From contig NC_134033.1 of assembly GCF_964204645.1 (NCBI RefSeq), positions 8,220,231-8,284,230 of the forward strand: a stretch of 64,000 bases of DNA, written 5' to 3'. Of this stretch, positions 1-64,000 are shown in pieces. The notes under the pieces were generated by a model. It saw only the letters and a list, made by a program, of their open reading frames with translations, searched no databases and was not told where the DNA came from. The stretch is from Tubulanus polymorphus. Its lineage: Eukaryota; Nemertea; Palaeonemertea; Tubulaniformes; Tubulanidae. The position numbers and the translations under genes were made by a program. Position 1 is the stretch's first letter; every line of letters starts with the position of its first letter.

Positions 1-640
1 CTACTATTCAATGCGCTCTGATGACCATATAGAATAACTAATGTCCTTAAAACTCACCATAATCATAGACGATGTCATGAGCTACAACTTTGCGATTGAT
101 TGTGGTAACAAAATATGCATAGGTACAAATAAACTTATAAAAAAATAAGTTTTTGTATTATTCAATGCCCCTGGTGGCAATATACAAAAATCAATGACCT
201 TGAAATTCACCAAAATCTTAGAACACGATATGAGCTACATGTACAACTTTCCAATTGATTGTGGTAACACAATATGCTCAGGTATCAATATAATGTGGAA
301 AAACTTTTTCCCACCTACAAATAAGTACTGATGACACCAAGATGGCCGCCAATTGGGCCTTAATTGGCTTATCAAAAATATTTGTCTCGGGTATAAAACA
401 TCCCTTTCCAAAGAATACTCATCACAAATTGCAATGAGAAATGGCAAACCAGTAGGAAGCTACAGGACTCAGAATTCAGGCCAAAATTGTCATTATTGGG
501 AACAAAACAAGGTCACAGAACGGCCAAATTGAGTCCGATCGAACCAATTTTTCTTATGCTGATGGGCCCTTGGGGGATTCATATACATATGAATGATCAA
601 GGTTATTGACAAAACGTCTTTAAAATTTCCCTCAAAAACT
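1..640 (+). mobile_element. Pearl/HINE-like element, copy 1, left part (cut by window edge)
   Basis: Two of the ~154-bp modules (motifs CCCCTGGTGGCAATATAC, TGTGGTAACAAAATATG), followed by the unique right-hand segment (aatgtggaaaaactttttcccacc, aagatggccgcc). Interrupted by repeat X; its 3' end resumes at 2471. Confidence 0.75.
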
Positions 641-1174
641 TAAATAAAGGACCAATGGTCCAGTGGTTTGCCAAACCATAGTGTGAAGTAAAAAATTTGT
701 CATGTATAGGCTACTAGTGCGAAAAAAATTCATTTCATTGAAAATTGAATAAGAGAAATATATCAGTAACGACTTCATTTTGGTCAGTGATAACTTACTT
801 TCTAACAAGAATGAAATCTTGATTGATCGAAAAATTGATTTTGGGAATTTTTGTCTCAACAAATTAATATTCATAATTCTTATACATTCATAGAATGCAT
901 ATAAAACAAATAATACTATGAGTACCCGAGTACCAGTGAGAGCCTGGGATTCATCGGAGGTTTTTCATTATCATATGCCTCAATTAGGACAGAAGCTCCC
1001 AACGCTATGCAATGCTTGCTTGCTATGCTTGAGGCCAGTGCTGATAACTGACGAAATATAGTTTATCGACTGACATGGTTTTTAATCATTTCACGCTAGA
1101 AATGATGAATATGAACCTCTTCAATTATGCCGCCATTTTGTTAAGCACCTGCTGATCCACCTCATTTACATATT

Positions 1175-2006
1175 CATGGGCGGATCCAGACCGTATTAGC
1201 CGTATTGCCCAATACGGTCTAGAATTTTTAAGTGCCCTTCGAAATTTCACCGGAAATATTTTTGACGGCATTATTTCAGCAACCGCTAATTCCGTGTCCG
1301 GAATCCGGGCATAATTATAAAATTAATCGGTATATACTGCTGCCGAGAAAGTGAGGAGAGATAATCATATTTGTAACGCCTTTAATCATGATAAATTAAA
1401 AAGGGCACTTTCCTTTTGCAAGGGGCACTCATGCTTTAGATGAGGGCACCTTGTCCTTGCCTTTTCAGGGAGGGCTAAAGGGGCACTCGTACTTTAGAAG
1501 AGGGCACTATACGCGGAAAATGTTGAAGAAAAGGGCACTTTTTTGCCTAATTTTGAAAATTTTAGGGGCACTTTTGGTTAAGAAGATGGCACACGACATA
1601 AGGATAAATGTGAAGACGAGGCAATTTTTGCCGATTGTTAACAATGAAGGGGCACTTGTTAGCTGTATTCTGTATAATTGTTAAGGGGCACTTTTAAAGA
1701 TTATAGGGGCACTAGGCGAAGTTGGCGACAACCATTCTTTCATATGGGTTCGCCAGCTTCGTTTTTATCCGCATATGTTGAAATCTTGTCTCGAATTCGT
1801 TTATTCTGGATTGCGCTGCTAGCCTCTAGAAGCCCTCTAAAAGCCTTTAAATGGCACCATATTTTCAAAATTTTCTGGGGGTGGGCCCCCAGACCCCCCT
1901 GTAAGGCGTTCGCATTGACCTGGATACTGGGTGTGCCCTTAGATCAGAAAGGTGCCCTTAAATTTCCTTCCAATACTGTCTACCCATCCCCCTGGATCCG
2001 CCCCTG
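1175..2006. mobile_element. Non-autonomous hAT-like element nested in repeat X
   Basis: Ends CATGGGCGGATCCAG / CTGGATCCGCCCCTG are inverted repeats of the CAGGGGCGGATCC type common in hAT elements. ATATT flanks it on both sides (1170-1174, 2007-2011). Copy B of repeat X has no insertion here (acatattcaacgaatg near 48250), so the boundaries rest on an empty-site comparison. The 5-bp flank is shorter than the 8 bp usual for hAT. Confidence 0.6.
1385..1712. repeat. Irregular GGGGCACTTTT motif cluster inside the hAT-like element
   Basis: The motif (A/G)GGGCACTTT or close variants occur about a dozen times at uneven 15-60 bp spacing. This resembles arrays of transposase-binding subterminal motifs in hAT-type elements; the function is inferred. 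Confidence 0.5.
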
Positions 2007-2470
2007 ATATTCAACGAATGCTATGACTTCATGATGGAGTTCAAACCTGGTCAACACAAATTATATATAACCGAGATTTTGAGGGGTTTCATCTTTGAAA
2101 GCCCATAACTACCAAACAAAGCATCGGATCTTGACGAGATAAAGTTCTTCCGACGCAAATAGCATTGAATTTTCACATGTGTTATTTTGGACAGTTGAAG
2201 ATGCTGTATAAAAAAACGTGCTCAAATAAATCGATTTTTTGACACTTTTTGGTAAATTTCTCAAAAAATATGAAACCCACGGCTTTCAAATTTGCGTACC
2301 ATAAAGAAAACAAATTATGAAATATATTTTTGCTTAGTCCGTTTAATTCGCCCATTAGAAGTGAAATTACAGGCTACTGAAATTGCGTTTGAGTGTGCTA
2401 AAAATAGCTTTGAGCGTGTGTATTAAGCATACAAATGATTATCGATCGGCCAGACCGTTTACATAGTTAC

Positions 2471-2709
2471 ATAGTGTAAAAAATGCTGATTTTGGCGAAC
2501 AACAATGGCTGCAAGTCGGCCATGATTCTGACAGGGCCAGTTTTTGGGCTGAAGATGTGTCTAGGGTAGATACATGTGTAAACCCAAATATCAAGACATT
2601 AATTACATTGAAGCGTCTTCAAAATTTCCCAAAATAATTGGATTCCGTCTACGGACGGACGAAAAGTGAACGCAATAGCCCGCTGGGACTTAAGTCCCAA
2701 GTGGGCTAA
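2471..2709 (+). mobile_element. Pearl/HINE-like element, copy 1, 3' end
   Basis: Continues copy 1 after repeat X: ACGGACGGACG remnant, then the hairpin TGGGACTTAAGTCCCA (2689-2704 region) and the terminal AGTGGGCTAA. Confidence 0.75.
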
Positions 2710-5306
2710 AAAGAGGAGGGCATCCATGCATCTTTGATGTTTCATCCATAAAATTATACATTTGCAAAATAGCTTCATTTCATCCCTCGTAAAATCATTA
2801 ACTACAGATGAAAGATTTTTACCACAATCCAGCCAAAGCTGGCATAAACAAGAGGACCATAAGGTCCATATGGTCGGAGACAGATGATTAAAATTGACTA
2901 ATAAAGTAATGATTAATAGTGGAAGCATGAGGAGAATTTTTGGTCAGTGATAACAAATTTCAGTTTCTTATCAAATTTTTTTGTTCTACAGCGCACACCA
3001 TGAATAGGATTTTTTTTTCAATTTATCTGTCACTCTGTGAGTCAGTCTATGTTATATATACGAGCCGGAATGCCGCTCACCTTGCCACAGCACCATGTAG
3101 TATATATTAGTCTCAAAAGCCACACTATCAACCACGTAGGGTGATTCCCCGAGAGTACAGTATCTTCAAGCGGCGCAGTTTGCGTACGTACACGCATTAC
3201 TGGTAATTTTCATTTGAAAATCCCCTTACACGCACTATGCGGGCCAGTTTTCGAGCAAGTTTTCATTTACAACCCTGCAGTGACAGAAATGACCCTCTCC
3301 CAGTCAGTGTAAAACCATGCACAGTAGTTTTTATGAACTACTTTTGAATAAATCAGTCCACGAGGTAGGCCCTTAATTATATCGCCTTAAAACTTGTCAT
3401 AATTTCATCAGAAATTTGAGAATTATAATGCCCATAGCTAGAATCACGGATACAGGTAAATGATGCGTAACAGGCATTTTTCTATCGGATCTATGTGTTA
3501 CATAGTTATGGCACTACATCCATGGTAGTGGAGCTATTACAGGTGTTGTTCGGTGAACCGCAGGATTTTTACTTGATACGATGCCTTTTATGGTCTCTGA
3601 CCATAAAAATATTCTCTGGCCACAAGATGATAATCTTAACTCCACAAGACTTCATGAAATATATATACCAGATATTATATACCAGCGCGCTTATATGTTA
3701 AGAACATTCAAACATCCAGACATTCATAGCACAAGAGTTTTCAACGAAACAAAAAACACCAGGGCCTAGCCACTTCTACAATTGTCTGTCTAAATTATTG
3801 AGTTAAATAGTCGAAAATATACTACAATTTCAAATCAATTCACATCAACTGGAACTGGATTTGGCATATCAAAAAATCTTTACATTCTTATGTACACGTA
3901 TGGTATATAGATAGTGCTGTTTGTTCCCATCCAATTTAATTGATATATTCTTATGTACACGTTTATACATATACGTATGTATATAAGTACATATTATAAA
4001 AACATACAGAAATTGAATAAACATTTAATACAGTCATCGCTTCATTTTTAAATTTTTTCATACATTTTCTCTCAAGTGAGAGTTTTATTAGGAGAAAAAA
4101 AAAATTGTAGTTTACAGAGTTTGTAACTTTACACAATGAAATCAATTGATATTGTATAGGGCATGGATTCAGGGGTCTTTATCAATCATAAAGCAGAGGA
4201 GATTTGCCTCCCCTCGAGCAAAGAAAATTTCACATATAGATTCTTTCCAGCAACTGGGGTGCGCCTTGGTAATTAATCATTAGCGATCGAACTTTAAAAT
4301 GTTGGCTGCCAAAAAACTGGTCGGCATTATGGCAGATTATATGAATAACTGAGGGAGGTTAGGTTACTTCTTTTTTAGTGTAAAGCACCCGGGATCCACC
4401 CCTGAATTAACTTCATATTGCTAGCAAAACCAACGCAACGCTCTTGCACATGTGCATGTTTCAGCTCACTCATGCATATGTGCAAAAAGTGTGTATGATA
4501 ACTAAAAAAATATAGCGATTATTTTGCAGATACCAAAGCGAAATGAATGCAAAACATTTCAACATAATTCTATTTGTGCTTTCAACCATGTGCAAAACAT
4601 TCTAAATACGTTATGATATCGATAATCAACTAACATTAATTATTCTAATCTTAATGCGTAATAAGCAATCCTTTGCCAAAAGTGAACTACTGGTTATAGA
4701 TTCTTAAAAACTGTATTCAATCACAACACTTTTGGCATTTTGCAACAGAAACATAGACAGATCTATGGGGAAAAGGGGCACATGGATGGGCCTGGAGTTA
4801 GATTTGACCATGAGATACTTTAATTTTCGTTTATTTTTGCAGTAGTATGTTGACCAAAAGCTGTGGAAAAAGCTGGGTCTTTAAACACTAACTGGTAACT
4901 TCCACAATTTTAAAACTAGGTCAAATAATTATATAGTGACATTGGGAATAAATTTTCGAATACTTACACAATGCTCTCACTCAGGGCCAAGCCTAACTTA
5001 CTGATGATAAGGATAGATCCCAGTTTGTCCAGACATAGAGAAGGTTAAGAAGAATAAGATAAGAACATCTAGAAGATCTTTTTAGGCTGGCTCCAGAACA
5101 AAAACGGACCAAGGGAAATTTTTGAACAAAGTGTCCCCGTATTGTCTTCTTCAGTTACGATTGCATGCAGCATAAAAATCTATTCGATTTTCCCTATCAT
5201 TGTCTTTATAAAACGTAGAAAACGCAATTTAGAGTATGTGTACTTCAATTGGACCCCCATGGGTGAATTACACCTAAATAAATGCCCTCAATTACACCAT
5301 TACTCT
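2710..5306. other. 3' flank of the collagen gene, no gene recognised
   Basis: AT-rich DNA without a supportable coding region on either strand. 2930-2960 resembles a short piece of repeat X (ttggtcagtgataac). 4200-4400 contains a weak hAT-like terminus (see rejected list). Confidence 0.5.
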
Positions 5307-5312
5307 TTTATT
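5307..5312 (-). terminator. Candidate polyadenylation signal of the collagen gene
   Basis: AATAAA on the minus strand, about 145 nt past the collagen stop codon. It is the first such hexamer I noticed downstream. The 3' end itself cannot be fixed from sequence. Confidence 0.4.
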
Positions 5313-5455
5313 TCTAGGACCACTCAGTATAAAGTTTGAGTACTTAGATGTTGGGCAAGATTTTGTCATTGATGGTAGATTATGCTTGTGTAATCAAAAG
5401 AATGATTAATTATTTAATTATTTACTAGCGTAATAATCTATCACTTTTGCTGAAG

Positions 5456-5710
5456 TTACGAACTTCGTAGACAAACTTGGCACCGACTGATACGCTGACG
5501 CAAACTGCCGGCTTTCAGCGTCTCGGAACGAGGTTGTTTAAACTGTGCGAACTGGTCGATCGTTGCCAGCCAAAAACTGTATGTTGTTGCATAGTAGTTA
5601 CACGTTCCGCGCCCATGACATTCGATGAACGGAGATGGTCGGAAATCTTCCAAACATGAACCTGGCGACTGCATACTCTGACCAGTGGCTGCTGAACCAG
5701 CGCCGGTGTG
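5456..5710 (-). CDS. Collagen IV last coding exon, NC1 C-terminus and stop
   Basis: Acceptor gaatttttcag, phase 0 start; 84 codons then TAA at 5456-5458. [68 protein letters not shown]. All cysteines of subdomain 2 are present and the Lys of TLKAG matches the sulfilimine partner. Ends at the usual NC1 length. Confidence 0.96.
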
Positions 5711-6074
5711 CTGAAAAATTCAATATCGAAGTCAGTACAATTATCAGATCATAAGAACATAGGAAACCATGTCTTATACTTTGGGCTTAGTTGCTTCATT
5801 GATCTAGAGGACATAAGCTGCATCAAACTGAAAAGATTGATCAGGACCAGGCCCTAGTTGAATTAAGCCTTTGCCTAATCACACGTATATCTCTCACTCA
5901 TTACTTAAATGGTATCAAAACGTTGCTGTGGCAAGTGAGTCGAGTCACTTCCAGAACCTTATACAGAACTTTCACGAGGAGTAATTTGGCCAGTGCTAAA
6001 ATTTGCATGGACCCTTTTGGACTAGGTTAGCATGGACCAAATTTGTTGCAGGTAAAAAACGCTAGTGTGATCAC

Positions 6075-6272
6075 CACTTTTAGTCTGGTATACAGATCAC
6101 TGACCTCGTCAATCCAGGGTTTACAGGTTCAAACCCTGGTGGCGAGTTTCTTGGTCGAAGGTTCTTCTCTGGTCTCTCCCCCATTGGGAAAAAGAAACAT
6201 AAAACCCGCTTATAATGCCCTGCATGGCGCTTAGCGGGTTGAGGTGTTAAAATTAAAGAAAAAAAAAAACAG
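6075..6272 (+). repeat. tRNA-derived SINE
   Basis: A box-B-like GGTTCAAACCC at 6125 follows a possible box A about 42 bp upstream, then a conserved-looking body (TAATGCCCTGCATGGCGC, TTAGCGGGTTGAGG) and an A-rich tail. The layout fits a tRNA-headed SINE. Family assignment needs a repeat library. Confidence 0.55.
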
Positions 6273-6720
6273 ATATAGTGTATCGGAGCTCACGCTGATT
6301 TTTTCAAACTAAGGAGAGAATGTGGGAGGCAGAGTCCACACACATTTCCTTCAATTCTTGATTCATCAAGAGTGCCAGTTCCATAGTTGATTCATGTGTT
6401 CGAAAATTGGTATGACAGTTGTTTAGGCGACCTCTGCTACTCACTTAGGTCATCATAGCTGGGCGATCAGACGACTTATGGAAATAAACACTGGGACTCA
6501 AAAATAGACAACTTACCATAAGTGATGTGATGATCTAACCAAATTTGTCAATGGTATTGAGGGGGTTAGGGTTAGGTTCAGATACTTATGTAAACTGCAG
6601 TTGCATCAAAAACTAATAGATTAGATATAGAATTAAACCTCACTCACGACTATGGAACTGCATCCTAAGTTCACTTTGCTTAACAATGTAATACCCAGTA
6701 CATCATTCAAATAAGAAATA

Positions 6721-7939
6721 CAACTAGGGGTCCAGGGACACCATGCCCACTTGGGAAGTGGTTTCCAATGCTCAACAATCTAAGAATTTCAATGTCCAAC
6801 GCCACCTGGTGACCATATACAAAAACCAATGACCTTGAACCTCACCACAATCATAGAACATGTCAGCAGCTATGATTTTACCAATTTAATATGGAAATAC
6901 TGAAAGTATTCTACTATTCAACGCCCCCCCTGGTGACCATATTCAAAACCCAATGACCTTAAAACTCACCATAATCATAGAACATGTCATAAACTACAAC
7001 TTTGCAATTGATCATGATAACAAAATATGTCTCATTACCAATTTAATATGGAAATACTAAGTATTCTACTATTCAACGCCCCCTGGTGACCATATTCAAA
7101 ACCCAATGACCTTAAAACTCACCATAATCATAGAACATGTCATAAACTACAACTTTGCAATTGATCATGGTAACAAAATATGCCTAGGTACCAATCTAAT
7201 AAGGAAATACTAAGTTATTCTACTATTCAACGCCCCCTGGTGACCATATAGAATAAATAATGTCCTTAAAACTCACCACAATCATAGATGATGTCATGAG
7301 CAACAACTTTGCAATTAATTATGGAACCAAAATATGCTTAGGTATCAATATAATGTGGAAAAACTTTTTCCCACCTACCAATGAGTACTGATGATACCAA
7401 GATGGCCGCCAATTGCGTCACAATCAAAAATACCTGGCTCAAGTATAAAACAACCCTTTCCAAGGAATACCCATCAAAAATTGCAATGAGAAATGGCAAA
7501 CCAGTAGGAAGCTACAGGACATTTTTTGGCACTAAAAAGGTCATAGGACGGCCATCTTGAGTCCGATCGACCCAATTTTTCTTATGGTGATGGGCCCTGG
7601 GGGGATTCAAATATATATAAAAGATCAAGGTAATTGATTTAAGCGTCTTCCTTAATTTCCCTCAAAAAGTTCAAAAAGTGTAAAAAGTACTGATTTTGAC
7701 GAACAACAATGGCTGCCAGTCGGCCATCTTGAATCTGAGAGGGCCAGTTTTTGGGCTGAAGATGTGTCTAGGGTAGACACATGTATAAACCAAATATCAA
7801 TACATTACCTTGAAGCATCTTCAAAACTTCCCAAAATAACTGGATTCCGTCTACGGACGGACGGACGGACGAACGAACGGACGGACGGATGAAAAGTGAA
7901 CGCAATAGCCCGCTGGGACTAAAGTCCCAAGTGGGCTAA
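6721..7939 (+). mobile_element. Pearl/HINE-like element, copy 2 (most complete)
   Basis: Left end AACTAGGGGTCCAGGGACACC; left hairpin CCACTTGGGAAGTGG; tandem modules starting at about 6800, 6922, 7077 and 7231 (period 154-155 after a short first module); unique right segment; (ACGG)n microsatellite at 7853-7885; 3' hairpin TGGGACTAAAGTCCCA; end GTGGGCTAA. TGCCCACTTGGGA near the left end is the inverted complement of TCCCAAGTGGGC at the right end. No ORF. Confidence 0.8.
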
Positions 7940-8522
7940 AAAGCAGACGATGGGTGCAAAATGCAAACACTTCATAGCTGGGTACATGTTTTATACTTTA
8001 TCAATGAAGGTTTTAGTCAAGCACTGATCGTAGCGGGTGAGGCTTAAAACCAAAAAAAACTTAGTGAAATATATTGCGAAAATACTCTCAGAAAGCTGGA
8101 TCCACATCTATTGGCAAAACCTACTCCATCGAATCTAGATTTCTCAAAAACCAGATGAATTAATAGAAAAGCCCATCTATCAATTTCACGGCTTGTAATT
8201 ATGATAATATTTCCAAGACAATTGAAAATGACCTGAGACTAACTGCTAAGTAACTGCATCTGGTGGTGGATGACTGGAATTTTGCGTGGTCACAAATGAT
8301 CCCGATTGAGTAGGGTTTACGGTACAAGCATGTTGAAATAATATAGCACTAATTGGTTTCATTTCCTGAAAGCTCAAGTGAAATAGCCATAAGCGAGACC
8401 AATGCTAATAAGCAGGATGCAAGGTCATAAGTGGTGCACGGTCATACAGCAAAGCGAAAGTCAGCATATAAATGAGAAGCCAGAGTACACAACGATAAGC
8501 ATTAAACATCTTATCGTCTTAC

Positions 8523-8609
8523 CATCATTATACTGTAACCGATCCACATTCCACGCCAGCCGTTCGGGCACCGCGGAATTTGCATAGTTTGACTATGAAC
8601 AGCCATGAG
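8523..8609 (-). CDS. Collagen IV NC1 alternative exon, version B
   Basis: Acceptor cattcgtag, donor gtaaga; 87 nt, 29 codons, phase 0 to 0. Encodes [15 protein letters not shown] then [14 protein letters not shown], closer to the usual metazoan sequence (MAVHSQ). Only 63 nt separate it from version A, a very short distance for splicing the two together. Including both would duplicate the start of subdomain 2 and add an unpaired Cys. Confidence 0.9.
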
Positions 8610-8672
8610 CTACGAATGACAAGAAATGAGAAAATCGGCATTACTTTACAAGGTGAAAATATTTCAACTTAC

Positions 8673-8759
8673 CACAATTAAACTGTAACCGATCCAAAGG
8701 CTCTCCCAACCGGTTGGGCAATCGGGGATTTCCCGACTCTGACTATGTATGGCCACTAA
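8673..8759 (-). CDS. Collagen IV NC1 alternative exon, version A
   Basis: Acceptor ataatctttcag, donor gtaagt; 87 nt, 29 codons, phase 0 to 0. Encodes [15 protein letters not shown] then [14 protein letters not shown], the start of NC1 subdomain 2. Either this exon or the one at 8523-8609 joins CEAPAQ (17001) to HTGAGS (5710) in frame. The two encoded segments share 16 of 29 residues by my alignment, including the Cys and the GW..(L/M)WIGYS core. No stop or splice defect is visible, so neither copy looks like a pseudo-exon. Confidence 0.9.
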
Positions 8760-9354
8760 CTGAAAGATTATGAACGATCAAATACATGTAGATATTTTAT
8801 GTAAAACAATTTTTTAAAGCGTGCCTAGCTCATTGTTCCTTGAAAGTTCACCAGTTTTCAGAGTATCTGTCAGGGGAAGATCCAGTATATAGTGAACATC
8901 ATTTTTCTTGTTCATCTTGGGACATTTCTGGTGGAATTTTTTTTATATGGAATTATGTAGATGTGGGAAGTTAGGCAAAAGCTTTAACTTGATTTGATAT
9001 TCAGTGAAATGATCAAATTACTAGGGTCTTATATCACAAATGCAGCACAGTCTTTACTTCAGATATCATCGACTTGTTATGGTAGAAGCGTAGTAGTAAG
9101 AATTGCTGACAAACTTCTTCATAGACTAAACTCACGCCTTGCGGTCTGAAAAACCCCCTCACTCCTGTAATACACTCTCCACTGGAAGCCATTATCATTC
9201 ATATGATATCAGTTTAATTGCATCTATAAATATATATAATTTTATTGATTTTCTTTATAGAGGGCATCCCCTTCATGTACAGCTCTTAGGGCTCGGAGTT
9301 GCCCCTCAAATATGTAAATTCTTAACTTATATGTAATCAAAAATTTTAACACTA

Positions 9355-9395
9355 TTGTCCATATTTGAGAAAATAAATTCAATTCAAAATTGTAT
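9355..9395 (+). repeat. Likely LINE 3' tail
   Basis: AATAAATTCAATTCAAAATTG resembles the AATAAA plus ATTCA-type tails at 50880-50915 and 56003-56030. Probably a 5'-truncated non-LTR insertion; the 5' limit is unclear. Confidence 0.35.
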
Positions 9396-9659
9396 GGGGT
9401 AGAATGTGATCTTGAACCCATATCTTTGTAGTTAGAATACCGCCATCTATGTCTCTATTTGGAGTAGTTTTGATAGTAGTCTTTCTCCTAAAATCGTAGT
9501 TTTTTTCATAGATTATGAAAAGTTGTACATTCCTCATCAGTAGAATAGTTTCTTAATAAGAAATCCTTTCCTCAAAAGTAGAGTATATTTTACATTGTGC
9601 GCTCAGATGTAATTTAGCATCAGATAATGATGGACAATGAACGATCAATACAAGAAAAA

Positions 9660-9862
9660 ACTAATGATAATAGAATACACATTCATGAAAAAATATTTCG
9701 TGAGTAAAAATAATTCCGCTGTGAAAAATAAATTTCCATCAAAAAATATTCGTAAGCGAAAACTATTTTCTTATGAAAATATATGCGCCAGTAAAAATAA
9801 TTCCGCTATGAAAAATAAATTGCCTTCCTTCAAAATATATTCCGATGACTAAAATATTTTTG
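9660..9862. repeat. AT-rich 77-bp tandem repeat
   Basis: agtaaaaataattccgct recurs at 9713 and 9790 followed by gaaaaataaatt. A related inverted block lies at 16490-16590, on the other side of the DIRS insertion. Confidence 0.5.
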
Positions 9863-10280
9863 CAGTGTAAGAAATAAGTGTGAGGTTTCCGCTAGTGCAT
9901 GCGTATATTATTTCATCTATGCTACTAGCCCTAAGTATAGTATCGTAATACACACTGCGTGCATAACATACTTGAACTACACAGGGCATACCGCATGGCT
10001 CTCATTTACACATGAATCAGGGTACTTGGGTAGAGCTTTGGTTTTCATCTGAAAACGTTGTGACGAATCCTTGTGACCTAACGTTAGGAAGGGTGGAATG
10101 CTGTCATTGGGTCCATGTGAACACAAATAGGGCCAAAAATATCAAATATTTTGTACAGTCACAATCAAAATTAGGGCTCTTGATTTTGATTCCTCCGGTC
10201 CATCTAGAAATAACTATTTTTGGTCAATGCAATGAAAATTACAATTTTTGGAACTAAAATTTGTATTTCCGAGTAGTACT

Positions 10281-10401
10281 TACCCTTTCCTATGGTTTTT
10301 GCCAATATTTTCTAAATTTGGATTTATCGCCAATGGTTTTTCTATACGACCCGGCCCTGCGGTATTGCATTTAGCCACCGGCGAAATCCGCCATCTTTTT
10401 T
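10281..10401. repeat. DIRS inverted terminal repeat (3' side)
   Basis: Exact inverted copy of 16200-16320 by base-by-base reading. Begins taccctttcctatgg and includes acgacccggccctgcgg. Confidence 0.9.
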
Positions 10402-10453
10402 CGTCATAGCAGACCAAAAAACAGCTATGCGGGGCAGGTGGGCGGGATTCCCA

Positions 10454-10551
10454 CCATAGGAAAGGGTAAGTACTACTCGGAAATACAAATTTTAGTTCCA
10501 AAAATTGTAATATTTCCATCGAGTACTGTACCCTTTCCTATGGTTTTTGCT
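10454..10551. repeat. DIRS internal complementary region
   Basis: 10454-10511 is the inverted copy of the left element edge (10238-10295). 10509-10550 is the inverted copy of the right edge (about 16297-16338). It is the splint used to join the two ends in DIRS replication and defines the element termini. Confidence 0.88.
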
Positions 10552-10811
10552 AGACTAGCCTAGCACAAGGATGGTGGGAAAGGTAGATAGAAAAACCACC
10601 GCTCAAACGCAAGGTAAGAGGGAAAAAGAGAGCACTTACCCAAGCACGGAATGGAGCACTGTAGCACAGGGAAGACCGGTTGGCCACAGTGAGTCCGTCC
10701 AGCTCAGGGGCCCCCCCCCCAGAATTTTGCGAAATTAATACTTGCAGATATGAGCCCAAACTATGTACAAGGATACACCCCCTGTGATCCTGATAATGCT
10801 ACATAAATATT

Positions 10812-12060
10812 CTACACTAAAGGGTCCGATCGGAAAGAACGGACACCTTGAGCCATGACAACAGGACCAAGTGAAGCTAATGAGCCTAACTGGCCTGAAA
10901 CATCCCGTAAATAAAATGACGTGAATGTCGACGGTGAATTCCAAAAGGCGGCCCGACAGACTTCCTCCAACGGAGCACCCGAAAAGGCTGCGCAGGAAGT
11001 AGCCATAGACCTCACTTGATGAGAAACGACTCCCTCCGAGGAAAGATTCTCCTTCAATAAAATGTCCTTGATCATTGAAGAGACCCATCGGGCTACTGTG
11101 TCCCGCGAAATATCACCCTTTAGGTGATCCAGCAGCGGAATAAATAACCGCTCCCGTGAACCCCTCCGTGAAGCAGAGCGATCTAAATAGAAACACAACG
11201 CCCGCACAGGACATAAAGTCCTGTCCGGGATGCCCGGTTCCACTCGATGTTTTAGGGCTTCAATTCGCCATTGACGCCCAACCGAGCCTGGTCGTTGGTT
11301 CTTTGCCAAAAATTCCAAAGCAGGCCGCAGCGAAACAAATTCATTCGCTGGCCCAAAGACAATGTGACCTTGTCGGACTGAAAGCGCATGAATCTCAGAG
11401 CGACGGGCCGAGCAAGCCAAGAACAGCAAAAATACAGTCTTTTATGACAAATTCGCAAAAGACGCTGCCGAAAGAGGTTCAAATGGAGCCTCCATTAACT
11501 TCTTCAAAATTACAGACAGATCCCATGGTGGAACTGTCCTTGTTACCCGAGGCCGGGAAATGGAAAACCCAGCAACCAGCTGGGATATCCGATGATCCCC
11601 TGCTACATTTGGCCATCCAGAAGCACGCAATGTATGAGAAATCGCGGAGCGGTAACCTTTAATAGTTATGACCTGTAAACCTTTTGCTACAAATAGGTGC
11701 AGTAAAAAATCTGCCAATTGAGCTACAGAGGGTGAGCATGGATCAATTTCCCCTGCAGCACACCAATCCGCAAAATGACTCCATTTGGCATCGTAAATGG
11801 TACTTGTTGATGGCCGCTTAGATCCTGCGATAAAGGAGGCAGCCTGTTCTGAAAAGCCTGAAGCTGACAAGGATCGCTGGACAATGGCCAGGCGAGCAGA
11901 TTTAACCACTGGCTGTTTGGATGATGCCGAAAGATCCCCTGAGACAGAAGCGATGGGAAATCCGGAAGAATCCTGGGGTTGTCGCACAGTAGGTTGAGAA
12001 GTGGTAGGAACCATTTCTGAGCCGGCCAACATGGTGCTACCAGAACTATGTTGCAATTGA
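10812..12060 (-). pseudogene. DIRS tyrosine recombinase, one in-frame TAA
   Basis: Integrates the circular DNA intermediate. The N-terminal SAM-like part (STIYDAKWSHFADWC, LADFLLHLF, IKGYRSAISHTL) lies upstream of a TAA at 11442-11444; the catalytic part continues in the same frame: ARRSEIHAL (Arg I), VSHQVRSMATS (HxxR), AFWNSPSTFTSFYLRDV (Trp and the Tyr nucleophile). It overlaps the end of the RT frame, as in other DIRS elements. The 5' limit is approximate because the frame runs open into RT antiphase sequence. Confidence 0.88.
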
Positions 12061-13894
12061 CTGATCTCTCTATTTGATCCAGTAAGCGCGGCAGGACTGG
12101 TGTGGGCGGGAACGCATACGCATGCATCCCCGACCAGTCCAGAGAGAAGGCATCGACCCCCCACGCTTCCGCGTCTGGAAACGGGGACACAAACAGAGGA
12201 CACCTCCGATTGAACCGGGTGGCAAACAGATCCAGCAGCGGATTGCCAAAAATGCCCCGAACCCGATCGGCTACTTCTTGGTGGAGAACCCATTCTGTCG
12301 CAATAGCCTGACCTCGACGAGACAGAGCATCGGCCATCACGTTCCTTTTCCCTGCTAAATGTGCCACAGTCAGGGACACGCCCTTTGTCTGGCACCAAAG
12401 AAGAATTTTGGCCGACAGACCTGTGCGGGTTTCTGAGTGAGTGCCCCCTTGGTTCTGAAGGTAAGCCCTCACTGTTGAATTGTTTGTGGCTAACCAAACG
12501 TGGTGGCCCTCCACTCTCCTGTGAAAGAACTTCAGGGCCTTCCACACGGCCAGCATTTCTAGGAAATTTATGTGGTTGGTGGCCTCGTAGCGAGACCATT
12601 TCCCGGCTTTGACTCGGTTCTCCAGATGTGCCCCCCAACCTTGGTGACTGGCATCCGTGAAAACACGAACTGGAGCCTCTAACGGGGCTAGTGACACCCC
12701 GAGCCGAAGATTCGTAGTGGCCGCCCACCACTGAAGATCCGGACTTAGATCGGTTGGAGGTACGGGAATCAAGGCCTCCCAGTTGCCCTTCGACTGAGAC
12801 CAGACCACCTTCCAATATTGTTGCAAACGCCTGCTTCTGAGGCGGCCTAAGGGCACCACCAGACCCATGGAGCTGATGGAGCCTAGAAGCCGTGACCAGT
12901 AACGAGCTGTTCTCGGGGTTGTGGACACTCCCGCTACAGCTTCTTGAAGTTTGGCCACTCGAACCATAGACGGAAAGACTTTGCCGATTCGGAGATCGAA
13001 GTCCATGCCGAGATAAGTGAACTGTTGGGCCGGCGTCAACTGAGATTTTTCCCTGTTTACGCGGAACCCTAGCTGATGGACTAAGTCCAAGACTGAGGTC
13101 ATTGCCTCCCGACATTCCTGAGCCGAATTCGCGACTATTAACCAGTCGTCGAGGTAAACGAACAGTCGAACACCCCTTGACTGAAGTACCTTCTGAACTG
13201 ACTTGACCAACTTGGTGAAAACCCACGGGGCCGTACTGAGGCCAAATGGAAGAGACCTGAATTGGAACTGGCGGCCTTTCCACTTTATCCTGAGAAATCG
13301 CCGAGATTTTGGGTGAATTGGAACCTGAAAGTAAGCATCTTTCAGGTCCAATGAAGCCGCCCATTGACCCGGACGGAGCCCTTGAATCACGTCCTTGGGC
13401 TTGGTCATCCGGAACCTTGGAATGTCTAGGTGCCGATTGAGGGATGACAGATCTATCACTGTCCGTTGACCCCCTGTGGCCTTTGGTACCATGAATATTC
13501 GAGAAAACCAGCCGGGAGAAGTTTCGTTGCAAACTGGTTCTATCGCTCCCTTCTCTGCCAGTTCCTTGAGAGCCGGAGAGATTAAGGCCTCCTGACCTGG
13601 TTTTGGCCGCATGTCGGGAGGTGACCTCATCAGGCGCGGTCGCCTTAGGAAACGGAGACGGTAGCCCCGAGAGACGACCCGGGAGGGCCAACCGTCTCCA
13701 AAGAGGTCGGACCAGTGGGTTGCTGCCTGCTGCAGACAACCTCCCACTGGTCCCAAGAATTCATTTCGAGTTTTTCCGAAAGGAAGAGCCCCTTTTTGGA
13801 GCCTTCCCCTTGCCTCGATACGAACCGGAACTGTTACGACCGGACGAGGCTTGACACGATTGTTGAAGTTGCGCGCTAGTTCTCCAACCGGCAT
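11723..13894 (-). CDS. DIRS reverse transcriptase / RNase H polyprotein
   Basis: 723-codon open frame. RT motifs: FMVPKATGGQRTVIDLSSLN, SLDLKDAYFQVPIHP, SLPFGLSTAPWVF and the catalytic YLDD (LFVYLDDWL). RNase H: VRVFTDASHQGWG, INFLEMLAVWKAL, NVMADALSR. The C-terminal third (LLDLFATRFN, AFSLDWSG, APCWPAQKW) is the extension found after RNase H in DIRS elements; I do not assign it an activity. No internal stops. The true start may lie upstream, since the frame overlaps the end of ORF1. Confidence 0.92.
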   Translation of the reverse strand: MPVGELARNFNNRVKPRPVVTVPVRIEARGRLQKGALPFGKTRNEFLGPVGGCLQQAATHWSDLFGDGWPSRVVSRGYRLRFLRRPRLMRSPPDMRPKPGQEALISPALKELAEKGAIEPVCNETSPGWFSRIFMVPKATGGQRTVIDLSSLNRHLDIPRFRMTKPKDVIQGLRPGQWAASLDLKDAYFQVPIHPKSRRFLRIKWKGRQFQFRSLPFGLSTAPWVFTKLVKSVQKVLQSRGVRLFVYLDDWLIVANSAQECREAMTSVLDLVHQLGFRVNREKSQLTPAQQFTYLGMDFDLRIGKVFPSMVRVAKLQEAVAGVSTTPRTARYWSRLLGSISSMGLVVPLGRLRSRRLQQYWKVVWSQSKGNWEALIPVPPTDLSPDLQWWAATTNLRLGVSLAPLEAPVRVFTDASHQGWGAHLENRVKAGKWSRYEATNHINFLEMLAVWKALKFFHRRVEGHHVWLATNNSTVRAYLQNQGGTHSETRTGLSAKILLWCQTKGVSLTVAHLAGKRNVMADALSRRGQAIATEWVLHQEVADRVRGIFGNPLLDLFATRFNRRCPLFVSPFPDAEAWGVDAFSLDWSGMHAYAFPPTPVLPRLLDQIERSVNCNIVLVAPCWPAQKWFLPLLNLLCDNPRILPDFPSLLSQGIFRHHPNSQWLNLLAWPLSSDPCQLQAFQNRLPPLSQDLSGHQQVPFTMPNGVILRIGVLQGKLIHAHPL

Positions 13895-16016
13895 CCGAAG
13901 CCGCCTGAGAAAGCGCTGAAGTTTGAGATGGTCCTGTTTGCGTCCGTGCCGAACCTTGCGCCGCCGGCGTCGGACCAGAACGCTTTTTCCACGGAGTTCG
14001 GGGGTTGGACTTGGCCTGAACCTCCCGAATCTTCCTCAGCTCTGCGGACACCGGAGCGCACCAACCGGAGAAGAGACGTGAAGACGTCCCCAATGGGGCT
14101 CTCAGCAAAGCATTGGACACCATATCCGGTAGACGAGTTTTGGCACTGGAGTCCATCACTGACTGACGGGAGGCTCACACCAGATTAGCCTGACCCCGAA
14201 CCGACAACGGAATTACATGCGAAACAGACCGAGCCAAAGATTGGATAATCCGGTCCATTCCCTCCAGTTTTAGGGCAACTGACTCTGGGTCGGAGCCCGC
14301 ATGAACGGCGGCGTGAGTCTCGCGAAGCTCACCCGTCAACACCTTAAGTGCCATATCTTGAAACGAACCAACCCTGGTAAGATTGTCCAGGATTGACGTC
14401 ATGGCCACCAAACCGGACTTAGGCAAACGAATACCCGACTGTGCTGTAACAGTATCCGGGCTGATCAAAGTATAATCAGCATCCAGGCAGTTATGACTGT
14501 GATCCACGACACCTGGAGTTGCGTAATACGCCGAGCGAAATGCGCCTATAGGTGGATCGGTTGAACTAAAATATTTCCCAGATTTCATACCCCGTTCTGG
14601 AGGGGGAAATGAAAAAGTTCCAGGCCGACATTCACCCCATAATTGCGTATCCAATCGAGCCCATTCTCTTGAAACCGCTGACGATTCCCGTAAAACGTTA
14701 AGATCGGAGTCCGGAGGGCGATAAGCTTCCATTGACTCACCGACCAGAGGAGCTGCTGTGGGCTTAGCGCGAGTTGCCCCATGCTTGACAAAGAACTCAC
14801 TTATCATCGCTCTAAATGGCATGTCCCCCGCTGGTTCGGATAAAACTGAACGGGACGGAGATACATTGCGAGCCAGGGAAGCCCCCATCGTCTGGGGCAA
14901 CCCACAATTGCTTGCGACAGGAACGACCCCAGAAGGAATTGCCGCCTCTGGGACCGGATCCTCATTGAAATCAGACCCTACCGCAGCATCCAGGAATTCA
15001 GAGTCAGAATTCCGAAAAACTGAGTGGGCTGGCGAACTTCTAACCGGACAATCAGGAATAGGCTTACCTGTTGTAGAAGTTGCAGCGACTTGTTGCGACG
15101 AAGATAACAAGTTTAAAATTTTCTCCTCAAATACATGGAAATCCTTCTGAGTCAGGTATTTTCCAGTATCCCGACGATCATGCCGACTTCGGTGACGGTC
15201 CCTCGAACGGGATCGCGACCTACTAGAAGAATCGCTTTCATCGCTAACCAACGTCGACGAACGATGAGAAGACCGACGGCGAAACTTCCGACAATAACGA
15301 TCGTAGTCCCTCTCGCGATCAAACCTTGATCTGCGAGAAGGAGATCTTGCTCGTTTATTACGCTCACGGCGTCTAAATCTAGTGGGAGAGCGAGCTCTAT
15401 CCCCGGAGCGACGATCAGAATCAGACGATGAACGTACCGGATGTTTTGAACCAGACGACGTCTGGACCGGACCGGTGGCCGAACCGGACCGATGCCCGAC
15501 CCGGACCGGTACCGACCGAACCGGTGCGGGCCGTTCGCGACTACCGCGGCGCGCGCTCGGTTCCGAACATGTAGTCTGAACCGGCCAAACCGGCCGAACC
15601 GGTGAACGACCAGAGACCGGTGAATGACCGGAGACCGGTGCCGGTGAACCAGCGTTCCTCCCCGGTGAACGGAGTTGGGAAGCCGATCGTACCTGAATGA
15701 CCGGCGACCGCTCCGCTTTACGATAAGAAACAGGATTAGAAACGTCGGTTGGCACATCGGCCGAAACCGACGAATCCCTGCTAACTCGACGACGATCTCT
15801 TAGTTTAAGAGCCTTATCGGCCCGAAGCCAAAGGTCCTCGGACCACACGACGCAAATATTGCAAGGATTGCTCCTTGCACATATTTGACCGGATTTGCGC
15901 CTGCACGACGCACATGAATCGTGGTTGTCCCAGGCGCCAAACAAATGCCCGCATCCTTCCCCACCACGATGATGACCCTTAGGAGGGGGTGGCATAATTA
16001 TCCTGTTACAAATCAA
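13761..16016 (-). pseudogene. DIRS ORF1 (gag-like), one in-frame TGA
   Basis: The putative structural protein of the element. 613 codons from the Met at 16016, then TGA at 14175-14177; the same frame continues to a TAA at 13761, about 750 codons in total. It starts MICNRIIMPPPPKGHHRGG, has Cys-rich pieces near the N-terminus (CGHLF, CASC, CNIC), a long Ser/Arg/Pro-rich low-complexity middle, and after the stop a Gly/Ser/Arg/Lys-rich tail (RGKGKAPKRGSS). Homology to known DIRS gag is assumed from position. Confidence 0.75.
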
Positions 16017-16199
16017 AACAATTCAATTCAATTCAATCAAATTATATTTGTAAATAAAATTCTTACGGAAAAAAAGAAATCAGGGATAACCCCCAAACCG
16101 AACGGACTCACCGTTACGAGAGTGAAAACTCCCTAATATTCTAATTCCCAGATTTTTACGGCGAAAAAATCCAACGCGTTCTACTGCGAGAACGCCAAG

Positions 16200-16320
16200 A
16201 AAAAAGATGGCGGATTTCGCCGGTGGCTAAATGCAATACCGCAGGGCCGGGTCGTATAGAAAAACCATTGGCGATAAATCCAAATTTAGAAAATATTGGC
16301 AAAAACCATAGGAAAGGGTA
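16200..16320. repeat. DIRS inverted terminal repeat (5' side)
   Basis: Exact inverted copy of 10281-10401. Confidence 0.9.
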
Positions 16321-17000
16321 CAGTACTCGATGGAAATAGTAATTATTGCAGATCAATAAAAAGTGGATACAAGTAAATAATGGATACAAGTTGCTGTAGC
16401 CGTAGGATCAAAAACTAAGACATCTTTTACTTGATGTCCCGTTCAACACACTACAAACACACTACATACAACGCGTGAAAATGGAATAATGGATATTTTT
16501 AGACATAGGGAAATAATTCTGATGGAAATATTTTTCGATGGAAATTTATTTTTCATGACAAAATTATTTTTTTGACAATAATTTGGAAATATTTCCATGG
16601 CCCTTATCAGCCACCATAGTATTGTGCTAACAAGAGAATTCAAGATTACTGCCCTGGCAATCGTGAAACAAGATATTTCTTTTTATCAAATGTGCGCCCC
16701 CTTTTTGAATTGGCGAGATCTGTCTCTGGGGATTGCTTTCGAGCTGTGACCCTTTGACAATGCTGGAGAGAACTTTTGGAGAATGAGATTCATTAGGATG
16801 ACGTGTTTCCTGATCGGCTAGTAGTGTGGAAAAACTCTGCTTCATACTCATTACTGATAGATAGATTTTGAACAACAGCTAAGTAAGTACATGGTACAAA
16901 CAGACAAGGTAGCCATATGAATGATAGTGGCAAAATCAACCCTTGGTCACCCTTATCAATTCAAAATTGATGTTCAGTAGATATGTATTATCCCAAATAC

Positions 17001-17206
17001 CTGAGCAGGTGCTTCACATACGGAGCATCGACTGATGTATCGTTTGATTCCTCCATCTTTAATCGGGTTCATCATCGGAGTCATTGGCTCCGGGGTTGAT
17101 AACCAATAACTATAGTCTGTTCTCGATGCCGTGTAGCAGACATTATTAACATTACAGAACATGTACGGCATTGTACTGAAACGCTGTAAACAACTGCCAT
17201 GAGATC
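17001..17206 (-). CDS. Collagen IV exon, NC1 first subdomain (rest)
   Basis: Acceptor tttctttttcag, donor gtattt; 206 nt, phase 1 to 0. Encodes [18 protein letters not shown]..., [11 protein letters not shown] and [12 protein letters not shown]. The cysteines of subdomain 1 are present, and the Met in STPEPM corresponds to the sulfilimine Met of the family. The DIRS element lies in the next intron. Confidence 0.95.
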
Positions 17207-17344
17207 CTGAAAAAGAAAAATCAATAACATTGATATTACCGAGCTATTCGTGAAACTACCATTTCTTAGGCTTATATCCTTTTTTACTTAAAGAATCAAC
17301 CAATTACTCATCCATCCTAGTGGAGGATGTCTACTAGGAAAATG

Positions 17345-17602
17345 GTTTTCACTCTGGCAGTCTCATGATGCAATCAGATTTGAATCCCTGTTGAGGGAGA
17401 ATGTGTCCACCGGGGCAGGGGTTTAAACTGTAGCAGTCTCATGGTGTTATTTGGTTTGGATATCTGTTGAGGGAGGATGCGTTTACGAGGGCAGGGGTGT
17501 TTACTGTGGCAGAGTCTCATGATGTTATTAGGTTTGAATATCTGTTGAGGGAAGATGCGTTTACTAGGGCAGGGATTTATACTGCTACAGTGTTCAAATC
17601 CC
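17345..17602. repeat. ~77-bp tandem repeat related to a tRNA-like sequence
   Basis: tctcatgatg-type units at about 17361, 17437 and 17515 (spacing 76 and 78), each followed by gtttgaatatctgttgaggga, a degenerate box-B-like sequence. The same motif family occurs in the foldbacks at 25690 and 36259. Confidence 0.6.
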
Positions 17603-17697
17603 TCCTCAGCGGATGTCCATCAGTTGTAATATCACGTGATGTCCTATCAGCAGGACATGGAAATCGTAATATCATTCAATACAGCTCTACAGTTAGT

Positions 17698-18540
17698 CGG
17701 TGTTGTCATATCGTGGAATCACGGAATCGTGGAATTTTCCAAAAATACGGAATGTCTTTATATTCATGAGATGTTCAAATACTAACTGGGTTTTCCAAAG
17801 GGATATCCTTTGTCGGACAAGGCGCCGACGCACATGGAGAAGCAACTATATAACAGCTTTCTCTTCACAAATAACGGAGTTAATAAAACAAACCATTTCA
17901 TAATCTTAAATATCATTCAACTTTAATTAGATTTTCTAGACACACTACACTCGCTTCAATCACAATTTAGATGCATGAAACGCATGAAAAATCCTAAGCC
18001 AGAATATGCATTGTGTCAATTCATTTTTTGTCTGACATAGATTATTTCGGCATATTTCTGTTGATCGTTTGAATACATACCTCAGTTTGGTCTTTTTATG
18101 ACCAGCGAAACCGTGCGGTCTAAATAAATCATTGTTTTTATATCCATTTTACAATGCAGCATTAGTTGGACTAAATGAAGGCTTATCAGTGGAAAAATAT
18201 GCAGAACTCGTAGATGCGGTTGCGGTCTCACCCGATGTACTGCCTCCGGTACAGGCCAGATACCCCAGTCACTGTGGGGTCAGCAGTTAATGTTGATAGA
18301 TTAATTGCCTAGGTTCTCCATTTTGTCATTGAGAAGTGTCGTTAATTGGTTGAGTGAAGATAATAATAAATTATTACATAGGCCTACCGGGTGCCGGTAA
18401 TGAAAAAATGCATCCGGCGCCTTGTCCAACAAAGGGCATCACTATGGAAAAACCCAGTTACTATTTATAATGAAAATGAAGAAATTCTGTGTTTTTATGA
18501 AAATTCCGTGATTCCCTGATTCTGCGATATGACAACACCG
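17698..18540. mobile_element. Foldback element with ~140-bp inverted ends
   Basis: CGGTGTTGTCATATCG at 17698 is matched by the inverted copy ending at 18540, and similarity continues for about 140 bp (shared AACTGGGTTTT, TTGTCGGACAAGGCGCCG versions). The interior has no ORF. No convincing target duplication. Confidence 0.65.
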
Positions 18541-18591
18541 TGCTTTAGTTTGATTGACATAAAGCATTTATTTACAGTAAGCCTAACTTAC

Positions 18592-18704
18592 CCAAGTCTT
18601 GACCATGAGGACGTCCGTTGCCTTGGAAGAACAATAATGAATAGCCATCCCATAGTTTGTTAGTTCCGACAGGACATTCAGGTATATCAACTGTCTGGCT
18701 ATGC
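18592..18704 (-). CDS. Collagen IV exon, NC1 first subdomain (N-terminal part)
   Basis: Acceptor tttgtctactag, donor gtaagt; 113 nt, phase 2 to 1. Encodes (R)[30 protein letters not shown]...HGQDL(G), the conserved opening of C4 subdomain 1. The phase-2 start was chosen over an upstream AG because it joins exactly with the Arg codon split at 21109. Confidence 0.93.
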
Positions 18705-18859
18705 CTAGTAGACAAAAAGTACACGAATTTGCCTCGGTTAAGCTGTTTCATGTCATAAAAATTGACATTTATTCAACATATTTGCTTCCACCTATGAGAT
18801 ATAACGTACTAGGTCAGTGACCATTAGTACCAAGTTTGCCAGTATGAAATACCTCATGG

Positions 18860-19120
18860 TTCTTGCCCTGTACCATTACCAACATGAGATATATCATACT
18901 ATCAGGTTAGCTACCATTATGACTATGATATCTAATAGTACCAGGTCTGCTACCATTGCCACTATGAGATATCTCACAGTACCAGGTTTGCCACCATTAT
19001 CACCAAGAGATAACTCAAAGTACCAGCTCTACTACCATTATCACTATGAGATATCTCATTGAACTCATATCTCATAGCTTCAGTTCTACCACCAATGCGA
19101 CTATGAGATATCTCATACTA
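18860..19120. repeat. 41-bp minisatellite
   Basis: accatt starts at 18872, 18913, 18952, 18993 and 19034 with consensus accattatcactatgagatatct; a degenerate unit follows to 19120. Explains a spurious open frame here. Confidence 0.75.
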
Positions 19121-21108
19121 CGGTCAAACTTGCTTAAGTTGTAGTTGGGACAGAGATGAGAACGCCGACCTATATAATCCGCGTTTTTTTTTTTAGTTAC
19201 ACACGCGAACCAGCTGACGGCTTAGTTAGTTACCTAATCGTTGGTGGCAAGCTTGTGATGACTACCATGTAGTTTGTGAAAATATCCGATCGTGAAACTA
19301 AACCACAGTTAGGTTACTGACTACTGACGGCTTAGCCGTCAGCACTCGTGAGCGCCGAAGGCGCGAAGCTATTTTGGGGGGTTTGGGGCTCCCCCAAGAA
19401 AATTTTAGAAATTAAAAGCGTTTTCCGAGCACTTAGAGCGATATTGAACCCATGAACGACTTTTTTATTTTGGAAGGTAATGGCTAGTTCCAATGTGGTA
19501 CATCCTCATCCGATGACATTCAGCATCTCATGCATTACGGGTCGAGCCCTGAATTATTGCAGTAAAAATGCGCCGATGAATGCTCACTAAAAATCATCAC
19601 CATAATATCTGAAGGCGTTCGCCACACAAGCACGTCAACAGTAAGTAGGCCTATAATATACATTACTACTGTTGCCGCGCACGTGTATCGATAAAATACA
19701 TACACACTCATTGTAGTACAAATGTAGATACAAAATCACTGTGTTGCAATGAATATGCATTGAAATGCGATACTTTTACGTGACGATCAGTAAAACAGGC
19801 ACTGAACGCTTTTACGGGTCACCTGATTACCAATCGCGCCTGACCAATTGAGTGAGATCATCACCCCCCATACTTTTACATCATTTTTGGACTATTTGGA
19901 AAATTGATATTTTTCAATACCGAAATCCGCAGGAAACTGTGGATCTGCGGGGAATTCTCATCCCTGTTGGGATGACCATTACGTTAACAACCTATTCAAA
20001 TGACAACTTACACTTCATGAATTGAATTGGAGATATAAATTTGGACTCATTAATAGTAATCACTTAAAGCAATCTGACAAGTACCATACCATTGGTAGAA
20101 TTTTGTAGCAAGATTCATCTTGTTCACTGTTTGGTATTTCTACTCCAGCAAATGGAATGTCATGCTCATTGGTTGGCAACATTAACAATCAATTCTGAAC
20201 ACAATGTTTTCATCACTCATATCAGTATGAAGGAAGAATGACTGGGGCAATATATGTGTCAAAATGACTACTTAAAGGCCGAGGAGTATGGATGCTAGTT
20301 AACCGGGTGGCAAACACTTGAGATCGGCCGTCCCACTTTTACAGTATCTTGTTTATAATGTTTAGAGTGAGCGAGGTTGGCTCACAACAGAAAAGCAGGT
20401 CACACACAGTTAAATTTTACAAATTCATAAAAGTTTTCATATCAAGTTCTAAACTAATTTTAGATAATCTAGTCATAGTGGGAATGAAAATCTGATGCTG
20501 GCGATCTTTTTTTGTAGAGATAGGGCCAAGATTAAAGATTTTAGAGACATTTCAAATTTTTTGAAAATCATTAATTTTTATCCGATTTCGATGAAATTTG
20601 GACACAACATTGATGGTAGATAGCTAAACAAGTGTACGAAATTTCAGACTGATCCATTGACCATAGAAAAAGTTTTGATGTTGCCAAATTTTGGTACTAT
20701 GAATGAGGCTATGTTTTGTTTATGTATACTGATGACTATAGGTATCAAATTACTGTTACTGTGCTCTGTGAGCTATACTAATTCACTGGATAACTCCTCC
20801 CTCTATGTCATTCAAAGATTCAAATTTTGAAGGAAATACCAACTAAAAAGCTTAATTTCTCGTAGAGGAGGGCCTAAAACACATTTTTGACTGCAGAAAT
20901 GAATATATTACACATTAATACATATGTCTGACAAAAAGGAGGGTCAAAATCGGATAACTGACAGAGAAAATAGGAGATTTCTAGTTTCAACCGTTGGAGC
21001 TCTCTACTGCACTATTGCTTCATGGGTACTGCCATCTTTGACATTGATTGGGCTTTTATACTGCTCCTTCAAAAGAAAGGAATAACATACTTTGATTTAA
21101 TTTGTTAC
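19121..21108. other. Intron, no gene recognised
   Basis: Non-coding on both strands as far as I can tell. 19315-19420 holds a palindromic tgacggcttagccgtca and a G-rich ttggggggtttggggctcccccaag block that look like the end of an unassigned DNA transposon. Confidence 0.4.
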
Positions 21109-21316
21109 CTTGTGAAAAAGAATCCATGATCTCCTCCTACTGGACCTGGTAATCCAGGATTTCCAATCAAGCCAGGAGTACCTTCATAACCTCGAGTTCC
21201 TCCACTACCTTTAGGACCTCGGGAACCTCCAACACCTGGCAGACCTTCGGGACCTTGAGGCCCGACATATCCTTGGGGTCCATTTGTACCGGGTTCACCT
21301 TTAGGTCCATCAAAAC
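21109..21316 (-). CDS. Collagen IV exon, end of triple helix and entry to NC1
   Basis: Acceptor aactgtag, donor gtaaca; 208 nt, phase 1 to 2. Gly-X-Y from [10 protein letters not shown] to [11 protein letters not shown], then FFFT and a split Arg codon that continues as RHSQT in the next exon. GDHGF...TRHSQ is the usual helix-to-NC1 boundary of alpha1-type chains. Confidence 0.93.
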
Positions 21317-21739
21317 CTACAGTTAAAATGTACAATAGGTCTAGATCGTCAGTCCCTTACGAATTGTATGGGGTTAATAAAAGTTTTTATCTGCTATCTG
21401 GACCTGTGCCAATCAAACACTTTATCAGTATAGAAACACTAACCACACTAACGTGGTGAACGGATGATAAGACAAGAGGCCCATGGGCCTTGAAGCATTG
21501 GTAGATTATACTGTGGTAAGGTATTTAGTGGTTAATGCTTTACATATGCCGGAAAATGTTCTATGACGATGTTGATTGGGAGGACCACAGACTAAGAATT
21601 GAATGAATTTCATTTTTCTGCCGAACGATTTAGCCTACGCTATTTGTATTGTTAAACCTCATTAATTAATTTTCCATCATGTCCCAGCCAAGAGGTTTTT
21701 AAGCCTATTGGCTTGTTCATTTAACCTCACGACGGGACG

Positions 21740-21858
21740 GCCTTTGAAGTGTTGCCCGCACACTGTAAGCAGTCAGCAGGACTCGAACCCACTTGTCACT
21801 CAGCACTGATAGTGGATGCAACAGCATCACGCCTTATCTCACTGAGCTACTGAGGCCG
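21740..21858 (-). repeat. tRNA-derived SINE head
   Basis: Minus strand reads TAGCTCAGTGAGATAAGG (box A) and GGGTTCGAGTCC (box B) with a long variable region. Acceptor-stem pairing is not convincing and it runs on into unrelated sequence, so I read it as a tRNA-derived repeat rather than a working tRNA. Confidence 0.5.
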
Positions 21859-22875
21859 CTCGATTCAATTCCAAAACAACTACAGTAGCGGCAAATAACC
21901 ATCGCAATATTTGATTTTACGACAAACAACGTATAAATTTAATCACTGTGGTGTTGTTCATCACATGGAAAAGATAAGAGTTATTTTTCCCGGCGCGTAT
22001 TACAAAGTGAATCTATCTGCCAAGTGCGTAAGGGGCTGCTACCGCCTCATGAGTGCGCAGGAAGTGGACAGAGCATCTTAAAGTGAAAACTTGTCTTAGA
22101 ATACAGCCGAACCGATGGAATCTTACAATAAACTGTCAGTCAACTGATTGAAGATACAACATGGTTGTTCTCGGCGTACTTTAACAATGATATTCCTCCA
22201 ATAAACAACTCTGGTAAAATTGAATAAAATAATCCGTCTTTATTGGTTAAATCGTATCATAGTGGTAGCCTACCGTTTAACAATTAATGTTTCATGACAT
22301 CATGAAATGGTTTTAACCTTAACTAAGGCGTTCCCGCACGATCACATAACTTACTTGTACGGGCTTCAGTCACGAGTAGGCCTGCCGTACCACTGTTCTA
22401 GAATTACGTATTCTGACGCTGAGAATTAATCCCAAATAATCCCATGGCTACTGGTAGTTGGAATAACAGTGATATTCAAACACTATTATGATATTTATAA
22501 ATCGGAGGTACATAATTTTATGTTTTTCTATTCAGAAGAGGCTGTTCCCCATTCTTTACTGCCAATGTCAATGTGGACATATCACTACGCGATTGCTTAA
22601 CCCCCTCTCATCCACCAGATAACTAACGAGAAAATTGCCATAGAATAACTTTTTCGGCCAATAAATCAGAAAACTGGCGACGCTATCTTGTAGGGAATAA
22701 TTTAAACATTATTTTGAGTCATTTTCAGCTGTGTCTACTGTTTTATGAGAACAGAGTTACAATTTGAAGTTACTATGAAAATGAGAAGAGTCGGCGCTTT
22801 TTTTTCGACTAGGACTTTCGATCCATTTTATTAGCATTGGCATGACGTCATAGACATCAACCATTGCTAATAAAA

Positions 22876-23048
22876 ACCCACTTCGTCCAAATTAAAAGAC
22901 TATTAAAATCAAGAATTCATTTATTAAAAAAATCACACCTGACGATGTTCTCTAGGGTGAGATCGAAACGTGGTGTATTTTACATTTTAGATTTTTTTAA
23001 TAAATAAATTCTTGATTTCAAAATTCTTTTAATTTGGACATAGTGGGT
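22876..23048. mobile_element. Penelope-like terminal foldback with hammerhead-like core
   Basis: Two ~58-bp inverted arms (22876-22934, 22990-23048) flank a ~55-nt loop reading ACCTGACGATGTTCTC...GAGATCGAAACGTGG. CUGANGA and GAAAC with a short helix between them match the hammerhead core reported in Penelope-like retroelements. No Penelope ORF is present, so it would be a truncated end. Confidence 0.5.
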
Positions 23049-23182
23049 GTTTATCTCACTTTATCACTATTTCTCCAATTTGTTAAGATCCACGCCTCCC
23101 TTGTCATGGTTCCCACAAAAAAGTTTTGTCGGGTCAGGTATAGTTTTTGAATTTGGTTGATTCCCTTTGCATGTTCAACATT

Positions 23183-24417
23183 AACTAGGGGTCGAGGGAC
23201 ACCATGCCCACTTGGGAAGTGGTTCCAAATGCTCAACAATCTAACAATTTCAATATTCAACGCCCCCTGGTGACCATATACAAAAACCAATGACCTTGAA
23301 ACTGACCACAATCATAGAACATGTCAGCAGCTACGATTTTGTAATTGATTGTGATAACAAAATATGCCTCGTTACCAATCTAATATGTAAATAATAAGTT
23401 ATTCTAGTATTCAACGCCCCCTGGTGACCATATTCAAAACCAAATGACCTTGAAACTCACCACAATCATAGAACATGTCGCGAACTATAACTTTGTAATT
23501 GATCATGGTAACAAAATATGCCTAGGTACCAATATAATAAGGAAATACTAACTTATTCTACTATTCAACGCCCCCTGGTGACCATATAGAATAACTAATG
23601 GCCTTAAAACTTGCCACAATCATAGACGATGTCATGAGCTACAACTTTGCAATTGATTGTGGTTACAAAATATGCCTTGATACGAATAAAATATAGAAAT
23701 ACTAAGATATTGTATTATTCAACGCCCCCTGGTGGCCATATACAAAAACTAATGACCTTGAAACTCACCACAATCATAGAACACGCTATGAGCTAAAAGT
23801 TACTAATTGATTGTGGTAACAAAATACACTTAGGTATCAATATAATGTGGAAAAACTTTTTCCCACCTACGAATGTGTACTGATGACACCAAGATGGCCG
23901 CCAATTGCGTCATAATTGGCGGACCAAAAATACCTGTCTCAGGTATGAAACATCTCGCTGCAAAGAATACCCATCACAAATTGCAATGAGAAATGGCAAA
24001 CAGGTAGGGAGCTACAGGACTCAGAATTCAGGCCAAAATTGACATTTTTGGGCACTAAAAAAGGTCATAGGACGGTCATCTTCAGTCCGATCGACCCAAT
24101 TTTTGTTATGCTGATGGGCCCTGGGGGGATTCACATACATCCGAAAGATCAAGGTAATTGATCAAAGCATCTTCAAAATTTCCCTCAAAAAGTTAAAAAA
24201 TGTGTAAAAAGTGTTGACTTTGGCGAACAACAATGGCTGCCAGTCGGCCATCTTGATTCTGACAGGGCCAGTTTTTTGGCTGAAGATGTGTCTAGGGTAG
24301 ATACATGTGTAACCCAAATATCAAGACATTACATTGAAGCGTCTTCAAAATTTCCCAAAATAACTGGATTCCGTCTATGGACGGACGACGGACAAAAAGT
24401 GAACGCAATAGCCCTAA
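23183..24417 (+). mobile_element. Pearl/HINE-like element, copy 3
   Basis: Left end AACTAGGGGTCGAGGGACACC; four modules at 23261, 23415, 23569 and 23723 (period exactly 154); right segment complete to the ACGG tract. The 3' hairpin is precisely missing: GCAATAGCC joins CTAAAAA. Confidence 0.8.
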
Positions 24418-24677
24418 AAATTGATATTTTGACCTTTGTAAAGGTTGAGAAAAGTTTTGCTTTGTTATCATAACCTATGCATGTAGAAGTTGCAGTAATG
24501 ACTTTTACTATATACTCATTATATCACTATTTCATTTAGGGCGTTATTGAATATAGCTATCACCTATTTTCAATTGATCATGATGAGTGAAGTATAGGCC
24601 ATTTTGGAAATCTCATTATGGATTTTTTAAGTACCCGATGTCCACTACGTGCCAATTAATTATGGTCACACTTCATT

Positions 24678-25297
24678 TATGAGCATGGATTGATTCTCTG
24701 AAAATGGGCAAACATGGAATCTTACCAACTTGTCTTGTGTAAAAGAATGATCAAGCAAGCCGTTATTGTTTAAAACACAAATACGAAAATTTTAATCTGT
24801 GTTGAAATACCAGTGATGACATTTTTTATGATTACTATCGAGTACCGATAGACCATGATTGTATGCCTATCCACTCCAAGAGGCATACCGGTACCAGTAT
24901 ACTATAATAATAAGATGAAATTTTACATTGAGTGACCTATATGAGTGAACTACAGTATGTGTTTAAAGTAAAAGTAATCGTCAGATTATCTGAGGTAAAC
25001 GAAGAAAATACCGATGTGAGCCAATGAAATATGGCCGAACTAAACGATAATCTGATGTAAGTGACTTCAAGATGGATTTTTATTTGAAAATGAAAATGGA
25101 AGAATTTTCCACCGGGGCAGCTGATAATCTCGAGTAATCATGTCTGAAGTAAGCAGAGTCTACACTTCCCCACTCTAATATATCTCATAATTCCACAAAA
25201 ATAATGATAAGTTACTTATATTATGGAAACTTTCTCATCTTCAGTGGCTTCAACAATGTGATTTGATTTTAATTAGGTTTGTGAAACCGGCTTTCCC
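24678..25297. repeat. 620-bp segment, source-type copy of a local duplication
   Basis: Near-identical in sequence and orientation to 31489-32106, differing by a few substitutions and small indels. Here it is single copy in unduplicated context. Confidence 0.8.
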
Positions 25298-25687
25298 TCA
25301 TGGTTTCTAAACGTCCAAGCAATGTTAACAAGAAAATTAACTTTAATATATCATTTGACGTCTGTTAAAAAAAATATAGAATTTTTTGGATAAGCTTATG
25401 TGGGATTGCAAATTTGAAATCGAAGTTTTAAGAAATTTGGGGATCTATGAGATTTGGCGATTGAGTAGGTGATACAGGGATCCGACTGTAAATAGTGGTT
25501 TAATTTTTTTATTGAAAATTGTCAATAATGGGTTATCTACATTTGAATATATATTACGAATTATAGGTCGGGATATTTTCATTCAGTTTTCATATAATAA
25601 GGCAAATAGAAATCTTACCACATTTGATAAGGAAATTTTACGACAGACATAACATAACTGCTTGTATACTTCATATGCAAATACGCT

Positions 25688-25803
25688 CCTGTTTATTCTC
25701 CCTCAGTGGAGTCTCAGCCTCGAACCCTTTGGTTTCATAAACTCCTACGACGTGCAGTCGCGCGGTGCCATCGGGTTCGAGTCCCAGCTGAGGGAGAATA
25801 TGT
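25688..25803. repeat. tRNA-like foldback
   Basis: ATTCTCCCTCAG...GAGTCTC and GGGTTCGAGTCCCAGCTGAGGGAGAAT are inverted arms. The right arm carries a box-B-like GGTTCGAGTCC. Same motif family as the foldback at 36259-36606. Confidence 0.5.
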
Positions 25804-25915
25804 TCATTGAACACTTGGCCGTTTAATATTAAATGTCTTTCTTCAATGTTTTGTTCTGTCAATTTATTGCATGTCTTAACCTATGTATAAATGTTATATA
25901 CGGCGCAATATATAA

Positions 25916-25942
25916 CTTCAAGTTCAAGTTCAAGTTCAAGCT
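25916..25942. repeat. (TTCAAG)n microsatellite
   Basis: cttcaagttcaagttcaagttcaag, possibly the tail of a non-LTR element. Confidence 0.6.
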
Positions 25943-26463
25943 TGTTACATTGTCACCTGATACTCATGCCATCAGAGGACGCGGAGCCGTACATGGCAGC
26001 TTTGCTATTATAAATTGCTAATCGCGATCGTTCTCATGAAACCTGCATACCCCTAATAGCGAACATATTTTCTTAAACATTTGAATATTGAAATTGTATG
26101 TTTACAAATTTTTATATTGACCGCTTGTAGCCGCCGATAAAATTCACGCCGGCCCTACACAGATCGTAGATAGCTTCGTCATTCCACCAGCATCCCCATG
26201 TCAGGGTCCCACTTTTATATCAGACTTCTGCATTGTGTATACATCCGCCATTTTGTCCGAATAATCCAATTTACTTATCATTTCTATTTATGCCTGCTGC
26301 TTCTGATATAATCATACATCCATTACTATTGCAATACATCTTCTCATGATATTCAATGCAATATAATACTTCGACATTCAAATAGGGCTCATTATATAAT
26401 CACAGGAAGACATTCTACATCTTTGTTAATAACATTTTGCCAAATAGCTTGTATGTGTACACA

Positions 26464-26892
26464 TAAGCTGCATTCACACTAGGATTACAGTATGGTACTA
26501 AGCTTTCACACTAGGAAATTATTCGAGGCCTATTCGCGGCTTATTCAGTTCCATACTGAAGTATGTGGCTTATTAAGTGCGGAATGCGATTCCGTGCCGA
26601 AAACCCGATTTCAGTATGGCACCGAGCTGGCCGCGTATTTTCTGTAGTGTGGACGCAAATTCGGCGTTTAGCTTGCCGCGTATTTTCATCCTCATAGTAC
26701 AAAACACTAAATAATAATTACACTCCCCTCTATTGGCACACTGGGTGACTACTATACTGGGCTTACTAAGTGCTGAATTGCCAACTCGTAGGGCGAACGT
26801 AACTGGCTGCGCAAGCGGCGTATTTTGCTGAATTCAGCACCAGCGAAGTAAGGTACTTCATAAGCGCCGAATCTAGTGTGTACGCGGCTATA
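26464..26892. mobile_element. TA-flanked MITE, family M1, copy 1
   Basis: Ends AGCTGCATTCACACTAGG / CTAGTGTGTACGCGGCTATAG are imperfect inverted repeats next to TA dinucleotides. The interior is shared with 28202-28591, including repeated gcgccgaat and gccgcgtatttt motifs. Non-coding. Confidence 0.65.
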
Positions 26893-27130
26893 GACCCGTG
26901 ACGTTTTGCACATCGATTTACTGATGTGATTTGTAAAATGATGCTGAATGGTTAACATTGTTTAGGTTTCAAAATGGTTACATTTTATTAGGCGTCAAAA
27001 AACCATCATAAAGGTAACTAGTAAATATAAATGAAAACTATAAATGACACTTCCATTCAAATGAAAATTCAAAAGGATTCAATAACAATTTTCAATACAT
27101 TCATGTCATCCAATATTGAGAATAAATTAC

Positions 27131-27395
27131 CTGGCAATCCAGGCTTTCCACGTCGGCCTGACACACCAAGGTAACCTTTGATACCCTTCTCGCCCTTTGG
27201 TAACGTGATATCCTCAGGAGGTAATCCGGGGAGACCCGGCTCTCCTTGTACACCTTTATCTCCAATTGCACCCTTCATAGTAAGACCTGGTAAACCTGGT
27301 TCTCCACGTGGCCCACGTTGACCTTTAGAACCAGAGCTTGCTCTACCTTGTGATTCACCCTTCATTCCTTTCAAGCCGTCTTGACCATTCATTCC
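27131..27395 (-). CDS. Collagen IV exon, helix with three interruptions
   Basis: Acceptor ttgatttaag, donor gtaatt; 265 nt, phase 0 to 1. Starts GMNGQDGLKG. Gly-X-Y is broken at GESQGRASSG, GLTMKG and GLPPEDITLPKG, making it the most interrupted exon. Ends GRRGKPGLP plus a split Gly. Confidence 0.92.
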
Positions 27396-27745
27396 CTTAA
27401 ATCAAGTTACAATGAGCAATCAAGTTTACAAGTTTGTGAAATGATGGATAATTGGATACGGATAACTCTTGACAATGAGGAATCACTGTCTCCCATTGCC
27501 GCAGATGAGCAATTTTTCCGTTTGACATCGAGCCAATCGGGCAGTTGCTCGCGAATTGCTTGAAAACATTTGCCGTGTGGGCTAGGCTTAAGTTTGACTT
27601 GAAGAGTTAAAATAAGTTCCGATGTTTCTAACTCAAGAATCAAATTTTTAAAGAGAACTATGGAACTTGGTCCAGAATTAAACCATTATGAAAGTTGGTG
27701 AACAAAAGGTTTAATACAGATGTCCCGCATTTAAAGAAAACTTAC

Positions 27746-27879
27746 TGGAACTCCGAGAACTCCCATTTCTCCTTTATCACCAGGGCGTCCTTGTAGACCA
27801 CGAAGGCCTTGATCTCCTTTCATTCCTTTCGGACCCCGGAGTCCTGGATAACCTTTCTCACCCATTAAACCATCAAGAC
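27746..27879 (-). CDS. Collagen IV exon, helix
   Basis: Acceptor gttttctgtag, donor gtaagt; 134 nt, phase 1 to 0. [13 protein letters not shown]... ending GEMGVLGVP, unbroken. Confidence 0.93.
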
Positions 27880-28006
27880 CTACAGAAAACACCCATCTCA
27901 CAATATCATTTGGTGACCACAAACCACAAATTCTTCAGGTGAGAGTTCAACAGAATATGGCAAATTCTCTCACAAATTCTACATATTGTCAATTATACCT
28001 ACCATA

Positions 28007-29182
28007 TTTTCTGGTGTATAAGTTTTTGAGACCAAAAATCGTGTCCCAAAAATGTAGGTCGACTTATACACTGGCTACACTTTTGATATTGTTTTAAACT
28101 GACGATGTTTATTAGAGTTCAAGGTCGCCATGATGAAATGGAATATCAATTTATGTTAGGCTACATATACCAGTTACAAAGAATTTAGGATTTTGGTAAA
28201 ATAAGCTGCGTTCACACTAGGATTTCAGTACGGTACTAAGCGCTCACCCTAGGAAATTATTTGAGGTCTATTCGCGGCTTATCAATCGAATTCCGTGCCG
28301 AAAACCCGATCTCAGTACAGCACTGATCTGGCTGCGTATTTTCTGTAGTGTGAATGCAGATTCGGCGCTTAGCTAGCCGCGTATTCAGATTCTCGTAGTA
28401 CAAAACACTCAGCACTAATTACACTCCCTCTATTGGCACACTGGGTGACTACTATACTGGGTTTACTAAGTGCCGAATCGCGACTCGTAGTGTGAACATA
28501 AATAACTGCATAAGCGCCGTATTTTGGTGAATTCAGCACCAGCGAAGTATGGTACTTCGTAAGCGCCGAATCTAGTGTGAACGCGGCTATAGTTTCTTAT
28601 ACTTTGGGAATGTTTCAAAATTAACTCATGTTAAAAATCAAAAGAGAAAGAAAGTGTATTCATTATACAGTATTTATATAAGCCGCGCTGTGGAAGTGTG
28701 CCAATAATCAATACACAGCAATCATACTAAAGTCTATTTTTGTCTGACATCAATTTTTTGGGGATATTTCTCTGAAAAACTATGGTTCGTAGACATAGAA
28801 ACACAGGAAGCATATTGTTTGAATTTCAAAAATGGTTGATCTTTTCTTACTAAGGACCAAATTGAGGTATGTGATCAAAATATTAAGCGAAATATCCCAA
28901 AATGATTGATGTCAGATGAAAATAAATAGACATTAGACACTATGACACATGGATACAAATAATGAGCACTAATCCAGTAATTTGATATTAGAAACAACAG
29001 ATTCCAATGATTAATTGCAAATCGTGGTAAAGACTCTCACCGTTTTCTAAGTGACTAATGTACACACACGAAGAAGCGACTAGACATATACACCCACTAT
29101 AGCAAGTACAATTTTTTGAACTGAAAATTTGACCTTGACTTTTACACTGGGTTGACTTGTACAACCGAAAATATGGTATGTC
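28007..29182. mobile_element. Inverted-repeat DNA element containing nested MITE M1
   Basis: taccatattttctggtgtataag near 28007 pairs with cttgtacaaccgaaaatatggta near 29160-29180. Inside are a second inverted pair (tttgtctgacatcaat / attgatgtcagatgaaa, 28738-28765 and 28895-28925) and the M1 MITE at 28202. No transposase ORF. Confidence 0.5.
28202..28591. mobile_element. TA-flanked MITE, family M1, copy 2
   Basis: AGCTGCGTTCACACTAGG / CTAGTGTGAACGCGGCTATAG ends with TA at both sides; aligned along its length with copy 1. Confidence 0.65.
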
Positions 29183-29827
29183 TCCCGGCAAAAAGTAGAC
29201 AGTAGCGATCTTGAATCTCTTATTAGCACCCTGCTGATATGGACAATGATCAATGACACAGTTTTATCTCATACCCATCCAACTGAAGTTTTGAAATGTT
29301 CCCTTTGGATTTGCAGGCTCCAGTTCACCATCAAGAAATTCAAGATGGCTTCCACTTACAATAGGTGTAGACATCTTCCCAACTCATGCAAAAAATTTCA
29401 AGAAAATTGGATTGAGATTTGCTTGCAGCCCATGGTGTGAAAATTCTAGATGACTACTATTTCATATACGGTACATATATACATTTAAAATTTGAGGCTG
29501 TATTGCGCTACCAAGTCGTAGGAGAGGGCACACACTGAAACAAAATGCTTCTACCCCCACCCCATCCCAATTTGACTCAGAAGTCAAAATAATCAAAAAT
29601 GAACAAATTTTGATTCTTGGGAGAAACGCTGCAACCTTGTTCGTCAGACCTGGGTTATCTGGATCTGGAACGCTGACAGTGACGGGTAGGCAGGTGGCTA
29701 TAATTTGATCTTTGAGTTGAAATATTGAAAATAAACTAAATTTGAATTATGAAACTGTTTTCTGATCTCTAGATTTCATATTGTCCTCCACTGTGAATAT
29801 TACCCCAGATTCCCTTGTCTTTTTTAC

Positions 29828-30013
29828 CTTGAATTCCGTCTGCGCCTGGATCGCCTTTACTTCCTTTTTCTCCGATTCGCGCCCATCCAGGGTCACCAGG
29901 GACTCCTTTCAAACCATTACGTCCATTAATGCCCGGAGTACCTGGTTGTCCTTTCAATCCAGGCATACCAGGCATGCCATTCTGACCAGATTCGCCATGC
30001 ACACCTTTTGGAC
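29828..30013 (-). CDS. Collagen IV exon, helix
   Basis: Acceptor attcatag, donor gtaaaa; 186 nt, phase 1 to 1. GPKGVHGESGQNG..., with a break at GDPGWARIGEKG. Ends GADGIQ plus a split Gly codon. Confidence 0.92.
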
Positions 30014-30201
30014 CTATGAATGTAGTTATATATATGACAGTTATGTGGTCAATCAATTTCATTTGTTTTCGAATTTGTCATCTTAGTTATAGGGTTCTGC
30101 AATGACAGGTTGTCACTTGAAGGGTTATCTTTGAATGGAAGGGCTACCATAAATATCAGATTGGTTGGGACCAACATTGCTGTATTTAGATGAAAACAAA
30201 C

Positions 30202-30562
30202 CTGATCCCAAAGATAATCCTGGTAGTCCAGACAATCCTTTGACTCCTTTTGTGCCTTTCGGGCCATCGATGCCAGGTTCTCCATCTTTACCAGAGAGTC
30301 CTACATCACCAACATCGCCTTTTCCACCATCTATACCAGGTAAACCAGGTACACCTTGTTCTCCGGGTAAACCATCCAAACCATTGTGTCCACGCAGGCC
30401 GCGGTCACCGATTGTGCCTTTAGGACCGACTTCACCGTCCAGTCCGCGCAATCCATCATTGCCTTTTTCACCTCGTTTGCCTTTTAAACCCGGACTGCCC
30501 CGACGACCAGGTAATGGTGGCCGGCCTTGACGACCTTTTAATCCTCGAGGCCCTGATTCACC
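30202..30562 (-). CDS. Collagen IV exon, helix (largest, 361 nt)
   Basis: Acceptor tttttaaag, donor gtttgt (weak at +3); phase 0 to 1. Begins GESGPRGLKG, has one break at GRPPLPGRRG, then a long regular stretch, ending GLSLGS plus a split Gly. The proline-rich reading on the opposite strand is only its mirror. Confidence 0.93.
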
Positions 30563-30922
30563 CTTTAAAAAGACAATTATTCAAAATCATATATACACTT
30601 AAGCCAAAACCTTTCAAATACCGGCGCATACAACTGTTCGAGATACTTATACAGGTAACAATCTTCTGTTCGCACCCACTACTACTCTGATATTCATCAC
30701 AATTGACCTGACTTAAAAGGACTATTTTAATTGATATGAACTAACTTGAGGCATCAGAAATGTCATCTGTTATTTCAAGCACATTTTCAAAAAATAATTG
30801 AAACAAACTTGACACATAGCATGAAATATGACACTAGTATAGTAAAGTCTGAAGGGGTGGTTCCATCTTACAGATCAATACCTGGATAAATCATGAACAT
30901 AAATTAATTAAAAGTTTCTTAC

Positions 30923-31056
30923 CACTTCTCCCTTTGGCCCAAAAGGCCCTCTTGTTCCAACTGACCCCTGCATTCCTTTGAGACCGGGTAGACCATGTAT
31001 TCCATCGACTCCTACAGGCCCAGGATTGCCAGCCATTCCCTTCCCACCATCAACAC
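30923..31056 (-). CDS. Collagen IV exon, helix
   Basis: Acceptor tatattatag, donor gtaaga; 134 nt, phase 1 to 0. GVDGGKGMAGNPG... ending GPKGEV. Same length and phases as the exon at 27746-27879. Confidence 0.93.
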
Positions 31057-31226
31057 CTATAATATAATTATTGATAGTGTTGTAAAGGGCAATTTGGTAA
31101 ATGAAGATGCAAGAGTTATACATGAATAAGAAATGAGACAATTTGGAATTTATTACAGTTGACACTGTTAATATGGATCAGTTCAGTCTGGATTATGATC
31201 AAATCCAGGTGTCTGATTCTAATGAA

Positions 31227-32470
31227 ATCTGCATTGTTACCACAACCAGGGGTCCTGGGACACCATAACCACTTGAAAAGTGGTTTCAAATGCTCAACAA
31301 TCTAACAATTTCAATCTTCAACGCCCTGGTGACCATATGCAAAAACCACTGACCTTGAAACTCAACACAATCAAAGAACATGTCAGCAGTTACAATTTTG
31401 CAATTGATTGTGATAACAATATATGCCTCGGTCCCAATATAATAAGGAAATACTAAGTTATTCTACTATTCAACGCCCCTGGTGACCATATGAGCATGGA
31501 TTGATTCTCTGAAAATGGGCAAACATGGAATCTTACCAACTTGTCTTGTGTAAAAGAATGATCAAGCAAGCCGTTATTGTTTAAAACACAGATACGAAAA
31601 TTTTAATCTGTGTTGAAATACCAGTGATGACATTTTTTATGATTACTATCGAGTACCGATAGACCATGATTGTATGCCTATCCACTCCAAGAGGCATACC
31701 GGTACCAGTATACTATAATAATAAGATGAAATTTTACATTGAGTGACCTATATGAGTGAACTACAGTATGTGTTTAAAGTAATCGTCAGAATATCTGAGG
31801 TAAACGAAGAAAATACCGATGTGAGCGAATAAAATATGGCCGAACTAAACGATAATCTGATGTAAGCGACTTCAAGATGGATTTTTATTTGAAAATGAAA
31901 ATGGAAGAATTTTCCACCGGGGCAGCTGATAATCTTGAGTAATCATGTCTGAAGTAAGCAGAGTCTACACTTCCCCACTCTAATATATCTCATATTTCCA
32001 CAAATCAAAATAATGATAAGTTACTTATATTATGGAAACTTACTCATTTTCAGTGGCTTCAACAATGTGATTTGATTTTAATTAGCTTTTTGAAACCGGC
32101 TTTCCCATCTGCATTGTTACCACAACCAGGGGTCCTGGGACACCATAACCACTTGAAAAGTGGTTTCAAATGCTCAACAATCTAACAATTTCAATCTTCA
32201 ACGCCCTGGTGACCATATGCAAAAACCACTGACCTTGAAACTCACCACAATCAAAGAACATGTCAGCAGCTACAATTTTGCAATGGATTGTGATAACAAT
32301 ATATGCCTTGGTCCCAATATAATAAGGAAATACTAAGTTATTCTACTATTCAATGCCCCCTGGTGACCATATGCAAAACCCAATGACCCTGAAACCACAA
32401 TTATAGAACATGTCATGAGCTACAATTTTGCAATTGACTTGGTATCAAAATATGCCTACGGTACAGACTG
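31227..32470. repeat. Pearl-like copy 4 with X-Y-X composite duplication
   Basis: 31227-31488 (left end of a pearl-like element plus one module) is directly repeated at 32107-32370. Between the repeats lies 31489-32106, a copy of 24678-25297. The second repeat runs on into another module to about 32470. Confidence 0.8.
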
Positions 32471-33635
32471 GAAGTAACATAACTCATAACGGTCTGGCGT
32501 TCATCGGAGATCTTTGCATTTTCGTTTTTTGTTTTCGATAAAACGAAATAGAAACGCAATCAAACTAGTTACTACCATGGTTCAAATTCAACGCCTCTAG
32601 CGTGCACACATAGAATGCACATACGTATAAATAGCAGCTCCCATCTTTTTGAGTGCAACTTCTTGTATTTGGATGACTACATGGTAAAATACATGCAGTA
32701 ACATTTTAAACGCCTAATAGGAGCATTCGAAGTTTCATTGCACCCATAAGCGTGCAGCGAAATGCATAACTCTAAAATGGATATTTGTCCCTAATGCTGG
32801 GATGAAAACAGAGGCGTTTAAAAAACGCGGACAAATTAGAAATATAAAGGTCAAATGGCCCTGTGGCTCACCATTAAATCATTGAATGCATATATTGTCA
32901 AAAATATCATACTAAATATAAATCAATTTGGATTGATGATGTATGAGGCTGACAATATATGCGCCTGAGGATGTGTGAGAGTGCTGTACTATCATTGCCG
33001 AGTCACTGTGCTATATATAGTCTCGCTCAGGTGATTGCTAACACGCGCAGCCATATACTGTAACCTATATTCAAACACACACGGCTGACTGCTGACGCGC
33101 GTATATACAAATGTACTAGCGACGCAGTATTAGATTGACCGCAATTTCACAAGTCAGAATCCATCCATCCACAAAATGTCAAAAAATACAAACATATACA
33201 GACTTTTTTTTTCTAGAAATCAAAACGAATACCGGCTATGATTTTTTTCTTAAATATACAAATAAATACCAACTTGGAAGACCAATGCCATTGGTATCGT
33301 CGTACTTGCTAGTTCAGATACTGAATTAAATAGCCTACTCACTTATATTAGTGACAACGAACAAATTATAAGCAAACGTACGATACCCAGTCGAACGTCG
33401 GTCGAATAAAATGCTCGCCATTTTGTTTTGGGTTTCACATTAGGCTTTCCCAATGGCTTTCCAAATTACATCAGAAACGCCGAAATCCCAGGAATTTCCC
33501 GTCTATCCCACAGACAGCCAATCACATTCATTGTAGCTCAGGTTACAAGGTCAACTCAAATAAATAGAAGCAAGGAAATTTAGGGGGTTTATAAAGTGAG
33601 GGACTGTAGGTCGAAAAGTACATTGAGATCAGTCG
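32471..33635. other. Intron, no gene recognised
   Basis: AT-rich. 32960-33125 is a diverged inverted copy of about 37140-37275 (shared tgtgagagtgctgt, gcgtatatacaaatgtact-type strings), probably an old element. No ORF of note. Confidence 0.4.
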
Positions 33636-33639
33636 AACT

Positions 33640-35393
33640 AACTAGGGGTCCAGGGGACACCATGCCCACTTGGGAAGTGGTTTCCAATGCTAAAAAAATC
33701 TAACAATTTCAATATTCAACGCCCCCTGGTGACCATATACAAAAACCAATGACCTTGAAACTCACTACAATCATAGTAGAACATGTCAGCAGCTACGATT
33801 TTGTTATTGATTGTGATAACAAAATATGCCTCATTACCAATTTAATATGGAAATACTAAGTATTTCTACTATTCAACGCCCCCTGGTGACCATATGCAAA
33901 ACCCAATGACCTTGAAACTCCCCACAATAATAGAACATGTCATAAACTACAACTTTGCAATTGATCATGGTAACAAAATATGCCTAGGTTCCAATCTAAT
34001 AAGGAAATAGTTATTCTACTATTCAACGCCCCCTGGTGACCATATAGAATAACTAATATCCTTAAAACTCACCACAATCATAGACAGTGTCATGAGCTAC
34101 AAGTTTGCAAGTGATTGTGGTAACAAAATATGCTTAGGTATCAATATCATGCGGAAAACCTTTTTCCAACCTACGAATGAGTACTGATGATACCAAGATG
34201 GCCGCCAATTGCGTCATAATTGGCCGATCAAAAATACCTGGCTCAGGTCTAAAACATCCTTTTCCAATGAATACCCTTCACAAATTGCAATGAGAAATGG
34301 CAAACCAGTAGGAAGCTACAGGACTCGGAATTCGAGGCAAAATTGACATTTTTGGGCACTTAAAAGGTCATAGGACGGCCATCTTGATTCCGATTGACCC
34401 AATTTTTCTTATGGTGATGGGCCCTTGGGGGATCGAAATATATACGAAAGATACAAGGCAATTGATTTAAGCGTCTTCAAAATTTCCCTCAAAAAGTGTA
34501 AAAAGTGCTGATTTTGACGAACAACAATGACTGCCAGTCGGCCATCTTGATTCTGAAAAGGCCAGTTTTGGGGCTGAAGATGTGTGTCTAGGGTAGATAC
34601 ATGTATGAACGAAATATCAAGACATTATCTTGAACTGTCTTCAAAACTTCCCAAAATAACTGGACGTATCGGCCCCACTCCGCGCGGTTGCGCCACCGCG
34701 CGGGATTTACGCGAAGCAGCAAATACAAACATGGCCACTCTCTCAATTTTCAGTGATAGAAATCGTGTCCACATTTCAATTATTTCGGCTGTTAGGGTTT
34801 TAAGGCACAATATAAGTTGATGATGTGATATGGCGATGTTAATTAATGATAATTCCTCAGTGAAGCTAGTCACGAACGGTGCCAATCGAGTGTACAGCTG
34901 CCAAAAACACTGAAATGTGCGTAGTTGCGTAACTATTTGCAGTGAATTGCAGACGAAACATGAAGCCTTAACGGCCGTTTAAAAAAAAAATTATACCAAT
35001 CGCAATTGTAAAATAAAGATGAGGTAGAACCTAAGTTAAAATTCTGGCCATTTCTAAAATGTTATTACTAATTTTTAGTCAGTGCGGAACGTTTAGCTTT
35101 CCAACAATAATGAGGGGTGGCAGGTAGTCATGCAATTCAAGTCATCATTTATTACACGTTACTTCCGTGTTGTTGAAAATCTTGCGAGTCCTGGACCAAA
35201 CCCCATTGAACAATTTGATCTGTGTGCTGGCCACAAATGCTCACAGATCACACTACACTACCCATTACACACTCCAGTAACCACAGCTTTCATATATCCA
35301 TCCAAATATTTAGAGTGTCTTTCTTCCTGGATTCCGTCTACGGACGGACAGACGGACGCTATGACGCTGGGACTTAAGTCCCAAGTGGGCTAA
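33640..35393 (+). mobile_element. Pearl/HINE-like element, copy 5, interrupted
   Basis: Complete left end, three modules, right segment, then a 667-bp insertion at 34665-35331 bounded by CTGGA on each side, then ttccgtctacggacgg, hairpin TGGGACTTAAGTCCCA and GTGGGCTAA. Confidence 0.78.
34665..35331. mobile_element. Unclassified 667-bp insertion in pearl-like copy 5
   Basis: Bounded by a CTGGA direct repeat, consistent with a 5-bp target duplication. Starts with a GC-rich hairpin (cgcgcggttgcgccaccgcgcg). No ORF and no clear terminal repeats. Confidence 0.45.
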
Positions 35394-35424
35394 AAAGGGA
35401 GTTAAGTTTCTACTAGGCTGTACC

Positions 35425-36071
35425 GTAGGTACAAAAATAATAAGGAACTAATTAGTTATTCTACTATTCAACGCCCCCTGGTGACCATATAGAATAACTA
35501 ATGACCTTAAAACTCACTACAATCATAGACCATGTCATGAGCTACAACTTTGCAATTGATTGTGGTAACAAAATATGCATAGGTACAAATATAATATAGA
35601 AATACTAAGTTATTGTATTATTCAACACCCCCTGGTGGCCATATACAAAAACCATTGACCTTAAAACTTGCCACAATCATGGAAAATGTTATGAGCTACA
35701 ACTTTCCAATCAAGATAATGTGGGAAAACTCTTTTCCATCTACGAATGAGTACTGATGACACCAAGATGGCCTCCAATTGCGTGATAATAGGCTGATCAA
35801 AAACACTTGTCCGAATTCGTAAAGATCCCTTTCTATAGAATACCCATCACAAATTTCAATAAAAAATGGCGAACCAGTAGGAATATACAGACTCCGAATT
35901 CGGGCCAAAATAGACATTGTGGGCACAAGAAAGTTCACAGGATGGCCATCTTGAGTCCAATCAACCCAATTTTTCTTATGCCGATGGGCCCTTGGGGGAA
36001 ATAAATACATACGAAAGATCAAGGTTATTAATCATAGCCTCTTCAAAATTTCCTTTGAAAACTTCAAACAT
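35425..36071 (+). mobile_element. Pearl/HINE-like element, copy 6, left part
   Basis: Starts inside a module, without the left end, 32 bp after copy 5 ends. Two modules plus the right-hand segment, split by an inserted element at 36072-37820; continues at 37821. Confidence 0.7.
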
Positions 36072-36247
36072 GTGGTCGGTTCTCCTGCCCTGGTAGATTC
36101 GAATGACAAAGATCGTTTTTCATTAGATTGACTGAGAAATGACAGTCTGTTCTACAAACAATGAAAATTAACCTGATAGATAATCTTTTGCTTGTTTCCA
36201 ACTGTCAGAGACTGTCAAGTAAAGATAGGCTGAAAAGTCTTTGAGAG

Positions 36248-36603
36248 ATCCGTCAATTGACATCCTCCCTCTGCAGGGACTCGAACCTGATGGCATCGCT
36301 ACACTCAGCCACGGCACGAACCCCTGCATCAGTAGACCGGGTGCGCAGGTACATGCGCAGCTTTCCGAACGAAAACTGGCGGCACCAATCAGATTGCTCG
36401 TTGTATAATCGTTGAGGCAAATTTCAAGGAAGAACTATAGATGGGAAAACCCGGGCTAAAATAAAACGGGATTTCTGATTGGCTAAAAATCACATCATCT
36501 GAACTGCGCATGTATCTGCGCACACGGTCGATTATGGCAGGGTTTCGTGCCGTGGCAATCTCGATGCCATCAGGTTCGAATCCCTGCCGGGGGGGACGTC
36601 AAT

Positions 36604-36606
<3 letters not shown>
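36248..36606. repeat. Foldback with ~100-bp arms carrying tRNA-like motifs
   Basis: tcaattgacatcctccctctgcagggactcgaacc... is matched in inverse by ...ggttcgaatccctgccgggggggacgtcaattga. Box-B-like GGTTCGAATCC in each arm. Possibly two head-to-head SINE fragments. Confidence 0.65.

Positions 36607-36643
<37 letters not shown>
36604..36643 (+). repeat. (GAT)n microsatellite
   Basis: About 13 uninterrupted gat units directly after the foldback. Confidence 0.9.
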
Positions 36644-36644
<1 letters not shown>

Positions 36645-37414
36645 GGGCGCTACGCTTTTCACATTCGCTTTTCATAAATCAAATGATGTGCGCTGTAGGT
36701 TATAGTTGTCAAAAAACTCTCCCCCAATCCCGATCAATAGACAATTGACGCATTTTAAAAGTACACTACTAACGGATTCACGTAAACACCTGGTTCTGCG
36801 GCTAAGCCAATCGTAGGAGACAAAGCTTTCTGATTGGCTTTTTAAAACTGACAGATTTGCGTTCATAATTTCCTGAAAAACCTGCTGTAAATTCTAACGA
36901 GGCCCTTTCTCAAAATTCGGTACGCTTGAATGCACAATTTGTATCATGAATATGCCCAGTTGCACAGTGAAAAAGCCTTTCATCTGGAAACCATGATCAA
37001 TTAAATTCGCTCCATTTTTATAGTAATAGGCTCAGCAAAACGGCTGGCCTAAAAATGACTTCCCAATCTTACTCTTGCATTATTTTGTTTATTTAATCAA
37101 CTCACAGCGGCAAGATAAAACATTCATATAAACATGCGCATCGGCGCAATAGAACATCGTGTCTGCTATATAAATGTAGTACGTTTGTATGCACGCGGTC
37201 AGCATTCAGCTGCATGTGTGCATCAGTGATGATTGTATGAACAGCACTCTCACACATCGGCGGCGCGTGTGTTAGCCTCTTACATCAGACAAACTAATCG
37301 GCAAAGTCTAATGAAATCCATATATGTCAGGATAAATAAACTGCCCTCTAGAAAGCGATTACCGTATATAAGCGACTAAACTTGTTGAACTGATCACTTC
37401 GGCACTTAGACTAG

Positions 37415-37580
37415 TAACAACCAATCAGAGCACAGGTTTCCCCTAGTTACGTCAAAACTGCAGACATTCCCAAAGCAGCCACTCATAGTGCGGTTTCCCA
37501 TACTTATGTCAAAAGCGCTGGCATTCCCAAAACAACCAATCAGAGCGTGGGGTTTCCATAATCACGTCAAGAGCGCTCGA
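37415..37580. repeat. 58-bp minirepeat with CCAATCAGAGC motif
   Basis: ccaatcagagc at 37421 and 37535 and a variant at 37479; each is followed by ggtttcc, a tacgtcaa-like string and cattcccaaa. CCAAT-box resemblance may be incidental. Confidence 0.6.
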
Positions 37581-37820
37581 CATAGCAGTGCCGTACCATC
37601 AATATGTGCCATAGTCTAGCCATAATCTTTCAAGGAATCCCGTCAATTTTTTACATCAAATGACAGAAATATTGGACAGCGCAAAATTAATCTAACATTC
37701 AATAGTACAAGCAAGTTGTACGTAGAAAACTGAACGGTAAGAATTTGACTGACCTAGGAGACAACATGACGTCATTTGAACAGGATAACAAAGTGGTCGT
37801 TCACTACTTGAACCGACCAC

Positions 37821-38063
37821 AAAAAAAATGTGTAAGAAGTGCTGATTTTGGCGAACAACAATGGCTGCCAGTCGGCCATCTTGAATCTGACAGGGCCAGT
37901 TGTTGGACTGAAGATGTGTCTATGGTAGATAAATGTGTAACCCAAATATAAAGATATTACATTGAAGGGTCTTTCAAACTTCCCAAAATAACTGGATTCT
38001 ATCTATGGACAAATGGACGTTCGACGGACAAAAAGTGAACGCAATAGCCCGCAAGTGGGCTAA
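37821..38063 (+). mobile_element. Pearl/HINE-like element, copy 6, 3' end
   Basis: Resumes gtgtaagaagtgctgattttgg and runs to GCCCGCAAGTGGGCTAA. The palindrome TGGGACTAAAGTCCC of the 3' hairpin is deleted. Confidence 0.72.
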
Positions 38064-38415
38064 CAAAAACGTATGCAAAATATGTGTAATCTGTATTTCC
38101 CATAAACCACAAACATTTCATTGGTCCCAAATGATTTGAATTAGAAAATGTTCTTCTGTATTGAAATTAGTACCAAGGGCCAGATATAAAGTAAATTATA
38201 AACAAATTACATTGTCAATTGAACTGGAAGTAGCTTTACAATGAGGGTTTGGGAGTTATCAAAAATGTCTGAGATGTTACAAGAACCCCTATGATCGACA
38301 ATCCACGGTTAGTCGTACCATCTGGTGATGGGTCACTATATCCACCATAAGTTCATATTTGAAATCGCAGTTTCATTTCCATCTGGTAAATACGCAACCA
38401 TTTAATCATTATTAC

Positions 38416-38601
38416 CTGGAAGACCCATCTTTCCCATTAGTCCTGATTTTCCAGGAAGGCCAGGTAGACCTTTATCCCCAGTGTCGCCTTTAAAACCTTT
38501 TGGACCAAATTTTCCCGGTATTCCTTCACCCTGCAATCCTGTTTGTCCTCTCAGTCCTGGTAATCCTTGCAGACCAGTCACACCCTTAGCGCCCGGTAAA
38601 C
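38416..38601 (-). CDS. Collagen IV exon, helix
   Basis: Acceptor gtttttaag, donor gtaata; 186 nt, phase 1 to 1. [13 protein letters not shown]..., with a short break at GEGIPG. Ends GLMGKMGLP plus the first base of a Gly codon. Confidence 0.92.
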
Positions 38602-38789
38602 CTTAAAAACAAAACAACAACGAAGAAATTACTTCTAGAAGGCATATAACGAGATGATCACAGCGAAACCTCATTATAATGTATTCAGATAACAATGATC
38701 AGAAATAATTATTAACTTGGAAGAATCTCATCCCAAAATTATGGATATATTACAATGTTGCCTCTATCACTCAATGCGGTGTGTAACGG

Positions 38790-39240
38790 ATGAACCCGCT
38801 ACCTTGTAGTGTGCTGTATAACAGATGTATCACTACTATGTTGTGCCTACCCTGCAGTGAAGGCAATAACGGATATATTGCTATATCGCATCTAGCTGGT
38901 AGTGCGGGTATAACAGCTAACAGCTACCCATTAGTGAAGTTTATATGCAGATGTACTATATTGATTTAACTTGTAGTGCGATGTATAACAGATATATAGC
39001 TTGTACTGCCATGGATAATGGACGTACTGCTATATTGCCTCTACCTTGTAGTGCGGTGTATAGCAGATGTACCACTACGTTGAGTTAACCCTGCAGTGAG
39101 GTGTATAACATACATACCACTATAATGCATCTACTTCGCAGTGCAGTCTATAATGGATGTAACACTATGTTATGCCACTACACTACAATGAGGTTTATAA
39201 TGAATGTACAGCTATGTTCAATTACCCTGCAGTGGGATGT
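38790..39240. repeat. ~47-bp degenerate minisatellite
   Basis: About ten units of the type taccttgtagtgcggtgtataacagatgtaccactatgttg, spacing roughly 46-48 bp, strongly diverged. The end of the array (39161-39380) is the source of the copy at 46653-47323. Confidence 0.65.
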
Positions 39241-39494
39241 TTTACAGAGTTCAAGTTATTTCATACTGAAAATAACAGTGAACTCTATAGGTTATATCGA
39301 ACAGATTTTCTGATGCCTCCTAGTTTCTTGTAGAAAAATTCCACAGTATTGAATAGTTGAAAAGCCATCACTTTTTAAATGGCATATTAAGCCTAGATTC
39401 ATGCTATGTCAAAGCTTTTTGATGGTTCTTCTCTGGACCGTAATAACGCCACCTGGTGGGATGACTGCATTTGCAAATTATTCACTTTATTTAC

Positions 39495-39653
39495 CTGTTT
39501 TACCCCGTTCCCCTTTAACTCCAACCGCTTCCAGAGCTGGTTCTCCCTTTTGACCTTTAATTCCTAGTAATCCATCACCGCCATGGTCACCGAGTGAACC
39601 TTTAACGCCATCACGCCCGGGAAGACCGGGGATACCTGCATCACCTTTCTTTC
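39495..39653 (-). CDS. Collagen IV exon, helix
   Basis: Acceptor tgtgttccag, donor gtaaat; 159 nt, phase 1 to 1. GKKGDAGIPGLPGRDG..., with an interruption at EPALEAVG. It lies only 88 bp from the left end of the BEL insertion at 39742. Confidence 0.92.
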
Positions 39654-39741
39654 CTGGAACACAAAGAAATGCATGTCTTCAAACGTTGTTTAAATATCCA
39701 ATATTGATTAAATTGGAGTCTGGCAGCCCCAAGGCTAGTTT

Positions 39742-39958
39742 TGTCGGGAATTGTTATATGTCAGTTACCAGTAACGCACTCCCCTCAGTTCATGTAACCC
39801 CGCCTATGTAAGCCCCGCATGAAGTTATGCTGTAGCGAGTAGATAAATAAATCAGAGTTTACTTAGACACCAAACATATTGGTCGTTGTTCACCTCTCCG
39901 GCGGTCTTGCTTATTTTACTCAAACCTGGACCATTTAATGTGGCAATCATAGCCCACA
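39742..39958 (+). repeat. BEL/Pao 5' LTR
   Basis: 217 bp, TG...CA ends, identical to 45546-45762. AATAAATCAGAG near the middle may serve as the polyadenylation signal. Confidence 0.95.
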
Positions 39959-40011
39959 TTTTGGTGCCGTGACCAGGATATACAAGCAGTAAATTCGGAA
40001 ACTCAGCCAAG

Positions 40012-41265
40012 ATGCCGTCGAAAGAAGAGATCATGCGAAATGCGCAAATTCGACAGATGACGAAACTTTTTGATCAGGCGAGGGAGTTACTTCATTCGGA
40101 AAGTGACGAAAGCCTAGACAAATTGTCTGGCGTCATAACTAGAATACGTACAAAATTGGAAGTTATCGCAGGATATGATTCGGAACTGATTGCGAACGCA
40201 GAGTTAGGGAAACTCGAAGACCTCGTGTGTGAAACCGATGATTATATGAACGAAATAAACATCGAACTATCAATCTTCATCGGATACCTCGAACGGAAAA
40301 AGAATCAAATCGAACCGACAACGCGCATGAAATCCGAGCAACAAAAAACTGCGAAAAGACCGATCCAGTTGCCGAAGTTATCTTTGCCAACATTCGATGG
40401 CGATATTCTGAAATGGCAAACGTTCTTCGATGGGTTTTTCTCGGCAGTTGATAGTGATGAGAACTTAACGAATATCCAAAAGTTCCAATATCTGTCCGCA
40501 CAGCTAAAGGGCGACGCAGCAAAAACGATCGAAAACCTGAGTTTAACAAACGAAAATTATAATCAAGCTTTGGAACTTTTGTTAAACCGGTACGGGACAC
40601 CACACAAAATTGTGGCCGCATACATGAAAGCGTTGTGGGAGCTTTCACCACCGAGTGATCGCGACAACTCACTACGGAATTTCTATGACTCTCTGGAATC
40701 TTATATTCGTGGATTAAATTCACTCGGAAAATCCGAAGAATCGTACGGAGATCTGTTAGTACCCATCATAATGGAAAAACTACCGAGCGGAACTAAACAA
40801 CAGATTACCAGAGACCACGGTAACAATGCTTGGAGCCTGACTGATCTAAGAAAGTCACTCCTTAAAGAAATTGAGGCCTTCGAGGCTAGTATCGAAAGCC
40901 TTACGATACGGGATGATTTTCCCACCAACTTGCCGACCGTGGGAGCGTTCGCAGTTACGGCGAAAAACAGACATAATTTTTCACGGGAAAACGATCGAAA
41001 ATGTGCGTTCTGCAAAAAGATCAATCACGTTGCGGTGGACTGTAAAACGTTTCCAGATGCTGAAAAACGCAGAGAAATTGTTGCTAGGGATAATTTATGC
41101 TTTAATTGTCTCTCGAGCGGACACAAATCGACGAAATGCTTATCGAAAAACAGATGCAGAGTTACAAACTGTGGCAAAAAGCATCACACATCAGTTCATT
41201 TAGATGCAAAATCAACCACACATGTGGCCGCAAAATCAACCGATGAGAAAGCTGACAGGGATTGA
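40012..41265 (+). CDS. BEL/Pao gag
   Basis: 417 codons from the first Met after the LTR. The N-terminal half is helical and Glu/Lys-rich; the middle (LPKLSLPTFDGDILKWQTFF, FQYLSAQLKGDAA) matches the DUF1759-type capsid region of Pao elements. Two zinc-knuckle-like Cys/His clusters occur near the end (CAFCKKINHVAVDC and CFNCLSSGHKSTKC) plus a third Cys/His stretch. It ends in TGA, but the same frame stays open immediately afterwards as the protease, so gag and pol were probably one frame. Confidence 0.92.
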   Translation: MPSKEEIMRNAQIRQMTKLFDQARELLHSESDESLDKLSGVITRIRTKLEVIAGYDSELIANAELGKLEDLVCETDDYMNEINIELSIFIGYLERKKNQIEPTTRMKSEQQKTAKRPIQLPKLSLPTFDGDILKWQTFFDGFFSAVDSDENLTNIQKFQYLSAQLKGDAAKTIENLSLTNENYNQALELLLNRYGTPHKIVAAYMKALWELSPPSDRDNSLRNFYDSLESYIRGLNSLGKSEESYGDLLVPIIMEKLPSGTKQQITRDHGNNAWSLTDLRKSLLKEIEAFEASIESLTIRDDFPTNLPTVGAFAVTAKNRHNFSRENDRKCAFCKKINHVAVDCKTFPDAEKRREIVARDNLCFNCLSSGHKSTKCLSKNRCRVTNCGKKHHTSVHLDAKSTTHVAAKSTDEKADRD

Positions 41266-44200
41266 CATCAGTATCTGGGCGCCGCCGATGGAACAGTGTT
41301 ATTAAAAACAGCTATCGCGAACGCAAAAAGTCGCGAAGGCGTAACGACTAACGTAAACATCTTGTTCGACGAGGGCGCTCAGCGGAGTTTTATTACTCAA
41401 AGAACAGCCGAAAGATTATATATAAACAGTGAAGAAACCGAAACTATATCGATCAACACATTTGGCGCGAAACAATCAAGTGCGCGGTCACTGATTGTTG
41501 CGAACTTTACACTATGTTCTGATGAAACCGACATACCGATAACGGCGTTAATTGTTCCACAAATTGCGTCGACAATGCGAAACCAAACCGGCAGATCTAT
41601 CAAAGATTTACCGTATCTGACAGGTTTGAAATTAGCGCATCCGTTTTCTACCGAATCACACTTCGAAATCGACATTTTAATCGGTGCCGATTTCTATTGG
41701 TCAGTGGTCGGTAACCACACAATCCGCGGAAATGGACCCACGGCAGTATCTTCGAAATTAGGGTATCTTCTCTCTGGACCGTTTAGTGATTGCGATCCAA
41801 TAAATACTGCACGAGTTTACAACGTGGATGTTACGTCACATCGTTCGGAGGAAGTCAACCTCCAAAAATTCTGGGATCTCGAATCCATAGGCGTAACTGA
41901 TGCAACAGATGCGGCTTCAAAAGAATTCAATCTACTCGACTACTGTCAATCAAGCCTGACGACATCCGACACGGGACGGTATACTGCGAAGTTGCCGTGG
42001 AAGAGTGGACACGCCCCCCTTCCGACAAATTACTATGTTACTCGAAACATAACACAATCGATGATTCGTCGGCTATCGCCGCAAATTCGAAATGTTTACC
42101 ACAACATTATCATGGATCAATTATCGCGAGACTTCATCGAAGAAGTCACAGATGATGACCGAAACATAGGTCATTATTTACCGCATCGCGCGGTCAAGAA
42201 GGAATCGTCAACAACCCCTATCCGTATCGTCTATAACGCGTCTTTATCGACCGCGGGAAACCCTAGTTTAAATGATTGTTTGGAGACCGGTCCGACGCTG
42301 CTGAATGACCTCGGTTCAATCCTGATCAGATTCAGGTTGCATAAATTCGGATTGTCGGCGGATATCGTAAAGGCGTTTCTTCAAGTTGGTCTGCACGATG
42401 ATGATCGCGAGTATACGAAATTTCTATGGTTGACTGATCCTAAGAATCCAGAAAGTGAACTCAAAACCTATCGCTTCAAGGTTATATTGTTCGGCGTGGT
42501 GAGTTCACCCTTTATATTGAATGCTACTGTTCGTTTTCATCTAAATAATTATAATAACCATGTATCACGTGACTTAGTTAAAAATATATATGTCGACAAC
42601 GCGATTAGTGGATGTGAATCTGAGAGCGATCTCATGGAATACTATACGAATATCAATAGCATAATGAAAAACGGCGGATTTAAACTTCAGTCTTATGCTT
42701 CTAACTCTTCGTTACTAAAGGCCAAAGCAGATTCCGATAATTTATCGGACGAGAAAACTATTGTTTCTACGCTCGGACTCCAATGGGATACGGTGAATGA
42801 TACGCTGTCATTCAAAAACAAACAAGCGTTCGCCAATCCTGACTTAATTACCAAACGCGAAATCGTTAAGGCTGTCTCGAGCCTTTATGACCCGTTAGGA
42901 TACGTCTCGCCTGTCCATATTAAGTCGAAGATGTTCGTACAGCAGTTGTGGACGGAAGGTTATGAGTGGGACGAAACCCTACCCGAGCGCGTAGTCGAAT
43001 CGTGGATCTCGTTGATAACGGAATTGCGTGAAATTAGCGAAATACGCGTTGATCGACGCTACTCGAAATCGGAAGCGAAATCGGAAGCTAAGTACGAATT
43101 GCACACTTTCTGCGATGCGAGCCAATTGGCATATTGTCTATCTAAAACGTGGAGATCAGACGGTACTCGTCATGTCTAAATCGCGTGTGGCACCTGTTAA
43201 AAAACATACGATACCGCAGTTAGAATTAATGGCCGCGTTGATTGGTGCTAAATTAACAGATTACGTTCGAAACAGTCTGATTACTGAAATAGTCATAACA
43301 AAGTGCGTGCTCTGGTCAGATAGCCAGATTGTGTTACACTGGATCAACTCCGAGAAAAAGCTTCCCGTCTTCGTAGCTAATCGCGTGCGTCAAATTAAAT
43401 CGGTGACAACTATCGGTCGCTATAAATATTGTCCGACGAGTGACAATCCGGCTGATATGTTAAGCAGAGGAATATCGTGCGAACAAATTACGCGATGCAC
43501 GCTCTGGTGGAATGGCCCTAGCTGGCTTAGCAACGGTAATTATCCCACCTGCGACACGATCGATCGAGCAGTTTTGCTCATAACCGAAATGGTCGAGGAC
43601 AAACAGCCTGATGAAAAAATCTGCGAAAACAACGAAGTCGGAATATGTAACGTAATAGATCAGAACGATTTCACTTCGTTAACAAGGCTATTACGCGTAA
43701 CCGCGCTAGTTCGACGATTTATTAAAAAGTTAAGACGCGAAAACCATGAATCGGATGAAATAACTACTAACGAAATAGCAGAATGCGAAGATCTATGGAA
43801 CAAAGGTGTTCAATCGAGTTACTTCAATGACGTGAAAGTTAGTTTAGAACATAAATCTAAGAAAAGGCCATCACTCGTAACGAAACTTCGTTTGTTTTTA
43901 GAAGATGATATCATTCGTGTTGGAGGCCGTCTCCAACGCGCCCATCGGATACGATGCAAAGTTTCCGATATTGTTACCTCATTGTAGATATAGTGAATTA
44001 ATCGTACTGGATTCCCATAATAAGGTCAAACACCTCGGTACAGAATCTACTATAACCGTAGTCCGACAAAAGTATTGGATTACTCGTGTTCGTCAAGTGG
44101 CTCGGAAGTTGTTGAGAAAATGCGTCATATGCAAATATATCACCGGTAAACCGTACTCGTTACCAAACTGCGCTCCGTTACAATCTTCGCGTTTGAAAGA

Positions 44201-45283
44201 GGCTCCACCCTTCACCGTCTGTGGTTTAGATTTCACCGGTGCACTACATCTTCGGTCGAAATCCGGAGAGGAGTCACTCGCGTATATATGCTTTTTTACT
44301 TGCGCCAACACGCGTGCCATCCATCTGGAAGTGGTAACGGACATGACTACGTCAACATTCCTACACGCGTTGAGGAGAATGGCTGCCAGACGTTCGTTAC
44401 CACTGAAAATAATATCGGACAACCAATCAACCTTTATTGCGAGTAACAATGCTATCAAAAAGATATACGAATCGATCGAAACCCGAAAGTACTTCAGCCT
44501 ACACCGATCAGAGTGGTCATGATAACTCGTCGAGCCCCCTGGTTTGGTGGATTTTACGAAAGGCTAGTTGGAATAACAAAAACCGCGATCAAAAAAGTTC
44601 TGGGGCGTGCGCGAATATCCCTGCTGGAATTGATTACGATCGTATCAGAGACTGAACAAGCTGTAAATAATCGCCCGATATCGTACTGTTCATCTGATGT
44701 GGACGACCCAGAACCTTTAACCCCGTCACATTTCCTTCACGGTCGCGTTCTCACGAGTTTACCGCATCTGTTCGTAAGTTACGATGAACTGACCGACCCG
44801 ACGCTTGGAAATGTGCCGTCAGAATTCGAAAAACGTTCGGTGCGAATCGGTTCATTAAAACAACATCTGTGGAAACGTTGGGCTGAGGAATACGTAACAG
44901 CCCTACGCGAAAGACACATCCAGTTTAAAAATCGCGGATTAACTGGAAATACCATCAGAAAGGGTGATGTCGTGTTAGTACACGACGACAATCATAATTC
45001 GCGTCTGAAATGGAAACTAGCACTGGTCGAGGAACTCGTTCCGGGGAACGACGGCTTAGTTAGAACCGCTAAGATCAAAATTTCGAATGGCAGGACTAAT
45101 CGACCAATTAGCAAACTCTACCCTCTTGAAGTGCGCGCCGCAGATCCCTCGAACACGTGCAAACCGGACTCAAACGTAAATTCTGCACCCGTCACACGTC
45201 ATTCGACGAGAAAGGCAGCTGCCGAGGCTAGAAATAACATCAGTAGATGGGCTAACGTGCTGTCTGATACATGTAGTAGTTAA
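41266..45283 (+). pseudogene. BEL/Pao pol, disrupted
   Basis: Protease LFDEGAQRSFI; RT (FGLSADIVKAFLQV, FGVVSSPFIL, catalytic IYVDNA with Asn in the last position); RNase H beginning HTFCDAS; integrase zinc region (LDSHNKVKHLG...CVIC), core Asp at VCGLDFTG, Asp at IISDNQSTF and Glu at GGFYERL; C-terminal DUF5641-like part (LWKRWAEEYV, KGDVVLVHDD). The frame changes near 43130 (within RNase H), near 43940 (before the integrase zinc region) and near 44515 (just before GGFYERL). As written it cannot make a full polyprotein. Confidence 0.93.
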
Positions 45284-45545
45284 TTAATTGATAACCGCTC
45301 AGGTCAACGCTAGGTCACTCGGACCTAAACAACAAACACAACGCAATGTAATAGACTGTATAATCTTAGTTTTAGAATTAATTTCAATTATACACATCAT
45401 TTTTAGTTGTCAGTAGTTCCTTATCTGACTATCATAAATTTATAACAATATACATGCATCATTTATTCGAATATCGATATCATTTAGTTGTAGTAACATT
45501 TTTCTTAATTACATCTATCTAGTAATTTTCTGTCGCCCGGGAGAA

Positions 45546-45762
45546 TGTCGGGAATTGTTATATGTCAGTTACCAGTAACGCACTCCCCTCAGTTCATGTA
45601 ACCCCGCCTATGTAAGCCCCGCATGAAGTTATGCTGTAGCGAGTAGATAAATAAATCAGAGTTTACTTAGACACCAAACATATTGGTCGTTGTTCACCTC
45701 TCCGGCGGTCTTGCTTATTTTACTCAAACCTGGACCATTTAATGTGGCAATCATAGCCCACA
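45546..45762 (+). repeat. BEL/Pao 3' LTR
   Basis: 217 bp, identical to the 5' LTR; followed by the AGTTT target duplication. Confidence 0.95.
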
Positions 45763-46785
45763 AGTTTCAACTTAAGACTAAAATTGGTTTGATAAATTGG
45801 CTTTAATATCAATCTGGTTTTAAAGGCCAGATTAAATTCAAACCTAGAGACCAATCTTAACTTCAACTAGGGGCTGATTGAATTGATCTTTTTTAACTTA
45901 TACCTAGGGGTTATGAAGTGCCTTTTAAAGCAAAATCTAAAAAGTAAACGTTTGGCAATCAAAATGACAGGGATCTAGAATACAATGGCTAAATTTCACC
46001 TCAGGTCAACATTTCAAAGCTTCATTTTATTCTTACTTCCAAAAAGTGGCCTTTTTTACAGATTTCTCTCATGTAAATGAGGGGCAGATTTAGGGGGTAG
46101 TCTAGGGGGTCAAGACCCCTACCCTTGCAAAAAAGTTGCCCTTTTCATCATGACAGAAATAGTTTAAAACCGCAAATTTGACACTCATCCTCTTGGAATT
46201 CTTATCGTTTAGGATGTATTTCTTAAAAATAAAGGACCAATGGTCCAGTGGCTTGCCAAACTAGTGTAAAGTAAAAGATTTGCCATGTATAGGCTACTAG
46301 TAGGCAAAAATTTATTTCATTGAAAATTTTCAAAAGAAAAAATATACATGTATCAAAAAGGACTTGTTTTTGGTCAGTGATAACTGATTTTTTAACGAGA
46401 ATGAAATCTTCGAAAAATCGATTTTTGGAATTTTTGCCTCGACAAATTAATATTCATGATTTTTATACATTCATTAAATGACATATAAAACAACTAAAAC
46501 TATGAGTGACCCGGCAAAGTGAGAGCCTGGGTTTTTTATTGGAGGTTTTTCATTATCATACAGCCTAATTAGGAAAGAAGCTCCTAAGTCTAGTTGAGGC
46601 CAGTGCGGGATATTGACGAAATAAAAGTTTATCGACTGACATGGTTTTTAATAATTTATGTTGTGCCACTACACTACAATGAGGTTTATAATGAATGTAC
46701 AGCTATGTTCAATTACCCTGCAGTGGGATGTTTTACAGAGTTTAAGTTATTTCATACTGAAAATAACACTGAACTCTATAGGTTA

Positions 46786-47234
46786 GGCCAAATAAAAAAA
46801 ATTTGTCTTTTATCGTCCCCGCCCGACCCTACGAAAAAATACCCGACCCAATTTTTTTTTTATTGTGTTCTATTTTGGTTCCAATCGAAAATATTTGCCA
46901 TAGCTACCGTTTCATGTCGATTGTAGGACAGTATAGCAGCAAACAAAACGATTTATCGATCGACGAAGTGCATTCACTGAATAACAAATTGAAGTCAATA
47001 TTCGGTTATGGAGCGTACACAGCGTGGATTTCCGGTTGTGGAGCGTATTTAGATTGATTTTAAAATCTAAGTTAATAAAGTTCTATGAATTGAATTGTAT
47101 TTGTATAGCTTGTGGCGCCACACTTCCAGTCGCATGCCGTGATCTAAAATAAAAAATAAAAATAAAAACCTCCCGCCCTACCCAAGCTTTTTGAAAAAAA
47201 AGGACGATAAACAACTAATTCTTTTTATTTGGCC
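46786..47234. mobile_element. PIF/Harbinger-like MITE
   Basis: 449 bp with ~34-bp inverted ends (GGCCAAATAAAAA...TTTATCGTCC / inverse) and target duplication TTA (46783-46785, 47235-47237). The homologous sequence at 39285-39300 reads ataggttatatcg uninterrupted, giving the pre-insertion site. TTA/TAA duplications and GG-starting ends are typical of PIF/Harbinger. An internal AATAAAG..GAATTGAATTG resembles a LINE tail. Confidence 0.85.
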
Positions 47235-48700
47235 TTATATCGGACAGATTTTCTGATGCCTTCTAGTTTCTTGTAGAAAAATTCCACAGTATTGAATAGT
47301 TGAAAAGCCATCACTTTTTAAATAAACATGTATCAAAAAGGACTTGATTTTGGTCAGTAATAACTTATTTTTTAACGAGAATGAAATCTTCGAAAAATTG
47401 ATTTTTGGAATTTTGCCTCGACAAATTAATGTTCATAATTTTTATACATTCATAAGATGACATATAAAACAACTAAAACTATGAGTGACCCGGCAAAGTG
47501 AGAGCCTGGGTTTTTTATCGGAGGTTTTTCATAATCATACAGCCCAATTAGGAAAGAAGCTCCTAAGTCTAGTTGAGGCCAGTGCGGGTTATTGACGAAA
47601 TAAAGTTTATCGACTGACATGGTTTTTAATAATTTCACGATAGGATTGCCTTTAGTTGGCAGGCAAGCTTACATCTTCACTCAGAATCGTTGTTACGCAT
47701 GACCTGCGCCTTGGCGCGCATTATCTATAACTGATACATACAAGCAGTGAACACGAGAGTATCAGGCGATATTGCCTATGCGACTGTACACGCCTGTTTT
47801 CAATGCGAACGCTCATTACTTTGCCGTGAATAACAAACTAATACAAATAATCAGGCTCCAAAACGGATCGTTAATGCGAACATTAAATGAAATTACTTCA
47901 ATTAATGATGATAAAACAATTATTCCAGTCGTGTAAATATCAGACTCATCTTAAAAAATTTGAAGCTATCAGCTGATCAGTATCATCAGTGAATCAGCCG
48001 TGTGTGGCGAACACAGAAGTAAATTTCCGCAATTTGAAACAAGAAGTTCGTCAGATATCTTGATGCAACGTTACCTGATGCACGGGATTTCAAAACTAGA
48101 TGAATCATTGAACACATTGCACACAATAAATCGTTATATCATACGCCTTGAGTATCAGTATTCGCACTAGAAATGATGAATATGAACCTTTTCAAATTGT
48201 GCCGCCATTTTGTTTAGCGAAATAACGCGCACCTGCTGATCCACAAAATTAACATATTCAACGAATGCTATGACATCATGATGGAGTTCAAACCGGGTCA
48301 ACACAAATTACATATAACCGAGATTTTGGGGGGTTTCGTCTTTGAAAGCCCATAACTACCGAACAAAGCATTGGATCTTTACGAGATGAAGTTCTTCCGA
48401 TGCAAATAGCATTGAATTTTCACACGTGTTATTTTGGACAGTTTAAGATGCTGCATAGAAAACGTGCTCAAATAAATCGAATTTTTGACCTTTTTTTGGT
48501 TAATTTCTCAAAAGATATGAAACCCATGGCTTTCAACTTTTCGCACCATAAAGAAAATCAAATTACGAAATATATTTTTGCTTAATCCGCTCAATTCGCC
48601 CATTAGTAGTGAAATTACAGGCTACTGAAATTGCGTCTTGAGTGTGCTAAAAATAGCTTCGAGCGTAGTGTATTAAGCATACGAATGATTATCGATCGAC

Positions 48701-48814
48701 CTGGACCCAGTTCCACAGTTGTGGGTTAGAGTTAACTCTGAGTTAAAGTTAGTTCATTTTCAATGATTTAACTCAGAGTTAAATCATAACTCGGAACTGT
48801 GGAACTGGACCCAG
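48701..48814. mobile_element. 114-bp foldback MITE
   Basis: CTGGACCCAGTTCCACAGTT and its inverse AACTGTGGAACTGGACCCAG, with pairing of about 45 bp per arm (TTAACTCTGAGTTAAA inside). Absent from the matching place in repeat X copy A (atcggccagaccg), so it is a real insertion. Close to the collagen exon at 48979. Confidence 0.75.
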
Positions 48815-48978
48815 ACTGTTGACATAGGCTTGCTAACACGAGCCAAAAATAGTGAGTGTGGGACCCGGGACCCAGCCATTGGCCTTTGACATGGTTGCTT
48901 TATCCAAGAAATACCTTGTTTTTTCTTCTGGACCCAAGCCTTCCAATTTTCCTTGATTTGCCCCTGATGAATACTTAC

Positions 48979-49068
48979 CAGTTTCTCCTTTGACTCCATT
49001 TTTGCCATCCAATCCCAATCGTCCATCGGCTCCTGGTTTTCCAATGTCACCCATTTCACCTTTTCTGC
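48979..49068 (-). CDS. Collagen IV exon, helix
   Basis: Acceptor tgttttacag, donor gtaagt; 90 nt, phase 1 to 1. Encodes GRKGEMGDIGKPGADG... without breaks. The next intron contains the BEL element and a complex repeat region. Confidence 0.92.
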
Positions 49069-49211
49069 CTGTAAAACATTTATATAACGCAAAAAACGTT
49101 GAACTCATTTCGAGTCAATTCTATCTGAAAACAATGGAATCAAGTCCTGATTTTTATATTATCTGAAAGGGCTTGAATTTCAAGCCGCAAAAGTTCATTG
49201 AAAAAACTTAC

Positions 49212-49382
49212 CACTTAATCCGATCATTCCATTGGGTCCAATTTCACCAGGAATACCGGGACGGCCATTACTACCTCGGAGCCCACGAGCACCATCATTG
49301 CCAGAATCACCCTTTTGCCCTCTTACTCCCGGAAATCCAGCCAAACCTCGCTCTCCTCGTTCTCCTTTCTCTCCAGTCAAAC
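49212..49382 (-). CDS. Collagen IV exon, helix
   Basis: Acceptor gttttcag, donor gtaagt; 171 nt, phase 1 to 1. 57 codons of unbroken Gly-X-Y from GLTGEKG to GMIGLSG, the cleanest helical exon in the window. Confidence 0.94.
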
Positions 49383-49461
49383 CTGAAAACTTCCACATTT
49401 AAGAGCCAACAAATCTTTACCAAAATACAAATCATTTCATTAGCTAGTTGTTTGAGCTTAC

Positions 49462-49575
49462 CTGATTTTCCATCTGCTCCATCACGACCAGGGAAACCAT
49501 TCGGTCCTGGTCTGCCAGTACCTTGTTCTCCTTTTGGTCCTTGGATTCCTGGTAAGCCGCTTACCCCTGAATTAC
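49462..49575 (-). CDS. Collagen IV exon, helix
   Basis: Acceptor tgttttatag, donor gtaagc; 114 nt, phase 1 to 1. Encodes GNSGVSGLPGIQGPKG..., with a two-residue break at GTGRPG. Confidence 0.92.
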
Positions 49576-49766
49576 CTATAAAACAGTAATTGCATATCAA
49601 CTGCTAATATGATCAAATAAAATGCCATCAAATGCATTTTGTATACTGTGTATGAAGTTTGTTGAAAATATATTTCTATAAATCAAACGATAAACAAGAT
49701 TCACTGCCCCCATTTCCAATTTCACTGCCCTCCTCAAAAATTCACTGCTTTTCACAGCCGTGAGGG

Positions 49767-49978
49767 ATTTTTTTTTCAATTCCCTGCTATTCATTAATTT
49801 TACAGCCCGCGACAAACCTTGTTTACCTAAAAGGCCCGGATTGTTAAATAATAACATGACTTTCATGTTTCAACATTTTTGTTTGTTGAGCCAATCAGTG
49901 CGCATTATAAAATATTTAGCCAAGGCATATACTGGCAGAGGTTTTCTTTAACAAACTTCACTGAGGTTCATACATGAA
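49767..49978. repeat. Local duplication, source copy
   Basis: Near-identical to 51210-51420, same orientation, same intron. Contains a 9-nt exon-like motif (49818-49826, minus strand). Confidence 0.85.
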
Positions 49979-50698
49979 CCAATCAAAATAGGCCAACTCA
50001 ATCAATAATTTTTTTCACTTTTACAAGTGGAACTGGAGCCATTTCACCCGAACTTATCATGGTTTGCCCTACCCAACCAATGTTTGTTTGTTGATGGGCC
50101 TGTTAGATACAAATTCATTGACCACAGGTGCCTCAACATGTACATCATGAACATGTAGGACGTGTACATATTACATGATAAAAACCATTTGTAGTAAAAA
50201 GATAATTGTTATTTTTGCTAATTTTGAGATCTGCACAATGCCGCTCATTAATCGAGGTTATCAACTAAGGGCAAAATTTCTGTTGGAAGATTTAAAGGGA
50301 ACGCTAATTGAAAATGATGATGATGAATGATTTAACAGCAGCTTAGTGAAATTTACTGTTTATTCCGTTTTCCCATTAATTCTTGTATTGTACCATCTAC
50401 ACAATCTGAAATCTTGTGTTCAATGCAGTGCTCTTTGGAAGAAGAGTTCATAGAGCACAGTTTAGGACATTCTGTCCGATAACAAAATTAATACAAACAA
50501 GGCAATTCGATACTACGTATCTATGTCCCCCGCGATAGCCAGTAGGGAATGAATGACCCCTGAAGACACTGATCTTTGGTATAGAAAAATGATGAGTGTA
50601 TCCAGGGATAACCATACTATGAAGTATCATTTTCCTGCTATGAATGGTTATTAGGGTTTTCTGACTTTCGTCGAAAACCCTCTTGAAATTCTGTTGAT

Positions 50699-50758
50699 TA
50701 TTATTATTATATATTTTCCGCCGATTTCGTCAAATAAAATTCATCTTCATTCAGATTC
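50699..50758. repeat. Local duplication, source copy of a 60-bp piece
   Basis: ttattatatattttccgccgatttcgtcaaa...cattcagattc recurs at about 51152-51209, immediately joined to the 51210-51420 copy. Confidence 0.75.
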
Positions 50759-50759
50759 G

Positions 50760-50915
50760 GCAACTGACAGCTTCGAAACGAAATGTATAAATTGATACTG
50801 TAATAACGGTCTCTCTGAACCAACAGATTGTCTGAATGTACTTTCCATCCTATTTGAAACTTAAAATTACTTATTAGGTTACTGTAAATAAAGAATTGAA
50901 TTGAATTGTTAGACA
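50760..50915 (+). repeat. Probable 5'-truncated LINE 3' end
   Basis: Ends ctgtAATAAAGAATTGAATTGAATTG, a polyadenylation signal followed by a short (AATTG) tail, like the minus-strand insert at 56003-56222. Confidence 0.45.
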
Positions 50916-51151
50916 ACAAGCACCGGCGAAATAAAAGTTTGTGACGTCATTTAGTAAGTAAATAAAGGAGGGCTCCGAGAATTTCCAAATCGCGGGGGAC
51001 TATACAGGGGTTAGACCATTCAACCAAAAAGAGGATTGCTCCGATAATATCCAAATCATCTCTTTTTATTTTTTCCATCGAATACCCGGTAATTAATTTT
51101 TCCTTTCGATCACATGCATCCAGAAAACCCGTTATCGCTGCTTTGCAGCTA

Positions 51152-51420
51152 TATTTATTATATATTTTCCGCCGATTTCGTCAAATGAAATTCATCTTCA
51201 TTCAGATTCATTTTTTTTCAATTCCCTGCTATTCATTAATTTTACAGCCCGCGACAAACCTTGTTTACCTAAAAGGCCCGGATTGTTAAATAATAACATG
51301 ACTTTCATGTTTCAACATTTTTGTTTGTTGAGCCAATCAGTACGCATTATAAAATATTTAGCCAAGGCATATACTGGCAGAGGTTTTCTTTAACAAACTT
51401 CACAGAGGTTCATACATGAA
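51152..51420. repeat. Composite copy of two upstream segments
   Basis: 51152-51209 copies 50699-50758 and 51210-51420 copies 49767-49978, fused without a gap and in the same orientation. It ends 130 bp before the collagen exon at 51551. Confidence 0.8.
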
Positions 51421-51550
51421 GTATGTTCGAAGTTGTAAAACAACTTCGAACCAAAAACAGAAAATCCGTATTATAGACATTGACAAAGTGTCAGTTCCTG
51501 TCATCTCGCTATAACATGTATAGAAATATATTCTACACAATTATAGTTAC

Positions 51551-51704
51551 CTTGAAGACCTTTTAATCCTTCTGGACCTCGAACACCTGGTATACCCGGA
51601 GATGGTCGTTCGCCCATTTCTCCTCGTTCACCCTTCTGCCCATCAGGACCCATATCACCTGGTAGTCCACGGGTGATGGCTGGACCAGGTCTACCGGATT
51701 CACC
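51551..51704 (-). CDS. Collagen IV exon, helix
   Basis: Acceptor gtatttcag, donor gtaact; 154 nt, phase 0 to 1. Begins GESGRPGPAITRGLPG and contains a second break (GERPSPGIPG). Ends GLKGLQ plus the first base of a Gly codon. Confidence 0.93.
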
Positions 51705-52063
51705 CTGAAATACACAATAACCTAGAAGCATTTTATTGAATTTAAACACTTGGCATGGTTCTTTTCACAATCCCCAGAAAAAAATGCATTGTCTTCACAC
51801 AAAGCCCATTCTTGTTTATCCAACTACAAATTACAAATACAGTACAACGGTACAATATTCGATCACTCAAAATGATCATCAAAAGAATTCTGTATCTAAG
51901 GAAAACATGGCTAAACAATGAGATATGCCGGTTGATAAAAAGCCATAGGTTGTATTTCTTGCTGATTTCGCAGTGACTTAGGACGTTCAGTGGGATTTCT
52001 GGCATTAATTAAGGTACTGTACTTATGTCAGACAATGTTACACAGACTTCGCAGCTTGCATAC

Positions 52064-52275
52064 CTTCATGCCTTTAAGTCCATCACGACCAGGACGACCA
52101 ATCATTCCTCTTAAGCCAGTTCGACCCAGGATACCTCCTGGGCCACGATCCCCAATCATACCTCGTGGTCCCGGTCGACCATCTACACTGATTCCCTCAT
52201 ATCCTATTTCACCTTTTTGACCTTTGAATCCTGGTCGGCCTGGCAATCCAGCTGGGCCTATGTCACCGGGGTCAC
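52064..52275 (-). CDS. Collagen IV exon, helix
   Basis: Acceptor tttaatttag, donor gtatgc; 212 nt, phase 1 to 0. Encodes [13 protein letters not shown]... ending GRDGLKGMK, with one break (GYEGISVDG). Confidence 0.93.
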
Positions 52276-52800
52276 CTAAATTAAAAAATGTTTCAATGCA
52301 ATATATCATAATCATTAATCATAGGTTTCATTGAAGATGTGCCTGGCTCAACAACTGAACCTGGTTCTAAATTTCACTCTTAAGCAGACCTGCCAACATT
52401 GAGTTTGACTATGTCTGAACAATTCTGAATTTTGCCAGTAACATATAAGAGTTTCTCAGTAATATCACCAGTTTGACAGATTACACAATGGTTCCAAAAT
52501 GTCTGAGTGTACTTTTCAAATTAGCCCGCAACTAATTGGAGTTTCCCAGTAACATTTATTGGAGTTTCCCAGTAACAGCACTGGTATCCCTATCCAAGGT
52601 GGGTTAGTTGAATTTGAGAAAATCATGAATAGATTTGAATCTAATCTGAGAAGAAATCGAGCATTGATGTTATTTTATCCCAACTAAATCACTAGTGGAA
52701 TCCTTGATACTGCTGAAGTATATCACTGAAGAGTTGTCATCTAAAGCTTAAAAATTCACTCAATCACAAACTATATGTAAATGGTAAAACTAAAGGCTAC

Positions 52801-52911
52801 CTGGGCGTCCTCGAATTCCATCAGTGCCATCAATTCCCGGGAAACCGTCAGAGCCTTTGTCTCCCTTGACAACATTCCAGACTCGCAGCGGTGCTTCATC
52901 GCCTTTCTCAC
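52801..52911 (-). CDS. Collagen IV exon, helix with a 10-residue interruption
   Basis: Acceptor tatcaacag, donor gtagcc; 111 nt, phase 1 to 1. Starts GEKGDE, breaks the repeat with APLRVWNVVK, then resumes GDKGSDGFPGIDG. The interruption is rich in hydrophobic residues and includes a Trp, typical of flexible sites in type IV helices. Confidence 0.88.
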
Positions 52912-53369
52912 CTGTTGATAAGATATAGATATCAAGGTCACACAAATTTGTAACTCTCACATCAGTTTTTTTAAAGTATCTTTTACCAGTGAACTCAGTG
53001 ATCATTAAAGATTAGATTGAAAAATTTTGGTTTTGGCTACAAGTTTTTCCCTACTTGGGGCCATTTTCTGCATTTTCACGAGCTGCTTTTCAGTAATTAA
53101 CAGCATGAAGTTTTGTGGGTTTTTCTTCAACCAAATCACTGGTTTTGTCAATTCAGGATTCATTCGTTTTCCCCTTAGGTAAGAGTGCAGTTTACCTCAC
53201 CATTCCGTCAGTGTAGGTAAAGATTAGGGTGATTGGTTAGGTAAAGGACATTACCATTACCGAGTTTACTTAATAGTCCATTGACTTTGTAAGAATTATT
53301 GACACTGAGTGAAATATAAATAAGGGGGACATAATACTACTAATCCTTTCCTGAGAGGTATGAAAAAAA

Positions 53370-54095
53370 GAAATTGGAGTCCAGGGACACCGTGCCACTT
53401 GGGAGGTAGCTTCAAATGCTCAATAATCTAACAATTCAATATTCAACAATCCCTGGTGACTGTATACTGAAATCAATGACCTTGAAAACTTACCACAATC
53501 ATAGAAATACTAAGATATTCTACTATTCAACACCCCCTGGTGGCCATACAAAACCAAATGACTGTGAAACTCATAGAACACACAATTATAAAACATGTCA
53601 TGAGCTACAATTTCGAAATTGATTGTTGTAACAAAATATGCCTAGGTACCAATATAATTTGGAAATACTAAGTTATTGTACTATTCAATGCCCTGGTGAC
53701 CATATACAAAAACCAATGACCTTGAAACTCACCACAATCATAAAATAAGTCATGAGCTACAACTTAGCATTTGATTATGATTACAAAATATCGATAGGTG
53801 CCAATATAAATACACTGGTGGCAATATAAATATACTGGTGGCAAGAACAAAGAATTGGGTCATCCCAATACCACATGAGGAGATAGATGTATCCTATGCC
53901 TGTACTAATAAAATTCAAATATTAAGAGCCAGTGCTAAAAAAATTCAAATAAGTTAAACCCTGTTGATATTTTCCTCAAAAAACCTTTTCCACCTACAAA
54001 AGAGTACTGATAGCAATAAGATGGCAACCATTGCGTGATAATTGGCTGATCGAAAATACCTATCTGATTTATTAAGTCCAAAGTGGGCTGAAATT
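53370..54095 (+). mobile_element. Pearl/HINE-like element, copy 7, decayed
   Basis: Left end gagtccagggacaccgtgcc, three degraded modules (ccctggtgac at about 53450, 53535, 53690), a partial right segment, and a 3' remnant aagtccaaagtgggctgaaa without hairpin. More diverged than the other copies. Confidence 0.65.
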
Positions 54096-54235
54096 TATAT
54101 CATTACAAAACAATTCTATTGGTTTTTCAAATCAATAGTTTGAGAAGTGCAAAAGAACTAATACATAACCCAAGGGCTGCCAACAAACCTAAATTCTTTA
54201 ATCAAGTAACTATATTCAGGGATTGACACAGATAA

Positions 54236-54402
54236 CCAGGGGACAGGTAGCCATTCTCAGAGACTGTCCCAGACAATCAGGGGATAGTAAGCCATTATCA
54301 GGTACTGAAACTGACATTCAGGGACAGTAAGCTGTAGTAGGCACTGTTCCTGGAAATCAGGATGATAAACCTTTTTCAGCGACTGTTTCTGACAAATAAG
54401 AG
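54236..54402. repeat. ~40-bp minisatellite
   Basis: caggggacag / cagggg-type starts at about 54237, 54279, 54319 and 54358 with shared agtaagccattatcaggtactgt. Four imperfect units. Confidence 0.6.
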
Positions 54403-54786
54403 CCCGATTTCAAGAGCAGGTTTTTTACTTTTTATTCGAATTAGGTGATAATTTCGAATTAAAAATGCTTAATATGGATCAGTTAATTCAATGATTAAAT
54501 CTGTTTCACAAACGCGAATTAATGAAAAAAAAGTTAAGTTGAATTATCTCTGAAGTTAATTCCAAATTAGCTTCGCACAATACATTAGTCCTATAACCTG
54601 AACAAAATTACAATTGAATTTGAATGTTATGTATTTTCTTTGAATTCAGGGTTAAATTTCCAGGTTAATTCAAATCAAAGTTATTTTGCGTTTGTTAAAC
54701 GGGCATCGAAAATTAATAAGGTTGGCAACACTTTACTAAAACTAGCAATGAACTAATGCAAGTTTAGAGTTTATTTGCAATCTTAC

Positions 54787-54795
54787 CTTGTTGAC
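54787..54795 (-). CDS. Candidate 9-nt collagen IV microexon (Gly-Gln-Gln)
   Basis: The minus strand reads cgctttag | GTCAACAAG | gtaaga: a pyrimidine-rich acceptor, nine bases and a strong donor. It is phase 1 to 1, so it adds exactly one Gly-Gln-Gln triplet between the exons ending at 61928 and starting at 52911, which themselves join in phase 1. It can therefore be included or skipped without a frame change. Two 9-nt Gly-X-Y exons are known in human COL4A5 as alternative exons, so there is precedent. No transcript evidence is available here. Confidence 0.55.
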
Positions 54796-55108
54796 CTAAA
54801 GCGATAAAGAAGCGAAGCAAAATAATGAATAAATTGAGTAAGCAAATTAAAAGGCATATTTCGTATCCTGGCATTTACTAAAGCTATGAATACATTTTAG
54901 GCAAATGATATAAAAGCAGATGTTAAAATAAAGCTGTAAGATTATTTTTCATCAAGTTGAAACATTATTCATTTGATGTGATATCATTGACGTTAGCAGA
55001 AACACAAAGTAGACAACTGTAGATACGCTAGTAGCTTGTATATTGGAATGTAGGCAAGCTATGAAATGTAGGTACGCAGTACACCACAAAGTATAATGAC
55101 ATTTTCTC

Positions 55109-57050
55109 AACTAGGGGTCCAGGGACACCATGCCTACTTGGAAGTGGTTTCTAATGCTCAACAATCTAACAATTTCAATATTCAACGCCTCCATCCAATG
55201 ACCTTGAAAAAAATTTCAATGACCTTGAAACTCTCCACAATTGTAGAACATGTCAGCAGCTACGATTTTGAAATTGATTGTTGTAACAAAATATGCCAAG
55301 TTACTATTATAAGTTATTCTACAATACAACACCCTGGTGGCCATATGCAAAGGCCAATGACTTTGAAACTAACCATAAACATAGAACATGTCATGAGCTA
55401 CAACCTTTCAATTGATCATGGTAACAAAATATGCCTAGGTGCCAATATAATAAGGGAATACTATGTTATTGTATTGTTCAACGCCCCCTGGTGGCCATAT
55501 ACAAAAACCAATGGCCTTGAATCTCACCACAATTATAGACCATGTCATGAGCTAGAACTTTCCAATTGATAGTGGTGACAAAATATGCATAGGTACCAAT
55601 ATAATATGGAAATACTAAATCATTGAATTGTTCAACACTCCATGGTGGCCATATACAAAACCAATGACCTCCAAAACTCACCACAATCATAGAACATGTC
55701 AGCAGTTACGATTCTGTAATTGCGGAAACAAACTATGCCTACTTACCAATATAATATGGAAATACTAAGTTATTCTAGTATTCATGCCCATATGACCATA
55801 TGCAAAGCCCAATGACCTCGAAACTATTTTAATTCATAGAACATGCTATGAGCTACAACTTTGCAATTGATCATGGTATCAAAATATGTCTAGGTACCGG
55901 TACCAATATAATTAGGAAATACTAAGCTATTCTACTTTTCAACACCCCTGGTGACTATATAGAATAACTAGTGACCTTGAAACCCACCACAATCATTGAA
56001 CAATTCAATTCAATTCCAAATTTATTGCGTCCTTATAATTACAGAGATTACATGAGACAGACATGGCAATAAAATATACATACAAAGAGACACTGACCAA
56101 TAACAGGAGAAAGAGCAAAAAAACAAACACATTTGAACAATACAAACAGGTGGTTACCAAGTTACTCACAATTGCGAAATTATAAACTACAAAAACAGAA
56201 CAATAAGTCAAGCAGCAAAACATGTCATGAGCTGCAACTTTTCAATTGATTGTGGTAACAAAATATGCATAGGTACAAATATAATATAGAAATTCTAAGT
56301 TATTGCATTGTTCAATGCCCCCTGGTGGCCATATACAAAAACTTATGGCCTTGAAACCCACCACAATCAAAGAACACGTTATGAGCTACAACTTTGATTT
56401 TGGTAACAAAATATGCTTAGGTATCAATATAATGTGGAAATACATTTTTCCACCAACGAATGAGTACTGATGACACCAAGATGGCCGACAATTGCGTCAT
56501 AATTGGCTGATCAAAAATACCTGTCTTGGGTATAAAAGACCTCTTTTCAAAGAAGACCTCTTTTCAAAGAATACCCATCACAAATTGCGATGAAAAATGG
56601 CAAAACATTAGGAAGTTACAGGACTCAGAATTCAGGCCAAAATTGACATTTTTGGGCACAAAAAAGGTCACAGCATTTTGAGTCCGATCAACCCAATTTT
56701 GTTCATGCGGATGGGCCCTCGGGGGATACAAATATATCTGAAAGATAAAGGTAATTGATATGCGTCTTTAAAATTTCCCTCGAAAACTTCAAAAATGTGT
56801 AAAAAGTGCTGAATTTGGCGAACAACAATGGCTGCAAGTCGGCCATCTTGAATCTGAGAGGGCTAGTTTTTGGGCTGAAGATATGTGTATACACCAAATA
56901 TCAAGTCACTACCTTGAAGCGTCTTCAAAACTTCCCAAAATAACTGGATTCCGTCTACGGATGGACGAATGGACGAACAGAATGGACAGATGGAGGAGGA
57001 CGAAAAGTGAACGCGATAGCCCGCTGGGACTAAAGTCCCAAGTGGGCTAA
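55109..57050 (+). mobile_element. Pearl/HINE-like element, copy 8, longest
   Basis: Left end AACTAGGGGTCCAGGGACACC; about seven modules of variable integrity; interrupted by a LINE fragment at 56003-56222; full right segment, ggatggacgaatggacg tract, 3' hairpin TGGGACTAAAGTCCCA and GTGGGCTAA. It ends 40 bp before the P-like transposon. Confidence 0.8.
56003..56222 (-). mobile_element. 5'-truncated non-LTR retrotransposon fragment
   Basis: The minus strand ends ggacgcAATAAAtttggAATTGAATTGAATTG: polyadenylation signal and short tandem tail. It interrupts a module of pearl-like copy 8 (catcattgaac | aacatgtcatgagc). No RT motif remains in about 220 bp. Confidence 0.65.
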
Positions 57051-57806
57051 AAATGATGATGTCACTAGAAAGTCCAATTGTAAATTAGAAAAGGAGGTGG
57101 GAGTGAATGAGTATGAACGAGTCACATATGTTATCAGATGGTCGGCAATTCTATTCATGATCAGAATTTTCATACCGCCCACGGCTAACTGGGTCACAGC
57201 TGCAGCGAGTGTGTGATGGTAAAATCTCCCATCACACAGGTCCGTTTCCTAGACGTTAGGCCTGTGCCATCAAGTATGCTACACTAGGACATGCTGTACT
57301 GACAGTAGCATCAACCATGCGCATGCGCATGCGCAGTTGAGATTTTCGGCGTATCGCGGTCAACTTAAACGTTTTTCAGAGGAAAAAATCAGATGAAAAT
57401 TGAATATTTTATGGCAAAAAAACCTCAGTTAGTAAGAAAACTTTGACATAAAATATACCTTGAAGAGACAACTGGCCACATATTAATTTAACATCATAAA
57501 ATACGTTGAAATGCATTGCATTTCTTTACCTTCATCAATGTAGTGGCCACTAACCGGAACACTTATAAATGCATGATTGAAATATGAGAATTATTTCATT
57601 GAGGACTGCGCATATCCGGATATGTGTAGTCATGTTGCTATGATACATATATACAACAACGTGTCAATTGGTTATGCCTATCTAAGAAAAAAGTATACAA
57701 TACCATCCTGCTATCAATAGGCCTACCCTCTTTTAGTCACAAAGTCAAGAATCAATGATTATAGATTAAAGATAATGTCAGCGTTTAAAAATTTTTTTTC
57801 AGTAAC

Positions 57807-60060
57807 ATGGCGGATGATGTTTGTCGCTTGTGTGGTTCATCTGCAGCCAATAATGACCGTAATCGATACAACAAAATGAAGTTCAGTTCACACGTTTCAA
57901 TATTATTTGGCATTGATTTTCGCTGCGGACTCCACCGGTATACACCCAAATTTTATTTGCAATCTTTGCCAACAAAAATTACAACGTTGCCGTAAGACCA
58001 AAAATAAATCGAGAAATATTCCGAATAATGTCGTTTTAAAAACATGGAACGTCGAAACCCCTCCGCCAGATAACTTTCAGTACATTGCGTCGAAAAAGTG
58101 AATGTGAAAGTGAATGAAAAAACGTATTCATTCTATTCTGATAACTGCATACGAATGGTGGAATACAGCACTGAACACCGATTCTTTATCGATCAATTAG
58201 AAGTGACTGATTCTTTGCGTGATAAATTTGAAATCGAGGACAAATCGCTGAAATTTAAGAAACTTAAACTGTGCTGTGGTAACCCTGATATCGTTGATGT
58301 CGTAGCTGGTCGTGGTCTGAATGAGTTCTGAAATCAGAAGGGATTTGTGATAGCTACCCTTCAGACAACAAATTTAAGTAAAATTGTAAATAATATATCT
58401 GTCGATCGCTGTGATGCGTGTAAAACATTTCGTGGATGCCTCTTCACAATGCACACCGTTTGACATCTGCAACTTCATTGCGAACCTGTGTAAATAGTAA
58501 GGTATGATACAATTATTTGTCAAATGAGCAGCTTAAGATCTGTCTCCGTGAAACACAAGGTCAACGTCAACATTTTAAGAAAGTTGAAGAACGGCTAAAA
58601 CAATATAATTTTGAAGCTGCAAATGTCGTCGTTACACCTGAACTATCAGTGTTGTTAACGAAATCGGTTGAGGAAAATATTGACCAATTCAATAACGACT
58701 TTCCGAGTGGATCTGTTCAAGAACTTCTTTGGCAACAACAGCGTCTCCAAAATTCAAAATCCACCAAACATATGCGATGGCATCCTTTGATAATTAAGTG
58801 GTGCATAGCTTTGCGACACAAATCGAAATCGGTGTACAACTTCATTCGAGACTCTGGATTTTTACAGCTATTCCACTCTAGTACTTTGTATACACGCTTT
58901 ACAGATCCATGCTCAGGATTTAATAGTGAATTCATTGAACATGCCTTAAATGACATGAATTTTGAGGCAATGCCAGATTTTCAAAAAAATGTGTTTGCTA
59001 TATGATGAAATGAAAATTAAATCGGAACTGATCTATTCCAAAAAAACTTTTGTCAAATGGGAGACATCAATAACGCAATTGAGAAATTTAATCGATCATT
59101 GGAAAACAATGAGAAAGATCTAGCGACCCACGTGTGTATTTTTATGGCTCGGGGATTGTTTTCTAACATGAAACTTCTGCTTGGATATGACAAGTCTCGG
59201 AGAATTTATTTTATAATGTGACGTGCCGCACTTGATCAAAACTAGCCGCAACAACCTCAACAATTCAACAGAAAATCACAGGATTTAATGGTAGGTCTTA
59301 ATAGATCTAATTGTGTCTTGTTGATTTATTTAATGTACCTAATGGTGAATTTTTGTATATTTCAGTTCCGTGGTTAAATGGACTCAATTGCTACGATTAG
59401 TTGAAGCAGAAGTTGGAATTAATAGGCAGGCTCCACGGCTGAATCGTCTGAGAAAATTTCGACAGTTGATTGATTCTTTGCATACAGGTGATGAACAAAT
59501 TTTTCGATTGCCTGAATGTTTCGACAGCTTATGAGAGCATAAGAAGGAGGAATCCAGATTTAAAGGAATATCGCAGTGAATCAGACGGACGATTAAAGGT
59601 ACATTTAAAGTTATTTCATTTGGAATGTATTGTTTCACATATAATTGTATTATAATTGAATATTCTTGTGATTCTAGTGGCTTCTCAAAGAATTCATACC
59701 ATTCCTGGACGAGTGGGAAGGAGAAAAAGACCTGTATGAAGGTTTGATGAAGGCTCAAAACGCAAGAAAATGTTTGGGTTGGGAAACAATTGAAGGCTTC
59801 CGGATAACTGGTGTGTTTCTTCTCCTTATATCGATAGAAAACCTTTATATGTGATCAGCATTATATTGACAAAAATTTGATTTTATATATTTTCAGTGTT
59901 TTCTTTTACTGAGTTGACAGTCGAGTTACTAAATATCAATGGAGTCGAATATTTCCTCAGTGAGAAGCTCAGCCTAGAGGAGCACTTCTCAAAATGAAGA
60001 AGTTGTGGAGGAAACAGTGACATCCCCAATGCTGCCGCTTTTGGCCACAATGAACTAATG
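57807..60060 (+). pseudogene. P-like transposase with RAG1-like zinc N-terminus, degraded
   Basis: N-terminus MADDVCRLCG...NRYNK...SILFGIDF, then after a frame change near 57915 ...IHPNFICNLCQQK and TWNVETPPP: the CxxCG...IHP..(F/I)C..C pattern of the RAG1 N-terminal region. A central CDACKTFRGC follows. 58517-59005 has MRWHPLIIKWCIALRHKS and GFLQL; then YDEMKIKS (RNase-H-like Asp), GDINNAIEKF, DLATHVCIFMARGLFSN, DVPHLIKTSRNNL: P-superfamily motifs. Exon-like pieces with GT/AG borders continue at about 59366, 59678 and 59898, ending in FLSEKLSLEEHFSK, a stop, then RSCGGNSD, FGHNEL. At least three frame changes and two internal stops make it non-functional as read. Confidence 0.78.
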
Positions 60061-60256
60061 AGCAGGAAATTGTGCTAAGGCATCATCAAAAGGCAATTTC
60101 GTCGGTCGATTCAGGAGAGACGACGACATAGACATTGAATCGGTTGTGCCTCTTAAAAGAAAAAAACGTATTTAAAAGTATAAAAGTGAATTTATTTGTA
60201 TGTAAGCAGTACAAATGTGAAAGTGAATACACAGGTACACAGAAGATCAGTTCTTG

Positions 60257-61093
60257 TTAGCAAATACGATCCAGTATGTCGATCCAGTGTGTTATTACTC
60301 GTCTTAGCAAATTGTGACTCAGATTTTTGTCACTGACAAAACGTGTCAATGTCTTCCAAGATTTTTTAATGGTTACACTCAGTTCAATTTGATGAAGCAG
60401 CTTTTCTTTGATATTTAATCCCTTCAATGAGTGTACATCATTTATTTGGAGATGAGGGCAAACAATATTCTCTGAACGAATATAGAATGAATCACATTTA
60501 AAACTAAGTTTGCATAAATTTTCGCCAATTTTCCGTGAGTGCTATACGCAAATAGTCGGTTTTCCTCAACGATTTGGAGTGATTTGTGTAATAACGTGCT
60601 GAAATTAAAGAAAAAAACCATTTTATTGTTATATCCTATCATGTATATTACATTTCATCAACTAAAGTTTGTATTAAATTAATGTTTGTAAATATTATTG
60701 TAAATAATATAAAATGTTAGCCTATCCTTAAGCTTTATTTGAATATATGAATAATAATCACTTCAAGTGAACTCACGCATAATATTTCTTATCCTTCTGG
60801 AAACTCTCATCGTCGATTCGCGGCGATTCCACGTCTACATAAATAAAAAGTATTTGCTTAAAATAGTGACTTTTATGTTGTTTTTCTGAAAGGATTAAAA
60901 CAGACTACTTTCAGCCCTCTTCAATATAAGGCTTTTCATGCTCAGTTAGGAAGCGGTATAACCTACCTTTATTGTCATTGGCAGAAGATAGGTTGAATTG
61001 TTCTTTGCAATGATTTGTTTCTATCATTTGAAGCTCTATGAGATCAAATTCTGTGTCAGAAATTTCTGCATCGCTAGAATAGCCTGCCGCCAT
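60257..61093 (-). pseudogene. Second, convergent gene of the P-like transposon, unrecognised
   Basis: Three exons: 60967-61093 (Met in context aaaATGGCG, donor gtaggt), 60777-60834 (donor gtgagt) and 60257-60598, phases 1 and 2 matching. Starts MAAGYSSDAEISDTEFDLIE (acidic). Exon 3 opens TLLHKSLQIVEENRLFAYS; near 60530 the frame seems to slip by one base, after which a Cys/His-containing basic frame (CDSFYIRSENIVCPHL ... LLRRVITHWIDILDRIC) runs to TAA. Without the slip the model still gives a 113-residue ORF ending at 60442. I do not recognise the product. Confidence 0.5.
60442..60598 (-). other. Exon 3 of the second transposon gene, unshifted reading
   Basis: If no frameshift is assumed, exon 3 ends at TAA 60442-60444 and the joined 127+58+157 nt form an intact 342-nt ORF. 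Competing model to the longer shifted reading ending at 60257. Confidence 0.4.
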
Positions 61094-61283
61094 TTTGTAT
61101 AATAACAACCGGTAACTATCAACATACGGAAATTACCGAGTGTTGACTGAGAGTACCGAGTAAACATAAACTCGCACATATCGTATTATGTAATAAGCTC
61201 CGCCAAGTACGGTGTCATCGCTGATACGATCAAAGACAGCTGACTCGTTCATACTCCATTCACTCCCACCTCCCTGATTAGAA

Positions 61284-61927
61284 CAAGCCATAGGTGACAA
61301 CAGTTCTCGGGCTTAGGCTCTAACTCCTTAATTACCATGCGTTAGTTCCCATTGCATTTTAGTTCCACCGCTAGGAGGAGCACTAGGCCCATTCTTTGCA
61401 CTGCACAACTAGGCCCTCACAAGGCTGGAAATTATTTGCCATATGACAGGCACCATGTTTTTGGGCGATATCATTCCAGTGCCTGCCAAATTAGGAAAAG
61501 CCCTAAAGCTTGGAATAATGTGATGTCAATCGCTTTGTTTTAGGTAAAAATTGAAGTCACAGAATATAAATATTTGCATTCTCTATTGTAACAAACAGGA
61601 TATTAAATTAAGACTTTAACACCACAAAAGACTGAGCCAATGCAGTGCATGAAAGGCTGTTAAAATGTTTTTAAATCCATTTTTCACACACCCACGCACG
61701 CACCTACACACGCAGTTGGTACGAACGGTCTCTCTACATAAAATGCATACAATACAAGATTGAAGAACCCACAATACATGCAACGTTGAAGAACAATAAA
61801 ATATATCGTTGAAAATTGTGGGTAACCACAGGTGAGTTAGCATTTAGCCGCTTTAGATCTAGGCAGACTTATAAAATCTTACAGCAATATGCCAAGACAG
61901 AGCAATTTTTGTATTTTGTGCGCCTAC
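61284..61927. other. Intron, no gene recognised
   Basis: Between the transposon and a collagen exon. Short ORFs only; a polypyrimidine tract for the acceptor of an unseen exon was not found. Confidence 0.4.
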
Positions 61928-62096
61928 CTTTTGGACCAGCTGTTCCTGGAATTCCCATCAGTCCCATCTCTCCAATTTCACCTTTTTGACCTTTTGGTCC
62001 AACAGTGTCGTTACCGCGATCTCCCTTCTCACCCGGAATGCCATTGCGACCGAGACGCCCATTGAATCCATCCAATCCTAACATACCGGGATCACC
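61928..62096 (-). CDS. Collagen IV exon, helix
   Basis: Acceptor ataaacag before GGT GAT CCC; donor gtaggc. 169 nt, phase 0 to 1. Gly-X-Y throughout (GDPGMLGLDGFNG...) with one break at GNDTVG. This 56-codon exon lies upstream of the 9-nt exon. Confidence 0.93.
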
Positions 62097-63951
62097 CTGT
62101 TTATAGATAATCAGCACGTTAGTGCACAAATTGACTTTGCCTCATCGAATGTTCATAAAAACTATTAACTATTAAACCATTAAAACTATTGAAATATTTC
62201 TAAATAATCATATTTATTTCATCACGTAAATCATCCCTTTAGAAAGATTTATTGCTAAATTCAGTGAGTATCTATTTGTTATGTAAGTTTTAATTTTGAC
62301 TCAATGACTTAATGACAGGCGTTTTGGGAAGTAATAACATTTCAATTTCTGCAGGCAAAAAGATTTAGCCTATGCACCGTATTTCAAGTTTGTTAATTGT
62401 TCCTTATTTTGTATTAACTAATAAGTAAATTAATCTAGAGAAATGACAAATAAATTGTTCTCAAATATTACAACTACTTAAGGTTAATTTTGGTTTTCAT
62501 AGATTTGAATCGCTGTCATTGCTTTGTACCATTTTTGATATATGAATAAATATATGATTTGCATCAAGTTTTGGACATACCGGCGCATCCAAACAGATCT
62601 CTACTCGAACCCAGCAAGTTCTTTCTTTTGAATCGACACGTTAAAAGAAGAACATTTCTTGAGAATTACTGCCATTTTGGTCCAGGGTTCGATTCTGACA
62701 ATTAATCTAATTAAAGATTCTAGGATAATTGCCCCCCCCCCCAAACAACTGCCCCCAGACAATCCTTCTTGATTTGGATTAACACCACCTAAATACTTTA
62801 CTTAGAAATTCATTTGTATATTATTGAATATAGATTTATTAGATATAGAATTACTGATGTTGTGTGCAAATCAAAAACTTTAAATCAGTCCTTGTGTAAT
62901 TATAATTCACTTACCAAATTAAAGGAAACTTAATAAGTCCACTTATTGGTGCATTAGTTAACGATGGCTGATTTATTGGAATTAGTTTTAGTGTATTTTT
63001 AGCCATTCAAAAACTTAAAAGAAGTCCTAGAGTAATTAGCAAGAATTAGTTCACTTCACTTAGTCTAATTAATTTGAAGTAAATATCTGTGTTATTTTAA
63101 GGTTAAAAAGATTTAATTTGGGGGCAATTGTCCAGGGGCAATTTTCCTAGGGGGCAATTGTCGGGATACCAAATGAACACCAGGCAAGTGTTCAATTGAA
63201 CGTTCAAATCAAAATTCCAAATGCAAAATGCAATATGGTCATAAATTTTCAGAACATGGATATAGGGGCCTATATTCATTTTAAATTTTCAGAATATATA
63301 TATTTATACAATTATCCTTGTGGGTGCCGCGCGTGGGGGTGCTACTTTGCCATCGATGAAATTAATTGGTTTAATGGGCAATTTACTGAAAGATAGATCA
63401 ATTACGCCGTACTTATTATGCAAATGAGAACACCATACAGGTGGAGCGATATTGAGGAGTAGTATATAGTAAATTCCATATGCTTGGTTTATCGTATCAT
63501 CGCAGCAATTCTACGCCTCTGGATGGACATCGTTTCACCAACGTGGCTAATGCTGTGACCTGATCCGATATGGAGAACGCAAGGTATGGCCATGCGGCTT
63601 GATTTGAAACGCTTGTTTTGTCAGACTTATCGGACTTATATTCATCTGAGACATTGTAGCGATGCAGCCATACACACGTATAAGGCAATGTCTTTTGAAC
63701 TCGGCTGCCATTCCGAATCTATCTTCACTAATATTTCCTTTCAAAGGATGATCTAGTCAGCGAATATATAAGGTAAACTTAGACCGACTTGAGGATATTT
63801 TATGGAAGTTTTAATATTTGAAGCTTAGATCTGAGCGTGCTTACAGGACTTAACAGGTCCTCTTCTTCTCTTTTCAAATATGTTATTACGCTCACAAAAA
63901 ATGAAAGCATGTTACCCATATCAATATTGATCATTTGCAAAAATCACGTAC
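62097..63951. other. Intron, no gene recognised
   Basis: AT-rich. 62725-62760 and 63115-63165 carry inverted aattgccccccc / ggggcaattgtc pieces, suggesting a ~440-bp decayed inverted-repeat element. No coding region. Confidence 0.4.
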
Positions 63952-64000
63952 CTTCCCACCTTTGATGCCTTCGAATCCTGGCTCACCAGGGAATCCCTTA
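63952..64000 (-). CDS. Collagen IV exon, helix (5' part cut by window edge)
   Basis: Reads GFPGEPGFEGIKGGK followed by donor gtacgt. It ends in phase 0, matching the phase-0 start of the next exon at 62096. Only the last 16 codons are in the window. Confidence 0.8.

Follow-up and report, generated by a model that had tools for sequence, protein, structure and literature searches.

The alpha1-like collagen IV gene of the nemertean Tubulanus polymorphus probably makes two alpha1 chains, by mutually exclusive splicing of a duplicated 87-nt exon inside the NC1 domain, the domain through which the chains of collagen IV recognise one another and assemble into networks. Each mRNA would take either exon A or exon B between the constant exons 17206-17001 and 5710-5456 (positions refer to the window, the whole 64,000-nt stretch of DNA analysed here), giving two alpha1 chains that would differ at 13 NC1 residues. 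In the mechanism that we propose from the sequence, both exons would be used and their exclusion would rest on the intron between them, which at 63 nt would be too short; the exchange would change an exposed polar face of NC1, taking its charge from -2 to +2 around the conserved residues P131 and W134, and the likeliest effect would be altered contacts with ligands, receptors or neighbouring chains, rather than an altered front-to-front contact in the hexamer.

Layout of the exon pair

The exon pair is real. Exons A and B (Table 1) share 16 of 29 residues and 58 of 87 bases; both are preceded by AG and followed by GT, and neither contains a stop. When the window was searched with A by tblastn, B was matched at E 5e-11, and the second-best match was 18715-18632, the homologous start of NC1 subdomain 1; no third copy of the exon was found by tblastn in the window, nor across the 168 kb spanning both collagen genes (E up to 1e-3). 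The DNA of the pair has a single matching locus in the assembly, which together with its degree of identity rules out chance resemblance or an assembly artefact: mis-joined haplotypes are rejected because 58/87 is far too low. The earlier note had described tandem 87-nt exons of phase 0-0 at these coordinates, with good splice sites, a 63-nt gap and 16/29 shared residues, and all of this was found as claimed.

By a crude matrix, the donors of A and B stand in the top 0.4% and top 1.0% of all GT on that strand of the window, and the acceptors in the top 3.7% and top 2.2% of all AG; the acceptor score is lower for A than for B (6.8 versus 8.0) and the donor score is higher for A. The junctions flanking the pair are 17001 upstream and 5710 downstream, and, 87 being divisible by three, the reading frame stays open up to the last exon's stop in all four possible joins (A, B, both or neither). 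Retention of the intron between the two exons would bring in an in-frame TGA at the third intron codon.

Table 1. Coordinates of the exon pair, its constant neighbours and repeats of the same gene (positions in the window)
Feature	Position	Strand	Description
Exon A	8759-8673	minus	87 nt, phase 0-0, NC1 residues 117-145
Exon B	8609-8523	minus	87 nt, phase 0-0, NC1 residues 117-145
Intron between A and B	8672-8610	minus	63 nt, GTAAGT...CGTAG
Intron 5' of the pair	17000-8760	minus	8.2 kb
Constant exon	21316-21109	minus	last Gly-X-Y segment and NC1 entry
Constant exon	18704-18592	minus	NC1 subdomain 1 start (...QDLG)
Constant exon	17206-17001	minus	remainder of NC1 subdomain 1 (SHGSCLQRF...CSVCEAPAQ)
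Constant last exon	5710-5456	minus	remainder of NC1 subdomain 2 and stop (HTGAG...CLRSS)
Retroelement in the intron just 5' of the pair	10812-16022	minus	reverse transcriptase and RNase H in frame 11723-14035
BEL/Pao-type retroelement in a collagen intron	39973-45283	plus	matches in two frames
Tandem repeats	6879-7365, 23254-23857, 33706-34145, 53504-53809, 55332-56002		150-154 bp units, 2.0-4.4 copies

Several introns of the gene also carry repeats. Those in tandem have similar-looking consensus sequences; of the two retroelements, the one on the plus strand matches DUF1759, an aspartic peptidase, a reverse transcriptase and a Pao peptidase, and the one on the minus strand has another frame that is presumably recombinase-like, of DIRS type.

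Host gene and partner gene

Nine exon matches to NC1 (PF01413) were obtained in the assembly (267.8 Mb in 77 contigs); they share one contig and make up two genes: the alpha1-like gene of the window, on the minus strand, and an alpha2-like gene on the plus strand. The animal seems to have only these two collagen IV genes; mammals have six. The alpha2-like NC1 lies at C9:8380108-8384228 (plus strand), about 155 kb from that of the window gene, and the two genes stand head to head, as judged from their diverging predicted exons. In the alpha1-like gene two C4 (PF01413) subdomains follow the Gly-X-Y exons, and the joined NC1 of isoform A matches 13 distinct solved sequences, the best-scoring single-chain entries being alpha5 and alpha1. 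Residues R76, D78, M93 and K211, read by eye from the structure alignment with an offset of 11, are all present in the alpha1-like NC1, and M93 and K211 we take to be the NC1 cross-link residues. A tree of 32 NC1 rows, from which the swapped exon was left out, groups the window alpha1 with the mollusc alpha1 rows of Crassostrea and Plakobranchus, with Artemia (on a very long branch) and with other rows at a support of 82/87, below the strong level; the alpha2 of the same species groups with two mollusc alpha2 rows at 81/77, likewise below that level.

The homologous 29-residue segment is present as one copy in the alpha2 gene, where a single exon (C9:8383237-8383524) encodes it together with the end of subdomain 1. 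The intron 3' of the segment has the identical position in the two genes and is therefore common to both. The intron 5' of it is present in alpha1 and absent at that place in alpha2, having been either gained in alpha1 or lost in alpha2. It is this upstream intron, seen in alpha1 only, that makes an 87-nt cassette possible.

Constraint on both copies

A homologue set of 144 listed proteins, including the best 120 of 852 from one search, yielded 142 with a recognisable segment, four of which have insertions that put them out of register and were kept. We call a position near-universal if one residue occupies it in at least 134 of the 142 rows, and there are 13 such positions: A119, H121, S122, Q123, P128, C130, P131, W134, W138, G140, S142, F143 and M145. 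Exon A keeps 11 of these residues and exon B keeps 12. F143, found in 137 homologues, is lost in both (L in A, I in B) and retained in the alpha2 gene, and M145, found in 134, is replaced by V145 in A. Some residues of the pair are rare, namely R125 of A (in none of the 142), R129 of B (in two), M137 of B (in 12) and L117, which A and B have in common (in one).

Between A and B, pS is 0.62 over 17 synonymous sites only and pN 0.26 over 70 sites; by the NG86 method dS is 1.30, again from only 17 synonymous sites, and dN is 0.33. The duplication looks old, and both copies look as if they had been filtered, because the synonymous difference exceeds the non-synonymous one and the near-universal residues have been kept. 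The same residues were used in a simulation of 100,000 runs, in which random changes were made to B and a copy passed if it stayed free of stops and retained 11 or more of the 13 residues: 7,189 copies (7.2%) passed after 10 changes, 957 (1.0%) after 15, 104 (0.1%) after 20 and one after 29, which is the number of base differences observed between A and B. A variant on the 11 residues common to A and B, a set picked post hoc, gave 0.13-0.16% at 15 changes and 0 of 50,000 at 29; the version with 13 positions is the weaker test of the two.

B is the more typical copy and A the weaker case for constraint: 74 of the 142 homologues are nearer B, 30 nearer A and 38 equally near. The vertebrate alpha1 and alpha5 rows tend towards B and some arthropod alpha2 rows towards A, and those of vertebrate alpha2 show almost no preference. 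The oddities that A and B have in common, L117 and the loss of F143, suggest that the two split within this alpha1 lineage. An origin of A from alpha2 and of B from alpha1 is not supported (if not fully excluded), as the same two features argue against it; a segment of 29 residues is too short to give a firm tree. A motif scan of the homologues for the same pair found a single copy in each of the 142; these rows are proteins, and a protein prediction represents just one isoform.

Why either exon but not both

Since the frame is kept both when the two exons are included and when they are skipped, it does not enforce exclusivity, and frame-based NMD is not expected either, because every combination stays in frame. 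With all four joins open to the frame, a structural reason for exclusivity lies in the cysteines: because each exon holds one NC1 cysteine, the normal count of 12 is obtained only with A or with B, and the domain would have 13 with both and 11 with neither.

The length of the intervening intron points the same way. To estimate intron sizes, the gaps between neighbouring exon matches of myosin and chaperonin genes were taken and corrected for profile overlap (76 of 91 and 44 of 53 rows entered, the other 24 checked by eye). Among the 49 introns estimated in these two conserved families none is under 63 nt, the smallest being 71 and 15 of them falling at 75-100; one uncorrected gap of 59 nt becomes 80 after overlap correction, and one of 54 nt among the rows checked by eye, inside a 575-aa open frame, corrects to 69. 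A rough exon chain of the two collagen genes, in which gaps of 40 nt or less were disallowed and the first links at the 5' ends are unreliable, gave 57 gaps (26 and 31), of which the single one below 63 (45 nt) is continuous open frame; the next are 70, 79, 79 and 82. Steric exclusion by the 63-nt intron fits these values, because 63 nt is below the estimated introns (smallest 70-71), and is plausible, not proven. Inspection by eye shows sites resembling branch points in this intron, some 18, 31 and 45 nt away from its donor; mammalian introns need more room. Together with the constraint and the cysteines, the short intron makes the exon pair, whose tandem arrangement is as the earlier note had it, very probably alternative, and the mutual exclusion that the note proposed is well motivated and probable.

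An exon choice guided by RNA structure was also considered and is not supported: the exon region has no unusual RNA fold (z -0.47), its fold being ordinary and without sign of a switch. In the chaperonin family, one member occurs as a single 575-aa open frame on contig C31 (C31:7097-8704), which might be a bacterial sequence in the assembly or a copy without introns.

Other readings of the splicing

Three other readings of the splicing have to be weighed. The exons may be alternative with the choice made by splicing factors, the short intron being incidental and a few transcripts containing both exons or neither, a reading that overlaps with mutual exclusion as proposed here. Every combination is in frame, and introns of 70-100 nt are common here, so that 63 is not far below the functional range; against this, no estimated intron is as short as 63 nt, and we regard the reading as unlikely. 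A rather smaller probability goes to the view that one of the two exons, most probably A, once served as an alternative exon but has largely or wholly dropped out of use, leaving the other constitutive in practice. A is the less typical copy, as its V145 and R125 and the leaning of the homologues (74/142 nearer B, 30/142 nearer A) indicate, and it has the lower acceptor score; yet it has no stop, has kept 11 of the 13 near-universal residues and has the higher donor score. With one genome compared, one copy may have gone out of use recently: 7.2% of the simulated copies still pass after 10 random changes.

Joint inclusion, which would give an NC1 with a repeated 29-residue segment, is very improbable. 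All joins are in frame and both exons have good splice sites, but the product would carry 13 cysteines and would have the segment twice within one subdomain, the intron that would have to be removed is, at 63 nt, smaller than the estimated introns, and no such repeat occurs among the 142 homologue segments. Mutually exclusive use of both exons thus remains our preferred reading.

Position and effect of the swap in NC1

The NC1 numbering used here takes its offset of 11 from the structure alignment and was checked against P131 and W134 of PMC6211539; structural placement follows the text of that paper and the numbering. A and B differ at residues 118, 120, 124-126, 129, 132, 135-137 and 143-145; their net charges are -2 and +2, and A and B have D and R at 129 and E and R at 135. 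As described in the accessible text of PMC6211539, the EB region lies in the exposed, structurally constant polar sheets I/I', and protomer clipping and protomer-protomer contacts belong to the equatorial sheets II/II'; SM1, SM1' (144-154) and SM2 are key to protomer formation, the joining of protomers needs the chloride loop 62-77, loop 185-189 and SM3', and the front-to-front contact involves all six motifs. EB itself comprises residues 127-141 of alpha3, according to the accessible text of PMC11507388. The exon therefore covers the whole of EB and, of SM1', only the first two residues (144-145); it is mostly the exposed polar sheet I', the region of the Goodpasture EB epitope in the accessible text of PMC6211539. 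The chloride loop (A74, S75, R76 and D78 present), loop 185-189, M93 and K211 all lie outside it, in constant exons.

We think that the swap mainly re-dresses the polar face and leaves the hexamer seam, because all of EB is inside the exon with just two SM1' residues, and the chloride loop, M93 and K211 are constant. It may also affect the choice of trimer partners. The earlier note had the isoforms differing in the assembly interface, a claim that is only partly supported: residues 144-145 are in SM1', but a change of the hexamer interface is not supported, the exon being mostly polar sheet I'; the placement of the differing residues on an NC1 structure, which the note had advised, was made by numbering and puts them mostly on the polar sheet, not on the equatorial hexamer interface. 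A rival view of the effect, though not of the splicing, is that the exchanged exon decides which partners come together in a trimer or hexamer. It could draw on the SM1' residues 144-145, a determinant of protomer formation in the accessible text of PMC6211539, and on the four charge units placed on a sheet that forms a polar layer with other chains and could affect trimers; but the same text assigns the EB region to a polar layer that is exposed and structurally constant, and locates the hexamer contacts in other parts, and we hold such selection to be doubtful.

Comparison with known systems

Tandem mutually exclusive exons are already known, and what would be new here is their location inside NC1. 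Among the papers listed in a limited search of open-licence literature (PMC5887144 and PMC11203716 included), no title or abstract opening describes a homologous NC1 exon pair, which agrees with the earlier note's knowing of no alternative NC1 exons of this kind in collagen IV, and the accessible main text of a paper on COL4 gene evolution (PMC12141075) contains neither 'splic' nor 'isoform'. So far as that limited search goes, no pair of homologous exons in an NC1 domain would have been described before this one. Such an exchange of 29 residues at one place in one gene would separate the polar EB face from everything else in NC1, and so would be a natural experiment on whether this face sets partner choice, ligand binding or antigenicity.

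Muscle myosin heavy chain has mutually exclusive tandem exons in Drosophila and other insects and in molluscs. In the present genome a head-domain exon (LEDQI...NNNSSRF) occurs four times in tandem in a myosin gene (C4:4125126-4126944; L025, about 5127-6945), the copies lying about 450-490 nt apart and each being followed by GTAAGTAA. This looks like a classic mutually exclusive array, and presumably corresponds to the muscle myosin exons of insects and molluscs; tandem exon arrays of a known kind would therefore occur in this genome. As in muscle myosin heavy chain, a single gene here would give variants of one segment from tandem homologous exons within one domain of a structural protein; the protein is another one, and in place of four copies at such distances the collagen gene has two, 63 nt apart.

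Within collagen IV, the let-2 gene of C. elegans (the alpha2 chain) has alternative, mutually exclusive exons 9 and 10. It resembles the present gene as a collagen IV gene with a mutually exclusive exon pair, and differs in that its pair lies in the Gly-X-Y region of an alpha2 chain rather than in the NC1 domain of an alpha1-like one. Human COL4A3 has alternative transcripts of the NC1 region, made by exon skipping; there too alternative splicing touches a collagen IV NC1, but skipping truncates or disrupts the domain, whereas homologous replacement would leave it whole. For the mechanism, the closest likeness is to alpha-tropomyosin, in which mutually exclusive exons are separated by a sterically blocked intron, the donor being too close to the next branch point. 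The exclusion proposed here would have the same cause; in alpha-tropomyosin the intron is longer and its branch point lies an unusual distance upstream, whereas here the whole intron is 63 nt.

We propose more tentatively, as a possibility that we rate below an even chance, that NC1 exon splicing does in this two-gene animal what gene duplication did in vertebrates, so that protomers and their surface chemistry vary. If this were true, A and B alpha1 chains would give up to three alpha1-alpha1-alpha2 protomers (AA, AB and BB), in which every swapped chain would shift the charge of the polar face, the homologue of the Goodpasture EB epitope, by four units, and tissues or stages would build basement membranes of differing surface chemistry and perhaps of differing partner choice. 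In vertebrates, according to the accessible text of PMC12141075, NC1 diversity came from gene duplication, which made the alpha1, alpha3 and alpha5 chains. There as here, one animal would have several alpha1-like NC1 variants, with the EB region among the parts that differ; in vertebrates, however, these are separate genes with differences along the chain, whereas here a single gene would exchange 29 residues.
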